From Actinotalea endophytica (GTDB lineage: Bacteria > Actinomycetota > Actinomycetes > Actinomycetales > Cellulomonadaceae), in the NCBI RefSeq assembly GCF_025717005.1, contig NZ_JAOVZU010000001.1:248001-312000 (forward strand): 64,000 nt of DNA, in the 5' to 3' direction. Under the pieces are notes generated by a model that was not told the DNA's origin, did not search any database, and saw only the letters and a program-made list of their open reading frames with translations. Below, in pieces: positions 1-64,000 of this stretch; within the stretch, counting starts at the first letter, position 1; every line of letters starts with the position of its first letter. The translations under genes were made by a program, and so were the position numbers.

Positions 1-468
1 GCGCTGCACGAGGAGTGCGGCGGGCCGGGGGTCGGCGTGATCGGGATGTGCTTCTCCGGGGGCTTCGCGCTCGCCGCGGCCGCCGAGCCCGCGGTGCTCG
101 CCCCGGTGCTCTCGCAGCCGGCCATGCCGGCGCCGATCGGTGCGGGTCGCGCCGCCACCGGGCTGTCGCCGAACGAGGCCGGGATCGTCGCGGACCGGGC
201 CCGCTCGGACGGGCTGTGCGCGCTCGGCCTGCGGTTCACCGCCGACCGAGGCGTCCCGGCGGAGCGGTTCGCCGCGATGGAGCGTCTGCTCGGCCGCGGC
301 TGGCGTGCGTTCGAGATCGACTCCGAGCCCGGGAACCCCCACGGCATCGACCCGCGCTCGCACTCGGTGCTCACCGATCCGTCCGCCGAGGTCCCCGGAC
401 ACCCCACCCAGCTCGCCAACGACGCCGTGGTCGCGTTCCTCCGGGAGCGGCTGATGTCGGGGTCCTGA
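1..468 (+). CDS. Dienelactone hydrolase family protein, 5' end outside window
   Basis: Only the C-terminal 155 codons are present; the frame is open from base 1. The visible part carries the nucleophile elbow GMCFSGG, with cysteine in place of serine, as in dienelactone hydrolases (alpha/beta-hydrolase fold). A downstream NPHG segment may supply the catalytic histidine. Family members hydrolyse lactones or short esters in aromatic catabolism, but the substrate here cannot be read. The protein is probably cytosolic. The next gene, another esterase, has its own promoter about 95 bases on, so the two are probably not one operon. Confidence 0.85.
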   Translation, partial: ALHEECGGPGVGVIGMCFSGGFALAAAAEPAVLAPVLSQPAMPAPIGAGRAATGLSPNEAGIVADRARSDGLCALGLRFTADRGVPAERFAAMERLLGRGWRAFEIDSEPGNPHGIDPRSHSVLTDPSAEVPGHPTQLANDAVVAFLRERLMSGS

Positions 469-561
469 CGGCCGATCGGACGGGCCCCGGCGGTCCACGG
501 ACGAGCCCCGGGGCCGGCGGGCAGCGCTGCGAAGTCGCCTCCGCCGGCACCGCGGCGCTCG

Positions 562-567
562 TATCTT
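562..567 (+). promoter_or_regulatory. -10 box of leaderless esterase transcript
   Basis: TATCTT lies 7 bases before the ATG at 575, with no Shine-Dalgarno sequence between. This is the TANNNT-plus-start arrangement of leaderless actinobacterial mRNAs. A TTG at 566 in the same frame overlaps this box and is not a likely start. Confidence 0.6.
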
Positions 568-574
568 GAGCGAC

Positions 575-1453
575 ATGGACATCGGCGAGCTCCGTCCACC
601 GTCCGCGTCCGGGCCCTGGAGCCCGCCGGAGTTCCTTCCCCCGCTCGACGGACCCGGCCTGGTGACCGGTCGCTCCTGGTCGGGCTGCACGTACGCGGCC
701 CTGGAGGGTTACCGCCCGCTGCTGCTCGACGTGCACCTGCCACCGGGCACGGGGCAGCCGTGGCCGGCCGTCATGTGGATCCACGGCGGCGGGTGGGCCA
801 CCGGCGACCGGCGCTACGTGCCGCTCCAGTGGCCGCAGACCGCGCTCTTCCAGACCCTGCTGGACCGCGGCCTCGCAGTCGTCACCGTCGACTACCGCCA
901 CCTCCGTGAGGCGCCGCTGCCGGCCTGCCTGCGGGACTGCCGGGCGGCGCTCCGCTACGTGCGGCACTTCGCCGCCGACCTGGAGATCGACCCCCGACGG
1001 ATCGGGGTGTGGGGCGAGTCGGCCGGGGGCACCCTCGCGACCCTCGTGGCCCTGTTCGGCTCCCGCGACGACCTCCCGGAGTCGCTGCGGGACGACTCGG
1101 CGGTCCCCACGGGTGACATGTCGGTGCGAGCGGCCGTCGACTGGTACGGCCCGAGCGACCTCGTCCGGCTCGGACGCGAACGCCCGGACCTCTTCACCGA
1201 CCCGGCCGCCGCGGAGCTCGTCTCGCCGCTCCACCAGGTGCACGCCGGGGCGCCGCCGACCCTGCTGATGCACGGGCTGCAGGACGGCATGGTCCCGGTC
1301 GAGGAGAGCCGGTCACTGCACGCGGCGCTCGTCGGGCGGGGCGTCGAGGCGACCCTGCGCGTCGTGCCCGACGCCGATCACTGCTTCATCGGGCAGGACG
1401 TGCGGCCACTGCTGGGTGAGGCCGCAGACTTCCTCGCCGAGGCGCTGCGCTGA
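575..1453 (+). CDS. Alpha/beta-hydrolase esterase (HGGGW / GESAGG type)
   Basis: A 292-residue esterase of the hormone-sensitive-lipase/carboxylesterase type. The oxyanion-hole motif HGGGW is at residues 70-74 and the nucleophile Ser149 sits in GESAGG. Likely catalytic partners are Asp237 (QDGMVP) and His269 (DADHC). There is no signal peptide, so it is probably cytosolic. The ATG at 575 was chosen because it sits 7 bases after a TATCTT box, which makes the in-frame TTG nine bases upstream unlikely. The substrate is not predictable; short-chain esters are the family norm. It is followed at once by the DUF4129 operon on the same strand. Confidence 0.85.
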   Translation: MDIGELRPPSASGPWSPPEFLPPLDGPGLVTGRSWSGCTYAALEGYRPLLLDVHLPPGTGQPWPAVMWIHGGGWATGDRRYVPLQWPQTALFQTLLDRGLAVVTVDYRHLREAPLPACLRDCRAALRYVRHFAADLEIDPRRIGVWGESAGGTLATLVALFGSRDDLPESLRDDSAVPTGDMSVRAAVDWYGPSDLVRLGRERPDLFTDPAAAELVSPLHQVHAGAPPTLLMHGLQDGMVPVEESRSLHAALVGRGVEATLRVVPDADHCFIGQDVRPLLGEAADFLAEALR

Positions 1454-1484
1454 CCCGCGGCGCGGCGCGAGGCAGGATGGCCGG

Positions 1485-2225
1485 GTGAGCAGCGAGGGGC
1501 ACCGCCGGCCGATCACGGCCCGCGCGGCGGTCGTGCTGGGACTCCTGCTGCTCGCGGTGACGGCGTCGGCGCTCGCCGGCCCCTGGTCGCTCGAGCCGGG
1601 GATCTCCGGCGGCTCGGCGGGCCTGTCGCCCGCGCCTGCGTCGCCCACGCCCACGGCGAGCCCGACCGAGTCCGCGGCCGAGACCGGTGTCGAGGCCTCC
1701 CGGCTCGCGCACCTGGACCTCCGTCCGGTCGTCTGGCTGCTCCTGGTGGCCGCGATCGGACTCGCGGCGTGGGTCGCCCGGACGATCCTCGACCGACGAG
1801 GCGACGAGCCTGACGTCGACGAGGCCGTGGGCGGCTTCGACGTCGAACCCGACGAACCGTCGATCTCCGCGCTGCGCGACGGGCTCGCCGAGGCCGCCGA
1901 GCACCTGCGCCGCGAGGGCGAGCCGGCCGACGCGGTGATCGCGGCATGGGTCGCGCTCGAGGCCGCGGCAGGTCGTAGCGGGGTGCACCGCGACCCGGCC
2001 GCCACGCCGACCGAGTTCGTTCTCGAGGTGCTCGACCGGACCCCGGCCGACCGGCGCGCCGCGCGCTCGCTGCTCGGCCGCTACGAGCGTGCCCGGTTCT
2101 CCGGCCGGCCGGTGAGCCTCGAGGACGTCGACGGTGCCGCCGCGGACCTGCGGGCGCTCGCCGCGACCCTGCGCGGCCAGGCGGTCCCGGAGCAGTCCGG
2201 CCGGCACGAGGAACCCGGCCCGTGA
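1485..2225 (+). CDS. DUF4129 domain membrane protein
   Basis: A 246-residue protein with an N-terminal membrane segment (about residues 12-32), a Pro/Thr/Ser-rich external stretch, a second membrane segment (about 80-100) and a cytosolic C-terminal DUF4129 domain containing the GRYERARFSG segment. DUF4129 proteins occur next to MoxR and DUF58 genes, as here, but their role is not established. The GTG at 1485 starts just before the first helix and lies six bases after CAGGAT, a variant of the leaderless -10 seen elsewhere in this window. Its stop overlaps the next start (GTGA), so this is the first gene of a coupled five-gene operon. Confidence 0.85.
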   Translation: MSSEGHRRPITARAAVVLGLLLLAVTASALAGPWSLEPGISGGSAGLSPAPASPTPTASPTESAAETGVEASRLAHLDLRPVVWLLLVAAIGLAAWVARTILDRRGDEPDVDEAVGGFDVEPDEPSISALRDGLAEAAEHLRREGEPADAVIAAWVALEAAAGRSGVHRDPAATPTEFVLEVLDRTPADRRAARSLLGRYERARFSGRPVSLEDVDGAAADLRALAATLRGQAVPEQSGRHEEPGP

Positions 2226-2853
2226 CGCCGTCGAGCCCCGGTGGCGCGACCCGGCCCGAGCCCCGCCCGAACCCGCCCGGTCCGGGAACGGCCGGGTCGG
2301 ACGGTGCCGCCACCGGCTCGACGTCGCGCCCCACCCCGCGGCGTGGTGTCGCGCGCCTCGCGGACTGGCGGCTGTGGGGTGCGGCGGTGGGGGCGGCCGG
2401 GCTGGCCACCCTGGTCGGCCTCGCCGCGATCGACGTGCTCGTGATCGGGCTCGCAGCGCTCGCGGTCGGTCTCGTCGTGCCGCGGCTCGACGTCGACACC
2501 GACCCGGGCTGGCCGCGACCTCGCCCGCACGAGCGCCACGGGGCACGCGCCGAGGTCGCCGCGCTCACCTGGTCGCTGGCCGGCCGCGACGGCCGGGTCT
2601 CCGAACCGGCGGTCCGCCGCCTGCGCACGGTCGCCGAGCGTCGACTGGCCCGCGCCGGGCTGCCGCTGTCCGCCGGGTTCGTCGGACCGGCCGATGCCCG
2701 TGGTGCGGCCGAACGGGCAGCGGCCCGAGCCGCGCTCGGCGACCGCGCCTGGGATGCCCTCACCATGCCCGGCGGTCGGCTGCCACCCGCCGCCGACGTC
2801 GCCGCCTGCGTCCGTGCCCTGGAGGACGTGCTGCCCACCCGAGAGGAGAGCCG

Positions 2854-2857
<4 letters not shown>
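2222..2857 (+). CDS. Unknown two-helix membrane protein of the MoxR-DUF58 operon
   Basis: A 211-residue protein I cannot assign to a family. It has a long Pro/Gly/Arg-rich cytosolic N-terminus, two closely spaced membrane helices (about residues 54-90) and a charged, alanine-rich helical C-terminal domain. It overlaps the preceding and following genes by 4 bases each, so it is translated with the DUF4129 protein and the MoxR ATPase. A structural or adaptor role in the same membrane complex is plausible, but that is inference from position only. Confidence 0.75.
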
Positions 2858-3840
<983 letters not shown>

Positions 3841-3853
3841 TCGTCCCGCAGCG

Positions 3854-5140
3854 ATGAGCGAGCCCCGCGCGCCGCAACACTGGTGGCTCGCCGACGACGT
3901 CGTGCTCACGCTCGGCGCCGGCGCGCTGCTGGTGCTGGTGGGTGTGCTGGCCGGGCGTCCCGAGGTCGCGCTGGTCGCCGCGCCGCTCGTGCTCGTCGGG
4001 GCCCGTGGCGTGCTGCGGCACGACCCGGACGCCGACCTGCCGCAGGTGCAGGTGCGGCCCGCCGGCGTGGCCGAGCCGGGGCGTGCGGCCGCGACCGTGG
4101 AGCTCTCGCTGCCGGAGCGGGCCGGTTGGCTCCGGGTCCGGCTGAGCCGCGCCGGGCACGACGACCGCGAGCTGCTGCTCGCCGCCCGCCCCGCCTTCGA
4201 CGTCACGACGCACTCGGTGCGCACCGGCCCGCAGGAGCTCCTCGGCGTCGACGTGCAGGCCATCGGGCTCGGCGGCCTGACCGGCAGCGAGGCGGTGCGG
4301 GTCCCGGCGGCGATGGTCGTGGTCCGCCCCCGCACGCGGCGGGTGGATGCCGTTCCGGTGCCGCCGACGCTGCGCGGCCACACCGGCCAGCACGCCTCCC
4401 GGCGCCCGGGTGACGGCGGTGACTTCCGGGACCTGCACCCGTTCATGCCCGGCGACACGCTGCGTCGGGTGGACTGGAAGGTCACCGCACGCCTGTCACC
4501 CGACGTCGACGCGCTGTGGGTGCGGCGCACGTTCGCGCTCGCCGAGGCGCACGTCGTGATCCTGGTCGACTCGCGCGACGACGTCGGCCCCGACCCGACG
4601 ACCTGGAGCGGATCGGGCCAGGTTCGTCCGGACGACCAGACGTCGCTCGACCTGGCCCGCGCTGCCGCGCTCAGCCTGACCCGGGCGTACGTCGCAGCCG
4701 GGGACCGGGTGGGGGTCGAGGACCTCGCCTCGCTGCGCCACCCGATGCGACCCGCGGCCGGCCGACGGCACGTCGAACGCGTCGGGCGGTGGCTGTCCAC
4801 GGTGCGGCCCTACGGTGCGCCGCGGGCGCTGGTCCGCCCGCCACGGGTGCCCGCCGGGGCGCTCGTGGTGGTGGTGTCCACCTTCCTGGACGGCGAGGCG
4901 GCCGACCTCGCCGCACTCTGGTCGCGGGCCGGCCACCGAGTGGTCGCGGTCGACGTGCTCCCGCCGCTGCGCCGGGTCCACCTGAGCGCGCGCGAACGCC
5001 TCGCGCTGCGCCTGGTCGACGTCGAGCGATCCGACCGGCTGGCCGGTCTCGCCGCGGCGGGCGTCGAGCTGGTCGGCTGGGGTGCGGGCCGGGCGGACGC
5101 CGACCTGCGCCGGCTGACCACGCGCAGGTGGCGGCGATGA
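3854..5140 (+). CDS. DUF58 domain protein
   Basis: A 428-residue protein with two N-terminal membrane helices (about residues 16-50) and the DUF58 signature at residues 191-214 (RDLHPFMPGDTLRRVDWK). The C-terminal half has a VWA-like arrangement with a short DSR motif after ILVD. It is the usual partner of MoxR ATPases and is thought to work in envelope assembly or stress resistance. The start lies 13 bases after the MoxR stop inside a duplicated CCGCAGCGATGA sequence, and the stop overlaps the next ATG. Confidence 0.88.
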   Translation: MSEPRAPQHWWLADDVVLTLGAGALLVLVGVLAGRPEVALVAAPLVLVGARGVLRHDPDADLPQVQVRPAGVAEPGRAAATVELSLPERAGWLRVRLSRAGHDDRELLLAARPAFDVTTHSVRTGPQELLGVDVQAIGLGGLTGSEAVRVPAAMVVVRPRTRRVDAVPVPPTLRGHTGQHASRRPGDGGDFRDLHPFMPGDTLRRVDWKVTARLSPDVDALWVRRTFALAEAHVVILVDSRDDVGPDPTTWSGSGQVRPDDQTSLDLARAAALSLTRAYVAAGDRVGVEDLASLRHPMRPAAGRRHVERVGRWLSTVRPYGAPRALVRPPRVPAGALVVVVSTFLDGEAADLAALWSRAGHRVVAVDVLPPLRRVHLSARERLALRLVDVERSDRLAGLAAAGVELVGWGAGRADADLRRLTTRRWRR

Positions 5141-5766
5141 GCGGGTTGCGGCTCGGGCCGCCCCGCCCGGGCGTGCGCCGCGCCGATGCGCCTCGCCGGG
5201 GGTCGTCCCGGACGGCCTGGCCGCGCGACGACCGCTCGCGGGCCCGCGCGCGGCGACTCGAGGTCGACCTGCCGGGCGCGGTGCCCGGTTGGGTCGTCCG
5301 GCTGGTCCCGTCGGTCCTGGTGCTGGTGGTGATCGTGTCGGCCGATCGCTCGCCGATCGGAACGGCCGTCGGGTCGGTGCTCGCGGTGCTCGCCGCGATC
5401 CGCCCGCGGGCCGCCGTCGCGGCGGGCCTTGCCGTGCTGCTCGCGGCCGCCGCGCTCGTCCGGGGCGGTCCGGCGTTCGCGCACGGCGCCGCCCCGGTTG
5501 CCTGGCAGGTGCTCGGCGTTCACCTGGTCCTGGCCGGTCAGGTCCTGGCCCGCCACGTGTCCTGGCGGTCGACCGTCGACCCCGCCGCGATCGGCGCGGC
5601 GCTGCGCGACCTGCTGCCCGCCCAGCTCGTGGCGCAGCTGCTCGTCCTGCTGGCGTGGGCGCTGGCCGGAGGCCCGGCCGAGCCGTGGTGGCGGCTCGTG
5701 GGCGTCGCGGCCATGGTGGGCCTCGCGCTGCTCGCCTTCCCGACCGATCGTTCCCGCCGACGCTGA
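5137..5766 (+). CDS. Unknown polytopic membrane protein ending the MoxR-DUF58 operon
   Basis: A 209-residue protein with a basic N-terminal tail of about 50 residues and four to five hydrophobic segments between about residues 50 and 205. I recognise no family. Its ATG overlaps the DUF58 stop (ATGA), so it belongs to the same operon and probably to the same membrane assembly. It is followed by a separate promoter region. Confidence 0.75.
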   Translation: MSGLRLGPPRPGVRRADAPRRGSSRTAWPRDDRSRARARRLEVDLPGAVPGWVVRLVPSVLVLVVIVSADRSPIGTAVGSVLAVLAAIRPRAAVAAGLAVLLAAAALVRGGPAFAHGAAPVAWQVLGVHLVLAGQVLARHVSWRSTVDPAAIGAALRDLLPAQLVAQLLVLLAWALAGGPAEPWWRLVGVAAMVGLALLAFPTDRSRRR

Positions 5767-5818
5767 GGCTCGTCCACAGCGCGGCCGGACCCTGCCGGGA
5801 CGCGTCCGGCCCCGCGCC

Positions 5819-5824
5819 TAGCGT
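5819..5824 (+). promoter_or_regulatory. -10 box upstream of the small helical protein gene
   Basis: TAGCGT lies 22 bases before the ATG at 5847, with a GAAGGGG Shine-Dalgarno-like sequence at 5834-5840. Unlike most promoters in the window, this one would give a short leader. Confidence 0.4.
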
Positions 5825-5846
5825 CGGCCGGGCGAAGGGGGTGGCG

Positions 5847-6116
5847 ATGGACGGGTGCATCGACGCGCGGGGCGACCTGGGCGGGCTCGTGGCCGATCTG
5901 GACCGCACGGCGCGGCTGGTGGCGGCGGCCGACCCGGAGCTCTGGTCCTCGCCGGCGGCCAGGCTCTACCGCGCGCGGCTCGCGCAGCTGCGGCACGACG
6001 TGGGTGTGCTCGTGGCCGCAGCGGACGAGGCGCGCGGCCCGGTGGCCGAGGCGCTCGCCGCCGAGCCCGCGGTCGGGCTGTTGCGCAGCCCGTTCCGCGT
6101 GTCGGTGGAGCCGTGA
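5847..6116 (+). CDS. Small helical protein, WXG100-like in character
   Basis: An 89-residue, alanine-rich, almost entirely helical protein. It has a WSSPAARLYRARLAQL segment around the middle and no membrane span or signal peptide. Size and helical pattern recall WXG100/ESX-type proteins, but no canonical WxG turn is seen, so this is only a resemblance. A GAAGGGG ribosome-binding sequence precedes the ATG. The stop overlaps the next gene by 4 bases, so it is cotranslated with a large lipase-like hydrolase whose N-terminus is also helical. Confidence 0.7.
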   Translation: MDGCIDARGDLGGLVADLDRTARLVAAADPELWSSPAARLYRARLAQLRHDVGVLVAAADEARGPVAEALAAEPAVGLLRSPFRVSVEP

Positions 6117-7780
6117 GCGCCGGGCCGGCCGGTGACGGGTCGGCCGGCGGCGCGAGCGGTAGTGCGTCCGGCGACGGCACTGGCATCACGGTCACCGGCG
6201 GCGCGGGCGGAACCCGAGCCCGGCTCGACGAGCTCGAGGCGATCGTCCGCGCCCTGCGTGACGCCGCGTGGTGCCTCGGCGACGCGGAGCGGGCGCACCG
6301 CCGGCTCACCGCGGAGGTGATCCGTCGGGTGGGCAGCGGTGCGGCGTCGGCGGCCCTGGAGCGGCTCGGCGGTCGGCGCGGGCTCGCCCCGGTGGCGGAC
6401 GAGGCCGGGTCGCTGGCCGCAGCCGTGCAGCGCACCGTCCGCGCGTACGGCGACGCGGATGCGGACGCGACGCAGGCGATGCGGGCGGTGACCGTCGAGG
6501 CGGCACGTACTTTGGGCGAGTCCGGACCGTTCGGGTGGGTGCTCGCCGCACGCGCCGCCGTCTCGGGGGTGTGGTTCCTCGCCCTGGCGCGCATGTCGCG
6601 GTGGACCCCGACGCCGTTCGGCGCGGCGATGCGGTGGCTCGGCAGCCCGGCCGTCGCCGGCCGCACCGACGCCTGGGGCGCCGTGGGGCGCTTGCTGGCC
6701 GGGCCCGGCGTGCTGCCGGAGCTGCCGAACCCGGATCGTCTGGCAGCCGAGATCGGAGTCGCCTCGCTCGCCGCTTTCCTCACCGGTGCGCTGCCCGGCC
6801 GGGCACCGGCGCTCGCGGACCCGGTGCCGCTCGGCTCGTGGGACGCGCTGCTCCTCGCCTCGCCGTTCCTTCCCGCGACGATGCTCCGGGTGACCCCCGT
6901 CGGCGTCGAACGCGCCGAGCCGCCGCGCGACGAGGCCGACGTGCTCGCGCTGGTCGACGAGCAGTACGTGGGTGACGGCGCGGTGGCCGGCCAGGTCGCG
7001 GTGCAGCGGCTCGATCACGCGGACGGTTCGCGGTCGTGGGTGGTCGCGATCCCCGGCACCGAGGAGTGGACGTTCGGCGGGGCCAACCCGCTGGACGGGC
7101 TCTCCGATCTCGAGCTGGTGGCGTCGGCGGTCGACGACGTGACCCGGACCGTGCTGCGCGCCATGGCGCTCGCCGGCATCGGGACCGACGAGCCCGTCCT
7201 GCTTGCGGGCCACAGCCTCGGGGGGATCGTCGCCGCTCGGATCGCCGCGACGTCCGACTACCGCGTGGTGGCGTTGCTCACGGCGGGTTCGCCGGTCTCG
7301 GGGATCCCGGTGCCGGGTGGAACCGCGGCACTGCATCTCGAGCACGCCCAGGACCCTGTGCCCGGTCTGCGCGGCCTGCCGAACCCGGACGAGGTGAACC
7401 GGACCACGGTGGTGCGGGACCTCGGCGTCCCGGACCCCGGCGCGGGTCAGGGGTCAGCGGGCGGTGTGCCGGTCGTCGGCGGGTCGGCGGGTGGCGTGTC
7501 GGCTGCGCATGCGTTGTCCGCCTACCGACGCACCGCCGAGCTGCTGCCCGGGGACGACGTCTCGGTCGGCGCGTTCCGCGACGCGACGGGCCCGGTGCTC
7601 GGGGACGACGTGGTCGGTGCGACCACGTGGACCTTCGCCGGGGAGCGCGTGCCGCTCGATGCCGACCCGGCGGGCCGGTCCGTGCGCGGCCTTCGCAGCG
7701 ATGGCGTGCCGGAGACTCAGCTGCCCGGCAGCGGGCTCACTTCCGGTCTCGTGGGAGGAAGACGCTCAGCACCACGGTGA
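6113..7780 (+). CDS. Lipase-like alpha/beta hydrolase with long helical N-terminal domain
   Basis: A 555-residue protein. The N-terminal third is a Gly/Ser-rich leader followed by long alanine-rich helices. The second half is an alpha/beta-hydrolase domain with Ser368 in GHSLGG and a later LEHAQDPVPG segment that resembles the acid/His region of class 3-like lipases. A Gly/Val-rich insert lies near residue 450. The GTG at 6113 overlaps the stop of the small helical protein. The gene converges on and overlaps by 44 bp the end of a minus-strand membrane gene. The substrate is unknown; the pairing with a WXG-like partner suggests an envelope or secreted role, which is inference. Confidence 0.8.
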   Translation: MSAGPAGDGSAGGASGSASGDGTGITVTGGAGGTRARLDELEAIVRALRDAAWCLGDAERAHRRLTAEVIRRVGSGAASAALERLGGRRGLAPVADEAGSLAAAVQRTVRAYGDADADATQAMRAVTVEAARTLGESGPFGWVLAARAAVSGVWFLALARMSRWTPTPFGAAMRWLGSPAVAGRTDAWGAVGRLLAGPGVLPELPNPDRLAAEIGVASLAAFLTGALPGRAPALADPVPLGSWDALLLASPFLPATMLRVTPVGVERAEPPRDEADVLALVDEQYVGDGAVAGQVAVQRLDHADGSRSWVVAIPGTEEWTFGGANPLDGLSDLELVASAVDDVTRTVLRAMALAGIGTDEPVLLAGHSLGGIVAARIAATSDYRVVALLTAGSPVSGIPVPGGTAALHLEHAQDPVPGLRGLPNPDEVNRTTVVRDLGVPDPGAGQGSAGGVPVVGGSAGGVSAAHALSAYRRTAELLPGDDVSVGAFRDATGPVLGDDVVGATTWTFAGERVPLDADPAGRSVRGLRSDGVPETQLPGSGLTSGLVGGRRSAPR

Positions 7781-8117
7781 CGATCGCGATGATGAAGCCG
7801 CCGACGACGGCGTTGCCGAAGCTCGCCACGCGCAGCCCGTACTCCGTCCACTCCGAGATCCAGCCGACCAGCATCAGCATCAGCGCGTTCACCACGAGGC
7901 TGAACAGGCCGAGGGTCAGCAGGTAGAGCGGGAACGAGATGACTTTGACGATCGGCTTGACGATCCCGTTGACCAGACCGAACACGACGGCGACCGCGAC
8001 GAAGGTGAGGACCCGGGTCCCGGTGCTGTCACCGCCGATCACCTCGATGCCGGACAGCAGCAGTGTGGCCACCCAGATCGCGACGGCCTGGACGGCCACT
8101 TGGAGGAGCATGCGCAT
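7737..8117 (-). CDS. Four-helix membrane protein of the phage_holin_4_2 (PF04020) type
   Basis: A 126-residue protein with four hydrophobic helices and the conserved GLVNGIVKPIVKVISFPLYL-like loop that defines the PF04020 family. Despite the family name, these are ordinary chromosomal membrane proteins of unknown function in many bacteria, and nothing phage-like surrounds this gene. The ATG at 8117 was chosen because AAAGGA stands 8 bases upstream; an ATG three codons earlier (8126) is right against that sequence. It overlaps the convergent hydrolase gene by 44 bp. Confidence 0.85.
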   Translation of the reverse strand: MRMLLQVAVQAVAIWVATLLLSGIEVIGGDSTGTRVLTFVAVAVVFGLVNGIVKPIVKVISFPLYLLTLGLFSLVVNALMLMLVGWISEWTEYGLRVASFGNAVVGGFIIAIVTVVLSVFLPRDRK

Positions 8118-8180
8118 GGCGTCCATCCTTTCATCGGATCCGACGGCCCCTGGTCCGCTCCGCTGCGGTCCGGACGCTGG

Positions 8181-8186
8181 CATGCT
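8181..8186 (+). promoter_or_regulatory. Variant -10 box (CATGCT) before the hisC-type gene
   Basis: CATGCT lies six bases before the GTG at 8193, with no ribosome-binding sequence between. The same box with the same spacing precedes the MFS gene at 42348, which supports a leaderless promoter variant. Confidence 0.4.
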
Positions 8187-8192
8187 GGCCCG

Positions 8193-9419
8193 GTGACCGA
8201 GCCCACCGAGCACCTCGACCCCGCCCCCGCCCCCGACGTAGACCCCGACGTAGACCCCGACGTCGACCCCGCCCCGGCCGCCGACGTCGACCCCGCCTCG
8301 GCCGTCGAGCCTGCCGACAGCGCCGCCTCCGGGCCGGCCGACGCCGGCCGCCTGCCGCGTCCGCTGCCCCGCCCGGTGGTCGCCGCGCTGCCCGCCTACG
8401 TGCCCGGCGCGCGTCCCAGCGACGACCGTGCGCACAAGCTCTCGTCGAACGAGAACCCGTACCCGCCGCTCGGCCCCGTGCAGGACGTCATCGCCGAGGC
8501 GGCGGGGCGGGTCAACCGGTACCCGGAGATGTTCGCCGACACCCTGGTCGCGGCGATCGCGCAGCGGCACGGCGTCGCGGCCGAGAACGTCGTCGCCTCG
8601 ACCGGTTCGGTCGCCGTGCTCGGCCATGTGCTCCAGGCGTTCTGCGAGCCCGGCGACCAGGTGGTCACCGCATGGCGGTCGTTCGAGGCCTACCCGATCC
8701 TGGTGCGGCTCACCGGTGCCGAGCACGTCCAGGTGCCGCTGACCTCCGACGCCCGGCACGACCTCGCCGCGATGGCCGCCGCCGTGACCGAGCGCACGAA
8801 GGTCCTCATGGTCTGCACGCCGAACAACCCGACCGGACCCGTGGTGCACCACGACGAGATGGTCGAGCTGCTCGCCACGGTGCCTCGCGACGTGCTCGTC
8901 GTGATCGACGAGGCGTACGTCGAGTTCGTCACCGACCCCGACGCCGCACAGGGCGGCCGGCTGCTCGCCGACCACGCCAACGTGGTGCTGCTGCGCACCT
9001 TCTCGAAGGCCTACGGGCTCGCCGGACTGCGGGTCGGCTACGCGGTCGCGCACCGCGAGGTCGCCGCCGCGGTACGCACCGCGGCCACGCCGTTCGGGGT
9101 CAACGAGCTCGCGCAGACCGCGGCGCTCGCCTCCCTCGACGCCGCCGAGGCGCTGATGGACCGTGTGCGGGACGTGGTGGCCGAGCGCGAGCGGGTCGTC
9201 GCCGCGCTGCGCCGCCAGGGCTGGGATGTGCCGGACGCGCAGGGCAACTTCGTCTGGCTCGCCACGGCCGAACACACCACCGACCTGGCCTCCCGGGCGG
9301 CGGCCCGCGGCCTGCTCGTCCGGCCGTTCGCCGGTGAGGGCGTGCGGGTCTCGATCGGCTCGCCCGAGGCGAACGACGCGGTCCTCGCGCTCACGGCGGA
9401 GTGGGCACCGATCGACTGA
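8193..9419 (+). CDS. hisC: Histidinol-phosphate / aromatic aminotransferase (HisC/Pat type)
   Basis: A 408-residue fold-type I PLP aminotransferase with the HisC signature LSSNENPYPPLGP, the NNPTGP substrate/PLP loop, DEAYVEF, and Schiff-base Lys272 in TFSKAYGLAGLR. The family uses glutamate to form histidinol phosphate or aromatic amino acids. The isolated location and the YVPGARP start of the core resemble the Pat/HisC2 subgroup, so aromatic aminotransferase is as likely as histidine synthesis. The first 50 residues are an unusual Pro/Asp/Ala tail with the 12-bp repeat GACGTAGACCCC encoding repeated DVDP, so the true start could lie further in. A CATGCT box stands 6 bases before the chosen GTG. 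Confidence 0.88.
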   Translation: MTEPTEHLDPAPAPDVDPDVDPDVDPAPAADVDPASAVEPADSAASGPADAGRLPRPLPRPVVAALPAYVPGARPSDDRAHKLSSNENPYPPLGPVQDVIAEAAGRVNRYPEMFADTLVAAIAQRHGVAAENVVASTGSVAVLGHVLQAFCEPGDQVVTAWRSFEAYPILVRLTGAEHVQVPLTSDARHDLAAMAAAVTERTKVLMVCTPNNPTGPVVHHDEMVELLATVPRDVLVVIDEAYVEFVTDPDAAQGGRLLADHANVVLLRTFSKAYGLAGLRVGYAVAHREVAAAVRTAATPFGVNELAQTAALASLDAAEALMDRVRDVVAERERVVAALRRQGWDVPDAQGNFVWLATAEHTTDLASRAAARGLLVRPFAGEGVRVSIGSPEANDAVLALTAEWAPID

Positions 9420-9477
9420 CGGCAGGGTAGGCGCCGATCGAGCGGGCGCCGATCGACTGCGGGCAGGTCTGCCCTCG

Positions 9478-9483
9478 TAGGCT
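9478..9483 (+). promoter_or_regulatory. -10 box of leaderless F420/PPOX transcript
   Basis: TAGGCT lies six bases before the ATG at 9490, with no Shine-Dalgarno sequence. Confidence 0.6.
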
Positions 9484-9489
9484 CGTCGC

Positions 9490-9972
9490 ATGGCACGGAC
9501 CATCGCGACGAACACCCAGGCCGACCTCGACGCCCTGCTCGACTTCGTCCGGCCTCGCCACCGGCTGCTGCTCGCCACCCGCCGCGCGGACGGCGGGCCG
9601 CAGATCTCCCCGGTCACCGGTGGCGTGCACGACGGCCGGATCCTCATCTCGACCTATCCCGAGCGCGCGAAGACCCGCAACGCCGAGCGTGACCCGCGGG
9701 TCAGTGTCGTGGTGCTCTCCGACGACTGGAGCGGGGCGTGGGTCCAGGTCGACGGCACCGCAGAGGTGCTGCACGTCCCCGCGGCCGTGGACGCGCTGGT
9801 CGACTACTACCGCTGCATCGCCGGTGAGCACCCCGACTGGGACGAGTACCGCGCCGCGATGCTCGTGCAGGGCAAGAGCCTGATCCGGGTCACACCGACC
9901 CGCTGGGGTCCGATCGCGACCGGCGGCTTCTCGGCCGACGTGGCCGCGAAGCTCGACGCGCTGGACGCCTGA
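9490..9972 (+). CDS. PPOX-class F420-dependent oxidoreductase
   Basis: A 160-residue split-barrel flavin/deazaflavin-binding protein of the PPOX F420-dependent class (Rv1155-like). The strand order GGPQISPVTGGVHDGRILIST, then KTRNAERDPRVSVVVL, then WVQVDGTAEVL matches the family core. Members bind F420 or FMN and reduce small substrates, but the natural substrate is unknown. The ATG is 6 bases after TAGGCT. The last codons, including the stop (LDA-stop), form the first copy of a 34-bp tandem repeat that runs on downstream. Confidence 0.88.
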   Translation: MARTIATNTQADLDALLDFVRPRHRLLLATRRADGGPQISPVTGGVHDGRILISTYPERAKTRNAERDPRVSVVVLSDDWSGAWVQVDGTAEVLHVPAAVDALVDYYRCIAGEHPDWDEYRAAMLVQGKSLIRVTPTRWGPIATGGFSADVAAKLDALDA

Positions 9973-10085
9973 GGAGCCTGCCCGGGTGGTCCCGCCGGAC
10001 GCCTGAGGAGCCTGCCCGGGTGGTCCCGCTGGACGCCTGAGGAGCCTGCCCGGGTGGTCCCGCTGGACGCCTGAGGAGCCTGCCG
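9961..10085 (+). repeat. 34-bp tandem repeat, about 3.6 copies, overlapping a stop codon
   Basis: Copies begin at 9963, 9997, 10031 and 10065 (GGACGCCTGAGGAGCCTGCC and following). The first overlaps the last three codons and stop of the F420/PPOX gene, so each copy repeats the sequence of the gene end. Copies are nearly identical and contiguous with no spacers, so this is not a CRISPR array. Confidence 0.95.
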
Positions 10086-10140
10086 GACCCCAACCGAGGC
10101 ACACCCGAGGCGGCCCCGGCACCCTTTGGGGAGTCCGCAC

Positions 10141-10159
10141 AACCGCGCCGGAGGCGGTT
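10141..10159 (+). terminator. Short hairpin downstream of the F420/PPOX gene
   Basis: AACCGC and GCGGTT pair around a 7-base loop (10141-10146 with 10154-10159), followed by TTGTG. It is weak, and could be a terminator or part of the operator region before the dehydrogenase operon. Confidence 0.3.
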
Positions 10160-10182
10160 TGTGAGGTTGCTGCAATCGGAAC

Positions 10183-10210
10183 CTACGGTTGCGTAGCCTA
10201 CGCTGGCGTA
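10183..10210. promoter_or_regulatory. Overlapping palindromes, probable TetR-type operator of the 2-oxoacid dehydrogenase operon
   Basis: Three inverted repeats overlap here: CTACG-GTTG-CGTAG (10183-10196), CGTAG-C-CTACG (10192-10202) and TACGC-TG-GCGTA (10199-10210). Dense overlapping CTACG/CGTAG palindromes of this kind are typical of TetR-family operators in actinobacteria. The site is about 80 bp before the E1 alpha start. No TetR gene is adjacent. Confidence 0.5.
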
Positions 10211-10289
10211 ACCAGCCCGGCAGAGCCCGTCGGGCGCCACGACCGCAGTACCCGCGGCACCTGACTCGGCCCACCGGAAGGACCTCCGC

Positions 10290-11408
10290 GTGACCCAGCC
10301 TGACGTCCTCGACACCGTGCAGCTCCTCACCCCGGAAGGCACCCGCGTCGCCGACCATCGCTACGACCCCCGCGTCGCGCACCTCGACCCCGCAGCGCTC
10401 CGCGAGCTCTACGCGGACATGGTCCTGACCCGCCGGTTCGACACCGAGGCGACCGCGCTGCAGCGCCAGGGCGAGCTCGGGCTGTTCACGCCGAGCCTGG
10501 GCCAGGAGGGCGCGCAGGTCGGCTCGGCGCACGCGCTCGCACCGCAGGACTACGTCTTCCCGGCCTATCGCGAGCACGGCGTGCTGCACGTGCGGGGCCT
10601 GGACCTGACGGACGTGCTCAAGCAGTTCCGCGGCGTCGACCACGGCGGCTGGGACCCGGCCGAGCACCGCGTCCACCTGTTCACCCTCGTGGTCGGCGCG
10701 CACCCGCTGCATGCGGTCGGCTACGCGATGGGCGTGCAGCGCGACGGCGACGTCGCGACCGGCGACCCGAACCGAGACACCGCCGTGATCGCCTACTTCG
10801 GCGACGGCGCGACCTCCCAGGGCGACGTCAGCGAGGCCCTCACGTTCGCCGCGGTGAACCAGGCGCCGGTGGTCTTCTTCGTGCAGAACAACCAGTGGGC
10901 GATCTCCGTGCCGACCTCGGGCCAGACCCGGGTGCCGCTCGTGCAGCGCGGCGTGGGGTTCGGCATCCCGAGCGTCCAGGTGGACGGCAACGACCCGCTG
11001 GCCTGCTACGCGGTCACCGCCGAGGCGCTCGACCGGGCACGCAACGGCGGCGGGCCGACCTTCATCGAGGCCGTCACGTACCGGATGGGCGCGCACACCA
11101 CGTCCGACGACCCGCTGCGCTACCGCGACGCCGCCGAGGTCGCCGCATGGCGCGCCAAGGACCCGATCGACCGGCTCCGGCGGTATCTCGCGGATGCCGG
11201 CGAGCTGCCCCAGCAGTTCCTCGACGACCTCGACGCCCGGGCCGAGGAGCTCGCCGTCCACGTGCGGGACACCGTGCACGCGATGACCCCGCCGCCCGCG
11301 GAGTCGATGTTCGACCACGTCTACGCGACGCCGCACAGCCTGGTCGACGCCGAGCGCGCCTGGTTCCGCGACTACGAGTCCGCCCTCGAGGACGGGAGCG
11401 TCCGATGA
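10290..11408 (+). CDS. pdhA: 2-oxoacid (pyruvate or branched-chain) dehydrogenase E1 alpha subunit
   Basis: A 372-residue thiamine-diphosphate E1 alpha. The TPP motif GDG is at residues 171-173 ([11 protein letters not shown]), with NN about 30 residues later, and a phosphorylation-loop-like [16 protein letters not shown] segment follows. With E1 beta it decarboxylates a 2-oxoacid and acylates the E2 lipoyl group in the cytosol. Sequence alone does not separate pyruvate from branched-chain substrates, and the two-subunit E1 with one-lipoyl E2 fits both. GGAAGG precedes the GTG start. E1 beta overlaps its stop by 4 bases. Confidence 0.9.
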
Positions 11409-12433
11409 CCACCATGGCCGACCGCACCGACGCGACCACCACCGTGCCCACCGAGAAGCTCACCCTGGCCCGGGCCCTGACCCTGGGCATGCGCACCGCA
11501 CTCCGGCACGACCCGAGCGTCCTGCTGATGGGCGAGGACATCGGCCGGCTCGGTGGTGTGTTCCGGGTCACCGACGGGCTGCAGGCCGAGTTCGGCCCGG
11601 ACCGCGTGGTCGACACCCCGCTCGCCGAGTCCGGCATCGTCGGGACCGCCATCGGTCTCGCGATGCGCGGCTACCGGCCGGTGTGCGAGATCCAGTTCGA
11701 CGGCTTCGTCTTCCCGGCGTTCGACCAGATCACCACGATGCTGGCCAAGCTGCACGCCCGATCGCTCGGCCGGATCACCGTGCCCGTCGTGATCCGGATC
11801 CCCTACGGCGGCGGCATCGGCGCGGTCGAGCACCACAGCGAGTCGCCCGAGGTGCTGTTCGCGCACACCGCGGGCCTGCGCGTGGTCAGCCCGGCCACGC
11901 CGGCGGACGCCTACACGATGATCCAGGAGGCCATCGCCTCGCCGGACCCGGTGATCTTCCTCGAGCCGAAGGGCCGGTACTGGGACAAGGCCGAGGTCGC
12001 GCTCACCCCGTACGGCACGCCCGGGGCGGGCCTCGACAAGGCCCGCGTGGTGCGACCCGGCGCCGACCTGACGGTGGTCGCGTACGGCCCGACGGTGCAC
12101 ACCGCCCTGCGTGCGGCCGAGGTCGCCGCCGAGGAGGGCACCAGCCTCGAGGTGATCGACCTGCGGACGATCTCGCCGCTCGACCACGACACCGTCGTGG
12201 AGTCGGTGCGCGGCACCGGACGCTGCGTCGTCGTGCACGAGGCGGCCGTCTCGCACGGCGTCGGCGCCGAGGTCGCGGCCCGCGTCACGGAGGAGTGCTT
12301 CTTCGAGCTCGAGGCGCCGGTGCTGCGGGTCGGCGGCTACCACACCCCCTACCCGCCGTCGCGGCTGGAGCACCACTACCTGCCGTCCGTCGACCGGCTG
12401 CTGGACGCCGTCGACCGCGCGATGGCCGTCTGA
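11405..12433 (+). CDS. 2-oxoacid dehydrogenase E1 beta subunit
   Basis: A 342-residue transketolase-like E1 beta with the family motifs [46 protein letters not shown] and the C-terminal transketolase domain ([13 protein letters not shown]). It forms the alpha2-beta2 E1 with the preceding gene, to which it is coupled by an ATGA overlap. It is followed after 35 bases by E2. Confidence 0.93.
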
Positions 12434-12468
12434 GCCCGTCCCCCCCCCACTGCCGAGGAGTTTCCCTG

Positions 12469-14073
12469 GTGCCCAGGTACGAGCAGTTCCTCCTCCCCGA
12501 CGCCGGGGAGGGCCTGACCGAGGCCGAGATCGTCGAGTGGCGGGTCGCCGTCGGTGACCGCGTGACCGTCAACCAGGTCATCGTCGAGATCGAGACCGCG
12601 AAGTCGCTGGTCGAGCTGCCCTGCCCGTTCGCGGGCGTGGTGAGTGCGCTGCTGGTCCCCGAGGGCGAGACGGTCGACGTCGGGACGCCGATCATCACGG
12701 TCGACACCGACCCCGACGGCGAGCCCGTCGCCGAGGCGCCGGGAGGCGCTGCGGCGGGCGACGACCCGGCCGCGGGTGGCGCACGGTCGAACGAGGCGGC
12801 CGACGGCGGTGCGGGCGAGACGTCGGGCGGCAGTGCGTCCGGCGCGGTCCTGGTGGGCTACGGCGTGAGTGGCGAGGCGCAGGGTCGGCGGCGCCGGCGT
12901 GGGGCGGAGGCGGCCGGGGGTCCTGTGCCGTCCGCGAGCTCTGCGTCGTCCGCGGGCTCTACGTCGTCCGGCGGTGCGGTCGCGTCCGGTGCGACCGCAG
13001 CACCCGCCGACCCCACGGCCCCCGCGGCCGCTCCTGCAGCGTCCGCACGGTCGGCGAGCGCCGCTGACGCGTCTCGGTCTCCGGCCGAGCAGCCCGCCGT
13101 GGCCGGGAGCCCCGCCGAGGACGACGACCCGACCCTCACCACGCCCGTGTCGGCCGACCACGCGGGCCGTCCGGTGCTCGCCAAGCCGCCGGTGCGCAAG
13201 CTCGCGAAGGACCTCGGCGTCGACCTCGCGTCGGTCAGCCCGACGGGCCCGGGCGGCATCGTGACCCGCGAGGACGTCATCGCCCAGGCCACGGCCGTGA
13301 AGCCGCAGACCCTCGCGACCTACCCGAACGACGACGAGCCGTGGCTGGCCTCCGGCACGGTCTCGCCGGACGGGCGCACCACGCGGGTCCCGGTGAAGTC
13401 GGTGCGCAAGCGCACGGCGGAGGCGATGGTCACCTCGGCGTTCTCCGCGCCGCACGTCTCGGTGTTCCACACCGTCGACGTGACCAGGACGATGCGTCTG
13501 GTCGCCGAGCTGCGGGAGGACCGCGAGTTCGCCGACGTGCGTGTGACGCCGCTGCTCATCGCCGCGAAGGCGCTGCTCATCGCGGTGCGGCGGCACCCCG
13601 AGGTCAACGCGTCCTGGCGGGACGAGAGCCAGGAGATCGTCTACAAGCACTACGTGAACCTCGGCATCGCGGCGCAGACCCCGCGCGGCCTGGTGGTGCC
13701 GAACATCAAGGACGCGCACCGCCTGGGCCTGCACGACCTCGCCGTCGCGCTCGCCGACCTGACCGCGACGGCCCGGGCAGGGCGGACGACGCCCGCGGAC
13801 ATGGCCGACGGCACCATCACGATCACCAACGTCGGGGTGTTCGGGATCGACACCGGCACGCCGATCCTCAACCCCGGTGAGTCCGCGATCCTCGCGTTCG
13901 GCGCGATCCGCGAGCAGCCGTGGGTGCACAAGGGCAAGGTCAAGGTGCGGCACGTCACGCAGCTCGCGCTGTCCTTCGACCACCGCCTGGTGGACGGTGG
14001 GCTGGGCTCGCGGCTGCTCGCCGATGTGGCGGCCGTGCTGGAGGACCCGGCCCGCGGGCTCGTCTGGGGCTGA
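12469..14073 (+). CDS. Dihydrolipoyl acyltransferase (E2) of 2-oxoacid dehydrogenase
   Basis: A 534-residue E2. One lipoyl domain carries Lys45 in [11 protein letters not shown] long Ala/Ser/Pro/Gly linker (about 85-225) follows, then a peripheral-subunit-binding domain ([19 protein letters not shown]) and a catalytic domain ending with His505 and Asp509 in DHRLVDGG. It transfers the acyl group to CoA and scaffolds the complex. GAGGAG stands 8 bases before the GTG chosen here. No E3 gene is present, so lipoamide dehydrogenase must be supplied from elsewhere. The linker is unusually long and low-complexity. Confidence 0.93.
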
Positions 14074-14199
14074 TCAGGGGCTCAGCTGCGGCTCGGCAGC
14101 GACCGGGCGGCGCCTCGGCGGGCACCGCTCCCCGGTCCGGCCGGCGTGCCTGGACAGCGGCTGGACGCCCCCTGTGCGGGACACGCGAGTAGTGTCTCC

Positions 14200-14221
14200 G
14201 TTCACCTGCTTTTCACCGTCT
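14200..14221 (+). promoter_or_regulatory. Candidate PHO box upstream of secreted phosphoesterase
   Basis: GTTCACC (14200-14206) and TTTCACC (14211-14217) are direct repeats at an 11-base period, the unit length and core of actinobacterial PhoP boxes. A weaker third unit may start at 14222. The next gene, 80 bp downstream, is a secreted phosphoesterase, a typical PhoP target. Confidence 0.5.
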
Positions 14222-14261
14222 CGTTCCGAGACAAATGGCCTCGATGGGTCGAGCCTGCGGT

Positions 14262-14275
14262 GGGGCGATCGCCCC
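14262..14275. promoter_or_regulatory. Perfect 14-bp palindrome before the phosphoesterase gene
   Basis: GGGGCGATCGCCCC lies 26 bases upstream of the GTG start. It could be an operator or a hairpin in the 5' leader near the ribosome-binding sequence. No specific binding protein is recognised. Confidence 0.35.
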
Positions 14276-14301
14276 GCTCAGGTCCGGAGAGGAGCACACT
14301 C

Positions 14302-15984
14302 GTGCAAGCAGCACAACGCTCGCGGTTGGCAGTCCTGGCCCTCGGCCTCGGTGTCGCCTCGCTCGTCGCGGCGCCGGCGGCCGCCTCGGCCCATGCCCAG
14401 GCGCACCAGCGCTCACGCCGCGAGGCGGCGACCACGACGCCGATCAAGCACCTCGTGGTGGTGTTCCAGGAGAACGTCTCGTTCGACCACTACTTCGCCA
14501 CCTACCCGAACGCCGCGAACACCGACGGCACCACCTTCACCGCGTCCTCCCGCACGCCGCAGGTCGACAACCTCGCGAGCGCCGGCCTGCTGACCGGGAA
14601 CCCCAACGCGGCCGACCCGCAGCGCCTCGGCCCCGACCAGGCGGTCACCTGCGACCAGGACCACGGCTACGCCGCCGAGCAGCGCGCCTACGACGACGGC
14701 GCGATGGACCTCTTCGTCGAGAACACCGACCGGGAGACCTGCGACCCGGCGATGTACTCCGCGCCGGGCCTGGTCATGGACTACTACGACGGCAACACCG
14801 TCACGGCGCTGTGGAACTACGCCCAGCACTACGCCATGTCCGACAACTCGTACTCGACGACCTTCGGCCCGTCGACGCCCGGTGCGCTCAACCTCATCTC
14901 GGGCCAGACCCACGGCGTCACCGCCATGACCCCGGACGGCGTCCCGACGGCCGACGCGTACACCGTCGTCTCCCCGGACGCGGACGGCGTGGGGACCGTG
15001 ATCAACGACCCGGACCCGTACTTCGACGACTGCTCGAACAAGAACGGCGCGACGAGCCACAACCTCGCGGTCATGCACGGGCAGAACATCGGTGACCTGC
15101 TCAACGCCAAGGGCGTGACCTGGGGCTGGTTCCAGGGCGGCTTCCGGCCGACGACCGGGTACGACGACGCCACCGGCACGAAGGCGGTGTGCGGCGCGAC
15201 CAGCACCAACGGGGCAGGGGTCTCGTCGCTCGACTACAGCGCGCACCATGAGCCGTTCCAGTACTACGAGTCGACCGCCAACCCGCACCACCTGCCGCCG
15301 ACCTCGACGGCGACGGTCGGGCGCTCCGACCAGGCGAACCACCAGTACGACATGACCGACTTCGACCAGGCGCTCGCAGCCGGGAACCTGCCGGCCGTGA
15401 GCTTCCTCAAGGCGCCGGCCTACCAGGACGGTCATGCGGCGTACTCGGACCCGCTGGACGAGCAGGACTTCCTGATCAAGGAGATCAACGCCATCCAGAC
15501 CTCGGAGTACTGGTCCTCGACGGCGATCGTCGTGCTCTACGACGACTCGGACGGCTGGTACGACCACGTGTCGGCCCAGATCCTGAACGGCTCGACCGAC
15601 CAGGCGAACGACGCGTCGATCTGCACCGACGCGGCCGCGACGGTCGGGATCGCCGGTGGCTACCAGGACCGCTGCGGCCCCGGCACGCGCCAGCCGCTGC
15701 TGGTCATCTCGCCGTTCGCGAAGACCGACTACGTGGACCACACCCAGACCGAGCAGGCCGGCGTGCTCCGGTTCATCGAGGACAACTGGTCGACCGGCCA
15801 GATCGGTGACAGCGCGGCCGACGCCCGCACCGGGGCCTACGGGTCGCTGCTGGGCATGCTCGACCTGCGCAAGCGGCGCGCGACCCGGGTGCTGCTCGAC
15901 ACCGACGGCTCGGTGGTCGAGGGGCGCGAGCACGCGCAGCACGACGGGTCGTGCGACCGGAGCGGCGCGGCGAGCCGCGTCTGA
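14302..15984 (+). CDS. Secreted phosphoesterase (phospholipase C / AcpA family, PF04185)
   Basis: A 560-residue exported enzyme. Residues 1-30 form a signal peptide (basic start, hydrophobic core, ASA-H cleavage-like site). The family motif HLVVVFQENVSFDHYFATYP (50-69) marks the metal-binding phosphoesterase core. Later segments NSYSTTFGPSTPG, VVLYDDSDGWYDHV and PLLVISPFAKTDYVDH also match the family. Members hydrolyse phospholipids or phosphomonoesters outside the cell. AGAGGAG precedes the GTG start, and a candidate PHO box upstream suggests induction by phosphate starvation. A strong hairpin follows the stop. Confidence 0.9.
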   Translation: MQAAQRSRLAVLALGLGVASLVAAPAAASAHAQAHQRSRREAATTTPIKHLVVVFQENVSFDHYFATYPNAANTDGTTFTASSRTPQVDNLASAGLLTGNPNAADPQRLGPDQAVTCDQDHGYAAEQRAYDDGAMDLFVENTDRETCDPAMYSAPGLVMDYYDGNTVTALWNYAQHYAMSDNSYSTTFGPSTPGALNLISGQTHGVTAMTPDGVPTADAYTVVSPDADGVGTVINDPDPYFDDCSNKNGATSHNLAVMHGQNIGDLLNAKGVTWGWFQGGFRPTTGYDDATGTKAVCGATSTNGAGVSSLDYSAHHEPFQYYESTANPHHLPPTSTATVGRSDQANHQYDMTDFDQALAAGNLPAVSFLKAPAYQDGHAAYSDPLDEQDFLIKEINAIQTSEYWSSTAIVVLYDDSDGWYDHVSAQILNGSTDQANDASICTDAAATVGIAGGYQDRCGPGTRQPLLVISPFAKTDYVDHTQTEQAGVLRFIEDNWSTGQIGDSAADARTGAYGSLLGMLDLRKRRATRVLLDTDGSVVEGREHAQHDGSCDRSGAASRV

Positions 15985-15992
15985 CGCCTGAC

Positions 15993-16030
15993 GTCCCGGG
16001 GGAGGTGCAGACCTGCATCGCCCCCGGGAC
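15993..16030 (+). terminator. Strong hairpin terminator after the phosphoesterase gene
   Basis: GTCCCGGGGG (15993-16002) pairs perfectly with CCCCCGGGAC (16021-16030). The loop contains a second palindrome, TGCAG-AC-CTGCA. There is no T-tract, as is common for actinobacterial terminators. Confidence 0.7.
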
Positions 16031-16062
16031 GGACCGGTTGGGTGAGCACGTCGGATCCGTCG

Positions 16063-16068
16063 TAGCGT
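16063..16068 (+). promoter_or_regulatory. -10 box of leaderless aldo/keto reductase transcript
   Basis: TAGCGT lies 7 bases before the ATG at 16076, with no Shine-Dalgarno sequence. Confidence 0.6.
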
Positions 16069-16075
16069 CGCAGTC

Positions 16076-17011
16076 ATGGAACTACGACGCATCGGACGGC
16101 TCGACGTCTCCGTGGTGGGACTCGGGTGCAACAACTTCGGCGGGCGGACGGACGCTGACGGCACGCGCGCGGTGGTCGACGCCGCGATCGACGCGGGCAT
16201 CACGTACTTCGACACCGCCGAGGTCTACAACGACGGCCGCTCCGAGGAGCTGCTCGGCGCCGCCCTCAAGGGCCGGCGTGACGACGTGATCGTCGCGACC
16301 AAGTGGGGCCACGACAGCGACCTCGCCGAGGGTGAGCGCGGCGGCGACCCCGCGGTCGTGCGGCGCCGGCTCGAGGCGAGCCTGCAGCGGCTCGGCACCG
16401 ACCGGGTCGACCACTACCAGATGCACCGCCCGGACCCCTGGACCCCGGTCGAGGAGACCCTCGGCGCGCTGGCCGAGCTGCAGGCCGAGGGCAAGGTCGT
16501 CGAGATCGGCGCGACCCACCTCACCGCCGACCAGCTGCGCCACGCGCACGCCGTCGCGGGCGAGCGGAGCCTGCCGGCCTGGGCGTCGCTGCAGAACTAC
16601 TCGAGCCTCCTGACCCGCGACCCCGAGACCGACGGTGTCTACGACGCGTGCGCCGAGCTCGGCGTCGGGTTCGTGCCGTACTTCCCGCTCGAGTCGGGCC
16701 TGCTCACCGGCAAGTACCGCCTGGGCAGCCCGATGCCCGAAGGGTCACGGCTCGCCGGGATCCCTGCCGAGCGCGCGGGGCGGTTCATCAACGACGAGCG
16801 GCTGGCCGTCGTCGAGCGCCTGATCGCCTGGGCCGCCGAGCACGGGCACACCCTGCTCGACCTCGCGATGAGCTGGCACACCTCGAACCCGCTCGTCGCG
16901 TCGGTGATCGCCGGTGCGACGCGTCCGGAGCAGGTCGCCGCGAACGTCGCGGCCGCCGGGTGGGCCCTCACGGAGACCGACCGAGCCGAGGTTGTCGCGC
17001 TGCTGGGCTGA
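16076..17011 (+). CDS. Aldo/keto reductase
   Basis: A 311-residue TIM-barrel oxidoreductase with the full AKR tetrad: Asp46 and Tyr51 (FDTAEVY), Lys76 (VATKWG) and His117 (YQMHRPD). It reduces aldehydes or ketones with NADPH in the cytosol; the substrate is not evident. The start is leaderless behind TAGCGT. The next gene, an aldehyde dehydrogenase on the same strand, begins 41 bases on with its own ribosome-binding site. Confidence 0.93.
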   Translation: MELRRIGRLDVSVVGLGCNNFGGRTDADGTRAVVDAAIDAGITYFDTAEVYNDGRSEELLGAALKGRRDDVIVATKWGHDSDLAEGERGGDPAVVRRRLEASLQRLGTDRVDHYQMHRPDPWTPVEETLGALAELQAEGKVVEIGATHLTADQLRHAHAVAGERSLPAWASLQNYSSLLTRDPETDGVYDACAELGVGFVPYFPLESGLLTGKYRLGSPMPEGSRLAGIPAERAGRFINDERLAVVERLIAWAAEHGHTLLDLAMSWHTSNPLVASVIAGATRPEQVAANVAAAGWALTETDRAEVVALLG

Positions 17012-17052
17012 TCCGGGTGCATGATCCTGGGAGCCGTACTTCTGGAGGGATC

Positions 17053-18627
17053 GTGAGCGACGTCGCTCAACGTGCCGAGGGTGTCGTGCCCGCGGACGAA
17101 GCCGCCCGGATCGACACCACCCGCCTCGCGGCCCTCGTGGCGAGCGACCGGCCCGCGACCCGGCCGGTGATCAGCCCGGTGGACGGCGGCGTGGTCGGCG
17201 AGGTGCCGGTGTGCACCGCCGAGGACGTCGCCGCGGCGGTGGCCCGGGCCCGCGAGGCCCAGCGGGCCTGGGCCGACACCTCGGTCCGTGCGCGGGCCGC
17301 CGTGATCCGTCGGTTCGGCGTGCTCGTGCTCGAGGACCAGGACAGGCTGATGGACCTCGCGACGGCCGAGGCCGGCAAGGCCCGCAAGGACGCGTTCGAG
17401 GAGGTCGGGGACATCGCGCTCGCGGCGCGCTGGTTCGGGCACGTCGCGCACCGCGTGCTCCGCCCGCGGCGGGTCGCCGGGTACATGCCGGTCGCGACGC
17501 ACACCACGGTGCGGCGACGGCCCAAGGGCGTGATCGGCGTGATCAGCCCGTGGAACTACCCGCTGACGCTCGCCGTCTCCGACCTGATGCCCGCACTGCT
17601 GGCCGGCAACGGCGTGGTGCTCAAGCCGGACTCGCAGACGCCGTTCTGCGCGCTCGCCCTGGTCGAGCTGCTGTACCGGGCCGGCGTGCCGCGCGATCTC
17701 GTGCGGGTCGTCACGGGGCCGGGCACCGAGCTCGGCCCGGCGATCGTGGACGAGGTGGACGGCTTGATGTTCACCGGCTCCACCGAGACCGGCCGGGTGC
17801 TGGCCCAGCAGTGCGGTCGACGGCTGATCACGTTCTCCGCGGAGCTCGGCGGGAAGAACGCCATGCTCGTCCTTCCCGGCGCCGACCCGGAGCGCACCGC
17901 GGAGGGCGCGGTGCGGGCGTGCTTCTCGTCCTCGGGCCAGGTGTGCGTCGGGATCGAGCGGATCTTCGTGGCCGACGCGGTGCACGACGCCTTCGTCGAG
18001 GCGTTCGTCGCGCGGGTCTCCGCCATCCGGGTGGGCACGGGGTGGGACGCCGACATGGGGCCGCTGGCCAGCGCCAAGCAGCTCGAGCGGGTCACCGGCC
18101 ACGTGCGGGACGCGGTGGAGCAGGGCGCCACCGTGCTGACCGGCGGGCGGGCCCGGCCGGATCTCGGGCCGCACGCGCACGAGCCCACCGTCCTGGTGGG
18201 GGTGACGTCGTCGATGCGGGTCGCTCGTGAGGAGACGTTCGGGCCGGTCGTCTCCGTGCACCGGTTCGGCCACCACGACGAGGCGCTCGACGCCGCGCAC
18301 GACACCCCGTACGGGCTGAACGCGAGCATCTGGGGCCCGGTCGGCCTGGCCCGGCGGCTCGCGGCACGGCTGCACGTGGGCACCGTGAACGTCAACGACG
18401 GGTACGCCGCGACCTGGGCGAGCCACGCCGCCCCGATGGGTGGCACGCGGGACAGCGGGATGGGCCGGCGGCACGGCCGGGAGAGCCTGCTGACGTGGAC
18501 CGAGCCGCAGACCGTGGCCGTGCAGCGGTTCCTGCCGTCCACCTACCTGCCGGGCCTGACCGCCGAACGCTACGCGCGGGTGATGACCGCGGCGATCCGG
18601 CTGTGGCGGCGGGTGCCCGCACGGTGA
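17053..18627 (+). CDS. Succinate-semialdehyde-type aldehyde dehydrogenase
   Basis: A 524-residue NAD(P)-dependent aldehyde dehydrogenase with Glu264 (SAELGGKN) and the catalytic Cys298 (SSGQVCVGIER), and the cofactor segment ISPWNYPL. Size and sequence resemble the GabD2-type succinate-semialdehyde dehydrogenases of mycobacteria, but the substrate is unproved. The basic C-terminal extension of about 40 residues is longer than in most ALDHs. TGGAGGG precedes the GTG. The stop overlaps the start of a GMC oxidoreductase by 4 bases, so the two enzymes are made together and may act in sequence on an alcohol/aldehyde. Confidence 0.88.
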   Translation: MSDVAQRAEGVVPADEAARIDTTRLAALVASDRPATRPVISPVDGGVVGEVPVCTAEDVAAAVARAREAQRAWADTSVRARAAVIRRFGVLVLEDQDRLMDLATAEAGKARKDAFEEVGDIALAARWFGHVAHRVLRPRRVAGYMPVATHTTVRRRPKGVIGVISPWNYPLTLAVSDLMPALLAGNGVVLKPDSQTPFCALALVELLYRAGVPRDLVRVVTGPGTELGPAIVDEVDGLMFTGSTETGRVLAQQCGRRLITFSAELGGKNAMLVLPGADPERTAEGAVRACFSSSGQVCVGIERIFVADAVHDAFVEAFVARVSAIRVGTGWDADMGPLASAKQLERVTGHVRDAVEQGATVLTGGRARPDLGPHAHEPTVLVGVTSSMRVAREETFGPVVSVHRFGHHDEALDAAHDTPYGLNASIWGPVGLARRLAARLHVGTVNVNDGYAATWASHAAPMGGTRDSGMGRRHGRESLLTWTEPQTVAVQRFLPSTYLPGLTAERYARVMTAAIRLWRRVPAR

Positions 18628-20291
18628 GGGCGCGGGCGACCGAGCACGTCGACGTCGTCGTGGTCGGCAGCGGGTTCGGCGGGTCGGTCGCGGCGCTGCG
18701 TCTCGCGGAGAAGGGGTACCGGGTCCGGGTGCTGGAGTCCGGGCGGCGGTTCGCCGACGACGAGCTGCCGCGGTCCAGCTGGGACCTGCGCCGGTTCCTG
18801 TGGGTGCCGCGGCTCGGCTGGTTCGGCATCCAGCGGATCCACCTGCTGCGCAACGTCCTGGTGCTCGCGGGCGCGGGCGTCGGCGGCGGCTCGCTGGTCT
18901 ACGCGAACACGTTGTACCGCCCGCCGGCCGAGTTCTACGCCGACCCCCAGTGGGCCGGCCTCACGGACTGGCAGGCCGAGCTCGCGCCGCACTTCGACAC
19001 CGCCGAGCGGATGCTCGGCGTCACGCCCAACCCGACGACCACCGCGTCGGACCGGGTGATGCGCCAGGTCGCCGAGGAGATGGGCGTCGGGCACACGTTC
19101 CGCACCGCGCCGGTCGGCGTGTTCTTCGGCCGGGACGGCGGCACCGAACCCGGGGTGACGGTGCCCGACCCGTTCTTCGGCGGTGCCGGCCCGGCGCGCA
19201 CCGGCTGCACGGAGTGCGGCGCGTGCATGACCGGGTGCCGGGTGGGCGCGAAGAACACGCTGGTGAAGAACTACCTGCACCTCGCCGAGGCCGCCGGTGC
19301 GCAGGTCGAACCGCTGTCCACCGTGGTGGGCCTGACGCCCCACGACGGTCGCTGGCGGGTGGAGGTGGAGCGCACCGGCGCATGGTGGCCGCGCCGCACC
19401 CGGCGCACGATCACGGCGGACCAGGTGGTCCTCGCGGCCGGGGCGTGGGGCACCCAGCAGCTGCTGCACCGGCTCAAGGCCGGCGGCTCGCTGCCACGGT
19501 TGTCGGGCCGGCTCGGCGCGCTGACCCGCACCAACAGCGAGGCGCTCACCGGGGCGACCGCCGACATGCGGCACCGCGGAGCCGCCGACTACTCGCGCGG
19601 CGTGGCGATCACCTCGTCGTTCTTCCCCGAGCCGCACACCCACGTCGAGCCGGTGCGTTACGCCGCGGGCTCCAACGCGATGGCGCTGCTGTCGACGATC
19701 GGGACGCCCGGCGGTGGCCGGGTTCCCCGGCCCGTGCGCTGGCTCGCCGAGGTCGTGCGGCACCCGGCCCGGGTCGCGTCGGGGCTGCTCGGCATCGGGC
19801 ACTGGTCCGAGCGCACGATCATCGGCCTGGTCATGCAGTCCACCGACACGTCGCTCACGCTCTACCCACGGCGTGGGCTGCTCGGACGCGTCCGGGTCAC
19901 CTCGCGCCAGGGCCACGGCGCACCCAACCCCACCTGGATCCCGTCCGGCTACGACGCGATGTCCCGCGCCGCCCGGCTGGTGCGCGGGTTCGTGAGCAGC
20001 AGCGTGAGCGAGATCGTCGACGTGCCGATGACCGCGCACCTGATCGGCGGGTGCACGATCGGCGACTCCGCGGCGACCGGGGTCGTCGACGGCTACCACC
20101 GGGTGTTCGGGCACCCCGGGCTGCACGTGGTCGACGGGTCGGCGGTGTCGGCGAACCTCGGCGTGAACCCGTCGCTGACCATCACCGCGCAGGCCGAGCG
20201 CGCGATGGCGCTGTGGCCCCGGGCGGGCGAGGCCGACCGCCGGCCACCGCTCGGCGCGGCCTACGAGCGGCTCGAGCCCCCGTCGCGCTGA
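18624..20291 (+). CDS. GMC-family FAD oxidoreductase with Fe-S-like cysteine cluster
   Basis: A 555-residue flavoprotein with the N-terminal FAD motif GSGFGG (15-20) and a C-terminal GMC domain (MTAHLIGGC and GVNPSLTITA). An unusual CxxCxxCxxxC motif lies at Cys195, 198, 201 and 205, followed by GAKNTL. The same layout is found in the cholesterol-oxidase-like proteins annotated ChoD in mycobacteria. The enzyme probably oxidises an alcohol or sterol with FAD, and the cysteines may bind an iron-sulfur cluster. It is coupled (GTGA) to the aldehyde dehydrogenase. Its end overlaps a convergent MFS gene by 31 bp. Confidence 0.88.
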   Translation: MRARATEHVDVVVVGSGFGGSVAALRLAEKGYRVRVLESGRRFADDELPRSSWDLRRFLWVPRLGWFGIQRIHLLRNVLVLAGAGVGGGSLVYANTLYRPPAEFYADPQWAGLTDWQAELAPHFDTAERMLGVTPNPTTTASDRVMRQVAEEMGVGHTFRTAPVGVFFGRDGGTEPGVTVPDPFFGGAGPARTGCTECGACMTGCRVGAKNTLVKNYLHLAEAAGAQVEPLSTVVGLTPHDGRWRVEVERTGAWWPRRTRRTITADQVVLAAGAWGTQQLLHRLKAGGSLPRLSGRLGALTRTNSEALTGATADMRHRGAADYSRGVAITSSFFPEPHTHVEPVRYAAGSNAMALLSTIGTPGGGRVPRPVRWLAEVVRHPARVASGLLGIGHWSERTIIGLVMQSTDTSLTLYPRRGLLGRVRVTSRQGHGAPNPTWIPSGYDAMSRAARLVRGFVSSSVSEIVDVPMTAHLIGGCTIGDSAATGVVDGYHRVFGHPGLHVVDGSAVSANLGVNPSLTITAQAERAMALWPRAGEADRRPPLGAAYERLEPPSR

Positions 20292-22207
20292 ACGGCGGGC
20301 AGCGCGTCCGGGTCGTCGGGTGTCGCAGCCCGGTCGGCGTGCGCCTCGGCGGGTTCACCTGCGGGGATCTCGCCGTCCTGCACCGCGCCGTCCGGCACCG
20401 CGGCGTGCACCACGTCGCCGGGCACCGCGCCGTCCGGCACCGCGCCGTGCACCCCGTCGCCGGAGTCCGCACCTTGCGCCGCGGCGTCCTCCTCCATCCG
20501 GGACTGGATGCCGGAGACCATCCGCAGCGGAAGCTCGGGCACGAACCAGGACAGGACGAAGCCGATCACCAGCACCGCGGCCGCGACCTCGAGGACGAGC
20601 GAGACGCTCGACGAGAAGCCGACCAGGATGGGCTCGGCCAGCCTCGGGTCGAGGTGCGCGATGAACGACGAGTCGTCCAGGGAGAGCCCGCCACTGCCCG
20701 ACCCGCCCTGCAACGCCTGGAGCACCTGCTGGTTGGCCGCGGGGTCGCCGGTGAGCGTCGTCGGGTCCTTGAGCGCGGCCTGCAGGTCGGAGGTCGCGAG
20801 CGCGTCCTGGAACGCGGTGCCGATCTTCTGGCCGACCGTGGAGAACAGGATCGAGAGGAAGACGGCGGTGCCGAGCGTGCCGCCCATCTGCCGGAAGAAC
20901 AGCGAGGACGACGTGGCGGTACCCATGTCTCGCGGCGGCACCGCGTTCTGCACCGCGAGCACGAGCGGCTGGAAGCAGAAGCCGAGACCGAAGCCGAACA
21001 CCGCGGTCCGCCACGCGACCGTCGAGTACGGCGAGGTGGCCTCCAGCTGCGACATCAGCACGGCCCCGGCGACGAGGAACGCCGTGCCGGCCACCGGGAA
21101 CGCCTTGTACCGGCCGGTGTGGCCGACGGTCTGCCCGGCGATCACCGAGGCGACCATGATCCCGCCGGTGAACGGCAGGAGCGCGAGGCCGGCCTCGGTG
21201 GGGCTCATGCCCTTGACGATCTGCAGCCACAGCGGCAGCGTCGCGATGCCGCCGAACATCCCCATGCCGAGCACCACGTTGATCCCTGCGGTGACCGAGA
21301 ACGTGGAGTTCCGGAACAGCCGGAGCGGGAGCAGCGCCTCGTCCTTGGCGGCGTGCTCGGCCCAGACGAACATCGCGATGCCGAGCGCGCCAAGGCCGTA
21401 GCAGAGCAGCGCGACCGGCGAGGACCAGCCCCACTCGCGGCCCTGCTCGGCGATGATCAGCAACGGCACCAGCCCGCCGGCCAGGGCGACCGCGCCCTGC
21501 CAGTCGATCCGGTGGTCGACGTGGTGCTTGGGCAGTCGCAGCACGCGCGAGATGACGATCATGCCGGCGATCCCGAGCGGAACGTTGACCAGGAAGATCC
21601 AGCGCCAGCCGGTGATCCCGAGCACCGAGCTCGAACCGGCGAAGAACCCGCCGATGATCGGGCCGACCACCGAGGAGACGCCGAACACGGCCAGGAAGAT
21701 CGCCTGGTAGCGGGCGCGCTCGCGCGGGCTGAGCAGGTCGCCGAGGATCGTGATCGCGAGGGCCATCAGGCCACCGCCGCCGAGGCCCTGCAGCGCCCGG
21801 TAGCCGGCGAGCTGGTACATCGACGTCGCGGTGCCGCACAGCAGCGAGCCGACCAGGAACAGGCCGATCGAGGTGAGGTACAGCGGCTTGCGGCCGTAGA
21901 TGTCGGAGAGCTTGCCGTACAGCGGCGTGGCGATCGTCGAGGTGATCAGGTACGCGGTGGTCACCCAGGCCTGCAGCGAGAGGCCGTTGAGGTCGTCGCC
22001 GATGGTGCGGATCGCGGTCGCGACGATGGTCTGGTCCAGCGCGGCCAGGAACATCCCCATCATCAGGCCGCCGAGGATCGCGAGGATCTCGCGCCGGCTC
22101 GGCGGGACGTAGCCGCCGGGGGCTGCCGCGGTCGCGGGCTCGGCCGGGGCGGCCGCCGGGGTCGCGGACGTGGGAGCCGCCGCACCCGTGGGGTTGGTCT
22201 TTGTCAC
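20261..22207 (-). CDS. DHA2-type MFS multidrug exporter
   Basis: A 648-residue major facilitator protein of the 14-helix DHA2 (EmrB/QacA) type. Motif A is GKLSDIYGRKPLYL, motif D1 is LDQTIVATAIRTI, and the antiporter motif region is LGGGGLMALAITI. The C-terminal 80 residues are a soluble Asp/Gly/Val tail with repeats of VPDGAV that is not part of the transporter fold. It is likely an inner-membrane proton-driven exporter; the substrate is unknown. The GTG start is 6 bases after TACCGT on the minus strand, so it is probably leaderless. It is divergent from the CopD-CtaG gene across a DosR-like palindrome. Confidence 0.9.
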   Translation of the reverse strand: MTKTNPTGAAAPTSATPAAAPAEPATAAAPGGYVPPSRREILAILGGLMMGMFLAALDQTIVATAIRTIGDDLNGLSLQAWVTTAYLITSTIATPLYGKLSDIYGRKPLYLTSIGLFLVGSLLCGTATSMYQLAGYRALQGLGGGGLMALAITILGDLLSPRERARYQAIFLAVFGVSSVVGPIIGGFFAGSSSVLGITGWRWIFLVNVPLGIAGMIVISRVLRLPKHHVDHRIDWQGAVALAGGLVPLLIIAEQGREWGWSSPVALLCYGLGALGIAMFVWAEHAAKDEALLPLRLFRNSTFSVTAGINVVLGMGMFGGIATLPLWLQIVKGMSPTEAGLALLPFTGGIMVASVIAGQTVGHTGRYKAFPVAGTAFLVAGAVLMSQLEATSPYSTVAWRTAVFGFGLGFCFQPLVLAVQNAVPPRDMGTATSSSLFFRQMGGTLGTAVFLSILFSTVGQKIGTAFQDALATSDLQAALKDPTTLTGDPAANQQVLQALQGGSGSGGLSLDDSSFIAHLDPRLAEPILVGFSSSVSLVLEVAAAVLVIGFVLSWFVPELPLRMVSGIQSRMEEDAAAQGADSGDGVHGAVPDGAVPGDVVHAAVPDGAVQDGEIPAGEPAEAHADRAATPDDPDALPAVQRDGGSSRS

Positions 22208-22213
22208 TGGGCA

Positions 22214-22219
22214 ACGGTA
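22214..22219 (-). promoter_or_regulatory. -10 box of leaderless MFS transcript
   Basis: On the minus strand TACCGT lies six bases before the GTG at 22207. Confidence 0.5.
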
Positions 22220-22252
22220 CGTCCCACCTGTGACATTGGTCCCACTCGTCCA

Positions 22253-22266
22253 GGGACTGAAGTCCC
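22253..22266. promoter_or_regulatory. DosR/DevR-like palindrome GGGACT-GA-AGTCCC
   Basis: This is a perfect 6+6 inverted repeat. It matches the core of the mycobacterial DosR box (GGGACTWWAGTCCC) except for one of the two central bases. It is centred about 53 bp upstream of the MFS start and 56 bp upstream of the CopD-CtaG start, so it could serve either gene. Confidence 0.45.
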
Positions 22267-22303
22267 GTTCCGCTCTCGGCATAGCGGTTCGGTGCGCCCG
22301 GCC

Positions 22304-22309
22304 TACCCT
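22304..22309 (+). promoter_or_regulatory. -10 box of leaderless CopD-CtaG transcript
   Basis: TACCCT lies six bases before the GTG at 22316, with no Shine-Dalgarno sequence. Confidence 0.55.
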
Positions 22310-22315
22310 GGTCCG

Positions 22316-24436
22316 GTGAGCACCGCGACCCGGCCCGGATCGCCGCCGCGCGGGGGTGCGCGGCGGCCTGCCGGACCTTCGGCCGGCGGTCCAGGTGCCC
22401 CGTCCCTCCGTCCGCTCCGGCCGGGTCTGATCGGCGGGGTGGTCGCCGGGGTGCTGGCCGTCGTGCTCGGCACCGTGGTGGCGAGCCAGGGCACCGTCGA
22501 CCTGCTGGACCCGGGCGCCCTGGTGCGTTGGGGAGCGCCGATCGCCACGACCCTCAGCGAGCTGGCCACGGCGGTGACGATCGGCGCGCTCGTGCTCGCT
22601 GCGTTCGTGCTGCCACGCACCGGTGGGCGGACCGTGTCCGACGGTGCCGCATGGCCGGCCGCGATCCGGGTGGCCGCCTTCGCCGCCGGGGCCTGGACGG
22701 TCCTCGCGCTCGCCGACCTGGTGCTCGGCTACGGCGTGGTCGCGGGGCGTCCGCTGGACTCGCCGACCTTCGGCCCGGAGCTCGGCGTCTACGTCACGTC
22801 GATCTCGCTCGGCAAGATCGGCCTGGGTGTGGTGGTGGTCGCGGCGCTGACCAGCGTCGTGGCGATCGTGGTGCGCACCCCGACCGGGGCGCTGTGGACG
22901 GCACTGCTCGCGACGGTCGCGCTCGTGCTGCAGGCCCAGACCGGCCACGCCTCGGGCGACACCAACCACGAGCTCGCGATCTCGGCGATGTTCCTGCACC
23001 TGCTGGGTGTCGTGGTCTGGATCGGCGGGCTCGCGGCCCTGGCTCTGGTCGCGCACCGACTGGGGCGGGACCTCGCGCCGTCGGTCTCCCGCTACTCCAC
23101 GTTGGCGCTGTGGGCGTTCGTCGGGGTCGGCGCCTCCGGCGTGGTCAATGCCGCGATCCGGCTCGGCGGCCCCGCGGACCTGGTGACCACCGAGTACGGC
23201 CGGCTCGTCTCGGTCAAGGTGCTCCTGATGGCGGCGCTCGGCGTGATCGGCTGGGTGCACCGGCGCCGTGTCGTGGACCGGCTCGCCGCGCAGTGGCGGG
23301 ACCGCGACCCCCGCGAGCCGGGTGGCCGGCTGCGGGCCCCGTGGCTGTTCTGGCGGCTGGTCGCGGTCGAGCTCGTGATCATGGGAGCGGTCTCGGGGGT
23401 CGCGGTCGCGCTCTCCTCGGCCGAGCCGCCGGTCCCGCAGACCCCGACCGGCGAGCTGACCCCGGCCGAGATCGTCACCGGCCACCCGCTGCCGGCCCCG
23501 CCCACCGCGGACCAGTGGGTCACGGCGTTCCGCTGGGACCTGATCATGGCACTCGCGGCGGTCTCCGGGATCGTGGTCTACCTGCGCTGGGTGCTGCGGC
23601 TCCGGGCACGCGGCGACCACTGGTCGGTGGGCCGGACGATCAGCTGGGTCGTCGGCATGCTGACGTTCTTCTGGGCCACCTCGGGCGGTCCCGCGGTGTA
23701 CGGCCACGTGCTGCTCAGCGCTCACATGATCGAGCACATGGTGCTGATGCTCGTGGTGCCGATCTTCCTGGTGATCTCCGGGCCGGTGACCCTCGCGGTG
23801 CGGGCCCTGCCGGTGCGCACCGACGGCTCACGGGGCCCGCGGGAGTGGCTGCTGGCGATCGTGCACTCGCGCTGGGCGACGTTCTTCGCGAACCCGCTGG
23901 TCGCAGCCGCGAACTTCGCCGGGTCGATGTACGTCTTCTACTTCTCCGAGCTGTTCCGGTACTCGCTCGAGACGTACATCGGGCACCTCGCGATGGTCGC
24001 GCACTTCAGCCTCGCCGGGTACATGTTCCTCAACGGGATGATCGGCATCGACCCCGGGCCGAAGCGCCTGCCGCACCCGATGCGCCTGGTGCTGCTGTTC
24101 GCCACGATGGCCGCGCACGCCTTCTTCGGCGTCGCGCTCACCATGGACACCGCCCTGCTGGTGCCCGAGTGGTACGGCCTGCTCGGGCGGACCTGGGGTC
24201 CGTCGGCGCTGGACGACCAGCGCACCGCCGGCGCGATCGTCTGGGGCATCTCCGAGCTGCCGATGCTCGCCGTGGCGATCATCCTCGCGGTGTCCTGGAC
24301 CCGGGCCGACGAGCGCGCGGCCAAGCGCCGTGACCGGGCCGCCGAGCGCGACGGCGACGCCGAGCTCGAGGCGTACAACGCGATGCTCGCCGCGATGGCC
24401 GAGCGGGACCGCGAGGACCCGGGGCCGTCGCGCTGA
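22316..24436 (+). CDS. CopD domain fused to cytochrome c oxidase assembly factor CtaG
   Basis: A 706-residue polytopic membrane protein. After a Pro/Gly/Arg tail come helices with a CopD-type segment (FLHLLGVVVWIGGLAALALV and SVKVLLMAALGVIGW). From about residue 440 a caa3_CtaG domain follows, with HMIEHMVLMLVVP, NFAGSMYVFYFSELF and HAFFGVALT. CopD moves or binds copper in the membrane and CtaG delivers copper to cytochrome oxidase, so the fusion couples copper uptake to oxidase assembly. Such fusions are usual in actinobacteria. The start is leaderless after TACCCT. A soluble charged tail ends the protein. Confidence 0.92.
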   Translation: MSTATRPGSPPRGGARRPAGPSAGGPGAPSLRPLRPGLIGGVVAGVLAVVLGTVVASQGTVDLLDPGALVRWGAPIATTLSELATAVTIGALVLAAFVLPRTGGRTVSDGAAWPAAIRVAAFAAGAWTVLALADLVLGYGVVAGRPLDSPTFGPELGVYVTSISLGKIGLGVVVVAALTSVVAIVVRTPTGALWTALLATVALVLQAQTGHASGDTNHELAISAMFLHLLGVVVWIGGLAALALVAHRLGRDLAPSVSRYSTLALWAFVGVGASGVVNAAIRLGGPADLVTTEYGRLVSVKVLLMAALGVIGWVHRRRVVDRLAAQWRDRDPREPGGRLRAPWLFWRLVAVELVIMGAVSGVAVALSSAEPPVPQTPTGELTPAEIVTGHPLPAPPTADQWVTAFRWDLIMALAAVSGIVVYLRWVLRLRARGDHWSVGRTISWVVGMLTFFWATSGGPAVYGHVLLSAHMIEHMVLMLVVPIFLVISGPVTLAVRALPVRTDGSRGPREWLLAIVHSRWATFFANPLVAAANFAGSMYVFYFSELFRYSLETYIGHLAMVAHFSLAGYMFLNGMIGIDPGPKRLPHPMRLVLLFATMAAHAFFGVALTMDTALLVPEWYGLLGRTWGPSALDDQRTAGAIVWGISELPMLAVAIILAVSWTRADERAAKRRDRAAERDGDAELEAYNAMLAAMAERDREDPGPSR

Positions 24437-24600
24437 GCGGCGCTCAGGTGGAGCAGCAGCCGGAGTGGGCCCGGTGGAGGCAGCTCGTGCCGCCGACTGA
24501 CATCGTCGCAGGTCACAGGCTCTGAAGGTGCGTGGACCCGGTTGTCGGGCGAGCCTGAGGCACCAGAGGCCGCGCCCGCGGCCGGGAATGTGGAGGGCAC

Positions 24601-24849
24601 ATGGCCATCGGCGGAGGCATCTTCCTGATCGTCGTCGGCGCGATCCTGACGTTCGCGCTCGACGTCAGCAGCGACGTCGTCAACCTTGACCTCATCGGCT
24701 GGATCATGATGGGTGCCGGCGTGCTCGCGATCGTCATCTCGCTGATCGTCAGTGCACAGCGGTCCAACACCACCCATCGCGAGGTCGTCGAGCGCACCGA
24801 CCGCGAGTACCGCCCCGCGCCCGGTGAGGCCGGCCCTCCGCGCGCGTGA
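24601..24849 (+). CDS. DUF6458 small membrane protein
   Basis: An 82-residue protein with two membrane helices (about residues 3-22 and 31-50) joined by the short DVSSDVVNLDLIGW loop, and a charged cytosolic tail. The pattern matches actinobacterial DUF6458 proteins of unknown function. GGAGGG precedes the ATG by three bases. It stands alone between the CtaG gene and the convergent anti-sigma gene. Confidence 0.85.
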   Translation: MAIGGGIFLIVVGAILTFALDVSSDVVNLDLIGWIMMGAGVLAIVISLIVSAQRSNTTHREVVERTDREYRPAPGEAGPPRA

Positions 24850-24921
24850 GGTCGGCCGCTTCCCCGGCGGTATGGCCGGCACCGATGGGCGCCCGCCCGA
24901 GGCGGTGGGTGCCGCGGGTGC

Positions 24922-27209
<2,288 letters not shown>

Positions 27210-27227
27210 GATGACCTCCGGGTCGGC

Positions 27228-27310
27228 GGGTCGGTGGGTCAAGGGGTCGGTCGGTCAAGGGGTCGGCGGGTCGAGGGGTCGGCGGGTCGGTGGGCCGGAT
27301 GGCGACGGGA
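27228..27310 (+). repeat. Low-complexity GGGTCGGYGGGTC repeats upstream of the sortase gene
   Basis: The stretch is built from repeated GGGTCGG/CGGGTC units of 7-8 bases on the plus strand. It lies just upstream of the sortase start, where its promoter would be expected, and is likely unstable in length. Confidence 0.7.
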
Positions 27311-27319
27311 GACCGGCCG

Positions 27320-27364
27320 GCCGGCGGGCCGCACGCCGCGAGTGAGGGAGGGTGCGGCCCGCCG
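27320..27364 (-). terminator. Long hairpin terminator after the DUF4397 gene
   Basis: CCGGCGGGCCGCAC (27320-27333) pairs perfectly with GTGCGGCCCGCCGG (27351-27364), starting 15 bases past the DUF4397 stop in the direction of transcription. It separates that gene from the sortase operon. Confidence 0.75.
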
Positions 27365-27378
27365 GGGTCAAGAGCCGG

Positions 27379-28215
27379 TCAGCGTCGGCTGCCGGCCTGG
27401 TCCTTCGCGGTCGTCCGGCGCTGCAGCACCAGTGCGGCGCCGGCGAGCCCGAGTGCGGCCGCGATCGCGATCAGCCAGCCGTAGGCCATGCCGGAGTCGT
27501 CGGCCAGGCCGAGCTCGCCGGAGGGGACGCCGGACGGCGACGAGGCGTGCGTGTCGACGGTCTGCACCGCGAGCGCGAGGTTCTCGTCGGACAGCGAGCC
27601 CCACGCGTAGACGATCGTGTTGACGCCGTCGGAGATCGTGACGTCCGCCGGTCCGAGGACCGGCTCGGTGGTGCCCGCTGCGGCGACCGCGGCGGAGACC
27701 GTTCCGGCCGGCAGGTCGAGCACGGACTCGTCCGGGTTCGCCAGGTCTTCGATCACCGCGTCACCGCCGGCGAGGATGTCGACCGCGGGGGCAGCGGCGA
27801 CATGACGCACCGTGAGCCGTCCCTGTCCGGCGTCGGTGGCGGAGATGTCGTTGGTGAAGAGCGTGGCCGTCGGGTCGCCGTCGGCGTTCAGGTGCGCGAC
27901 GGCGGTGTAGGACGTCCCACCCTCCAGCGGGAGGTCGACCGGGCCGATCGCCGGCGAGCTGTCGTCGGCCGCGTCGGCGGCGGTGATCGCCACCGTGTAG
28001 GTGCCCGGGGCGAGCTCGAGCGGGCCGGCGAGGTCGCCGGGCGCGAAGTCGTCCAGCGTGCGCTCGCCGTTGACCCAGACGTCGACGGTCAGGCCGGGGA
28101 CGCCGTGCAGCACGGAGAGCTCGGCGGTGTCGGAGTCGACGGCCGCTGCGGGCAGCGCGCCGCTGAGGGCCAGGGCGATGCCGGCGGCGCCGCCGGCGAG
28201 GAGTCGGGTACGCAT
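27379..28215 (-). CDS. Exported DUF4397 protein with C-terminal membrane anchor
   Basis: A 278-residue surface protein. A signal peptide (residues 1-25, ending AAAV) is followed by two beta-rich DUF4397 halves (SVLHGVPGLTVDVWVNG and LTVRHVAAAPAVDILAGG) and a C-terminal helix (about 246-264) ending in a basic RRTTAK tail. The tail resembles a sortase signal in layout but has no LPXTG; the residues before the helix are LGLADDSG. DUF4397 proteins are cell-surface proteins of unknown function, often beside class F sortases. GGAGG stands six bases before the ATG. The gene ends in a strong hairpin. Confidence 0.88.
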   Translation of the reverse strand: MRTRLLAGGAAGIALALSGALPAAAVDSDTAELSVLHGVPGLTVDVWVNGERTLDDFAPGDLAGPLELAPGTYTVAITAADAADDSSPAIGPVDLPLEGGTSYTAVAHLNADGDPTATLFTNDISATDAGQGRLTVRHVAAAPAVDILAGGDAVIEDLANPDESVLDLPAGTVSAAVAAAGTTEPVLGPADVTISDGVNTIVYAWGSLSDENLALAVQTVDTHASSPSGVPSGELGLADDSGMAYGWLIAIAAALGLAGAALVLQRRTTAKDQAGSRR

Positions 28216-28429
28216 GGTGTCCTCCTGTCTCGTGCCCCTCGGACCGGGGCAGGGAGCTGTTGACACCCCCTCTACGGCGCCGACCCCCGCCGTGGATGCA
28301 GCCGCGTGGGAGTTTGTTCTGCGCGGTGCGGCGCCGGTGATCATGGCTCGTTTCGCCGACCTCACGTCGGAGGTCCGGGGCAGACTGGTCCGGTCGGGCG
28401 CGGGTCCCGGCCGGGATTGGGGGACCGGG

Positions 28430-29536
28430 ATGAGCGGGCTGGACCACGGCGAGGCGCGGGCGCTGAAGGCGGAGCTGAGCGGGTACGTACGGGAGCTGCT
28501 CGAGCGGCGCGTGGAGGCCTCTGCGGCGCGCACCAGGGCGGGTGTCGCGCTCGGTCTGGCGCCGCAGCCGGACGGCAGCTTCGGTGTGGCGGTCCGGTAC
28601 CGGCTCGGCGTGCCGACCGCACGGATGGTGGCGCGGCGCGTGGTCGAGCAGGTCGGCGACCCGGTGGACGTGCGCCGCACCGGCCGGATCTCGGCGATCC
28701 CGGGGGTCGTGCCGCGGCCGCCGGTGATCACGGCGCAGGCAGCGGGCGAGACGGGACGGGTGCGTCCCCTGCGTCCGGGCGTCTCGATCGCGCACCGCGA
28801 CGTGACGGCGGGCACGCTCGGCGCCTTCGTCGTGGTGGACGGGGTGGTCCACGTGCTGTCGAACTATCACGTCCTGGTGGGGTCGCCGGCGGCCTCGGTG
28901 GGCGACCCGATCCTGCAGCCCGGGCCGTACGACGGCGGCCGGTTGCCGCAGGACAAGGTGGGCGAGCTCGCGGCGTTCGTCCCGCTGGCGGCGGACGGTC
29001 GGTTCGTCGTCGACGGCGCGGTCGCTCGGCTCGACGACCAGGAGGTCGACGCGACCTACCCGGTGGGTGCGGTGACGTCGACGGCCGTGCCGGCGGGCGC
29101 GTGGCTGGTGGAGAAGATCGGACGGACCACCGGCGTGACGCGCGGTCGGATCACCGCGATCGAGCTGGACGACGTCGTGGTCGGTTACGGCGAGGGCCTC
29201 GGCGAGCTCGCGTTCGACGACCAGATCGAGGTCGAGGGCATCGGTTCGGACCCGTTCTCGCGCGGCGGCGACAGCGGGTCGCTGGTGTACCGCGTGGGTG
29301 GCACGGACGCCGCCGACGACGGGTCCGGGGCCCCGTCCGACGGCACGGACGCAGGCGCGGGCAGCGCGCCCGGCGACCCGGACGAGGCGTCCGACGGTGC
29401 CGAGCCGGGTCACCCGGCCGTGGGGCTGCTCTTTGCCGGGTCGGAGTCCGGGGGCGAGAATGGGAAAGGACTGACCTACCTCAACCCGATCGACCGGGTT
29501 CTCGAGTCGTTCGGCGCGGCGTTCGTCGGTTCCTGA
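28430..29536 (+). CDS. Trypsin-like serine protease with N-terminal domain
   Basis: A 368-residue protein with a trypsin-fold catalytic triad: His147 (LSNYHVL), Asp195 (VDGAVARL) and Ser282 (GGDSGSLV). Residues 1-90 form a separate helical/beta domain (GVALGLAPQPDGSFGVAVRY). A Gly/Asp/Ala/Ser-rich insert follows the serine motif. There is no signal peptide or membrane helix, so it may be cytosolic. GGGGGA lies 5 bases before the ATG chosen; an ATG at 28344 would add 28 residues. The small gene 58 bases downstream encodes a copy-like relative of the N-terminal domain. Confidence 0.82.
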   Translation: MSGLDHGEARALKAELSGYVRELLERRVEASAARTRAGVALGLAPQPDGSFGVAVRYRLGVPTARMVARRVVEQVGDPVDVRRTGRISAIPGVVPRPPVITAQAAGETGRVRPLRPGVSIAHRDVTAGTLGAFVVVDGVVHVLSNYHVLVGSPAASVGDPILQPGPYDGGRLPQDKVGELAAFVPLAADGRFVVDGAVARLDDQEVDATYPVGAVTSTAVPAGAWLVEKIGRTTGVTRGRITAIELDDVVVGYGEGLGELAFDDQIEVEGIGSDPFSRGGDSGSLVYRVGGTDAADDGSGAPSDGTDAGAGSAPGDPDEASDGAEPGHPAVGLLFAGSESGGENGKGLTYLNPIDRVLESFGAAFVGS

Positions 29537-29594
29537 GCCCGGCCGGAACGGGTCGCCGCCGGCGGTCGCGACCGGGTGGAGACGAGGTGCCCCG

Positions 29595-29813
29595 ATGGCC
29601 GACCTGCAGCGAGCCCGCCTCGCGAAGTCACGGCTGCGCGAGCACCTGCACGGTGCCAGCGGGGTGTGCGGCGTCGGTGTCGTCCCGCAGCGCGACGGAT
29701 GGGCTGTCCGGGTCAACGTGACCGAGGAGTCCGACCGCGCGGGTGTGCCGCGTGAGGTCGCGGGCGTCGAGGTCGAGGTCCGCGTGGTCGGGTCGATCCG
29801 CGCGGGGGCGTGA
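29595..29813 (+). CDS. Small protein resembling the N-terminal domain of the adjacent protease
   Basis: A 72-residue protein of two parts: a short basic helix and a beta-rich core (GVCGVGVVPQRDGWAVRVNV ... EVEVRVVGSIRAGA). The core lines up with residues about 38-88 of the upstream protease (GVALGLAPQPDGSFGVAVRY ... PVDVRRTGRISA), including the P-Q-x-D-G turn. It has no signal or membrane segment. It may bind the protease or its substrates, or be a duplicated regulatory domain. Function is unknown; the pairing is the main clue. Confidence 0.75.
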   Translation: MADLQRARLAKSRLREHLHGASGVCGVGVVPQRDGWAVRVNVTEESDRAGVPREVAGVEVEVRVVGSIRAGA

Positions 29814-29943
29814 GTCGACGAGCGTCTGCCCCGCGCACCCTGGGCCCGGCACGCGCCGCGTGCCCGTGTGTCGTGACCCTGCCGGTCCCGGTCGATCCGT
29901 CGTGCCGCTCCGCCGGTCCCACCGATCCGTCGCCTCGCCCCGC

Positions 29944-29949
29944 TAGCGT
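29944..29949 (+). promoter_or_regulatory. -10 box of leaderless transcript for the gene at 29956
   Basis: TAGCGT lies six bases before the ATG at 29956, with no Shine-Dalgarno sequence. Confidence 0.6.
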
Positions 29950-29955
29950 CGCGCC

Positions 29956-30615
29956 ATGACTTCCTCCGACCCTGGCAGCCCTCAGCCTGCGTCGCCCGAG
30001 CAGCGAGCCCGTGAGGACGCCGCGATCGCCGACTTCTGGGCGTGGTGGACCTCCACGGGTCGGGTGTGGGCGGCGCGCCTGTTCGACGGCGACGGCGACC
30101 CGGACGAGCTGAACGCGCTCGCGGACGACCTCACGGCGCGGGTCACCGCGATCGCGGACCTCGCGTTCGAGACCGGCCAGGGTCGCGTGGCGCGCCACAT
30201 GCTGGTCGTCACCGCGGCCGGCGATCCCGACCTCCGCGACGTCGCGGCCCGTTGGCTCGCTGCCGCCCCCGCACCGGACGACGCGTTCGAATACGCGACC
30301 GGACGCCAGCCGGTCCCGGACGCCGAGCACCTCGTGATCGAGCTCGGCGAGTGGCCGGTGGCGCTCGGCGAGGCGGCCGTCGCCCTGACCGAGGAGGCCG
30401 GCAAGGTCCACGTCGTGGTGTCGCACCCCCGCTTCTCGCAGATGCCGGACGACGCCCGCGGCCAGGTCGCGTTCCTCGTCCTCGACGCCCTGCTCGGTGA
30501 GGAGGCGGTCGAGGACTACATCGGCGGCGTCTCCTGGTCCCCCGTCCGCGCGCCGGACGCCGTCGCGCTCACCGACCTCGTCGCCGTCGTCGACCGCCTG
30601 CGCGCCCGCAGCTGA
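29956..30615 (+). CDS. Unknown cytosolic protein
   Basis: A 219-residue acidic, alanine-rich protein I do not recognise. It starts with a Pro/Ser tail, has a tryptophan-rich helix (FWAWWTSTGRVWAARLF) near residue 30, and then alternating helices and strands (VHVVVSHPRFSQMPDDAR). No signal peptide or membrane span is seen. The start is leaderless after TAGCGT. The protein looks intact, and base use matches its neighbours. It is followed by a 650-bp gene-free repeat region. Confidence 0.75.
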   Translation: MTSSDPGSPQPASPEQRAREDAAIADFWAWWTSTGRVWAARLFDGDGDPDELNALADDLTARVTAIADLAFETGQGRVARHMLVVTAAGDPDLRDVAARWLAAAPAPDDAFEYATGRQPVPDAEHLVIELGEWPVALGEAAVALTEEAGKVHVVVSHPRFSQMPDDARGQVAFLVLDALLGEEAVEDYIGGVSWSPVRAPDAVALTDLVAVVDRLRARS

Positions 30616-30851
30616 CACCGCGGGCGTCCCCGCCCGTGCCGTGTCCCACCGGAGCCGGCGCGGGAGCGGCCCCACCAGAGCTGGCGTGGGTGTGCCCCGG
30701 CCGGACTTGGCGCGGGCGTGCCCGCATCTGCGGAAACGCTGGGGTCACGGTGTTGTTCGCTGATTCGTGCATCCGCTGACGCAGAAGTGGCCACGCCCCG
30801 GCGTGAGCTGACCATCCGGTCCGTCTCGCCGGGACGTGGGTCTGCCCAGCG

Positions 30852-31085
30852 GACGTCTCAGCTGAGGTGGTGCCCATGGCTGCCGACCGAGTCTCGGGAG
30901 TCTCGCCTGAGGTGGTGCGCATGGCTGCCGACCCGAGTCTCGGGAGTCTCAGGTGATCTGGTGCACGTTGCAGTCGACCCGAGTCTCGGGAGTCTCAGGT
31001 GATCTGGTGCACGTTGCAGTCGACCCGAGTCTCGGGAGTCTCGGCTGAGGTGGTGCGCATGGCTGCCGACCGAGTCTCGGGAGCA
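30852..31085. repeat. 46-bp tandem repeat array, about five units of two types
   Basis: The shared block CGAGTCTCGGGAG occurs at 30888, 30934, 30980, 31026 and 31071, a period of 45-46. The other half of the unit is either GGTGGTGCGCATGGCTGCC (type A) or GGTGATCTGGTGCACGTTGC (type B), in the order A A B B A. Units are contiguous, with no unique spacers. Confidence 0.92.
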
Positions 31086-31195
31086 TCAGGTGATGCGGTT
31101 CTCGCGGAGATGCACCGCCCCCTTGGCGTACTCGTCGATGCGCATCTCGGGTCAGCCACGGACCGTGTGTCGGCTGATTCGCGTCTCGGAGACAC

Positions 31196-31224
31196 CATCA
31201 GCCGGTCCCACGTACCGGCTGATG
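31196..31224. terminator. Perfect 10-bp inverted repeat before the NHL-thioredoxin gene
   Basis: CATCAGCCGG (31196-31205) pairs with CCGGCTGATG (31215-31224) around a 9-base loop. It lies 37 bases before the -10 box at 31261, so it may be an operator or a terminator for anything transcribed through the repeats. Confidence 0.45.
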
Positions 31225-31260
31225 TGGGTCATCGACTCGGGGCAGGCCCGGACCGGGACG

Positions 31261-31266
31261 TAGCCT
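31261..31266 (+). promoter_or_regulatory. -10 box of leaderless NHL-thioredoxin transcript
   Basis: TAGCCT lies 7 bases before the GTG at 31274, with no Shine-Dalgarno sequence. Confidence 0.6.
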
Positions 31267-31273
31267 TGCGGCC

Positions 31274-33241
31274 GTGACCGACGCGCCAGCCCGCCTTCCC
31301 CGCGTCCGCGCCTCGGAGCTCGTCGGACGAGGCTGGCTCAACACCGGGGGTGAGGCGATCTCCCTCGCCGAGCTCCGCGGCAAGGTCGTGGTCCTGGACT
31401 TCTGGACCTTCTGCTGCATCAACTGCCTGCACGTCCTCGACGAGCTGCGTGAGATCGAGGCGAGGCACCGGGACGTGCTCGTCGTGATCGGGGTGCACAG
31501 CCCGAAGTTCGTGCACGAGGCGGACCCGGTCGCTCTCGCCGCGGCCGTCGAGCGGTACGAGGTGCACCATCCCGTCCTCGACGACCCCGAGCTCGTCACC
31601 TGGTCCGCCTACACCGCCCGTGCCTGGCCGACCCTCGTCGTGGTCGACCCCGAGGGCTACGTCGTCGCCCACATCGCAGGCGAGGGGCACGGGCACGCGA
31701 TCGAGGCGCTCGTCACCGAGCTCATCGCCGAGCACGATGCGAAGGGGACGCTGCACCGCGGTGACGGCCCCTACGTGCCGCCGCCGGTCCAGCCCTCCAC
31801 GCTCCGGTTCCCGGCCAAGGCGATCCGCCTGCCCGGCGGCAACCTGCTGGTCGCCGACGCAGGCCACCACAGTCTCGCCGAGCTCGAACCCGACGCCGAG
31901 ACCCTGGTCCGGCGGATCGGGTCGGGCGAGCGCGGCCTTCTCGACGGTCCGCCGGACCACGCCAGGTTCTCCGAACCGAACGGTCTCTGCCTGGTGCCCG
32001 ACGAGCTGCGCGGCCGGCTCGGCTACGACGTGCTCGTCGCCGACACCGTCAACCACGCGCTCCGCGGTGTGCGGCTCGCCGACGGCCACGTCACGACGGT
32101 CGCGGGTACCGGCGAGCAGTTCATGGTCGGCGGACAGGAGAACGTCGCACCCGGTCCCGACGGCACGCCGTGGGTCGACGACCGCACCGGCATGACCTAC
32201 GACTCCGACCCGCGCCACGTGCGGCTCTCCTCGCCGTGGGACGTCGCGTGGTCCGCCGAGCTCGCGGCGTTCGTCGTCGCGATGGCCGGCACCCACAGCA
32301 TCTGGGCGTTCGACGACGAGCAGCACCAGATCCGCCGGATCGCCGGGACCATGAACGAGGGCCTGGTCGACGGCCTCGGCGACGGTGCCTGGTTCGCGCA
32401 GACGTCCGGTGTCGCGGTCGGCCCCGACGGGCGGATCTGGCTGGCCGACTCCGAGACGTCCTCGGTGCGCTGGCTCTCCCCGACCCGCACCCCCGTCCCG
32501 GCCGACGCCGCAACCCCCGGCGACCTCACCGGTGCCGTCACCGTCCACACCGCCGTCGGGCACGGTCTCTTCGACTTCGGCCACCGGGACGGCCCCGCGG
32601 ACCAGGCGATGCTGCAGCACCCGCTCGGCGTCGCCGTGCTGCCCGACGGCTCGGTCGCCGTCGCCGACACGTACAACGGCGCGATCCGCCGCTACGACAC
32701 CCCCAGCGACACCCTGACCACGCTCGCCACCGGCCTCGCCGAACCGTCGGGCATCGTCGTCGACGCCCACGAGGACGGCACGCTCGACCTGCTCGTCGTC
32801 GAGTCCGCGGCGCACCGGCTCACCCGCGTCCGGCTCCCCGCGAAGCTCGCCGGCGAGATCCTCGACGCCGGTGCGCACCGCACCGCACGCCCCGTGACCG
32901 AGGTCGGCCCCGACGAGCTCCGGCTCGAGGTCGCGTTCACCCCCGCGCCCGGCCAGAAGCTCGACGACCGCTACGGCCCCTCGACGCGGCTCCAGGTTTC
33001 GGCCTCACCACCCGGTCTCCTGCTGGAGGGCCACGGCGACGGGACGGACCTCGTCCGCACGCTCCGGCTCGACCCCGCCGTCGGCGAGGGCGTGCTGCAC
33101 GTCACGGCCCAGGCCGCGTCCTGCGACGACGACCCCGCCATCGAGTTCCCCGCCTGTCACCTCGCCCAGCAGGACTGGGGTGTGCCGGTCCGGGTCGTCG
33201 ACGGAGCGGAGCGGACGTTGCGCCTCCCGCTGCTCGGGTGA
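31274..33241 (+). CDS. NHL-repeat thioredoxin-like protein (NHLRC2 type)
   Basis: A 655-residue cytosolic protein. Residues about 1-150 form a TlpA/thioredoxin-like domain with the active site Cys48-Ile-Asn-Cys51 (WTFCCINCLHVLDEL). The rest is a beta-propeller of NHL repeats (PGGNLLVADAGHHSLAEL, YDVLVADTVNHALRGV, PDGSVAVADTYNGAIRRYD) and a C-terminal beta domain. The layout matches NHLRC2-like proteins, which are thought to act in thiol redox reactions with the propeller as a binding platform. The start is leaderless after TAGCCT. No redox partner gene is adjacent. Confidence 0.9.
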   Translation: MTDAPARLPRVRASELVGRGWLNTGGEAISLAELRGKVVVLDFWTFCCINCLHVLDELREIEARHRDVLVVIGVHSPKFVHEADPVALAAAVERYEVHHPVLDDPELVTWSAYTARAWPTLVVVDPEGYVVAHIAGEGHGHAIEALVTELIAEHDAKGTLHRGDGPYVPPPVQPSTLRFPAKAIRLPGGNLLVADAGHHSLAELEPDAETLVRRIGSGERGLLDGPPDHARFSEPNGLCLVPDELRGRLGYDVLVADTVNHALRGVRLADGHVTTVAGTGEQFMVGGQENVAPGPDGTPWVDDRTGMTYDSDPRHVRLSSPWDVAWSAELAAFVVAMAGTHSIWAFDDEQHQIRRIAGTMNEGLVDGLGDGAWFAQTSGVAVGPDGRIWLADSETSSVRWLSPTRTPVPADAATPGDLTGAVTVHTAVGHGLFDFGHRDGPADQAMLQHPLGVAVLPDGSVAVADTYNGAIRRYDTPSDTLTTLATGLAEPSGIVVDAHEDGTLDLLVVESAAHRLTRVRLPAKLAGEILDAGAHRTARPVTEVGPDELRLEVAFTPAPGQKLDDRYGPSTRLQVSASPPGLLLEGHGDGTDLVRTLRLDPAVGEGVLHVTAQAASCDDDPAIEFPACHLAQQDWGVPVRVVDGAERTLRLPLLG

Positions 33242-33313
33242 GCGCCCGGTCCGAGCCGCGGACGGAGAGCTGAGCCCAGGCTCAGACCGTGACCGACGCC
33301 CGAGCGCCCGGGC

Positions 33314-33910
33314 TCAAGCCGTGACGGACACCTGAGCGCCGAGCGCGCGGAGCACGAACTCCTCGGTGGCCGCGACCGCGTCCGGGTCGCCGTCAGCGGT
33401 CGCGCGCGTCGACAGGCACGCGTTCACCAGCGACACCGTGGTGTTCAGCGGCTGCTCGGCGAACGAGCCGTCCGCCATGCCGCCCTCGAGGATCCGGCGC
33501 AGCACCGTCGCCACGAGCTCGGCGTGCGAGCGGAGCTGGCGCTGGGTGGCCGGCGAGACCACCGAGCGCAGGTCGGGCCCGGGCGAGAGCCGGTAGACCC
33601 GCTTGAGCTGCGCCTGCCGGCGCACGTAGGTCCGCATCTGCTCGACCGGGTCGTCGATGCCGTGCAAGGCGTCCTCGAGGTTCGCGACGTACTCCTCGGT
33701 CTCGTACGTCATGTACGCGAGCAGGAGGGCTTCCTTGTCCGGGAAGTGGTTGTACACCGCGGTACGTCCGACGCCGGCCTTGGCGGCGATGTCCGCCAGG
33801 CTGATCGCGTCGAAGCCGCGTTCGAGCATCAGCGTCGCGAGCGCCGCGAACAGCTTGATCCGCGTGCGCTCGCGGTGCTCGGTGAGCGAGCCCCCGATGA
33901 TCTTGGGCAC
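33314..33910 (-). CDS. TetR-family transcriptional regulator
   Basis: A 198-residue repressor-type protein. The N-terminal HTH (FDAISLADIAAKAGVGRTAVYNHFPDKEALL, about residues 30-62) is TetR-type, and the C-terminal ligand domain is helical with no recognisable ligand. The GTG at 33910 was chosen because the conserved region starts soon after (KIIGGSLTEHRERTR) and GGGAG lies upstream. Its targets may be itself or the divergent DinB-like gene. The palindromes at 10183 are of TetR type but far away, so no link is claimed. Confidence 0.88.
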   Translation of the reverse strand: MPKIIGGSLTEHRERTRIKLFAALATLMLERGFDAISLADIAAKAGVGRTAVYNHFPDKEALLLAYMTYETEEYVANLEDALHGIDDPVEQMRTYVRRQAQLKRVYRLSPGPDLRSVVSPATQRQLRSHAELVATVLRRILEGGMADGSFAEQPLNTTVSLVNACLSTRATADGDPDAVAATEEFVLRALGAQVSVTA

Positions 33911-34149
33911 CCGACCATTCTCCCACTCCCGCCCTGGGACCTCCGCATAGTGCCGGTGCGGGTCGTGCGAGAAGGCCTGATCGGTCGGCACGAGCGGAGT
34001 CGGTCGCCGAGACGGTTCGGGGCGGTACCGCACGTGGCGGGCCTCTCCGTGACCGTGCTCAAGGGTGCGTATCGTGCACCCGGGCCCAAGGCCGCCGCCC
34101 CCGCCTCAGCCGTGGTCCCAGCCGCGGCCGCAACCGATGGAGACCCTCG

Positions 34150-34671
34150 ATGAGCGAGATCACGCCGGACACCAAGGACTGGACGTGGGTGCTGCAGCAG
34201 CCCTGTCCCGAGTGCGGGTTCGTCGCCGCCGACCTGCCGGGCGACGAGGTGCCGGCCGTCGTCGCGGAGTCGCTGCCGCGCTGGGTCATGGCGCTCGCGC
34301 GGCCCGATGCCCGTGAGCGTCCGCGGCCGGACGTCTGGTCGGTGCTGGAGTACGCGTGCCACGTGCGCGACGTGTTCCGGATCTTCGACGAGCGGCTGCA
34401 CCTCATGCTCGACGAGGACTCCCCCACGTTCGCCAACTGGGACCAGGACGCCACCGCGGTCAGCGAGCGCTACGGCGAGCAGGACCCCGTGGTCGTCAGC
34501 GGAGAGCTCGTCGAGGCGGGCCGCACGGTCGCGCACTCGTTCGCGACCGTGCCCGACGACGCGTGGGGCCGGGTCGGGCTCCGCAGCAACGGCTCGCAGT
34601 TCACCGTCGAGACGCTCGGCCAGTACTTCGTGCACGACCTCGTGCACCACCTCCGTGACGTGGACGCATAG
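34150..34671 (+). CDS. DinB-like / mycothiol-dependent-type four-helix protein
   Basis: A 173-residue protein of the DinB superfamily. Metal-ligand histidines are His71 (YACHVRD), His162 and His166 (FVHDLVHH), spaced as in DinB/maleylpyruvate-isomerase proteins. A CPEC motif at residues 19-22 is unusual and might bind zinc. Family members in actinobacteria include mycothiol-dependent transferases and isomerases; the reaction here is unknown. GGAGA precedes the ATG. The gene is divergent from the TetR regulator and is followed by a 730-bp gene-free stretch. Confidence 0.82.
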   Translation: MSEITPDTKDWTWVLQQPCPECGFVAADLPGDEVPAVVAESLPRWVMALARPDARERPRPDVWSVLEYACHVRDVFRIFDERLHLMLDEDSPTFANWDQDATAVSERYGEQDPVVVSGELVEAGRTVAHSFATVPDDAWGRVGLRSNGSQFTVETLGQYFVHDLVHHLRDVDA

Positions 34672-34769
34672 CAGGCGGGTGACTCCGTCGTGCACAAATT
34701 TCGTGCACAGGGGTGTGCATCTCGGCCGTTTCCGCAGGTCGAACTGTGGACGACGTTGTGACTAACTCT

Positions 34770-35195
34770 TGGTGCGAAATTGGTCTCCGGAAGGCCTTGC
34801 AGCCCCCTCCGAGGCGGGACTAGAACTAAGTCATCGGCAAGGACGGATCGTCGGACCGAACGGGGAGACCCGGGAGGTTCCAGCCGGGGCAACCCGGAGG
34901 GAACGGCGGACCGGACCTACCGGCCCGGTCGGAGACCGGCGAACCTGCTTGGTGGGGCAACCTGCCGGGCATCTGGTGAGGCAACTCGCCGGGCTGTGGA
35001 TGACGACGCAGGGTTCGTACGGACCGTTTCGGGTTTGTTGTCGCTGGGCCACCAGCTCGCGGTTCGCCGTGGAGCGACGGGTTCGCCGCATCGTCAGAGC
35101 GGGGCCGACGTGATCGGGTAAAACCGGACTCGTCAGAGGTCGCGGCACACAGCAAGGCCCCTCAGACGCTTACTCTGAGGGGCCTTTGCTGTGCC
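34770..35195 (+). ncRNA. Candidate structured non-coding RNA with GNRA-capped hairpins
   Basis: Four short stems are capped by GNRA tetraloops: CGGG-GAGA-CCCG (34861-34872), CCGGG-GCAA-CCCGG (34884-34897), GGTGGG-GCAA-CCTGCC (34951-34966) and GGTGAG-GCAA-CTCGCC (34975-34990). CCGGTC-GGA-GACCGG (from 34925) and a GTCGCT...AGCGAC stem (35040-35078) add to these. A terminator hairpin follows at 35148-35193. Possible promoters are TCGAAC-N18-TAACTC (34739-34768) or TTGCAG-N18-TAGAAC (34797-34826), so the 5' end is uncertain. It lacks the conserved cores of RNase P RNA and tmRNA. A relation to the actinobacterial Ms1/6S-like RNAs is possible but unproved. Confidence 0.5.
35148..35193 (+). terminator. 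Very strong hairpin terminator
   Basis: The left arm 35148-35166 (CACAGCAAGGCCCCTCAGA) pairs with the right arm 35174-35193 with a single bulged T, around a CGCTTAC loop. No coding gene ends nearby on the plus strand, which supports a non-coding transcript. Confidence 0.85.
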
Positions 35196-35401
35196 CCCAG
35201 AGTACGGGCGGACGGTGAGCGGACCGTGTCCGACACGCGGGGGTCGAGTGAACAGATCCCACCACTGGCGCCGTCGGTCGGCGCGCGTCGCGGCTGCCGC
35301 ACGATCCGGGGATCCGTCGGCAGGACGTCACCCGGCAGGGTCCCTCGACGGGACGTCACACCGGGTCCGTCGGCAGGACGTTGCGCGACGTCGCTCGGCG
35401 G

Positions 35402-36139
35402 TCAGCCGCAGCCGAGGATCGACGAGCCCGCCACGAGGATCACCGGGCTGTCCGGCGAGTCGTCCTCGGCCCAGTAGAACAGGGACCTCGCGCCGGTACC
35501 GGTGACCTCGACCTGGAACACCTGGTAGTTGTCCAGCAGCTCGGCGGGCTGGGCGCCGGGGAGGGCCGTGACATCCGACCACGGCGAACCGATCGTGACG
35601 TCCTGCGGGAGCCCGATCCGGTACGGCACGGGCTCGGCCTGGGTCACCGTCCAGGAGAAGAGCGCGTCCGCCAGGACGTTGATGACCACGCCGCCGTAGC
35701 TGAGCTGGTCCACGTCCGCGACGCCGCAGGTCTCCGGGAACGGGTCGACGCTGGCCGGCGTGCCGAGCAGTGCCGTGATCGCCTCGGTGGCGTCCGGGGC
35801 GTCCCACGCGATGTCGCCGACGCCGTCGGCGCTCAGCTCGACCGGTGCGTCGTCGGCCGAGCCCGCCAGCGGGGCGGGGGCCATGCCCGGGTCCGTGGTC
35901 CCGGTGCCGTCGCCGTCAGCCGCGCCGCTCGACGAGCCGCCGTCGGTCGACGAGCCGCCGTCGGTCGACGAGCCGGCACCGTCCGAGGATCCGCTGTCGC
36001 TCGAGGACCCGGGGGCGCTGCTCGTCGTGGAGGTCGCGCCGTCCGTCGCGATCCCGTCGACCGACGCGGGCCCGTCGTTCGCGCAGCCGCTCACCGCGAG
36101 CGCCAGCGCGAACGTGGCGACGAGGGCGGTGCGCCGCAT
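35402..36139 (-). CDS. Secreted lipoprotein with Ser/Asp/Gly linker
   Basis: A 245-residue lipoprotein: signal peptide with lipobox LAVSGC (Cys19), a low-complexity Ser/Gly/Asp/Thr linker (about 30-95, with repeated SSTDGG), then a compact domain with Cys residues (FPETCGVADVDQLSYGG and a C-terminal LGCG) likely joined by a disulfide. I do not recognise the domain. It is attached to the outer face of the membrane. GGAAGG stands six bases before the ATG. It stands alone and converges on the candidate RNA region. Confidence 0.82.
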   Translation of the reverse strand: MRRTALVATFALALAVSGCANDGPASVDGIATDGATSTTSSAPGSSSDSGSSDGAGSSTDGGSSTDGGSSSGAADGDGTGTTDPGMAPAPLAGSADDAPVELSADGVGDIAWDAPDATEAITALLGTPASVDPFPETCGVADVDQLSYGGVVINVLADALFSWTVTQAEPVPYRIGLPQDVTIGSPWSDVTALPGAQPAELLDNYQVFQVEVTGTGARSLFYWAEDDSPDSPVILVAGSSILGCG

Positions 36140-36244
36140 ACAGAGCCTTCCGACAAGTGCCCTTCCACTGTGGCACAGGGGTGGGTCCGTCATGCGTCCG
36201 CCAGGAGTCACGGTTGTGACACGGACCTGTGCGAATCGACGGCC

Positions 36245-36286
36245 ACGGCGGGGCCGCGCTCGCCGGAACGAGCACGGCCCCGCCGT
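36245..36286 (-). terminator. Long hairpin terminator of the permease operon
   Basis: ACGGCGGGGCCG (36245-36256) pairs with CGGCCCCGCCGT (36275-36286). The loop also pairs (GCTCG with CGAGC). It lies 44-85 bases past the permease stop in the direction of transcription. Confidence 0.75.
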
Positions 36287-36329
36287 ATGGTGCGTGGCCC
36301 GCGCGGTCTCGCGACCGCGGGCACCGGTC

Positions 36330-37832
36330 TCAGCCGGCCGGGGCGACCGCCGGGGTGCCCGCCACGTCGGCGTCGACCGGCGCGGTGTCCAGACCCCCGC
36401 TCATCGCGTACTCCTCCTCCGGCGACAGCACCAGCCTCGACCGCCCGACCAGGGCGAAGGCGATCAGGGCGATGATGAACACCGCCGCGATGGCGTAGAT
36501 GGCCAGGCGGTAGTCGGGGTTGACCATGATGCCGATGAAGATCATCAGGGCGAGCCCGCCGGCCACGACGGCCCCCGGGATGCCCACCGGCGAGCGGTAG
36601 GGCCGCTCGGCGTCCGGGTGCTGACGGCGCAGCAGGACGAACGACACCATCTGCAGCAGGTACGCGATGACCGCGCCCCACACCGCGATGTTCAGCACGA
36701 TCGAGCCCGCGGCGTCGCCGCCGAACTGCACCAGGAACAGCGCCGCGATGCCGACGAACGCACCGGCGAGCAGCGCCGCCCACGGGGTCTTCCGGGACCC
36801 GGTCAGCGACAGCACCTTGGGGTAGTAGCCCGCACGGGACAGCGAGTAGACGTTGCGGCCGTAGGCGAACATGATCCCCTGTGTCGAGGCGAGCAGGCCG
36901 ACCAGGGCGAACGCGGACAGCACGGCGGCGATGTCGGAGTTCGGGAAGATCGCCCGGAACCCGTCGAGCAGCGGCTCGCCGGACGAGCCGATCGCCTCGG
37001 CGCCGAGCACCGCCGGGTTCAGCACCATGACCAGCCCGCCCGAGACGACCAGCGTGATCATGCCCCAGATGCCGGCCCGCGGGATGTCCTTCGACGGGGT
37101 GTGGGCCTCCTCGGCCGCGAGCGGGAGCTCCTCGATGCCGAGGAACAGCCACATCGCGAACGGGAGGGCGAAGAAGACCGAGCCGACCCCGAACGGCAGG
37201 AACGCCGAGCCGCCGCCCTCGGGGGTGATGTCGAACAGGCTGCCGAAGTCCAGCTGCGCGGAGAACAGGGCCGCCACGCTGAAGATCGCCAGGACGGCCA
37301 GCGAGATGATCGACACGACGATCGCGAACCGGAACGAGGTCTCCGCGCCGGCGGTGTTCAGCGCGAGGAAGACCCCGTAGAGGATCACCCACCACACCCA
37401 CTGCGGCAACGAGACCCCGGCGAGGTCCATCGCGATCGCATCGGCGTACTGCGCGGAGAAGAAGACCACGACGGCGGTGGTCATCACGTACTCCACCGTC
37501 TCGGCGAGACCCGTGACGAAGCCGCCCCAGGGTCCCATCGCCTTGCGGGCGAACGAGTACGCGCCACCGGTGTGCGGCATCGCCGCGGACATCTCGCCGA
37601 TGCTGAACAGCATCCCGAAGTACATGATCGTGACCAGGATCGTGGCGATCAGGAAGCCGCCCCAGCCGGCGGTCCCGATGCCGAAGTTCCAGCCGGAGAA
37701 GTCACCGGAGATCACCGCTGCGATCCCGATGCCCCACAGACCCCAGAACTTGGCGTGCCGGCGTAGCTCGCGCTTCTCGAAGTACCCGGTCTCGGCTTGG
37801 GCGTACGTGACGCCCGCTGTGGAGATGCTCAT
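36330..37832 (-). CDS. eat: Ethanolamine permease-type APC transporter
   Basis: A 500-residue APC-superfamily transporter with 12 predicted helices. The N-terminal EKRELRRHAKFWGLWGIGIA segment and the GDFSGWNFGIGTAGWGG first-helix loop match the Eat ethanolamine permease group rather than general amino-acid permeases. It imports a small amine (ethanolamine by homology) across the membrane. The ATG overlaps the stop of the GntR gene (ATGA), so the aminotransferase, regulator and permease form one coupled operon ending in a strong hairpin. Confidence 0.85.
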   Translation of the reverse strand: MSISTAGVTYAQAETGYFEKRELRRHAKFWGLWGIGIAAVISGDFSGWNFGIGTAGWGGFLIATILVTIMYFGMLFSIGEMSAAMPHTGGAYSFARKAMGPWGGFVTGLAETVEYVMTTAVVVFFSAQYADAIAMDLAGVSLPQWVWWVILYGVFLALNTAGAETSFRFAIVVSIISLAVLAIFSVAALFSAQLDFGSLFDITPEGGGSAFLPFGVGSVFFALPFAMWLFLGIEELPLAAEEAHTPSKDIPRAGIWGMITLVVSGGLVMVLNPAVLGAEAIGSSGEPLLDGFRAIFPNSDIAAVLSAFALVGLLASTQGIMFAYGRNVYSLSRAGYYPKVLSLTGSRKTPWAALLAGAFVGIAALFLVQFGGDAAGSIVLNIAVWGAVIAYLLQMVSFVLLRRQHPDAERPYRSPVGIPGAVVAGGLALMIFIGIMVNPDYRLAIYAIAAVFIIALIAFALVGRSRLVLSPEEEYAMSGGLDTAPVDADVAGTPAVAPAG

Positions 37833-38632
37833 CGACTCTTCCCTTCGGTGGCGGCCGGCGTCCGCTCGCCGGCGGTCGGTGCGGTGGTGGGCATGGCGTG
37901 GGAGGGCTCGGGATGGGTGACGGTGCGCCCGTAGCGACGCAGGTGGAACCGCATGCGGTCGGCGAGGAAGACCTCCTCGCCGATCTCGATCGGGCGTCCC
38001 CGCTGCCCGGTCGCCGCGCGGCGCACGCGGACCACGGGGGTGCCTGGTGGTACGCCGAGCAGCTCGGCGTTCTCGGGGTCGGCGGCGTCGACCTCGAGCG
38101 TCTCGTCGCTGTAGGAGGGCCACACGCCGTAGACGGTGCGCAGCGTGGAGTACAGCGAGGAGAGGTCCTGGTCGCCCAGCCCGGGGAAGAGGTCGGCGGG
38201 GAGCACCGACGACTCGACGGACAGGGGGTGGCCGGCCGCGCTGCGCAGCCGGAGCAGCTGGTGCACCGTGGCGCCCTCGGGCAGGCCGAGCAGCCGGCGC
38301 TCGCGCGGCCCGGCCACGGCGAGCGCGGCGCGCAGCACGACGGTCGTGACCTCGATGCCCTGGTAGCGCGCGATCACGGGCAGGGACTCGGTGGTGTTCA
38401 GGTGCCGCTCGATCCGGCCGTCGGCGACCAGCACGCCGCCGGCCCGGCCGATCACGCGGCGCACCGCGCCCTCGTCCTCCAAACGGGTCAGGGCGGCCCG
38501 CAGCGCAGCGCGTGGCACCCCGAGGGCAGCCGCCAGCGACCGTTCGTCACCGACCCGCTCGCCCGGCTGCAGCTCCTCGGAGCGCAGCAGGGTCCGCAGG
38601 CGGACGTAGGCGATCGCGGCGGCGTCGTTCAC
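37829..38632 (-). CDS. GntR/HutC-type transcriptional regulator
   Basis: A 267-residue regulator with an N-terminal winged helix (RSLAAALGVPRAALRAALTRLEDEG, about residues 28-52) and a C-terminal UTRA effector domain (ESSVLPADLFPGL ... VVRVRRAATGQRGRPIEIGEEVF). UTRA regulators sense small metabolites. Being cotranscribed between the phospho-lyase-like enzyme and the permease (4-base overlaps on both sides), it probably responds to the imported amine or its phosphate. A Thr/Pro-rich tail ends the protein. Confidence 0.88.
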   Translation of the reverse strand: MNDAAAIAYVRLRTLLRSEELQPGERVGDERSLAAALGVPRAALRAALTRLEDEGAVRRVIGRAGGVLVADGRIERHLNTTESLPVIARYQGIEVTTVVLRAALAVAGPRERRLLGLPEGATVHQLLRLRSAAGHPLSVESSVLPADLFPGLGDQDLSSLYSTLRTVYGVWPSYSDETLEVDAADPENAELLGVPPGTPVVRVRRAATGQRGRPIEIGEEVFLADRMRFHLRRYGRTVTHPEPSHAMPTTAPTAGERTPAATEGKSR

Positions 38633-40032
38633 CCGCGGGCCTCCCGTTCCGGCTCGGCGACCGGCCCCAGCTCCGCCAGTGCGGCGCCGAGCTCGGTGAG
38701 CAGGCGGTCCAGGTCGGCCTCGTCGAAGGCCAGCGGCGGGCGCAGCTTGAGCACGTTGCCCGGGCCGCACACCGAGGTGAGCACGCGGCGCTCGCGCAGC
38801 GCCTCGACGAGGTCCAGCGCGCCGGCGACGTCCGGGGCGCGTGACTCGCGGTCGGTGACCACGTCCACACCCACGTACAGGCCCGCGCCGCGGATGTCGC
38901 CGATCCGGGGGTGGTCGGCGGCGAGAGCGCGCAGGCCGTCGAGCATCTGCGCGCCGACCCGCAGCGCGTTGCCCTGCAGGTCCTCCTCGCGCATCACGTC
39001 GAGCACGGCCTGCGCGGCCGCGATCGAGACCGGGTTCCCGCCGAACGTGTTGAAGTACGGGATCGACTCGCCGAACGTCGCGAGCACGTCGCTGCGCGCC
39101 GCGAGGCCGGACACCGGGATGCCGTTGCCCATGGGCTTGCCCATGGTCACCAGGTCGGGGACCACGCCGTGTCGCGCGAAGCCCCAGAAGTGGGTGCCGG
39201 TCCGGGCGAACCCGGGCTGCACCTCGTCGGCGATCAGCACGCCGCCGGCGCGATGCACCACCTCGACCGCCGGAGCCAGGAACGAGGGCGAGACCGGCTC
39301 GGGGTAGACCCCGTCGGAGGAGAAGATCGAGTCGACCAGCAGGGCGGCGAACCGCGTGCCGTGCCGTTCGAGGTCCGCGATCGCGCGGGCGACCTGATCG
39401 GCGAACCAGGTGCCGACGTCCGGCTCGGAGTCCACCCAGCCCGGCAGGCCTGACGGCGGAGAGAGGCGGTAGGCGTCCGGGGCCGGCACCAGCCGGACGT
39501 CGGCACCGAGCGGCTGGGCGGTGCCCAGCGCCGGCGACAGCCCTGAGGTCAGGGCGGTGTTGCCGTGGTAGGCCTCGGCGCTGACCACCACGCCGGTGCC
39601 ACCGGTGTGTGCCTGGGCCACCCGGACCGCGAGGTCGTTGGCCTCGGAGCCGGTGCACAGGAACATCACGCGGTCGATCTCGTCCGGCAGCAGCGACAGC
39701 AGGTCCTCGGAGTAGCCGACGATCGCGTCGTGCAGGTACCGGGTGTGGGTGTTCAGCGTCGCGGCCTGCTCGGCCATCGCGGCGACCACCCTCGGGTGTG
39801 CGTGGCCCACCGACGCGACGTTGTTGTAGACGTCCAGGTAGTCGTGCCCGTCGGCGTCGGTCAGGTGCGCGCCGTGCCCGGCGACCAGGTGCACGGGGTT
39901 GCGGTAGAAGAGCCGGTACGACGGGCCGAGGACGGCTCCGCGCCGGCGCACGAGCTGCGCGGTGGCCTGCGGCAGGGCGGCACCGTCAGCCCGGAAGCTG
40001 TTGGTGTCCATGATCGTCGACCGGGTTGCCAC
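38629..40032 (-). CDS. Class III PLP enzyme of the AGXT2L (phospho-lyase) type
   Basis: A 467-residue class III aminotransferase-fold protein. PLP Lys299 lies in VTMGKPMGNG, a segment typical of the AGXT2L ethanolamine-phosphate and phosphohydroxylysine phospho-lyases. NTHTRYLHDAIVGY (94-107) also matches that group, and DEVQPGF holds the PLP aspartate. These enzymes remove both phosphate and ammonia to give an aldehyde. With an ethanolamine-type permease in the operon and a divergent kinase, conversion of phosphoethanolamine to acetaldehyde is the best guess; an ordinary aminotransferase cannot be excluded. GGAGG precedes the GTG start. Confidence 0.82.
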   Translation of the reverse strand: MATRSTIMDTNSFRADGAALPQATAQLVRRRGAVLGPSYRLFYRNPVHLVAGHGAHLTDADGHDYLDVYNNVASVGHAHPRVVAAMAEQAATLNTHTRYLHDAIVGYSEDLLSLLPDEIDRVMFLCTGSEANDLAVRVAQAHTGGTGVVVSAEAYHGNTALTSGLSPALGTAQPLGADVRLVPAPDAYRLSPPSGLPGWVDSEPDVGTWFADQVARAIADLERHGTRFAALLVDSIFSSDGVYPEPVSPSFLAPAVEVVHRAGGVLIADEVQPGFARTGTHFWGFARHGVVPDLVTMGKPMGNGIPVSGLAARSDVLATFGESIPYFNTFGGNPVSIAAAQAVLDVMREEDLQGNALRVGAQMLDGLRALAADHPRIGDIRGAGLYVGVDVVTDRESRAPDVAGALDLVEALRERRVLTSVCGPGNVLKLRPPLAFDEADLDRLLTELGAALAELGPVAEPEREARG

Positions 40033-40458
40033 GTGACCTCCTGCTCCTGGCCGGACGGGCGGACGGCGGAGAGCGCGAGTCGGCTCGTCGCCGCCCGTCG
40101 TTGGGCCGTCGGGGTTCCCGTCAGGCGGTGCGCACGCCTCGTTCGGGGTGCGCGTCGCTGCGGGATCTCGTCCTTGCTGATGGGCCGCCCGGCCCTCCGC
40201 TGTGGACGTGTCAACGATGGCCGATCACGATCGCCGGACGGGAGAAGGCTTCGTAAGGAACGCGTTACGCGAGCAGCCGCTTGTGTAAATGGCCGGTCAC
40301 ACGAACGGGCCTCAGTTACGACCTCGTGACGGCTCACCCCAGGCTCTTGCCGGGCGGGTTCGCGCGGGTGCAACCTGCACGCGGCCGCCCGCCTCACCGC
40401 CCCGACCCGCGGCGCAGCGCCCCGACGCGCTCCCGCTCACACCGCCATCGAGGGGCTC
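40033..40458. promoter_or_regulatory. Divergent control region of the ethanolamine-type locus
   Basis: This 426-bp gene-free stretch lies between the phospho-lyase-like gene and the kinase. It contains two inverted repeats: CGTAA-N8-TTACG (40252-40269) and GTGT-N12-ACAC (40283-40302). Either could bind the GntR regulator. No clear -10 box in the window's usual style was found close to the kinase start. Confidence 0.4.
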
Positions 40459-41472
40459 ATGACCAGCACCGCCGACGTCTCGCTCGACGTCTTCGACCAG
40501 CTGAGCAAGGGCGACGCCGCACCGGCGTGGCTCACCGACCTCGTGGTCCAGGCCTGGGGCTTCACCGCCCACGAGGTCGAGGTCACGCTCATCACGGTGT
40601 CCGAGAACGCCACGTTCCTGGTGCGCGTGGACGGCGAGCCGTACGCGGTGACGCGCGTCGCACGCCCCGGCTACATGGCCGGCACGGACGCCTTCGAGTC
40701 CGAGGTCGCCTGGGTCGCGGCGCTCTCGGCGGACGGCGTGGTGCCCGTGCCGCAGGCGCTGCCCACCCTGAACGGCACCTACACCGCGACGACCGGCCCG
40801 TGGACCTGCGTCAGCTACAAGTTCGTCCCGGGACAGATCCTCGAGGACGTCTCCGAACCGGTGCCGCACTACCGCGAGATCGGCCGGATGACCGCGCGCC
40901 TGCACGAGCACACGATGGGCTGGCAGGAGCCTCGCGGGTTCACCCGGCACTCCTGGCAGATCGCCGACATGATCGGCCCGGCGGCCCGGTGGGGACGCTG
41001 GGAGGGTGCCGGTCAGGACGACCGGCTGCTGCGCCGCGCGCAGGAGGCCGCGCTCGCGGTGATCGCCGACGCGCCGCGCGGCCCGGGTGCCTGGGGCCTG
41101 ATCCACGCCGACCTGCGCCCGTCGAACATCATGGTCGACGACGGCGGGCTCACTGTGATCGACTTCGACGACTGCGGGTACAGCTGGTACCTGTACGACT
41201 TCGCGGCGGCGTTGTCCTTCATCGAGCACGTGCCGGAGGCACCGGAGATGGCGAGCGAGTGGGTCGAGGGCTACTCCGAGATCCGGCCGCTGACCCGCGG
41301 TGACCTGGAGACCGGGTGCGCGCTGTCGATGATCCGCCGCCTGCAGATGTTCGGCTGGACCACGACGCACCGTTCCGACGCGCTGCCGCCCGAGCTGTGG
41401 GACGCACAGGGTTCGGGCACCACGGAGGTCGCCGAGCGCTACCTCCGGTCGGCCACCTGGCTGCTGGAGTAG
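40459..41472 (+). CDS. APH-fold small-molecule kinase (ethanolamine/hydroxylysine kinase-like)
   Basis: A 337-residue phosphotransferase of the aminoglycoside/choline-kinase fold. The catalytic loop is His216-Ala-Asp218...Asn223 (HADLRPSNIM) and the metal-binding aspartates are at 235-238 (IDFDDCG). The short N-terminal lobe has SENATFLVRV, as in hydroxylysine-kinase-like proteins. Divergent from a permease/phospho-lyase operon, it likely phosphorylates the imported amine (ethanolamine or a relative). A HAD phosphatase gene follows 7 bases later. Confidence 0.8.
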   Translation: MTSTADVSLDVFDQLSKGDAAPAWLTDLVVQAWGFTAHEVEVTLITVSENATFLVRVDGEPYAVTRVARPGYMAGTDAFESEVAWVAALSADGVVPVPQALPTLNGTYTATTGPWTCVSYKFVPGQILEDVSEPVPHYREIGRMTARLHEHTMGWQEPRGFTRHSWQIADMIGPAARWGRWEGAGQDDRLLRRAQEAALAVIADAPRGPGAWGLIHADLRPSNIMVDDGGLTVIDFDDCGYSWYLYDFAAALSFIEHVPEAPEMASEWVEGYSEIRPLTRGDLETGCALSMIRRLQMFGWTTTHRSDALPPELWDAQGSGTTEVAERYLRSATWLLE

Positions 41473-41479
41473 GGAGGGG

Positions 41480-42199
41480 GTGAGCGCGACGCGGAGCCTG
41501 GCGCTGGACGTCGGCTGGCCGGCCGGGACGGCCGAGGTCGACGCGGTCCTGGTGGACCTGGACGGCACGCTGCTCGACACGGAGCCGGTCTGGTCCGCGG
41601 TCGCGCACGCGCTCGCGGACCGTCTCGGCGCGACGTGGTCTGACGAGGACGACCTGCGGATCGTCGGCTGGAGCGTCCCCGCGGTCGCGACCCTGCTGCG
41701 CGAGCGCGGGGTGCCGTGGGGCGAGGCGCGGGTGGTCGACGCGCTGCACGACGCGGTGGCCGAGCGGCTCGCCGCGTCCGGGGTCGTGCCGTGGCGTGAG
41801 GGCGCCCGTGAGCTGCTCACCGCCGCGCGGGCGGCCGGGCTGCCGACCGGGCTGGTGACGATGAGCCATCGACGGCTGACCAGGGCGGCCGCGGACCGGT
41901 TCGACGTCGTGGTCGCGGGCGACGAGGTGTCCCGGCCGAAGCCCGACCCGCAGGCGTACCTGGTCGCGGCCGCGATGCTCGGTGTGGACCCGAGCCGCTG
42001 CCTCGTGGTCGAGGACTCGCCGACCGGGGTCGGGGCGGGGCTGGCCGCGGGTGCGTGGGTCGCCGCCGTGGACCCGGCGCAGGACGTGAGCGGGGTCGCG
42101 GCGCGGATCGGCGGCGGGGCGGTGGAGCGGCTGGTCGAGGTCTGGCTGCCGGTGCTCGCGGCGCACCTCGACGCGGGCGCGCCCGACCGCGTCGCCTGA
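41480..42199 (+). CDS. HAD-superfamily phosphatase (phosphoglucomutase-like subclass)
   Basis: A 239-residue HAD hydrolase with nucleophile Asp26 and acid Asp28 (VLVDLDGTLLDTEP), the threonine of motif II (GLVTMSH), Lys in SRPKPDP, and EDSPTG for metal binding. The cap domain is of the alpha-helical C1 type. It dephosphorylates a small phosphate ester. It follows the kinase by 7 bases, with GGGAGG just before the GTG, so it is probably cotranscribed and may recycle an overproduced phosphate. The end of the gene (CGTCGCCTGA) starts a 13-bp tandem repeat. Confidence 0.88.
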   Translation: MSATRSLALDVGWPAGTAEVDAVLVDLDGTLLDTEPVWSAVAHALADRLGATWSDEDDLRIVGWSVPAVATLLRERGVPWGEARVVDALHDAVAERLAASGVVPWREGARELLTAARAAGLPTGLVTMSHRRLTRAAADRFDVVVAGDEVSRPKPDPQAYLVAAAMLGVDPSRCLVVEDSPTGVGAGLAAGAWVAAVDPAQDVSGVAARIGGGAVERLVEVWLPVLAAHLDAGAPDRVA

Positions 42200-42226
42200 G
42201 CGCGTCGCCTGAGCGCGTCGCCTGAC
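42190..42226 (+). repeat. 13-bp tandem repeat, three copies, spanning the HAD gene stop codon
   Basis: CGTCGCCTGA recurs at 42190, 42203 and 42216 at a 13-bp period. The first copy contains the last codons and stop of the HAD gene. Confidence 0.9.
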
Positions 42227-42239
42227 CGCAGGCGGGCCG

Positions 42240-42258
42240 GCCGCTGCCCGGGAGCGGC
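42240..42258 (+). terminator. Hairpin downstream of the HAD gene
   Basis: GCCGCT (42240-42245) pairs with AGCGGC (42253-42258) around GCCCGGG, and is flanked by further GGCC palindromes that could extend the structure. Confidence 0.5.
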
Positions 42259-42335
42259 ACCGCCCGGGGCCGGCCGACGGCCGCGACCGTGCAGGTCACG
42301 CGCCGGTTCTCGTTCCGCTCGGATGCCCCCTGTGC

Positions 42336-42341
42336 CATGCT
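42336..42341 (+). promoter_or_regulatory. Variant -10 box (CATGCT) of the sugar MFS gene
   Basis: CATGCT lies six bases before the GTG at 42348, identical in sequence and spacing to the box before the hisC-type gene. Confidence 0.4.
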
Positions 42342-42347
42342 CGAACC

Positions 42348-43745
42348 GTGAACGGGGGGCGCACCGCCAAGGTCGTCGGGTTGGCCGCCACTGCAGCGCT
42401 GGGTGGCCTGCTCTTCGGGTATGACTCGTCGGTCATCAACGGGGCCGTCAGCGCCATCGGCGAGGAGTTCTCGCTCGGGTCGGCGGCCCTGGGCTTCACC
42501 GTGGCGTCGGCGCTGCTGGGCGCGGCCGCCGGTGCCTGGACGACGGGCAGCATCGCGGAGCGGTTCGGCCGCCCGCGCACCATGGTCATGGCGGCGACGC
42601 TCTTCACCGCCAGCGCCGTGCTCACCGGGTTGTCGCAGAGCATCGGCTTCCTCATCGTGTGGCGGGTGGTCGGCGGGTTCGCCGTCGGCATGGCGAGCGT
42701 CATCGCCCCGATGTACATCGCGGAGATCGCGCCGGCGGACATCCGCGGGCGTCTCGGTTCGCTCCAGCAGCTCGCGATCGTCAGCGGGATCTTCGCGTCC
42801 CAGCTGGTCAACCTCGGCCTGGTGAACCTGGCCGGCGGCGCGGCGGGCAACGACCTGTGGGGGCTCAGCGCCTGGCGCTGGATGCTCGTCGTCGAGGCCG
42901 TCCCGGCTATCGCGTACGGGTTGCTCGCGTTGCGGCTCCCGGAGTCGCCGCGCCACCTGGTCGCCGAGGGGCGGGACGCGGAGGCCCGCGACGTGCTCGC
43001 CCTGTTCAGCGACGACCCGGGCGCCGAGCTCACCCGGATCGAGGAGTCGCTCGCCGGCGACGCGAAGCCGCGGTTCGCCGACCTGCGGGGGCCGGTGCTC
43101 GGCCTGGCCGCGATCGTCTGGGTCGGCATCGTCCTGTCGATGCTGCAGCAGCTCACCGGCATCAACGTGGTCTTCTACTACTCGACCGCGCTGTGGGAGG
43201 CCGTGGGGGTCGACACCAGCCAGGCGCTGCTCATCTCGGTCGTCACGGCCGCGGTGAACATCGGTGGCACCGTGCTGGCGATCGCGATCATCGACCGGGT
43301 CGGCCGCCGGGTGCTGCTGCTCGCCGGGTCCGCGGGCATGACCGTCGCGCTCGCGGTGACGGCGTGGGCGTTCTCCACCGCGACCGTGGACGCCTCGGGT
43401 GCCGCGGCGCTGGACGCGACGCACGGGCTCGTGGCGTTCTTCTCGGCGAACACGTTCGTGTTCTTCTTCGCGTTCTCCTGGGGCCCCGTGGTCTGGGTGC
43501 TGCTCGGCGAGATGTTCCCGAACCGGTTGCGCGCCGCGGCCCTGGCGGTCGCGGCCGCCGTCCAGTGGCTGGCGAACTTCGCCGTCACGCAGACCTTCCC
43601 GTGGCTCGCCGAGAACCTGGGGCTGGCCGTCTCGTACTCGCTGTTCGCGGCGTTCTCCGCGGTGTCGCTGTGGTTCGTGCTCCGCTACGTGGCCGAGACG
43701 AAGGGGCGTGCGCTCGAGGACATGGGCTCGGGGGTCGCGGCCTGA
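42348..43745 (+). CDS. Sugar-porter MFS transporter
   Basis: A 465-residue 12-helix major facilitator of the sugar-porter family. It has the signatures GGLLFGYDSSVINGA, ERFGRPRT, RVVGGFAVGMASVIAPMYIAEIAP, PESPRHLV and QQLTGINVVFYY, and a C-terminal PETKG-like segment (VAETKGRALEDM). It imports a hexose, pentose or polyol with protons; the substrate is not readable. The start is leaderless behind CATGCT. It stands alone, so no catabolic pathway is linked to it directly. Confidence 0.93.
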   Translation: MNGGRTAKVVGLAATAALGGLLFGYDSSVINGAVSAIGEEFSLGSAALGFTVASALLGAAAGAWTTGSIAERFGRPRTMVMAATLFTASAVLTGLSQSIGFLIVWRVVGGFAVGMASVIAPMYIAEIAPADIRGRLGSLQQLAIVSGIFASQLVNLGLVNLAGGAAGNDLWGLSAWRWMLVVEAVPAIAYGLLALRLPESPRHLVAEGRDAEARDVLALFSDDPGAELTRIEESLAGDAKPRFADLRGPVLGLAAIVWVGIVLSMLQQLTGINVVFYYSTALWEAVGVDTSQALLISVVTAAVNIGGTVLAIAIIDRVGRRVLLLAGSAGMTVALAVTAWAFSTATVDASGAAALDATHGLVAFFSANTFVFFFAFSWGPVVWVLLGEMFPNRLRAAALAVAAAVQWLANFAVTQTFPWLAENLGLAVSYSLFAAFSAVSLWFVLRYVAETKGRALEDMGSGVAA

Positions 43746-43798
43746 CCGGGTGGCGCGCGTAGGACGCTGTGCGGAGGTGGCGCCGCCGCGCGAGGCGC

Positions 43799-44323
43799 CT
43801 AGGAGGCCTCGCCGTGCAGCATGGCGACGACCACGACGGCCTCGTGGCTGGACCGCATCGCGAGCTCGATGTCGCGGAGGGTGACCGGAGCCATCACGAC
43901 GGGCGCGCCGATGACTTGTCCGTCGACGAGGAGCGCGACCTGCTGGCCGCTGAGGTCGTTCGTGATGCGGGCGAACTCGTCGGCGCCGTCCGAGGTGAGG
44001 GTGATGTTGACCTGGCTGGATCCGGGGGTGACCTCGTGCGCGGTCGCCACCGTGGCCTCGCCCAGCGTGGGTCCGAGCTCGTAGGTGGTGGCGTCGTCGA
44101 TGTCGCAGGCGCGGCCGGCGCCGCCGGAGGTGAGCGGCGGCTCGGTGCAGGTGCCGTCGGTCGACGACGTGACGAGCCGCAGCTCGATGGCTCCCGGCAG
44201 GGCTTGGGCGTGCCACCAGCCCCACGGCGACAGACCCACCGCGACGGTTGCGGCCACGAGGCCCGCGGCGACAAGGGCAGCCGTCCGGATGCCGGGTCGG
44301 CGCCGCGTCGTGTCATTGCCCAT
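43799..44323 (-). CDS. Membrane-anchored stand-alone SecD head-like domain protein
   Basis: A 174-residue protein with an N-terminal membrane helix (about 14-31) and an extracellular domain. ITLTSDGADEFARITNDLSG and QQVALLVDGQVIGAPVVMAPV match the P1-head region of SecD, but none of the SecDF transport helices are present. It is probably a separate surface protein that borrowed the fold; function is unknown. GGGGGAG stands 8 bases before the ATG. It lies between a convergent sugar transporter and the divergent zinc operon. Confidence 0.75.
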   Translation of the reverse strand: MGNDTTRRRPGIRTAALVAAGLVAATVAVGLSPWGWWHAQALPGAIELRLVTSSTDGTCTEPPLTSGGAGRACDIDDATTYELGPTLGEATVATAHEVTPGSSQVNITLTSDGADEFARITNDLSGQQVALLVDGQVIGAPVVMAPVTLRDIELAMRSSHEAVVVVAMLHGEAS

Positions 44324-44460
44324 CGAGCTCACTCCCCCTGGCGGTGCGGTGATCAGGAGCCAGCATGCACCCACGTCGGGCCCGGCGTGCCGGTTCGGGT
44401 GCCCGGCGTGCCGGTTCGGGTGCCCGCCGGGCTGGCTCCGCCGGGGCGTCCCGTGGCAAC

Positions 44461-44480
44461 ATATGAACATGTCTTCAGAT
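44461..44480. promoter_or_regulatory. ArsR/SmtB-type operator overlapping the arsR-family start codon
   Basis: ATATGAA (44461-44467) and TTCAGAT (44474-44480) form an inverted repeat with a 6-base centre, matching SmtB/CzrA-type operators. The ATG start codons at 44463 and 44469 lie inside it, so the bound repressor would cover the start of transcription and translation. Confidence 0.6.
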
Positions 44481-44861
44481 GTCGATGATGTTGTGACGGA
44501 TCCTGCGCCGGACCGGCGCGGGGAGACCGACCAGTCCGCCCTGCGGCAGCTGCCGTCCGACGCGGACGTCGAGGACACGGCGGACGTCTTCGGGCTGCTG
44601 TCCGACCCCGGCCGCCTGCGGTTGCTCGTCGCGCTGCTCGACGGCGAGCTGTGCGTGAGCGACCTCGCCGCGGTGACCGGGCTCAGCGAGTCGTCGGTCA
44701 GCCACGCGCTGCGGCTGCTCCGGGCGCACCGGGTGGTGGCGGTGCGGCGCGCCGGGCGGATGGCGTACTACCGGCTCGAGGACGGGCACGTGCGGATGCT
44801 GCTCGACCTCGCGTTCACGCACACGGAGCACACCGAGGCGATCCACCCGGAGCGGAGCTGA
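44463..44861 (+). CDS. ArsR/SmtB zinc-sensing repressor, CzrA-like
   Basis: A 132-residue winged-helix repressor. The HTH is DLAAVTGLSESSVSHALRLLRAHRVV. The C-terminal helix carries Asp107-x-His109-x10-His120-x2-His123, exactly the alpha-5 metal site spacing of CzrA/SmtB. The alpha-3 site has only one Cys (Cys64), so this is a zinc/cobalt rather than an arsenic or cadmium sensor. It should repress itself and the CDF exporter gene 5 bases downstream until zinc is high. Start ATGs at 44463 or 44469 both lie within its own operator. Confidence 0.9.
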   Translation: MNMSSDVDDVVTDPAPDRRGETDQSALRQLPSDADVEDTADVFGLLSDPGRLRLLVALLDGELCVSDLAAVTGLSESSVSHALRLLRAHRVVAVRRAGRMAYYRLEDGHVRMLLDLAFTHTEHTEAIHPERS

Positions 44862-44866
44862 GCACC

Positions 44867-45790
44867 GTGGGTCACCCGCACGCCGTCCACGCACCGCACG
44901 GAGCAGCGCCCGGCTCGCCGCCCGCCGATCGGCGCTACCTGCTGGGTGCGCTCGCGCTGATCCTCGCGTTCATGGTCGGCGAGGTCGTCGTCGGTCTGGT
45001 CGCGGACTCGCTCGTGCTGCTGTCCGACGCGGCGCACATGCTCACCGACGCGGGGTCGATCGGCTTGGCGCTCGTCGCGATGCGCCTCGCCGCGCGGCCG
45101 CCCAGGGGCGGGTACACCTACGGGCTGCGGCGGGCCGAGATCCTGTCCGCCCAGGCCAACGGCCTGACCCTGGTCCTGCTCGGCGCCTGGTTGGCGTACG
45201 AGGCGATCCATCGGCTGCTCGAGCCCCCGGACGTGACCGGGCCACTGGTGCTCGCGACCGCGCTGGTCGGCGTCGGGGTCAACCTGGCGGCCACCTGGCT
45301 GCTGAGCCGGGCCAACCGGACCAGCCTCAACGTCGAGGGAGCCTTCCAGCACATCCTCAACGACCTGTACGCGTTCATCGCCACGGTCGCCGCGGGCGTC
45401 GTGATGACCTGGACGCCGTTCGCGCGCGCCGACTCCATCGCGTCGCTCGTGGTCGTGGTGCTCATGCTCAAGGCCGGCGTCAGCCTGATCCGGCAGTCCG
45501 GCCGGGTGCTGCTCGAGGCGGCGCCGGAGGGGCTCGACCTGGCGGAGATCGACGACGCGGTGCTCGCGCGCGCCGGCGTCGCCGAGGTGCACGACCTGCA
45601 CGTCTGGGAGATCACCTCCGGGATGACGGCGGCCTCCGCGCACGTCCTGGTGTCGCCCGGTCAGGACTGCCACGTCATCGGCAGGGACGTCCGCCGGTTC
45701 CTCGCCGAGACGTACGGCATCGAGCACGCCACGTTGCAGCTCGACCACCAGGACGGCGCGGGCGGCTGCGGGGGCGCGCACTGCAGCTGA
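44867..45790 (+). CDS. CDF-family zinc/cation exporter
   Basis: A 307-residue cation diffusion facilitator with six helices. The metal-binding pair motifs are SDAAHMLTDAG in helix 2 and FQHILNDLYAF in helix 5. A His-rich N-terminus (HPHAVHAPHG) and a C-terminal cytosolic metal domain ending GGCGGAHCS are also present. It exports zinc (or cobalt/cadmium) in exchange for protons. It follows the CzrA-like repressor by 5 bases and is certainly in its operon. Confidence 0.93.
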   Translation: MGHPHAVHAPHGAAPGSPPADRRYLLGALALILAFMVGEVVVGLVADSLVLLSDAAHMLTDAGSIGLALVAMRLAARPPRGGYTYGLRRAEILSAQANGLTLVLLGAWLAYEAIHRLLEPPDVTGPLVLATALVGVGVNLAATWLLSRANRTSLNVEGAFQHILNDLYAFIATVAAGVVMTWTPFARADSIASLVVVVLMLKAGVSLIRQSGRVLLEAAPEGLDLAEIDDAVLARAGVAEVHDLHVWEITSGMTAASAHVLVSPGQDCHVIGRDVRRFLAETYGIEHATLQLDHQDGAGGCGGAHCS

Positions 45791-45822
45791 CCGGGTGCGG
45801 GGAGCGACGGGGCCGGGGTCGG

Positions 45823-45828
45823 TAGGGT
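45823..45828 (+). promoter_or_regulatory. -10 box of leaderless GNAT transcript
   Basis: TAGGGT lies 8 bases before the GTG at 45837, with no Shine-Dalgarno sequence. Confidence 0.5.
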
Positions 45829-45836
45829 CGCCACTC

Positions 45837-46358
45837 GTGTCGCGCTATGCCGAGTACCAGCCGGACGCGCACGGGACCGACGACGGTTCGGTGGTCGTCC
45901 GCAGGGCCGTCGCGCAGGACGCGGCCGCGATCGTGGCGGTCGACGCGACGCGTGAGCCACGACCCGCGTCGTACCTGGACCGGGTGGCCGGCCAGCTCGC
46001 CCGGGAGGACGCGATCCACGTCGTCGCCGAGCACGTCGGTGAGGTGATCGGGACGTCGGCCGTGAAGATCTGGCCGCAGCCCACCGATGCGCCGGCCGGC
46101 TGGTACGTCTCCGGGATCACCGTGGTGCCGTGGTGGCGCCGCCGCCGGGTGGCCGACCGTCTGCTCGCGCTCGAGCTGGGCAGCCCCGAGCTGACCGGTG
46201 AGCCGGTCTGGAGCGTGGTCAACGCCGGCAACCGGGCGTCGCTGGACCTGCACGCCCGGCACGGGTTCGTCGAGGTGGCCAGGGCGGCGACGTTCGCCGG
46301 GATCGAGTTCACCGGCGGTGCGGGGGTGCTGCTGCGACGCGAGCCAGGAGGCGGCTGA
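45837..46358 (+). CDS. GNAT-family N-acetyltransferase
   Basis: A 173-residue acetyltransferase with the GNAT core: strand WYVSGITVVPWWRRRRVADRLL supplies the acetyl-CoA pyrophosphate loop (R/Q-x-x-G/A-like RRRRVA), and VVNAGNRASLDLHARHGFVEVA is the C-terminal NxxSxxLYxxxGF-like motif. The substrate is unknown. The start is leaderless after TAGGGT. It converges on a glyoxalase-like gene, with a hairpin between. Confidence 0.85.
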   Translation: MSRYAEYQPDAHGTDDGSVVVRRAVAQDAAAIVAVDATREPRPASYLDRVAGQLAREDAIHVVAEHVGEVIGTSAVKIWPQPTDAPAGWYVSGITVVPWWRRRRVADRLLALELGSPELTGEPVWSVVNAGNRASLDLHARHGFVEVARAATFAGIEFTGGAGVLLRREPGGG

Positions 46359-46365
46359 GCCGCAT

Positions 46366-46393
46366 CGTCCGGGTCCGCGAACCGAGCCGGACG
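46366..46393. terminator. Bidirectional hairpin between convergent genes
   Basis: CGTCCGG (46366-46372) pairs with CCGGACG (46387-46393) between the GNAT and glyoxalase-like genes. Confidence 0.5.
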
Positions 46394-46422
46394 ACGCGTC
46401 GTGGCGCGGCGTGGGCTCTCGC

Positions 46423-47046
46423 TCAGTCGGCCACCTCCCACCGGAACCCGTCCGGGTCGGTGACGTCGCCGGCCCGTCCGCGCAGCACGATCCGGCGCGA
46501 CCCGGTGCCTGCCGGGTCGACGCCGAGGTCCTTGGCCGCGGCGCGGCGCGGGTACAGCGCCAGCTTGATGCCGTCCCCGGCGGACGCGAACTCCACGTAC
46601 TTGCTGCCGAAGCTCTTGCCCACCTCGAGCCCGTGGCCCTCGTAGAACCGCCGGGCGGCCTTCACGTCGCCGGCGCCGAGCAGCAGGACGAGGTCGTCGT
46701 AGGCCATCGCCGCGGGGCCGGAGTCCTTCTTCGCCGACGTCGCGATCTTCCAGAGCGCTCCGTCCGGTGCCTGCACGACGGCGCCGTAGCCCCAGAAGCT
46801 TCGTGCGGCCGGCTTCAGGGCTGTGGCCCCACCGTCGAGGGCAGCGCGGGCGAAGGCGTCGACGGCGCCGGGCCCGGACACCACCAGCGAGAGCCCGAAG
46901 CCTCGGAAGCCCGCGGTCGGGGTCGCAGCGGGCCGGACATGGACCCGGTCGGCGACGCCCAGGGAGGCGTAGAAGTCGGTGGCTGCGGCGACGTCGTCGA
47001 CCTCGAGGACGACGGAGTCGATGGCGGGAGCGGTGGTCGTGGTCAT
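46423..47046 (-). CDS. VOC-family glyoxalase-like protein
   Basis: A 207-residue protein of two vicinal-oxygen-chelate modules (SVVLEVDDVAAATDFYASLG and DLVLLLGAGDVKAARRFYEGHG). PDGALWKIA and DPDGFRWEVAD are the conserved turns that end each module. VOC proteins include glyoxalases, dioxygenases and resistance proteins; the clear metal residues of glyoxalase I are not all obvious, so the activity is open. The start is leaderless: TAGCGT stands 7 bases before the ATG on the minus strand. Confidence 0.82.
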   Translation of the reverse strand: MTTTTAPAIDSVVLEVDDVAAATDFYASLGVADRVHVRPAATPTAGFRGFGLSLVVSGPGAVDAFARAALDGGATALKPAARSFWGYGAVVQAPDGALWKIATSAKKDSGPAAMAYDDLVLLLGAGDVKAARRFYEGHGLEVGKSFGSKYVEFASAGDGIKLALYPRRAAAKDLGVDPAGTGSRRIVLRGRAGDVTDPDGFRWEVAD

Positions 47047-47053
47047 GGGATCG

Positions 47054-47059
47054 ACGCTA
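47054..47059 (-). promoter_or_regulatory. -10 box of leaderless VOC transcript
   Basis: On the minus strand TAGCGT lies 7 bases before the ATG at 47046. Confidence 0.6.
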
Positions 47060-47178
47060 GGTCGCGGTCCCCGGGGCGGGCTTCTCGATTCCTGACCGAT
47101 GGGCTTCGGAACGGCGGGCGGTGGCACCGGCCACGTTCCCTCCCGGTAGGGGAACCGGATGGGCCCCGCCCGCGGGCC

Positions 47179-48348
47179 CTAGCGACGCGAGCGGTCCGCG
47201 AGGACGACCGCGAGCTCGAACCGCACGTCGGGGTCGTCGAGGTCGTCGCCGAGCAGCTCGTGGAGCTGACGGACCCGGTAGCTCACGGTCTGCGGGTGGA
47301 TGCGGAGCTCGTCGGCGACGGCAGCCCGCGAACCCCAGTGGCGCAGCCAGCTGTGCAGCGTCTCGAGGTGACGCTCCCTGGTCGACTCGCGCAGCGCGGC
47401 GAACGGCGCGAGCCGGCGCTCGCTGAGGAGCGCGAACGCGGACTGCACCCCCCGCAGCGCCAGCGTCGCCAGATGGTCCTCCGCGAAGACCGGGTCGTCC
47501 GCGTCGGCTCGGTCGGACGCCAGCTGAGCCGTGAGCTCGGCCAGCCGGACCGCCTGGGGCACCCGCGCCCAGTCGACGGTCACGCCGATCACGGCGCCCC
47601 GGCCTCGCATGGCCCGCTCGAGCTGACCGCGTGCGGCCGGCCTGCTCCGGCGGAGGAGCAGGACGGAGTCGCGTTCGCGCTCCAGCACCACGGCGTCGTC
47701 GCGGTAGCGGAACTGCGCCTGCCGGGTCTGCTCCAGGGGGAGCAGGATCGGGACCACGGCGTCGATCCGCCGCCAGCCGATCCCCTCGGCCGCGGCCTGG
47801 ACCGCCCGCTCGGGCGCGCTCCCCCGGACCAGCATCTCGGCCAGCAGGCGGCGCCGCCGGTCCTGCTCGCCCGCCTGCTCGCGGAGCTGCAGCGTGAAGC
47901 CCTCGGTGGTCGCGGCGACCAGCTCGTCGACGTACGCGGTGACCGCGTCCGACAGGTCGACCAGGTCCTCGGTGCCCGGGTCCCGAACCTTGGCGAGTGC
48001 CCGGGAGATGACCCGGAACATCACGCGCGCCGAGGCCCGGAGGGCCGACACCAGGGTCTCGGGCGGGCGGTCCTCGCGCGCCTCGGCCGCACCGAGGTCC
48101 ACGAAGGTCTCGCGCACGCCGGCCGGCAGGGCCGGCGCGTCGGTCCCCACCAGGTCGGCGAAGCGCTCCAGGGCGGCGTCCACGCCGCGTCGGACGTCCA
48201 GGGCGACCTTGGGGTCGTCGACCCCGATCGACACGGTGATCTCACCGGCGACCGCATCCCCGAGCTCCGACATGCGGTCGTGCAGTGCCGGGACGAGATC
48301 GGTGGGCAGCCGTTGCCACGGCGTCGGGGACACCACGCGGCCGGCCAT
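47179..48348 (-). CDS. PucR-type transcriptional regulator
   Basis: A 389-residue regulator with a long helical N-terminal sensor half, a central GGDEF-fold-like region (AAAEGIGWRRIDAVVPILLP ... RPAARGQLERAM) and the C-terminal PucR helix-turn-helix (WGSRAAVADELRIHPQTVSYRVRQL, about residues 333-357). PucR-type proteins usually activate neighbouring catabolic genes in response to the substrate. It is divergent from the aldolase-aminotransferase operon and shares a control region with symmetrical boxes. TAGAAT lies six bases before the ATG, so it is probably leaderless. Confidence 0.9.
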   Translation of the reverse strand: MAGRVVSPTPWQRLPTDLVPALHDRMSELGDAVAGEITVSIGVDDPKVALDVRRGVDAALERFADLVGTDAPALPAGVRETFVDLGAAEAREDRPPETLVSALRASARVMFRVISRALAKVRDPGTEDLVDLSDAVTAYVDELVAATTEGFTLQLREQAGEQDRRRRLLAEMLVRGSAPERAVQAAAEGIGWRRIDAVVPILLPLEQTRQAQFRYRDDAVVLERERDSVLLLRRSRPAARGQLERAMRGRGAVIGVTVDWARVPQAVRLAELTAQLASDRADADDPVFAEDHLATLALRGVQSAFALLSERRLAPFAALRESTRERHLETLHSWLRHWGSRAAVADELRIHPQTVSYRVRQLHELLGDDLDDPDVRFELAVVLADRSRR

Positions 48349-48354
48349 CGACGG

Positions 48355-48440
48355 ATTCTATCAACGCGTGACAACGTGACGCCGAAAGGATGGGCCCGGA
48401 GGAACGAAGGAATCGCCGTTTGAACACGAAATGATAGAAG
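48355..48440. promoter_or_regulatory. Divergent control region with an inverted pair of TGATAGAA boxes
   Basis: The sequence TTGTCACGCGTTGATAGAAT on the minus strand (48374-48355) is matched by TTGAACACGAAATGATAGAA on the plus strand (48420-48439), sharing TTG, C, CG and TGATAGAA. The minus copy contains TAGAAT, the -10 of the PucR gene, and the plus copy lies about 32 bases before the aldolase start. This suggests a pair of sites for PucR, or two promoters of one class. Confidence 0.5.
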
Positions 48441-48471
48441 CGCCGAGACCCGGTCGTCCTAGGGAGATCTC

Positions 48472-50736
48472 ATGGAGCACGCCATGTCACGCCGGCACGT
48501 GGTGGACATGTGCCGGACGATGCTGGAACGGGGCTACCTGAAGGCGACCGAGGGCAACGTGTCCGTGCGGATCCCGGGCAAGCGTCTGTACGCCGTCACC
48601 CCGAGCAACTACGACTACGAGAAGATGCGGGTCGAGGACGTCTGCATCGTCGACTTCGACGGCAAGCACGTGACCGACGAGTCGGAGCCGATGCTCGCGC
48701 CGTCCATCGAGGCCGGGATGCACGCCAACATCTACCGGGTGCGCCCGGACGTGAACGCGATCGTGCACACCCACCAGCCGTACGCCTCGGCGCTCGCCTT
48801 CCTCCGGCGCGAGATCCCGGCGCTGACCGACGAGCAGGTCCGGTTCCTCGGCAAGCGGGTGGCCATCGTCGACTACGCACCCGCCGGGACCGGCTTCCTG
48901 GCGAAGAACGTCGAGAAGAAGGTCGCGAGCGGCGACAACGCCTTCATCATCGCCAACCACGGCATCGTCGCCCTCGGCACCGACCCCGACCGGGCCGTGT
49001 TCAACATGGCGCTGCTCGAGAAGGTGTCGATCGCCTACCTGCTGAGCCTGCTCACCGAGTCCGGCAAGGTCTACACGATCCCCGACTGGGTGCGAGAGAT
49101 CGCCTTCACGAAGCTGCGCAAGGACGAGAAGCGGATCGCTGCGCAGATCACCGAGTCGGTGTCCCCCGTCCGGGTCGCGGCCGTCGAGGAACTCCCCAGC
49201 GCCGACGCGGCCGCGGCCCGGATCCTCGGCGAGGAGTCGCCGCAGCCCGAGACCCGCCTGATGGAGGTCCCCGGCAGCGAGTCCGCGCGGCTCGGCTACG
49301 CGATCAGCGAGTACCCGGACGTCGAGGACACGATGCAGCGCCTCAAGGCGCTGCTGGCCCAACCGGTGCGCGGCCTGCGGCACGACGCCCTGCTCGACGT
49401 GCTCGACTACTTCGAGTCCAAGTGCACCGCGAGCCGGGAGATCACCGATCGCGCCAAGTCGCGCATCCCCGGCGGCGTGCAGCACAACCTGGCGTTCAAC
49501 TACCCGTTCCCGCTCGCCATCACCAAGGCCGAGGGCGCGTACCTGACCGACCGGGACGGCAACACCTACATCGACTTCCTGCAGGCCGGCGCCCCCACGA
49601 TCCTGGGCAGCAACTACGGGCCGGTGAACGAGCGGGTGGCCGAGGTGGTCGGTCAGTCGGGCCCGGTCACCGGGCTGTTCCATGAGTACGAGCTCAAGCT
49701 CGCCGAGTCGATCCACCGCTACATGCCGCACATCGAGATGTACCGGTCGCTCGGGTCGGGGACCGAGGGCGTGATGGCCGCGGTCCGTGCGGCCCGCGCC
49801 TTCACCGGGCACTCGATGGTGATGAAGGTCGGCGGCGCCTACCACGGCTGGTCCGACTCGATGGTCTACGGGCTGCGCGTGCCCGGCACGTTCCGGATGA
49901 ACGCCAAGGGGATCCCGTTCGGCGCGACCAGCCACACCCGGGAGGTCTTCCCGCACGACCTCGGCGCGCTGAAGCGCAAGCTCGTCGAGAACCGCGCCCG
50001 CGGCGGGACGGCCGCGGTGATCGTCGAACCGCTCGGGCCCGAGTCCGGGACCCGGCCGGCGCCCTACGACTACAACGCCAAGGTGCGCGAGCTGTGCGAC
50101 GAGTTCGGTGCGCTGCTCGTCTTCGACGAGGTCGTCACCGGCTTCCGGGTCGGGATGGGCGGCTGCGCCGGGTACTTCGGCGTCACGCCGGACCTCACCG
50201 TGTTCGGCAAGGCCGTGGCCGGTGGGTACCCGATGGCCGGCGGGGTCGGCGGCCGGGCCGACGTCATGGCCGTGTTCGGGTCCGGCATCGACGGCAAGTC
50301 CGGTGCCCACGTCCAGGTGGGCGGGACGCTGTCCGCCAACCCGCTGTCCTGCGCCGCCGGGTACTTCGCCATCGAGGAGATGGCGAGGACCAACGCCCCG
50401 GTGATCGCCGGGCGGGCCGGCGACCGGCTCACGAAGGGGCTGCAGCGGCTGATCGACAAGCACGGGCTGCCGTACGTCGCGTACAACCAGGGCTCGATCG
50501 TGCACCTGGAGTCCAGCGGCGTGATGCTGCTCGACATGCACAACCCGGTGAAGCTGCTCAAGGAGAAGAACACCCGCAAGGAGCTGATCGAGCAGATGGG
50601 CGCGGCCTACGCGGCGCACGGCATCATCACGCTGGCCGGGTCGCGGCTGTACACGTCGATGGCCGACACGGACGCCGTCATCGACGACGCCCTGAGCCGG
50701 TTCGACGAGGTCTTCTCCCTCGTGGAGGGCGTCTAG
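48472..50736 (+). CDS. Class II aldolase fused to class III (GSAM-type) aminotransferase
   Basis: A 754-residue two-domain enzyme. Residues 1 to about 215 form a class II aldolase/adducin domain with TEGNVSVR (26-33), Glu80 (SIEAGMH), His99 and His101 (IVHTHQ) and His163 (ANHGIVALG). All zinc/catalytic positions of fuculose-phosphate-type aldolases are thus present. A linker leads to a class III aminotransferase (about 320-754) with GSGTEG (428-433), FDEVVTGFR (Asp552) and PLP Lys580 in VFGKAVAGG. Both halves look active. AGGGAG stands five bases before the ATG. It is followed by an FGGY kinase and an MFS carrier and is divergent from PucR, so a catabolic role is likely; the substrate is unknown. 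Confidence 0.88.
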   Translation: MEHAMSRRHVVDMCRTMLERGYLKATEGNVSVRIPGKRLYAVTPSNYDYEKMRVEDVCIVDFDGKHVTDESEPMLAPSIEAGMHANIYRVRPDVNAIVHTHQPYASALAFLRREIPALTDEQVRFLGKRVAIVDYAPAGTGFLAKNVEKKVASGDNAFIIANHGIVALGTDPDRAVFNMALLEKVSIAYLLSLLTESGKVYTIPDWVREIAFTKLRKDEKRIAAQITESVSPVRVAAVEELPSADAAAARILGEESPQPETRLMEVPGSESARLGYAISEYPDVEDTMQRLKALLAQPVRGLRHDALLDVLDYFESKCTASREITDRAKSRIPGGVQHNLAFNYPFPLAITKAEGAYLTDRDGNTYIDFLQAGAPTILGSNYGPVNERVAEVVGQSGPVTGLFHEYELKLAESIHRYMPHIEMYRSLGSGTEGVMAAVRAARAFTGHSMVMKVGGAYHGWSDSMVYGLRVPGTFRMNAKGIPFGATSHTREVFPHDLGALKRKLVENRARGGTAAVIVEPLGPESGTRPAPYDYNAKVRELCDEFGALLVFDEVVTGFRVGMGGCAGYFGVTPDLTVFGKAVAGGYPMAGGVGGRADVMAVFGSGIDGKSGAHVQVGGTLSANPLSCAAGYFAIEEMARTNAPVIAGRAGDRLTKGLQRLIDKHGLPYVAYNQGSIVHLESSGVMLLDMHNPVKLLKEKNTRKELIEQMGAAYAAHGIITLAGSRLYTSMADTDAVIDDALSRFDEVFSLVEGV

Positions 50737-50773
50737 TGACGCGCAGCCAGAACCCCGGCGCCGCGGGGCGCGG

Positions 50774-52366
50774 ATGAGCGACGACCGCTACGTCCTCGGC
50801 GTCGACCTCGGGACCGGAGGCCCCAAGGTCGCGCTCGTCGACGTCGCGGGCAACCTCGTCGGCCACGAGAAGGAGCGGGTCGGCCTGATCCTGCACCCCG
50901 GCGGCGGCGCGGAGCAGGACCCCCAGGCGTGGTGGGACGCGATCGTCGCGTGCACCCGCCGGCTGCTCGACCGGCTCGAGGTCGACGCGGGGTCGGTGGA
51001 CGCGATCTGCATGAGCGGCCAGTGGGGCGGGCTGGTCCCGGTGGACGCGAGCGGTCACCACCTGCACAACGCCCTGATCTGGATGGACGCCCGCGGGGAG
51101 AGCTACTCGCGGGCGCTGACCTCGGGCGGGATCACCGTGCCGGGCGCCGGGTACAACGCGCGGGCCCTGCGCCAGTGGATCGCCAAGACCGGTGGGGTGC
51201 CGTCCCGCTCCGGCAAGGACCCCGTGGGTCAGGCGCAGTGGCTGCGCCACCACCGCCCCGACGTGTACTCGGCGGCCACCTACCTGCTCGACGTGCCCGA
51301 GTACCTGACGATGCGGCTCACCGGTCGCGCGGTCGCCGGGTTCGACACGGCCGTGCTGCGCTGGTGCACCGACAACCGCGACCCGGCCGACGTCCGCTAC
51401 GACCCCGACCTGGTGCGGCGCGCCGGCTTCGACGTCGACAAGCTGCCGGAGCTGGTGCCACCGGCCACGGTCGTCGGGACGCTCACGCCGGAGGCCGCGG
51501 CCGAGCTCGGGCTGACCCGGGACGTCCAGGTGGTGGCCGGCACCGGCGACACCACGGCCGCCGCCGTCGGCTCCGGCGCGGTGGAGGACTACGCCGCGCA
51601 CCTCTACATCGGCACCTCTGCCTGGCTCACCTGCCACGTCCCGTTCAAGCGCACCGACCTGCTGCGCAACATCGCGTCGCTGCCCGCCGTGGTGCCGGGT
51701 CGCTACTGGGTGGCGACCGTGCAGGACGTCGCCGGCAAGGCGATCGACTGGCTGATCGAGAACGTGGTCTACCCGGACGACGTCATGGGCGACGGCACGC
51801 CGCCGCCCGCCGACGCGCTCGAGCGGCTCAACGCGCTGGCCATCACCTCACCGCCCGGCGCGAACGGCGTCGTGTTCGCGCCGTGGCTCAACGGCGAGCG
51901 CACGCCCGTCGACGACGCGACCGTGCGCGGCGGCTGGGTGGGCGTGTCGCTCGAGACGACCCGGGCCGACCTGGTGCGGGCCGCGTTCGAGGGCATCGCG
52001 CTGAACGCCCGCTGGATGAAGGAGGCGGTCGAGCGGCTCGTGCACGACGAGCTGCCGGACGGCTTCCCGGCCGTCACCTACATCGGCGGCGGCGCCCAGT
52101 CGGACCTCTGGTGCCAGACCCTGGCCGACGTCCTCGGCTGCACCGTGCGTCAGGCCGAGGACCCGGTGCTCGCCAACGCGCGAGGGGCGGCATTCATCGC
52201 CGCGATCGGCATCGGGGCGCTGGCGTGGCCCGACGTCCCGGGCCTGGTCCGGATCACCCACCACTACGAGCCGGACCCGGCGGCTGCCGCCGTCCACGAC
52301 CGCAGCTACCGGACGTTCACCGACCTCTACCGGAAGGTCAAGGGCCTGTACCGCCGCCGGCGGTGA
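50774..52366 (+). CDS. FGGY-family carbohydrate kinase
   Basis: A 530-residue sugar/polyol kinase. The N-terminal phosphate loop GVDLGTGGPKVALVD, the middle DVPEYLTMRLTG segment and the C-terminal YIGGGAQSDLWCQTLADVLG match the FGGY fold. It phosphorylates a ketose, polyol or related compound with ATP in the cytosol; xylulokinase-like members are the nearest by eye. It starts 37 bases after the aldolase-aminotransferase gene with no clear ribosome-binding site. Its product is the likely substrate of the aldolase domain. Confidence 0.88.
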   Translation: MSDDRYVLGVDLGTGGPKVALVDVAGNLVGHEKERVGLILHPGGGAEQDPQAWWDAIVACTRRLLDRLEVDAGSVDAICMSGQWGGLVPVDASGHHLHNALIWMDARGESYSRALTSGGITVPGAGYNARALRQWIAKTGGVPSRSGKDPVGQAQWLRHHRPDVYSAATYLLDVPEYLTMRLTGRAVAGFDTAVLRWCTDNRDPADVRYDPDLVRRAGFDVDKLPELVPPATVVGTLTPEAAAELGLTRDVQVVAGTGDTTAAAVGSGAVEDYAAHLYIGTSAWLTCHVPFKRTDLLRNIASLPAVVPGRYWVATVQDVAGKAIDWLIENVVYPDDVMGDGTPPPADALERLNALAITSPPGANGVVFAPWLNGERTPVDDATVRGGWVGVSLETTRADLVRAAFEGIALNARWMKEAVERLVHDELPDGFPAVTYIGGGAQSDLWCQTLADVLGCTVRQAEDPVLANARGAAFIAAIGIGALAWPDVPGLVRITHHYEPDPAAAAVHDRSYRTFTDLYRKVKGLYRRRR

Positions 52367-52406
52367 CGGCCGAGCACGTACGCCAACCAGCCCAGAGGGA
52401 GACGCC

Positions 52407-53645
52407 GTGAGCTCGGAGCATCCGTTGAACGGGTACCGGTTGTACGGGTACCGCTGGGTGGTGCTGGCCGTCTTCATGCTGGTCAACGTCACGATCCAGA
52501 TCCTGTGGATCTCGTACGCGCCGATCACCGGTCCGGCCGCCGAGTTCTACGGCGTCTCGGACCTGCAGATCGGTCTGCTGGCGATGACGTTCATGATCGC
52601 CTTCATCCCGTTGTCCATCCCTGCGTCCTGGGTGATCGACACGTACGGCTTCCGGGTCGGGGTGGGCATCGGTGTCGCGCTGATGGGCGTCTTCGGCCTG
52701 CTCCGCGGGTTCGCGGGCGACAGCTACGGGCTGGTGCTCGGGGCGACGATCGGTGTCGCGGTCGCCCAGCCGTTCCTGCTCAACGCCTGGACCACGGTCC
52801 CCGCCAAGTGGTTCCCGGTCGGCGGGCGCGCCACCGCGGTCGGGCTGGTGACCCTCGCCAACCTGGTCGGCACCGCGCTCGGCATGGTGCTGACGCCCGT
52901 GCTGATCGAGTCGATGTCGATCCCGACGGTCCAGCTGATCTACGGCGCGGTGGCCGCGGCCAGCTCGGTGGCGTTCCTGGCGCTGGCCCGCGAGCGGCCG
53001 CCGACACCGCCCGGCGAGAGCGGGTCGGAGGTGCGCGCACTCGCCCTCGAGGGGCTCCGGCACGCGCTCACGGTGAAGCCGTTCCTGCTGATGCTCGGCG
53101 TCGCGTTGATCGGCCTGGGGATCTTCAACGGCATCAACACCTGGATCGAGAACATCATCCGGCCCCGGGGGTTCACCCCGACGGACGCGGGGGCGCTGGG
53201 TGCCGTGATGATCCTCGGTGGGCTGGTCGGCGCGGTCGTGATCCCGGCGCTGTCGGACCGGCAGCACAAGCGCCAGCGGTACCTGATGATCGCCGTGGTC
53301 GGCGCGATCCCGGGGCTGCTGGGGCTGACCTTCGCCACCTCGCCCGCGCTGCTCTACGGGTCCGCGTTCGTGCTCGGCTTCTTCCTGGTCAGCGCGCTGC
53401 CGGTCGGCATGCAGTACGCGGCCGAGGTCACGTACCCGACCCCGGAGGCCACCTCGAACGGTCTGATCCAGCTGTTCGGGCAGGGCGCCGTGGTGTTCGT
53501 CTACGTCATGGAGGCGATGCGGAGCGCCGACGGTTCGTTCACGCCGTCGCTGCTGCTCGCGGCCGGGCTGCTCGTGGTGAGCGCCGGGCTGGTGACGCGG
53601 ATGCCGGACCCGGACGAGGTCCGGGAGCGGGTGCCGGCGGGGTGA
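52407..53645 (+). CDS. MFS carrier resembling the FLVCR/DIRC2 group
   Basis: A 412-residue 12-helix facilitator. The segment RWVVLAVFMLVNVTIQILWISYAPITGP followed by LSIPASWVIDTYGFR, and NAWTTVPAKWFP in helix 4, resemble eukaryotic FLVCR/DIRC2-type carriers more than drug exporters. It is the likely importer of the pathway substrate. GAGGGAGA lies four bases before the GTG, and the stop overlaps the next gene. The FLVCR resemblance is by eye only. Confidence 0.82.
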   Translation: MSSEHPLNGYRLYGYRWVVLAVFMLVNVTIQILWISYAPITGPAAEFYGVSDLQIGLLAMTFMIAFIPLSIPASWVIDTYGFRVGVGIGVALMGVFGLLRGFAGDSYGLVLGATIGVAVAQPFLLNAWTTVPAKWFPVGGRATAVGLVTLANLVGTALGMVLTPVLIESMSIPTVQLIYGAVAAASSVAFLALARERPPTPPGESGSEVRALALEGLRHALTVKPFLLMLGVALIGLGIFNGINTWIENIIRPRGFTPTDAGALGAVMILGGLVGAVVIPALSDRQHKRQRYLMIAVVGAIPGLLGLTFATSPALLYGSAFVLGFFLVSALPVGMQYAAEVTYPTPEATSNGLIQLFGQGAVVFVYVMEAMRSADGSFTPSLLLAAGLLVVSAGLVTRMPDPDEVRERVPAG

Positions 53646-54604
53646 CCGGTGCGGGCGGGGGTGAGGCGCTCGCCGGCGGGGCGACCGGTGCGGGCCCTGG
53701 TGCGGGTGAGCCACGAGTCGGCGGTCGAGGTGGCGGACCCGAGCCGTTCGCCGTCCGCGAGGGGCTCGCGCGCTACGTGTTCGGTCAGGGCCCGCCGGTG
53801 CTGTTCATGCCGGGGCCGCACCGCTTCCAGCGCCCCGGCCTGCGCAGCGCGGACGCGCTGATCGACGGTCTGGTCGCGCTCGGGCGCTCGGTGGTGACGT
53901 TCGACCCGCCGGGATCGGGGCGATCGACGCGCCCGGCTCACCTGGGCATGGCGGAGATGCACGCCTGCGCCCTCGAGGCCCTCGACGCGGCCGGGGTGAC
54001 CGGCCCGGTCGACGCGCTCGGGCACAGCATGGGTGGGCTGACCCTCCTCGCGTTCGCGCTGGACCACCCCGACCGGATCCGAAGGCTCGTGCTGGTCGGG
54101 ACCGGCCGGGGTGGTGGTTCGTACCTGACGGCGCCCGGGTCGCTGTGGAGCCGCAAGCACCGGGCGTTCCCGGCGGTCGCCGCGCTGGGCAGCGTGCACC
54201 TGGTGGTCGGACGGCTCGGCAGCGAGCGGGTGCTGAACAACCTGATCGAACGGCACTCGTTCGTCGACCGCGGACTGTGCCGACCCGCGCCGGTGGAGTG
54301 GCGGGACTGGTTCAGGCCGCGCCGGGGTCGTGCGGACTGGCACCGGATCGCGCGGAAGCTGGACTACGGCCCGCGACTCGGCGAGCTGGACCTGCCGGCG
54401 CTCGTGCTGTGCGGCGCGCAGGACCCGCAGTTCCCGCCGGCGTGCTCCGCCGAGCTCGCCGGCGGCATCCGGGGCGCTCGGCTCGAGCTCTTCGACGCGA
54501 GCGGTCACTACCCGTTCATCGAGGAGCCGGAACGGTTCTGGGATGCCGTGGGGGCGTTCCTCGGCGAGCCCACGGTGCCGGGCGAGCGGGCAGGCGTGGA
54601 CTGA
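53642..54604 (+). CDS. Alpha/beta-hydrolase of the catabolic operon
   Basis: A 320-residue hydrolase. The first 35 residues are a Gly/Ala-rich tail, then comes an alpha/beta-hydrolase fold with oxyanion region FMPGPHRFQRPG, nucleophile Ser in GHSMGG, acid Asp in CGAQDPQFPP and His in DASGHYPF. It hydrolyses an ester, lactone or similar bond. Its GTG overlaps the MFS stop by 4 bases, so it is the last gene of the PucR-linked operon and may release the pathway substrate from a conjugate. The long low-complexity start suggests the true start might lie further in. Confidence 0.82.
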   Translation: MTGAGGGEALAGGATGAGPGAGEPRVGGRGGGPEPFAVREGLARYVFGQGPPVLFMPGPHRFQRPGLRSADALIDGLVALGRSVVTFDPPGSGRSTRPAHLGMAEMHACALEALDAAGVTGPVDALGHSMGGLTLLAFALDHPDRIRRLVLVGTGRGGGSYLTAPGSLWSRKHRAFPAVAALGSVHLVVGRLGSERVLNNLIERHSFVDRGLCRPAPVEWRDWFRPRRGRADWHRIARKLDYGPRLGELDLPALVLCGAQDPQFPPACSAELAGGIRGARLELFDASGHYPFIEEPERFWDAVGAFLGEPTVPGERAGVD

Positions 54605-54681
54605 CCGGACCTTGGCCCCGTGCGGGTGCGAGCCACCGGGTGCAACGCTGGCGTGCCGGTATGCCCACGCGGAGGTGCGAT

Positions 54682-55155
54682 GTGAAGCTCAAGGACGCGG
54701 CCGACGACTTCCTGACCTCGAAGCGGATCGCCGTGACCGGCGTCTCGCGCACCCCGGGCAGCCACGGCGGCAACGTGGTCTACCAGCGCCTGCGCGAGCG
54801 TGGTTACGAGGTGTTCGCGGTCAACCCGAACGCCGAGCAGGTCGAGGGCGACCCGGCCTTCGCCGACCTGTCCTCGATCCCCGGCGGGGTGGACGCCGTG
54901 GTCGTGGCCACCGCACCGAAGCACGCCGACGAGACGGTTCGTGAGGCGTGCGAGCTCGGCGTCACCAAGATCTGGATGCACCGCTCGATCGACGCGGGCA
55001 GCGTCTCCGACACCGCGACCCGGTACGGCCGCGAGCACGGTGCGACGGTCATCGACGGCGGCTGCCCGCTGATGTTCGGGGCCGCGTCGGACGGTGGGCA
55101 CCGGATGATGTGCCGGGTGCTGACGCTGTTCGGGCGGGTGCCGCGGCAGGTGTAG
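54682..55155 (+). CDS. CoA-binding Rossmann protein (YccU type)
   Basis: A 157-residue CoA-binding domain protein. The nucleotide loop VTGVSRTPGSHGGNVVYQRL, VNPNAEQVEG and the C-terminal GCPLMF motif are typical of the stand-alone CoA-binding family. Its physiological role is unknown. GGAGG stands six bases before the GTG chosen; an ATG seven codons upstream lacks such a site. It lies between the catabolic operon and rtcB. Confidence 0.88.
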   Translation: MKLKDAADDFLTSKRIAVTGVSRTPGSHGGNVVYQRLRERGYEVFAVNPNAEQVEGDPAFADLSSIPGGVDAVVVATAPKHADETVREACELGVTKIWMHRSIDAGSVSDTATRYGREHGATVIDGGCPLMFGAASDGGHRMMCRVLTLFGRVPRQV

Positions 55156-55251
55156 GGCGACGCACCATCGCGTCGAAAATCGCTCGTCCCTGGCAGCGCG
55201 CAGCCCCGATCATGATCGCCGCACACCGCCGACCTGGGAGGAGAAGGCATC

Positions 55252-56433
55252 GTGACGCGGCACCTGTCCGAGTCGTTGATCTCGTGGGCGTCGATCCTGG
55301 AGGACGACACCCGTGAGCAGGCGCTTCGCACGAGCGCGATGCCGTTCGTCTACCCGCACGTCGCCCTGATGCCCGACGCCCACCTGGGCAAGGGTGCGAC
55401 GGTCGGGTCGGTCATCCCGACCAGGGGCGCGATCATCCCGGCCGCGGTCGGCGTCGACATCGGGTGCGGCATGGACGCCGTCCTGACCCAGTGGACCAAG
55501 GACGACGTGGCTGCGGCGGGGGCTCCGCTGTCCGCGCTGCGCGAGGCGATCGAGGCACGCATCCCGCTGTCGGCGGGCGTCTACAACCGGGCGCTGACCG
55601 GCACTGCGTCGGCGCGCGTGGACGCGCTCGCCGAGCAGGCGTCTGCGCTGGAGATCCCCGACCCCGCGTCGGTCGTCGGCAACTGGGCGCTGCAGCTGGG
55701 CTCGCTGGGCTCGGGGAACCACTTCATCGAGGTGAGCCTGGACGAGCAGGACCGGGTCTGGCTGTTCCTGCACTCCGGTTCGCGGGGTGTGGGCAACAAG
55801 ATCGCGCAGCACCACATCGCGGTCGCCCGGCAGCTCATGGACCGGTACTTCATCCGGCTCGCGGACCCGGACCTGGCCTACCTCGTCGAGGGCACCGCCG
55901 AGTTCTGGGCGTACATCCGTGCGCTGCGCTGGGCGCAGGAGTTCGCCCGGCAGAACCGGGCCGAGATGATGGACCGGGTCGTCGACGCCACCGCCGCGTT
56001 CATGGGCCAGGACGTCGAGCGCCGCGAGGCGATCTCGTGCCACCACAACTACACCGAGCAGGAGACCCACTTCGGCAAGCAGGTCTGGCTCTCGCGCAAG
56101 GGCGCGATCGACGCCCACGAGGGTGTCATGGGCCTGATCCCCGGCTCGATGGGCACCCGCTCGTACGTGGTCGCGGGCAAGGGCAACAAGGTCGCACTGT
56201 GCTCTGCGCCGCACGGTGCCGGGCGCGAGTACAGCCGGTCGCGGGCGCGCCGGACGTTCACGTTCGCCCAGCTCGAGGAGGCCATGGAGGGCATCGAGTA
56301 CCGGCGGACCGACGCCTTCGTCGACGAGATCCCGGCGGCGTACAAGGACATCGACGTCGTGATGGCCGACGCCGCGGACCTGGTGACGGTCCGGCACGAG
56401 CTGCGGCAGATCGTGAACGTGAAGGGCGACTGA
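55252..56433 (+). CDS. rtcB: RtcB-family RNA ligase
   Basis: A 393-residue RtcB of the shorter bacterial type. The Mn ligand Cys72 (VGVDIGCGM), His residues in SGNHFIEV and CHHNY, and the guanylylated His321 in APHGAGR are all present, as are SGSRGVGN and IPGSMG. It joins 2',3'-cyclic-phosphate or 3'-phosphate RNA ends to 5'-hydroxyl ends using GTP and Mn2+. There is no archease or RtcA gene here, so it probably acts alone in RNA repair. GGAGGAGAAGG precedes the GTG. Confidence 0.95.
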   Translation: MTRHLSESLISWASILEDDTREQALRTSAMPFVYPHVALMPDAHLGKGATVGSVIPTRGAIIPAAVGVDIGCGMDAVLTQWTKDDVAAAGAPLSALREAIEARIPLSAGVYNRALTGTASARVDALAEQASALEIPDPASVVGNWALQLGSLGSGNHFIEVSLDEQDRVWLFLHSGSRGVGNKIAQHHIAVARQLMDRYFIRLADPDLAYLVEGTAEFWAYIRALRWAQEFARQNRAEMMDRVVDATAAFMGQDVERREAISCHHNYTEQETHFGKQVWLSRKGAIDAHEGVMGLIPGSMGTRSYVVAGKGNKVALCSAPHGAGREYSRSRARRTFTFAQLEEAMEGIEYRRTDAFVDEIPAAYKDIDVVMADAADLVTVRHELRQIVNVKGD

Positions 56434-56502
56434 CGCCGGCTCGTGTCGCTGTGCGGGTGGCGTCACGGGGTGAGTCGCGCCACCCGGCGCCGGGAGGGCG
56501 AG

Positions 56503-56537
56503 CGTGTGGGGGCACCGGCCGATCGGTGCCCCACACG
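56503..56537. terminator. Bidirectional hairpin terminator between rtcB and the next minus gene
   Basis: CGTGTGGGGGCACCG (56503-56517) pairs with CGGTGCCCCACACG (56524-56537) with one bulge and a six-base loop, between convergent genes. Confidence 0.8.
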
Positions 56538-56544
56538 TGGTGCG

Positions 56545-57078
56545 TCAGTTGTCGAACGCGAGGGCGCCCGGTCCGCAGATCACGTAGGCGTGCAGCGTGT
56601 GGCTCACCACGTCGCCGTTCGAGACCGAGACGTGCCAGTCGTGGAGGTTCGCACCGGGGGCGTCCTCGTAGATCGGGGTGACCGCGCTCCCGCCTTCGAC
56701 CCAGGCTCCGCCGCCGTAGGCGTAGTCGCCCGGCTGGCACACGATCGTCACGCTGTCGTCCTTGCGTTGCAGCAGGTAGGCGGCGAGCAGGAACTCGAGC
56801 GTGTTCCCGAGGGTCTGGTAGACCACCGTCGGGTCGTGCAGCAGGGCGTCGACGTTGAACGGGAGCACCCCCGTGCCGAGCAGCAGGTCGGCGATCGCCG
56901 CGCCGACGGCCCAGCGCATGTCCCCGAGGCACAGGACGGCGGCCGCGAACCCGGCCGGCAGCCATGCGACCTCGACACCTCCGGGGTAGTAGAGGGCGCC
57001 GCCCGCCATGGCGAGCAGCCAGTAGCCGAGGCCCAGGCCGAGGGTGCCGAGCACCAACCGAGTGCGGTCGGAGGTCAC
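56545..57078 (-). CDS. Truncated MASE1-like membrane domain joined to a secreted-type domain
   Basis: A 177-residue protein. Residues about 1-105 resemble the start of a MASE1 sensor domain (GYWLLAMAGGALYYPGGVEVAW, then GDMRWAVGAAIADLLLGTG), with three to four helices where a full MASE1 has about eight. From about 106 the sequence switches to a soluble beta-rich segment with two cysteines (VTIVCQPGDYAYGGGAW, HAYVICGPGALAF) of exported-protein character. The GTG at 57078 is a guess; an upstream start at 57207 is possible. It looks like a fusion of two gene remnants, and function is unknown. Confidence 0.6.
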   Translation of the reverse strand: MTSDRTRLVLGTLGLGLGYWLLAMAGGALYYPGGVEVAWLPAGFAAAVLCLGDMRWAVGAAIADLLLGTGVLPFNVDALLHDPTVVYQTLGNTLEFLLAAYLLQRKDDSVTIVCQPGDYAYGGGAWVEGGSAVTPIYEDAPGANLHDWHVSVSNGDVVSHTLHAYVICGPGALAFDN

Positions 57079-57179
57079 GGCGGCGGGCCCACGTCCGGCG
57101 TGGCCACGCAGTCCATGCCGGGATGGTAGGCACGGCGGAAGGTCCTGCGGGAGGTCCCGGCGGTGCGCGCGATCGAGGG

Positions 57180-57707
57180 TCAGCAGGCGGGTGGGGATGC
57201 GTGCCACGGGCGCGTGGCGAGGTCGACCCCGAGGTAGACGTGGTCCGGGTCGCCCTCGCCCGGAGGCCAGGGTGCGCTCCGGAAGCCGAGCCGTCGGTAC
57301 AGCCGGAGAGCGGCGCGGTTGTCGCGGTGCGGGTCGACCTTGGCTCGTTCGGCACGTCCCCCGTCGGCGAGCTCGTCGAGCACCGAGCTGAGGCCGAGCG
57401 TGCCAAGGCCACGGCCACGAGCGCCGGGGGCGAGCTTGATGTCGACCACGGCGACCGGGCCGTCACCCGTCGCGTAGTAGGCCTCTCCGCAGAAGCCGAG
57501 CTCGTCGTGCTCGATCACCCGGTGCTGCCGATCCGGGTTGGATGTCAGCGCGCGCCACCACGCCGCCATGGCGTCCTTGTCGACGCCGAGGCCGTCGGGG
57601 AAGCCGACGTAGGTCATCACGGCACCGTCGTTCCACAGCGACGCGAGGTCGTCGAGGTCGGCCGGCGTGGTGGGGCGAACCCGGGCCCCGGGGATGCTCG
57701 CGGTCAC
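57180..57707 (-). CDS. GNAT-family N-acetyltransferase
   Basis: A 175-residue acetyltransferase: VDIKLAPGARGRGLGTLGLSSVL holds the acetyl-CoA loop (R-G-x-G-L/G) and DPHRDNRAALRLYRRLGFR is the C-terminal GNAT motif. The substrate is unknown. The GTG overlaps the stop of the upstream membrane-protein gene by 4 bases, so the two are cotranslated. Confidence 0.87.
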   Translation of the reverse strand: MTASIPGARVRPTTPADLDDLASLWNDGAVMTYVGFPDGLGVDKDAMAAWWRALTSNPDRQHRVIEHDELGFCGEAYYATGDGPVAVVDIKLAPGARGRGLGTLGLSSVLDELADGGRAERAKVDPHRDNRAALRLYRRLGFRSAPWPPGEGDPDHVYLGVDLATRPWHASPPAC

Positions 57708-58402
57708 AGTGGAACGCCGCGAGCGCGCGCGTTGATGGCCGCTGTGAGGCCGCTCGGGGTGTCCGAGGTGAGGGTGACGGGGAGCGTACCTGGCTCCGGG
57801 CCGGGCCCGAACTTGGCCTCGAGGGCGTCGAGGTGGCGCTCGATCGCCTCCTGGTGGCGCTCCACGAAGCCACTCAGGCGGCGTTCGACGAACGCCTCCA
57901 GCCGGCTCTCGCCGGGCTCCTCCCCGTCGGGTCCCAGGAGCAGCGGGACGATCTGGCCCGTGAAGACGATCTCGATCGGGGTCTGGGTGGTGAAGGACAG
58001 CCTCCCGTCGGGAGTGCTGCGGCTCGGCGTTCCCTCGGCGGCGGACACGACGTCCGTCCAGGCGACCGTCCGGGCTCGGTGGCCGAGACGGCGCGCCCAA
58101 GGGGACGGTGTCAGCACGAGGCCGTCCGGCCGCGCCACGACGTCCACCGTCGCGTAGAGGGACAGCCAGCCCAGGCCGCGCCGAGCCGGACCGAGCAGCT
58201 CCTGGCGCCACTCCCAGATCCGGGCGCGCCACACGCCGTCGTCGACTCGACGTCGCGCAGCGGCACGGCTCCACAGCTGGCCGGCGAGCACGGCGCCGAG
58301 GACCGCGACGAGGAACAGCCCGAACCCGGGATCGAAGACGAGGAGGGCAACCGTCCCGGCGGCGAGGACGGTGGAGCCGAACCAGACGTTGACCTTCTTC
58401 AC
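57704..58402 (-). CDS. Unknown two-helix membrane protein
   Basis: A 232-residue protein with two N-terminal helices (about 5-42), a cytosolic PH-like or beta-rich segment (GWLSLYATVDVVARPDGLVLT ... RTVAWTDVVSAAEG) and a long charged helix (EAFVERRLSGFVERHQEAIERHLDALEAKFG). I do not recognise the family. GGAGG precedes the GTG by four bases. It is coupled to the GNAT gene, which is the only functional hint. Confidence 0.75.
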   Translation of the reverse strand: MKKVNVWFGSTVLAAGTVALLVFDPGFGLFLVAVLGAVLAGQLWSRAAARRRVDDGVWRARIWEWRQELLGPARRGLGWLSLYATVDVVARPDGLVLTPSPWARRLGHRARTVAWTDVVSAAEGTPSRSTPDGRLSFTTQTPIEIVFTGQIVPLLLGPDGEEPGESRLEAFVERRLSGFVERHQEAIERHLDALEAKFGPGPEPGTLPVTLTSDTPSGLTAAINARARGVPL

Positions 58403-58553
58403 GAAGCCTCCGGGAAGCAGCCGAGGCGACCGGCCGGCGACGCCCCCGGCCCGCATCATCCCACTGAGGGGCGGGCCCGCGGCCCGAGCCGACGAACCCC
58501 GGGGCCGGGCCGCCCTCGGGCCGCTCGCACGACGTGGGACGTGGCCCGCGCTC

Positions 58554-59039
58554 TCACGCGTCGACCACGGCCAGGGTGCAGCGCGAGAGGCATACCAACC
58601 TGTTCTCGTCGTCGCAGATGCGGGCCTCCCAGACGTGGAGACGACGGCCCAGCGAGATCGGCCGGGCGGTGCCGACGACCCAGCCGGTCGTGACCGGCCG
58701 CACATGGTTGGCATTGATCTCGACACCGACGCACGCCCTGCCAGGTCCGACGACGAAGGTCGCCGCGAAGCTGACCAGGGTCTCCGCGAGGAGCACCGAG
58801 GCGCCGCCGTGGAGCAGTCCGAACGGCTGCCGGGTGCGGTTGTCGACCGGCATCCGTCCGGTCAGGTGATCGGTCCCCAGCTCGGTGAGCTCGATGCCGA
58901 GGTGGTCGATCACGCAGCCGGCGCCCGCTCGGCGCGCGGCGTCCAGGTCAGGCCGGCCGTGCCAGATCGCCCGCTCGGGCGCTCCGCCCGGGGTTGGGCG
59001 TGTGTCCGTGAGGTGAGAGGTGGCGGTGTCGTGAGTCAT
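58554..59039 (-). CDS. PaaI-type hotdog thioesterase
   Basis: A 161-residue hotdog-fold protein. The central helix RQPFGLLHGGASVLLAETL carries the HGG motif of PaaI-type acyl-CoA thioesterases, and VEINANHVRPVTTGWV is the next conserved strand pair. It releases CoA from acyl or aryl thioesters. The ATG at 59039 gives the usual length. It is divergent from a hydrolase-LuxR fusion across 80 bp. Confidence 0.88.
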   Translation of the reverse strand: MTHDTATSHLTDTRPTPGGAPERAIWHGRPDLDAARRAGAGCVIDHLGIELTELGTDHLTGRMPVDNRTRQPFGLLHGGASVLLAETLVSFAATFVVGPGRACVGVEINANHVRPVTTGWVVGTARPISLGRRLHVWEARICDDENRLVCLSRCTLAVVDA

Positions 59040-59119
59040 GTCCCCATGCTGGCGACGGGCGCCGGTGGGATGAACCGTGGATCTACCCCAGTTGCCGGGG
59101 TGGCTGTTTACTGGGCGGC

Positions 59120-60148
59120 GTGGCGTCGCGCGACCAGCACGTGGGGCGAGCGCCGATGGCTGGCGGGACACGGGTGGCCTTCGCGGTGAGCGGCAGCGGT
59201 CCGCCGCTCCTGGTGGCGCCCGGGTGGTTGAGCAACCTGGAGCTGGACTGGTCCATCCCCGCCCAACGGCTCTTCTACGAGTCGCTGTCGTCCGGGCGCA
59301 GCCTGGTGCGCTACGACCGGCCGGGCTGTGGCCTGTCCGACCCGTACGACGGGCCGCGAAGCGTCCAGCACGAGCTGGACACGCTCGCCGCCGTGGTCGC
59401 GGCGCTGCAGGTCGAGCGGTTCGACCTGTTCGGGTGGTCGCTCGGCGCCCCCGTGGCCGCAGCGTGGGCGGCCGCCCACCCCGAGAGTGTCTCCCGCCTG
59501 GTGCTGTACGGCGGCTGGGCCTCCGGCGCAGCGATCGGCGACGACGCGAGCCGGGAGCACGTGCTCGGCCTGCTCGCCACGCACTGGGGTCTCGGCTCGG
59601 ATGTGCTGACCGAGCTGTTCGCTCCCGACGCGGACCCGGGCACTCGCCGCGTGCTCGCCGAGTACCAGCGAGCGTCCTCCTCGGCCGAGACGGCGGTCGC
59701 CCTGCTGGGGCTGGCCTACCGGCTCGACGTGTCCGAGTCCGTGCCGCACGTCCAGGCGCCGACGCTGGTGCTCCACCGGGACCGGGACCGCGCCGCTCCA
59801 CCGGAACAGGGCAGGCTCCTCGCCGCGCAGATCCCCGGCGCCCGGCACGTCGAGCTCACCGGTCGCTCACACCTGCCGTCGATGGGCGACTCCCGTGCCG
59901 TGGTCGACCAGGTGCGGCGCTTCCTGCGGCTGCGTCCGCTGCGAGCGGCGGCGCCGATCGGACTCACCGCTCGGCAGGCCGAGGTCGCGTCCCTGGTGGC
60001 GCAGGGTCTGACCAACCGCGAGATCGCCGAGCGGCTGCAGATCAGCGAGCGCTCCGCGGAGTCGCACCTGGAGCGGATCCGCGACCGCCTGGGACTCCGC
60101 TCCCGCGCCCAGCTGGCCGCGTGGTACACCGCCCAGCACTCACCGTGA
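59120..60148 (+). CDS. Alpha/beta-hydrolase domain fused to a LuxR-type DNA-binding domain
   Basis: A 342-residue protein. Residues about 15-265 form an alpha/beta-hydrolase fold with nucleophile Ser in FGWSLGAP, Asp in HRDRDRA and His in TGRSHLPS. Residues about 275-335 are a LuxR HTH (GLTARQAEVASLVAQGLTNREIAERLQIS). The hydrolase part may sense or hydrolyse a small molecule and so control DNA binding. The domain order is known from other actinobacterial regulators, but targets are unknown; the divergent thioesterase gene is the nearest candidate. Confidence 0.87.
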   Translation: MASRDQHVGRAPMAGGTRVAFAVSGSGPPLLVAPGWLSNLELDWSIPAQRLFYESLSSGRSLVRYDRPGCGLSDPYDGPRSVQHELDTLAAVVAALQVERFDLFGWSLGAPVAAAWAAAHPESVSRLVLYGGWASGAAIGDDASREHVLGLLATHWGLGSDVLTELFAPDADPGTRRVLAEYQRASSSAETAVALLGLAYRLDVSESVPHVQAPTLVLHRDRDRAAPPEQGRLLAAQIPGARHVELTGRSHLPSMGDSRAVVDQVRRFLRLRPLRAAAPIGLTARQAEVASLVAQGLTNREIAERLQISERSAESHLERIRDRLGLRSRAQLAAWYTAQHSP

Positions 60149-60199
60149 CGGGCGCGAACTGGGGCGTTTCCACGCCTGCCAGGGCCCGCGCCCGGCGCG

Positions 60200-60205
60200 C
60201 AGGCT
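60200..60205 (+). promoter_or_regulatory. Variant -10 box (CAGGCT) of the MddA/NnrU-like gene
   Basis: CAGGCT lies six bases before the GTG at 60212, with no Shine-Dalgarno sequence. Confidence 0.35.
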
Positions 60206-60211
60206 GTCCGC

Positions 60212-60943
60212 GTGCCCCGACTCCTCCTGCGCGTCGTTCCCGCCCTCGGCTGGGTGGGATTCGCCTTCGTCACCGTGTGGACGATGGTCTTCTTGACCGG
60301 TCGCGGGCTGCCTCGCACCGTCGATGGACCCCACCGGGTGGGCACCACAGCAGCCGTCGCGACGGACCTCGGCCTGCTGCTCCTCTTCGCAGTGCAGCAC
60401 ACGGTGATGGCCAGACGCGGGTTCAAGGCCCGGCTGCGCATCCCGCCCGCCCTGGAGCGCTCGGCGTACGTCCTCGCCACTGACGTCGTCCTCGCCGTGC
60501 TGCTGGTGTGCTGGCAACCGTTCGGCGGCAGGATCTGGCACGTCGAGGGGCCGCCGGCGGCCGGCCTCTGGCTGCTCTACGCGGCCGGTTGCGTCCTGGC
60601 GATCGCCGCCACCTTCGCGGTCGACCACTACGAGCTCATGGGGCTCCGCCAGGCCGGATGGTTCACGCGGTCCGGAGCGTCGTCCGTCGACGCGTTGCAC
60701 GTCGGTGGCCTCCACGCGCTCGTGCGGCACCCCCTGATGACCGGCCTCCTCGTCACCGTGTGGGCCACCCCCTCGATGGGCGCCTCGCACCTGCTCTACG
60801 CGTCCGGCGCGTCGCTCTACATCTGGATCGGCACCTGGTTCGAAGAGCGGGACCTGCGCCGCGCGTTCGGCACGGCGTACGACGCCTACGCCGCACGGGT
60901 CCCCGCCATCGTGCCGCGACTCGGCAGCGGCGTCGGGCGCTAG
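60212..60943 (+). CDS. MddA/NnrU-like membrane methyltransferase
   Basis: A 243-residue protein with six hydrophobic segments. LLLLFAVQHTVMARRGFK, LRQAGWF, the VRHPLMTGLLVTVWATPSMGASHLL core and WFEERDLRRAFGTAYDAYAARVP match the isoprenylcysteine-methyltransferase/NnrU superfamily, and specifically the methanethiol S-methyltransferase (MddA) group. That enzyme methylates methanethiol to dimethyl sulfide; another thiol substrate is possible. The GTG start follows CAGGCT by six bases. It is the last clearly chromosomal gene before the tRNA-Gly remnant. Confidence 0.8.
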   Translation: MPRLLLRVVPALGWVGFAFVTVWTMVFLTGRGLPRTVDGPHRVGTTAAVATDLGLLLLFAVQHTVMARRGFKARLRIPPALERSAYVLATDVVLAVLLVCWQPFGGRIWHVEGPPAAGLWLLYAAGCVLAIAATFAVDHYELMGLRQAGWFTRSGASSVDALHVGGLHALVRHPLMTGLLVTVWATPSMGASHLLYASGASLYIWIGTWFEERDLRRAFGTAYDAYAARVPAIVPRLGSGVGR

Positions 60944-61009
60944 GAGCGTGGAGGGACGTCGTTGACCCGACTGTCGAGCGTCTCGGCGCGGAGCGCCCCC
61001 GGGAAGTTC

Positions 61010-61034
61010 TGGAGCGGGTGACGGGAATCGAACC
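61010..61034 (-). other. tRNA-Gly 3'-end remnant, probable attachment site
   Basis: The minus strand carries the T-loop, acceptor 3' strand and CCA of a tRNA-Gly (TTCGATTCCCGTCACCCGC then TCCA). Upstream of it the T-stem no longer pairs (TCCGG instead of a match to CCCGT), and no D or anticodon arm follows. This is the usual att copy left at the far end of an element integrated in a tRNA-Gly gene. The element would lie to the right of 61034. Confidence 0.7.
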
Positions 61035-61286
61035 GGACCCGCCAGCAACGTGCCCGGGAGAACGGCCAGCACCTACCCATACGTGTGCCCCGCGACGACC
61101 AACATGGGCGATGACGGCGATCTCGCTGACGAACAGGATGCGGTGCCGTGCGTCACGAAACGAGCGCTCGGAGCCGGCACAACGTCGCGACCCGGCCGCG
61201 CAAAACGACCCGACGACGACAGGAAGCCGATGTGCGCGCGTTCGCCATGACCGGTCGCTGGCCGCCCTGGGGCTGGACACGCCACC

Positions 61287-61292
61287 TAGGCT
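61287..61292 (+). promoter_or_regulatory. -10 box of leaderless transcript for the small gene at 61299
   Basis: TAGGCT lies six bases before the GTG at 61299, with no Shine-Dalgarno sequence. Confidence 0.55.
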
Positions 61293-61298
61293 CTTCTC

Positions 61299-61514
61299 GT
61301 GGCGGCTATCGAGCGGCGGCTCGCTGACAGCTTTTGGGACCTTCGAGATGACGCGTATGACCACCCCGATCGCTGGCGCGGGCTGACGGCTGAAGCGCTC
61401 TTCCAACACCTCGCGGAACTCGTCGAGCAAGCGGAGGACCGCGGACAGCCGATTGACTGGCAGGGCATAGCGGAGCGCATGATCGCCCGGCGCGTGACCG
61501 AGGCTGGGCTGTAG
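61299..61514 (+). CDS. Small unknown protein in the island
   Basis: A 71-residue, charged, helical protein (LADSFWDLRDDAYDHPDRWRG ... WQGIAERMIARRV) with no signal or membrane segment. The family is not recognised. Base composition is visibly less GC-rich than the genes to the left. The leaderless GTG start behind TAGGCT supports a real gene. Its length and charge would fit an antitoxin or a small regulator, but nothing shows this directly. Confidence 0.6.
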   Translation: MAAIERRLADSFWDLRDDAYDHPDRWRGLTAEALFQHLAELVEQAEDRGQPIDWQGIAERMIARRVTEAGL

Positions 61515-61584
61515 ACGGGTACGCCGGAGCGAACGGTCATGGCCGCAGGCCGCCAACACTCCGCGCCACCTCGGTCGTACCGCC

Positions 61585-62097
61585 ATGCTGGACGCCGTGG
61601 AGATGGCAATGAATGCGGCGATGGAGCCGATCTTCCGGGTGGCGGACGCGGACACCTTTGAACCGGGCCTGCCCCCTGACCTGGAGGAACTGGTTCGGGC
61701 CGGGCTCGTCTGCTCCGGTGGGCGCCTCTACCTCGCGCGCCCGGAGCACAAGACGCCCCCGCCGGGCCATCTTGATGCCTTCGAGTCCGAGCTATGGATG
61801 AACAAGGTCCACCTTGACACCCGGACACCCGCGTCCGACCCGTCCTGGCGCATCGAGCTGCTGCGCCATGGGCTGACCGTCGCCAGACGTCTACTACCGC
61901 AGGCCACCACCCTCACGCAGCTGCCCGTGCAGATCGTCATCAGCCTCCAATCCGCCCCCGACGCGCTCGACCCCGAGACCGACTTCGCCACAGGAGCAGT
62001 GCACCTGGCACTCATCCGCTCGGCACACGACGACTTTGCCACAGGCATTGCGGACTTTGAGCAACCCGTCCTGGCCATGACGGCGACCGCGAGGTGA
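61585..62097 (+). CDS. Unknown island protein
   Basis: A 170-residue cytosolic protein I cannot place (MEPIFRVADADTFEPGLPPDLEELV ... VQIVISLQSAPDALDPETDF). It seems globular, with no signal or membrane segments and a lower GC content than the chromosome. The ATG at 61585 has no ribosome-binding sequence; internal ATGs at 61603 and 61609 follow a GGAG and may be the true start. It is probably acquired DNA. Confidence 0.55.
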   Translation: MLDAVEMAMNAAMEPIFRVADADTFEPGLPPDLEELVRAGLVCSGGRLYLARPEHKTPPPGHLDAFESELWMNKVHLDTRTPASDPSWRIELLRHGLTVARRLLPQATTLTQLPVQIVISLQSAPDALDPETDFATGAVHLALIRSAHDDFATGIADFEQPVLAMTATAR

Positions 62098-62163
62098 GCA
62101 TCCGCTCATGCCGCAGCGCGCGCGCCCTCGTCGCCATGGCTGCCGCGGGTGGAGGATCGTCGT

Positions 62164-62736
62164 GTGGTGAACCGCCTGAGCCTCGTTCCGGGGGAGTCCG
62201 CGAGTCACGGACTGCACTTCTGGGAGCCGATGGTCGACGGGCGGCCGTTGCGTGCGGTCCTCACCGATGCGCCCGGAGACGAGTCGGCGGACCGGGTCGT
62301 GGGTGACAATGTCGCGGTCTTCGTGCACAGCTGGCCGGTCGGGATCCCGAACGATGTCTACGTCCTGCTCGGCGAGCAGCCGCCCGAGCTCGCAAACGGT
62401 CGGATCCCGATCTTCGTGTGCGCGGAGTGCGGCGACCTGGGCTGTGGTGCGCTGACCGCGGAGGTCGAGTGGACCCCGACGACGGTGACCTGGCGGAACT
62501 TCGGCTGGGACGTGAACTACGAGACCGACGACGAGGAGGAGGACCTCGTGTTCGCCGGGCCGCTGGTCTTCGATCGAGATCAGTACGAGACGGAGCTGCG
62601 GCGCTTCATCCATACGTTCGATCAGGTGAGGGACTCATTGCCTGCCCACCTGCACCCCGCGACCCGACGCGCCGAGGCTCGGGCATCTCGGGAACAAGGT
62701 CGCGCGCGACGCCGTCGACGGTGGCCCGTCCGCTGA
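62164..62736 (+). CDS. Unknown protein with CxxCxxxxCG zinc-like motif
   Basis: A 190-residue acidic protein with FVCAECGDLGCG in the middle, a knuckle-like cysteine cluster seen in several uncharacterised actinobacterial proteins. EVEWTPTTVTWRNFGWDVNYE follows, and the C-terminus is strongly basic (RRRRRW). GGAGG stands 8 bases before the GTG chosen; a GTG at 62149 would add 5 residues. A metal-binding role is suggested but function is unknown. Confidence 0.7.
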   Translation: MVNRLSLVPGESASHGLHFWEPMVDGRPLRAVLTDAPGDESADRVVGDNVAVFVHSWPVGIPNDVYVLLGEQPPELANGRIPIFVCAECGDLGCGALTAEVEWTPTTVTWRNFGWDVNYETDDEEEDLVFAGPLVFDRDQYETELRRFIHTFDQVRDSLPAHLHPATRRAEARASREQGRARRRRRWPVR

Positions 62737-62891
62737 GCGCCGGTGGCCGTGCGGTCATGCAGTGGTCCGCGCGTCTCGGCACACCCATGGTCAGGAGCCA
62801 GGTGGGATGTCCGCTTCCTCGCCTTCTCCGTCGTGCGTCCAGATCTGGATCGTGCTGCTCAAGGGCGCAAGGCCCGGAACCTGGCCGCGCG

Positions 62892-63308
62892 TCAGGCGAA
62901 CGGGTCGATGAGCGTCAGGCCGGGGATGCCGGTGAAGTCGGCGGTGTTGCGGGTGGCCAGGGTGGCGTCCTGTGACACGCAGGTCCCGGCGATCTCGGCG
63001 TCGGCGAGGCTGATCGGCCGCCCGGCCTTCTCGCGGTGGACCAGGACGGTCGCGGCCGCCTGGGCGGCGGGTACGTCGTAGACGAGGATCGTGTCGGCGT
63101 AGGCCTCGAGCAGCTGGTGCCAGCGGTCGGTGAGGGTGCGCTGGCGGCGTCCGGCCGGCAGGCGGCTCAGGCCTCGCGCGATCTCCTGGACGGTCACGAC
63201 GCTGATAGTCACCTCGCTCTGGTCGAGCGCGGCCGCCCAGGTGAGTACGCCCGGGTGGGGCTGGTTCTTCATGAGCTCGGAGACGACGTTGGTGTCGGCG
63301 ACGATCAC
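62892..63308 (-). CDS. vapC: PIN-domain toxin, VapC type
   Basis: A 138-residue PIN ribonuclease. Asp5 (VADTNVVSEL), Glu in VQEIARG, and the Asp residues in SLADAEIAG and QDATLATRNTADF make the complete acidic site. VapC toxins cleave tRNA or rRNA when not bound by their antitoxin. The GTG overlaps the stop of the antitoxin gene (GTGA), the usual order. The antitoxin upstream seems to have lost its DNA-binding N-terminus, so control of this toxin may be altered. Confidence 0.92.
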   Translation of the reverse strand: MIVADTNVVSELMKNQPHPGVLTWAAALDQSEVTISVVTVQEIARGLSRLPAGRRQRTLTDRWHQLLEAYADTILVYDVPAAQAAATVLVHREKAGRPISLADAEIAGTCVSQDATLATRNTADFTGIPGLTLIDPFA

Positions 63309-63565
63309 ACGAGGTCCACCTCATGCGAGGCGTCGGTGCGCTCCGGCAGGTCGAGATCGACGCCGCCGTCAGCCCCGAACGACTGGTGAAGCGCGACGAG
63401 GATGTTCGACTCGGGACGGCCCGTCGTGGCGTCGAGGATGGCGTGGAACTCAGCCTGCACAGCCAGCGACCGCGCCGAAACCAGCCCGATCGCTGTATGA
63501 GGCACGCGCCGCTTCGTGATCGGCCCTCGATGGGCAGGCGGTCGTGCGACCATCGAGCGGTGCAC
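63305..63565 (-). pseudogene. VapB/FitA-type antitoxin with missing N-terminal domain
   Basis: The frame gives 86 residues. The C-terminal part (QAEFHAILDATTGRPESNILVALHQ, then GGVDLDLPERTDASHEVDLV) matches the toxin-binding half of FitA/VapB antitoxins. The N-terminal ribbon-helix-helix strand and helix expected there are absent; instead the frame reads unrelated sequence (RVPHTAIGLVSARSLAV). No other frame restores them, so the gene is probably truncated or recombined at about 63480. The product may still bind VapC but not DNA. A shortened start at 63497 or nearby is possible. Confidence 0.65.
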
Positions 63566-64000
63566 AGGCTGGTCTCGCTGTGGTCGCGGGAGTCGACCGG
63601 GGTGGTCGAGCTGGTCGACGCCACCTGGCAGGACGGGGTCGAGTGGCGGCCCGGCGACACGTGGACAGCCTGCTGGGGGCCGTCACTGGTCGCCGACGCA
63701 CCGCCATACCCGGGCGTCGCGGTCCGCACTATCGACTCCAGAGACGCGCCCCGGACTGCCCTGCGGGTGGAGGTGCAGCACACCGCCCCCGAGGGCCGCC
63801 TCCACCGGGTCGCCACCACTGTGATTCGGATCGGTTCCGCTGGCGCCTACCTCAGCGTCGGCGCCACCAGCCTTGAGGTCCCTCTCGCCGGCGGCGACTA
63901 CGACACCGAGGTCTGGGTCGACGCTGCCGAACCTGAGCTCGTCACCCACGTCGGGATCTGGCTACGCGCAAGGACGGGTGAGTGGCCACCCGCCGGGCGC
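63560..64000 (+). CDS. Unknown protein, 3' end outside window
   Basis: A frame open from the GTG at 63560 to the window end gives 147 codons (VHRLVSLWSREST ... GIWLRARTGEWPPAGR). It is beta-rich with alternating hydrophobic residues (GVAVRTIDSRDAPRTALRVEV, then STTSLEV-like strands), and no domain is recognised. It runs divergently from the damaged antitoxin and starts inside that frame's first codons, so a recombination here may have created both ends. It belongs to the presumed island. Confidence 0.55.
   Translation, partial: MHRLVSLWSRESTGVVELVDATWQDGVEWRPGDTWTACWGPSLVADAPPYPGVAVRTIDSRDAPRTALRVEVQHTAPEGRLHRVATTVIRIGSAGAYLSVGATSLEVPLAGGDYDTEVWVDAAEPELVTHVGIWLRARTGEWPPAGR

Follow-up and report, generated by a model that had tools for sequence, protein, structure and literature searches.

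A structured RNA gene downstream of a DnaA-box-like cluster in Actinotalea endophytica and its relatives, most likely of a new class

The window, a 64,000-nucleotide stretch of the Actinotalea endophytica genome, belongs to a 4.25 Mb assembly split into 20 contigs and contains a conserved unit that is flanked on one side by a DinB_2 gene (34150-34671) and on the other by an opposite-strand gene (35402-36211). The unit starts with a cluster of DnaA-box-like sites at 34688-34765, which is followed by a promoter at 34797-34826 and then by an RNA of about 363 nt that terminates with a strong hairpin. The individual features are:

34688-34696, + strand: DnaA-box-like site 1
34701-34709, + strand: DnaA-box-like site 2
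34714-34722, - strand: DnaA-box-like site 3, weak
34745-34753, - strand: DnaA-box-like site 4, TCGTCCACA
34757-34765, - strand: DnaA-box-like site 5
34797-34802, + strand: -35 element TTGCAG; TTG unchanged across all 24 aligned loci; missed by the generic scan
34821-34826, + strand: -10 element TAGAAC, separated from the -35 element by an 18 nt spacer; TA.A..T invariant in 24 of 24 aligned loci
34833-35195, + strand: putative structured non-coding RNA, about 363 nt long when its start is placed according to the promoter; supported by conservation in 23 aligned loci, a fold z of -3.85 and covariation
34861-34872, + strand: first GNRA hairpin, CGGG-GAGA-CCCG; double changes at 201-212 of alignment A1
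34884-34897, + strand: second GNRA hairpin, CCGGG-GCAA-CCCGG; seen in the sequence and in the GNRA count against shuffles
34924-35033, + strand: conserved core; core model match and pair counts
35148-35195, + strand: near-perfect 3' hairpin, presumed terminator

A generic promoter and terminator scan of the region returned neither a sigma-70 consensus promoter nor a T-tailed terminator, so that both the promoter and the 3' end rest on conservation. The initial annotation had proposed an RNA extending from 34770 to 35195 with a terminator at 35148-35193. Since 34797-34826 is the promoter, the start has to be moved from 34770 to near 34833; the hairpin at the other end is present as described and strong, but few T residues follow it. 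The locus is most likely a standalone gene for a structured non-coding RNA with its own sigma-A-type promoter.

All four of the GNRA-capped stems that had been noted previously, at 34861, 34884, 34951 and 34975, are found in the sequence, and the duplicated hairpin sits within the conserved core. Here a stem formed by 34940-34944 and 35013-35017 encloses GNRA hairpins together with a further hairpin, CTGTG...CGCAG. Between 34834 and 35195 there are two strict Watson-Crick 4-bp GNRA stems, whereas 1000 dinucleotide shuffles average 0.10 and three of them reach two; the stems at 34951 and 34975 require G-U pairs and so fall outside this count. Nowhere else in the window, on either strand, do two strict GNRA stems occur within 130 nt. 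The fold of 34764-35200 is also better than that of shuffled sequences (z -3.85), with one shuffle in 100 being equally good.

A DNA-similarity search gave matches in 23 of 59 genomes, including the window's own, some of which are to the 3' hairpin alone. Alignment A1 contains 23 loci from 19 genomes and omits L014, L021, L022, L023, L024, L028 and L030, where L024 is a second assembly copy of L005, and L028 and L030 are the same places as L008 and L007. Across these 23 loci the number of GNRA hairpins (GAGA, GCAA, GCGA) varies and the core remains constant. L014 was added in alignment A2, whilst alignment A3 omits L011, L015, L016 and L019 of the 23. In the core junction structure, which was drawn on 19 of the 23 loci, 92.1% of cells are paired, a value that falls to at most 40.2% when the pairing partner is slid along the 19-locus alignment. 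Both partners have changed in 16 of its 30 pairs, where shuffles give 6.0 ± 1.6.

The earlier proposal to look for covariation in relatives was borne out in a larger set. Alignment A5 is a selection of the matches, made up of 37 chosen loci plus L029. Among 38 sequences, 37 of which are independent of the drawing of the structure, compensatory changes on both sides are seen in 18 of 21 core pairs, compared with 11.2 ± 1.8 after shuffling, and the covariation score is 0.444, as against 0.180 in shuffles and no more than 0.105 when slid. Many of the 37 test sequences were picked up by the core model, a route biased towards sequences that agree with it; twelve (L123, L130, L135, L138, L143, L154, L156, L163, L165, L167, L169 and L170) came from a sequence-only box-and-promoter model, with their core coordinates still taken from the core model. 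Covariation and a promoter conserved at a fixed place together lend strong support to the prediction of a folded RNA, some 360 nt in length, that ends in a 3' hairpin of its own. A long-range stem that would close the 3' domain gained no support with wide windows, where 2014 of 5000 permutations did as well (21 of 23 sequences), and weak support with narrow windows, where 38 of 5000 did (23 sequences, several of them mis-anchored); this stem is omitted from the structure model. A pairing of boxes 1-2 with boxes 4-5 suggested by RNAalifold was also discarded: the paired sequences precede the inferred start, and the pairing arises from the inverted orientation of the boxes.

With respect to identity, the Rfam covariance models, those for 6S, 6C, RNase P and tmRNA among them, gave no match at threshold in the window, and a tRNA and tmRNA search of the window found none. 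When the region was taken up to E 10, six matches appeared, all below threshold and none to a 6S-type family. The loci of 20 relatives yielded two tRNAs only, leaving the RNA itself without a family at threshold. The stems had been described as unexplained by any gene, and this view holds: open frames overlap the region, but none is kept against the homologues L002 and L003. The gaps relative to L002 are 1, 2 and 2 nt and those relative to L003 are 1, 24, 2, 1 and 1 nt, and because they are not multiples of three a coding gene is rejected; mismatches by frame are 13/18/22 (L002) and 15/16/25 (L003), a mild third-position excess.

The initial annotation had offered two guesses, a homologue of Ms1 or 6S-like RNAs and a new class. 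Ms1 is marked by a neighbouring HAD-IB hydrolase gene. None of 14 genomes has such a neighbour beside the RNA, the HAD-IB genes above the cut-off lying at least 101 kb away in 13 of them and on another contig in the window's own; two sub-threshold HAD matches occur about 11-12 kb from the RNA, in G151 and G087. Comparison of the RNA with the DNA of 14 HAD-IB loci showed no similarity beyond E 0.07. Ms1 forms a long hairpin with a central bubble, as described in PMC4191392, whereas the present RNA, judged against that description, has a multi-hairpin junction fold with covariation. The length is similar, and PMC9130861 reports Ms1 for Cellulomonas, Actinotalea and Oerskovia, the named genera nearest to the window. 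Nonetheless, the different neighbours, the different layout, the lack of similarity and the absence of an Rfam match have led to rejection of this identity, and homology to Ms1 or 6S RNA is considered very improbable. Separately, loci L108, L111 and L118 have a conserved stretch adjoining the HAD-IB gene (L118 is 82.6% identical to L108 over 172 nt), which could be the Ms1 gene there. The second guess fits the data, and the RNA most likely represents a new class of structured non-coding RNA, broadly kept and absent from Rfam 15. No description of it was found in the open-access literature; as its novelty is gauged from that literature and Rfam 15, an earlier description elsewhere is possible.

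The distribution of the unit was followed with two models, the box-and-promoter model (R1) and the RNA core model (R2). R1 matches, some of the weaker of which are partial, occur in 185 of the 200 family genomes searched (22 of 25 genera), in 80 of 248 from the order (32 of 86 genera) and in 52 of 296 from the class (27 of 115 genera). R2 matches are found in 127 of 200 family genomes (17 of 25 genera), 15 of 248 in the order and 10 of 296 in the class. The promoter and the hairpin type were also recognised on reading loci of families f38, f13, f17 and f54, and at the f13 loci that were read the RNA is around 0.6-0.75 kb and mostly missed by R2. A subset of the genome-search matches was checked for both parts. 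Of 49 R2-found loci, 46 are preceded on the same strand by an R1 match of at least 44 bits; of 55 R1-found loci, 36 are followed on the same strand by an R2 match with E ≤ 0.003. For R2-found loci outside the set used to build R1, R1 is directly upstream in 36 of 39.

The two parts can nevertheless be separated. Three f39 loci (L198, L203 and L207) lack a box cluster while retaining the promoter, core and hairpin, which indicates that any control by DnaA is not obligatory, whilst at L021 (G018) the boxes are followed directly by the 3' hairpin, the RNA body being absent, and a core match lies elsewhere on that contig, at a distance of about 31 kb. That boxes and RNA usually occur together but are separable points to a function of the RNA as such and makes strict DnaA control less likely. 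Two further loci are unusual: L014 (G048) has at 440-830 two tandem box clusters, the first without a promoter, ahead of a long RNA variant, and L173 has at 1883-1968 a tRNA gene immediately 3' of what may be a divergent copy of the unit. The box-free f39 loci, along with the standalone gene and its sigma-A-type promoter, would suit an RNA whose partner is a general machine, for example RNA polymerase or the ribosome, and whose promoter receives the boxes as one incidental input; other actinobacterial RNAs do bind RNA polymerase (PMC11077062). However, boxes ahead of 46 of the 49 core-found loci examined are too constant for an incidental input, and this explanation is regarded as rather unlikely.

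The DnaA-box-like cluster was absent from the initial annotation. At its five sites the letters TNCAC, TNCACA, TGTG, TGTGNA and TGTG are invariant with fixed spacing in all 24 aligned loci, and gaps never fall inside sites 1-3 or sites 4-5. A DnaA-box matrix, seeded with a consensus and trained on ten dnaA-dnaN regions, gives 5.1 matches per 100 nt on both strands in the 24 clusters, compared with 0.20 over roughly 250 kb of surrounding sequence, a 25-fold enrichment. In the window's own copy, only TCGTCCACA at 34745-34753 scores like the boxes of dnaA-dnaN regions; four of the five matrix matches score 7.1-9.6, where the lowest dnaA-dnaN box scores 10.5, and site 3 is below the cut-off. Inverted boxes lie 12 and 10 nt apart in the dnaA-dnaN regions of G017 and G030; in the cluster, the distance between sites 4 and 5 is 12 nt. 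As at DnaA-box cluster loci (datA, D78 and the Bacillus clusters), several boxes, here recognised by sequence match, are crowded into a short stretch, and the cluster may be bound by DnaA.

The unit lies within 2.4-18.5% of genome length (106-709 kb) of dnaA, on either arm, at 34 loci in 33 genomes. This count took 33 of 37 genomes, setting aside G076 (place not listed) and the partial matches in G235, G243 and G248; it includes a partial match for G036 and the core's place for G031, and many of the genome lengths are rounded. The unit is on the leading strand at 25 of the 34 loci and on the lagging strand at nine. For the copy in the window, the distance to dnaA is about 121 kb. A second copy occurs 33 kb further on in the same genome, outside the window, at C1:315528-315825 between an integrase gene and a GNAT gene; its boxes, promoter, core and 3' hairpin span C1:315528-316060 (L092:5529-6060). 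A DinB homologue is present in 10 of 16 fetched neighbourhoods (two of those being second copies). The cluster was considered as a chromosomal origin and rejected, for it is not between dnaA and dnaN, it lies about 121 kb from dnaA, and no skew switch is seen near 34.7 kb in a window across which GC skew is weak.

It could be that the DNA is what matters, with the cluster serving, in the manner of E. coli datA or Streptomyces D78, as a site near oriC for the titration or inactivation of DnaA and the RNA gene as a transcription unit whose passage tunes DnaA occupancy. The rigid geometry of the boxes, their nearness to dnaA and the boxes of L021 without an RNA body all speak for such a role, and at E. 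coli datA read-through transcription from a tRNA operon is described as tuning the site (PMC10950094). Against this, the RNA fold covaries and the three f39 loci keep the RNA without the boxes; a titration site is considered unlikely.

The preferred reading is of a DnaA-responsive structured RNA that acts in trans, a proposal drawn from sequence comparisons that we regard as evenly balanced between right and wrong. Transcription would begin at the gene's own sigma-A-type promoter and stop at the strong hairpin. DnaA, positioned on the rigid five-site array that is present in most genomes, would activate or modulate the promoter; simple blocking appears less likely because the array, at about -68 to -145 of the inferred start, is located upstream of the -35 element. 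As the gene is on the oriC side, its copy number would rise early after initiation, and the array and this position together imply that RNA output would follow the DnaA state and replication initiation. The folded RNA may then act in trans, probably holding a protein through its GNRA hairpins and core, with the effect of tuning growth or the cell cycle. Strict coupling to DnaA is opposed by the box-free f39 loci, the RNA-free L021 and the mostly weak boxes of the window's own copy, and the nine lagging-strand loci and the long f13 RNAs that mostly escape the core model also count against a DnaA-responsive RNA. A more ambitious version, possible but offered only tentatively, is of a replication-clock RNA in several actinobacterial families, where DnaA on an oriC-like array would drive an oriC-side gene for a structured RNA; the level of this RNA would report initiation and the DnaA state, and the RNA would in turn act back in trans on initiation, growth or division.

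The usual upstream partner of the RNA resembles a binding site for the replication initiator, which offers a concrete candidate for an actinobacterial RNA regulator connected with DnaA activity and suggests that RNA output may be tied to DNA replication. Several known systems have some of these elements. D78 of Streptomyces is a cluster of DnaA boxes and, like datA in E. coli, is found on the origin side of the chromosome; the present cluster differs in that a conserved promoter and a structured RNA are coupled to it. In Bacillus subtilis, DnaA boxes at the promoter of sda, a small protein gene that they immediately precede, couple replication to another process, and here too DnaA-box-like sites precede a small gene, although its product would be RNA rather than protein. 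Ms1/MTS2823 and 6S share with it a standalone gene for an RNA of about 300 nt with a sigma-A-type promoter, Ms1/MTS2823 likewise in actinobacteria, but have other neighbours and another fold, and their models do not match. In the available part of a survey of 104 RNA motifs DnaA is unmentioned (PMC2864571). The closest printed idea found is CcnA of Caulobacter crescentus, a non-coding RNA that is linked to the replication origin and has a cell-cycle regulator binding at its promoter (PMC8959179). Compared by description, CcnA lies within the origin and has CtrA boxes, whereas the present RNA is encoded 106-709 kb from dnaA in the 33 genomes measured and has DnaA-box-like sites.
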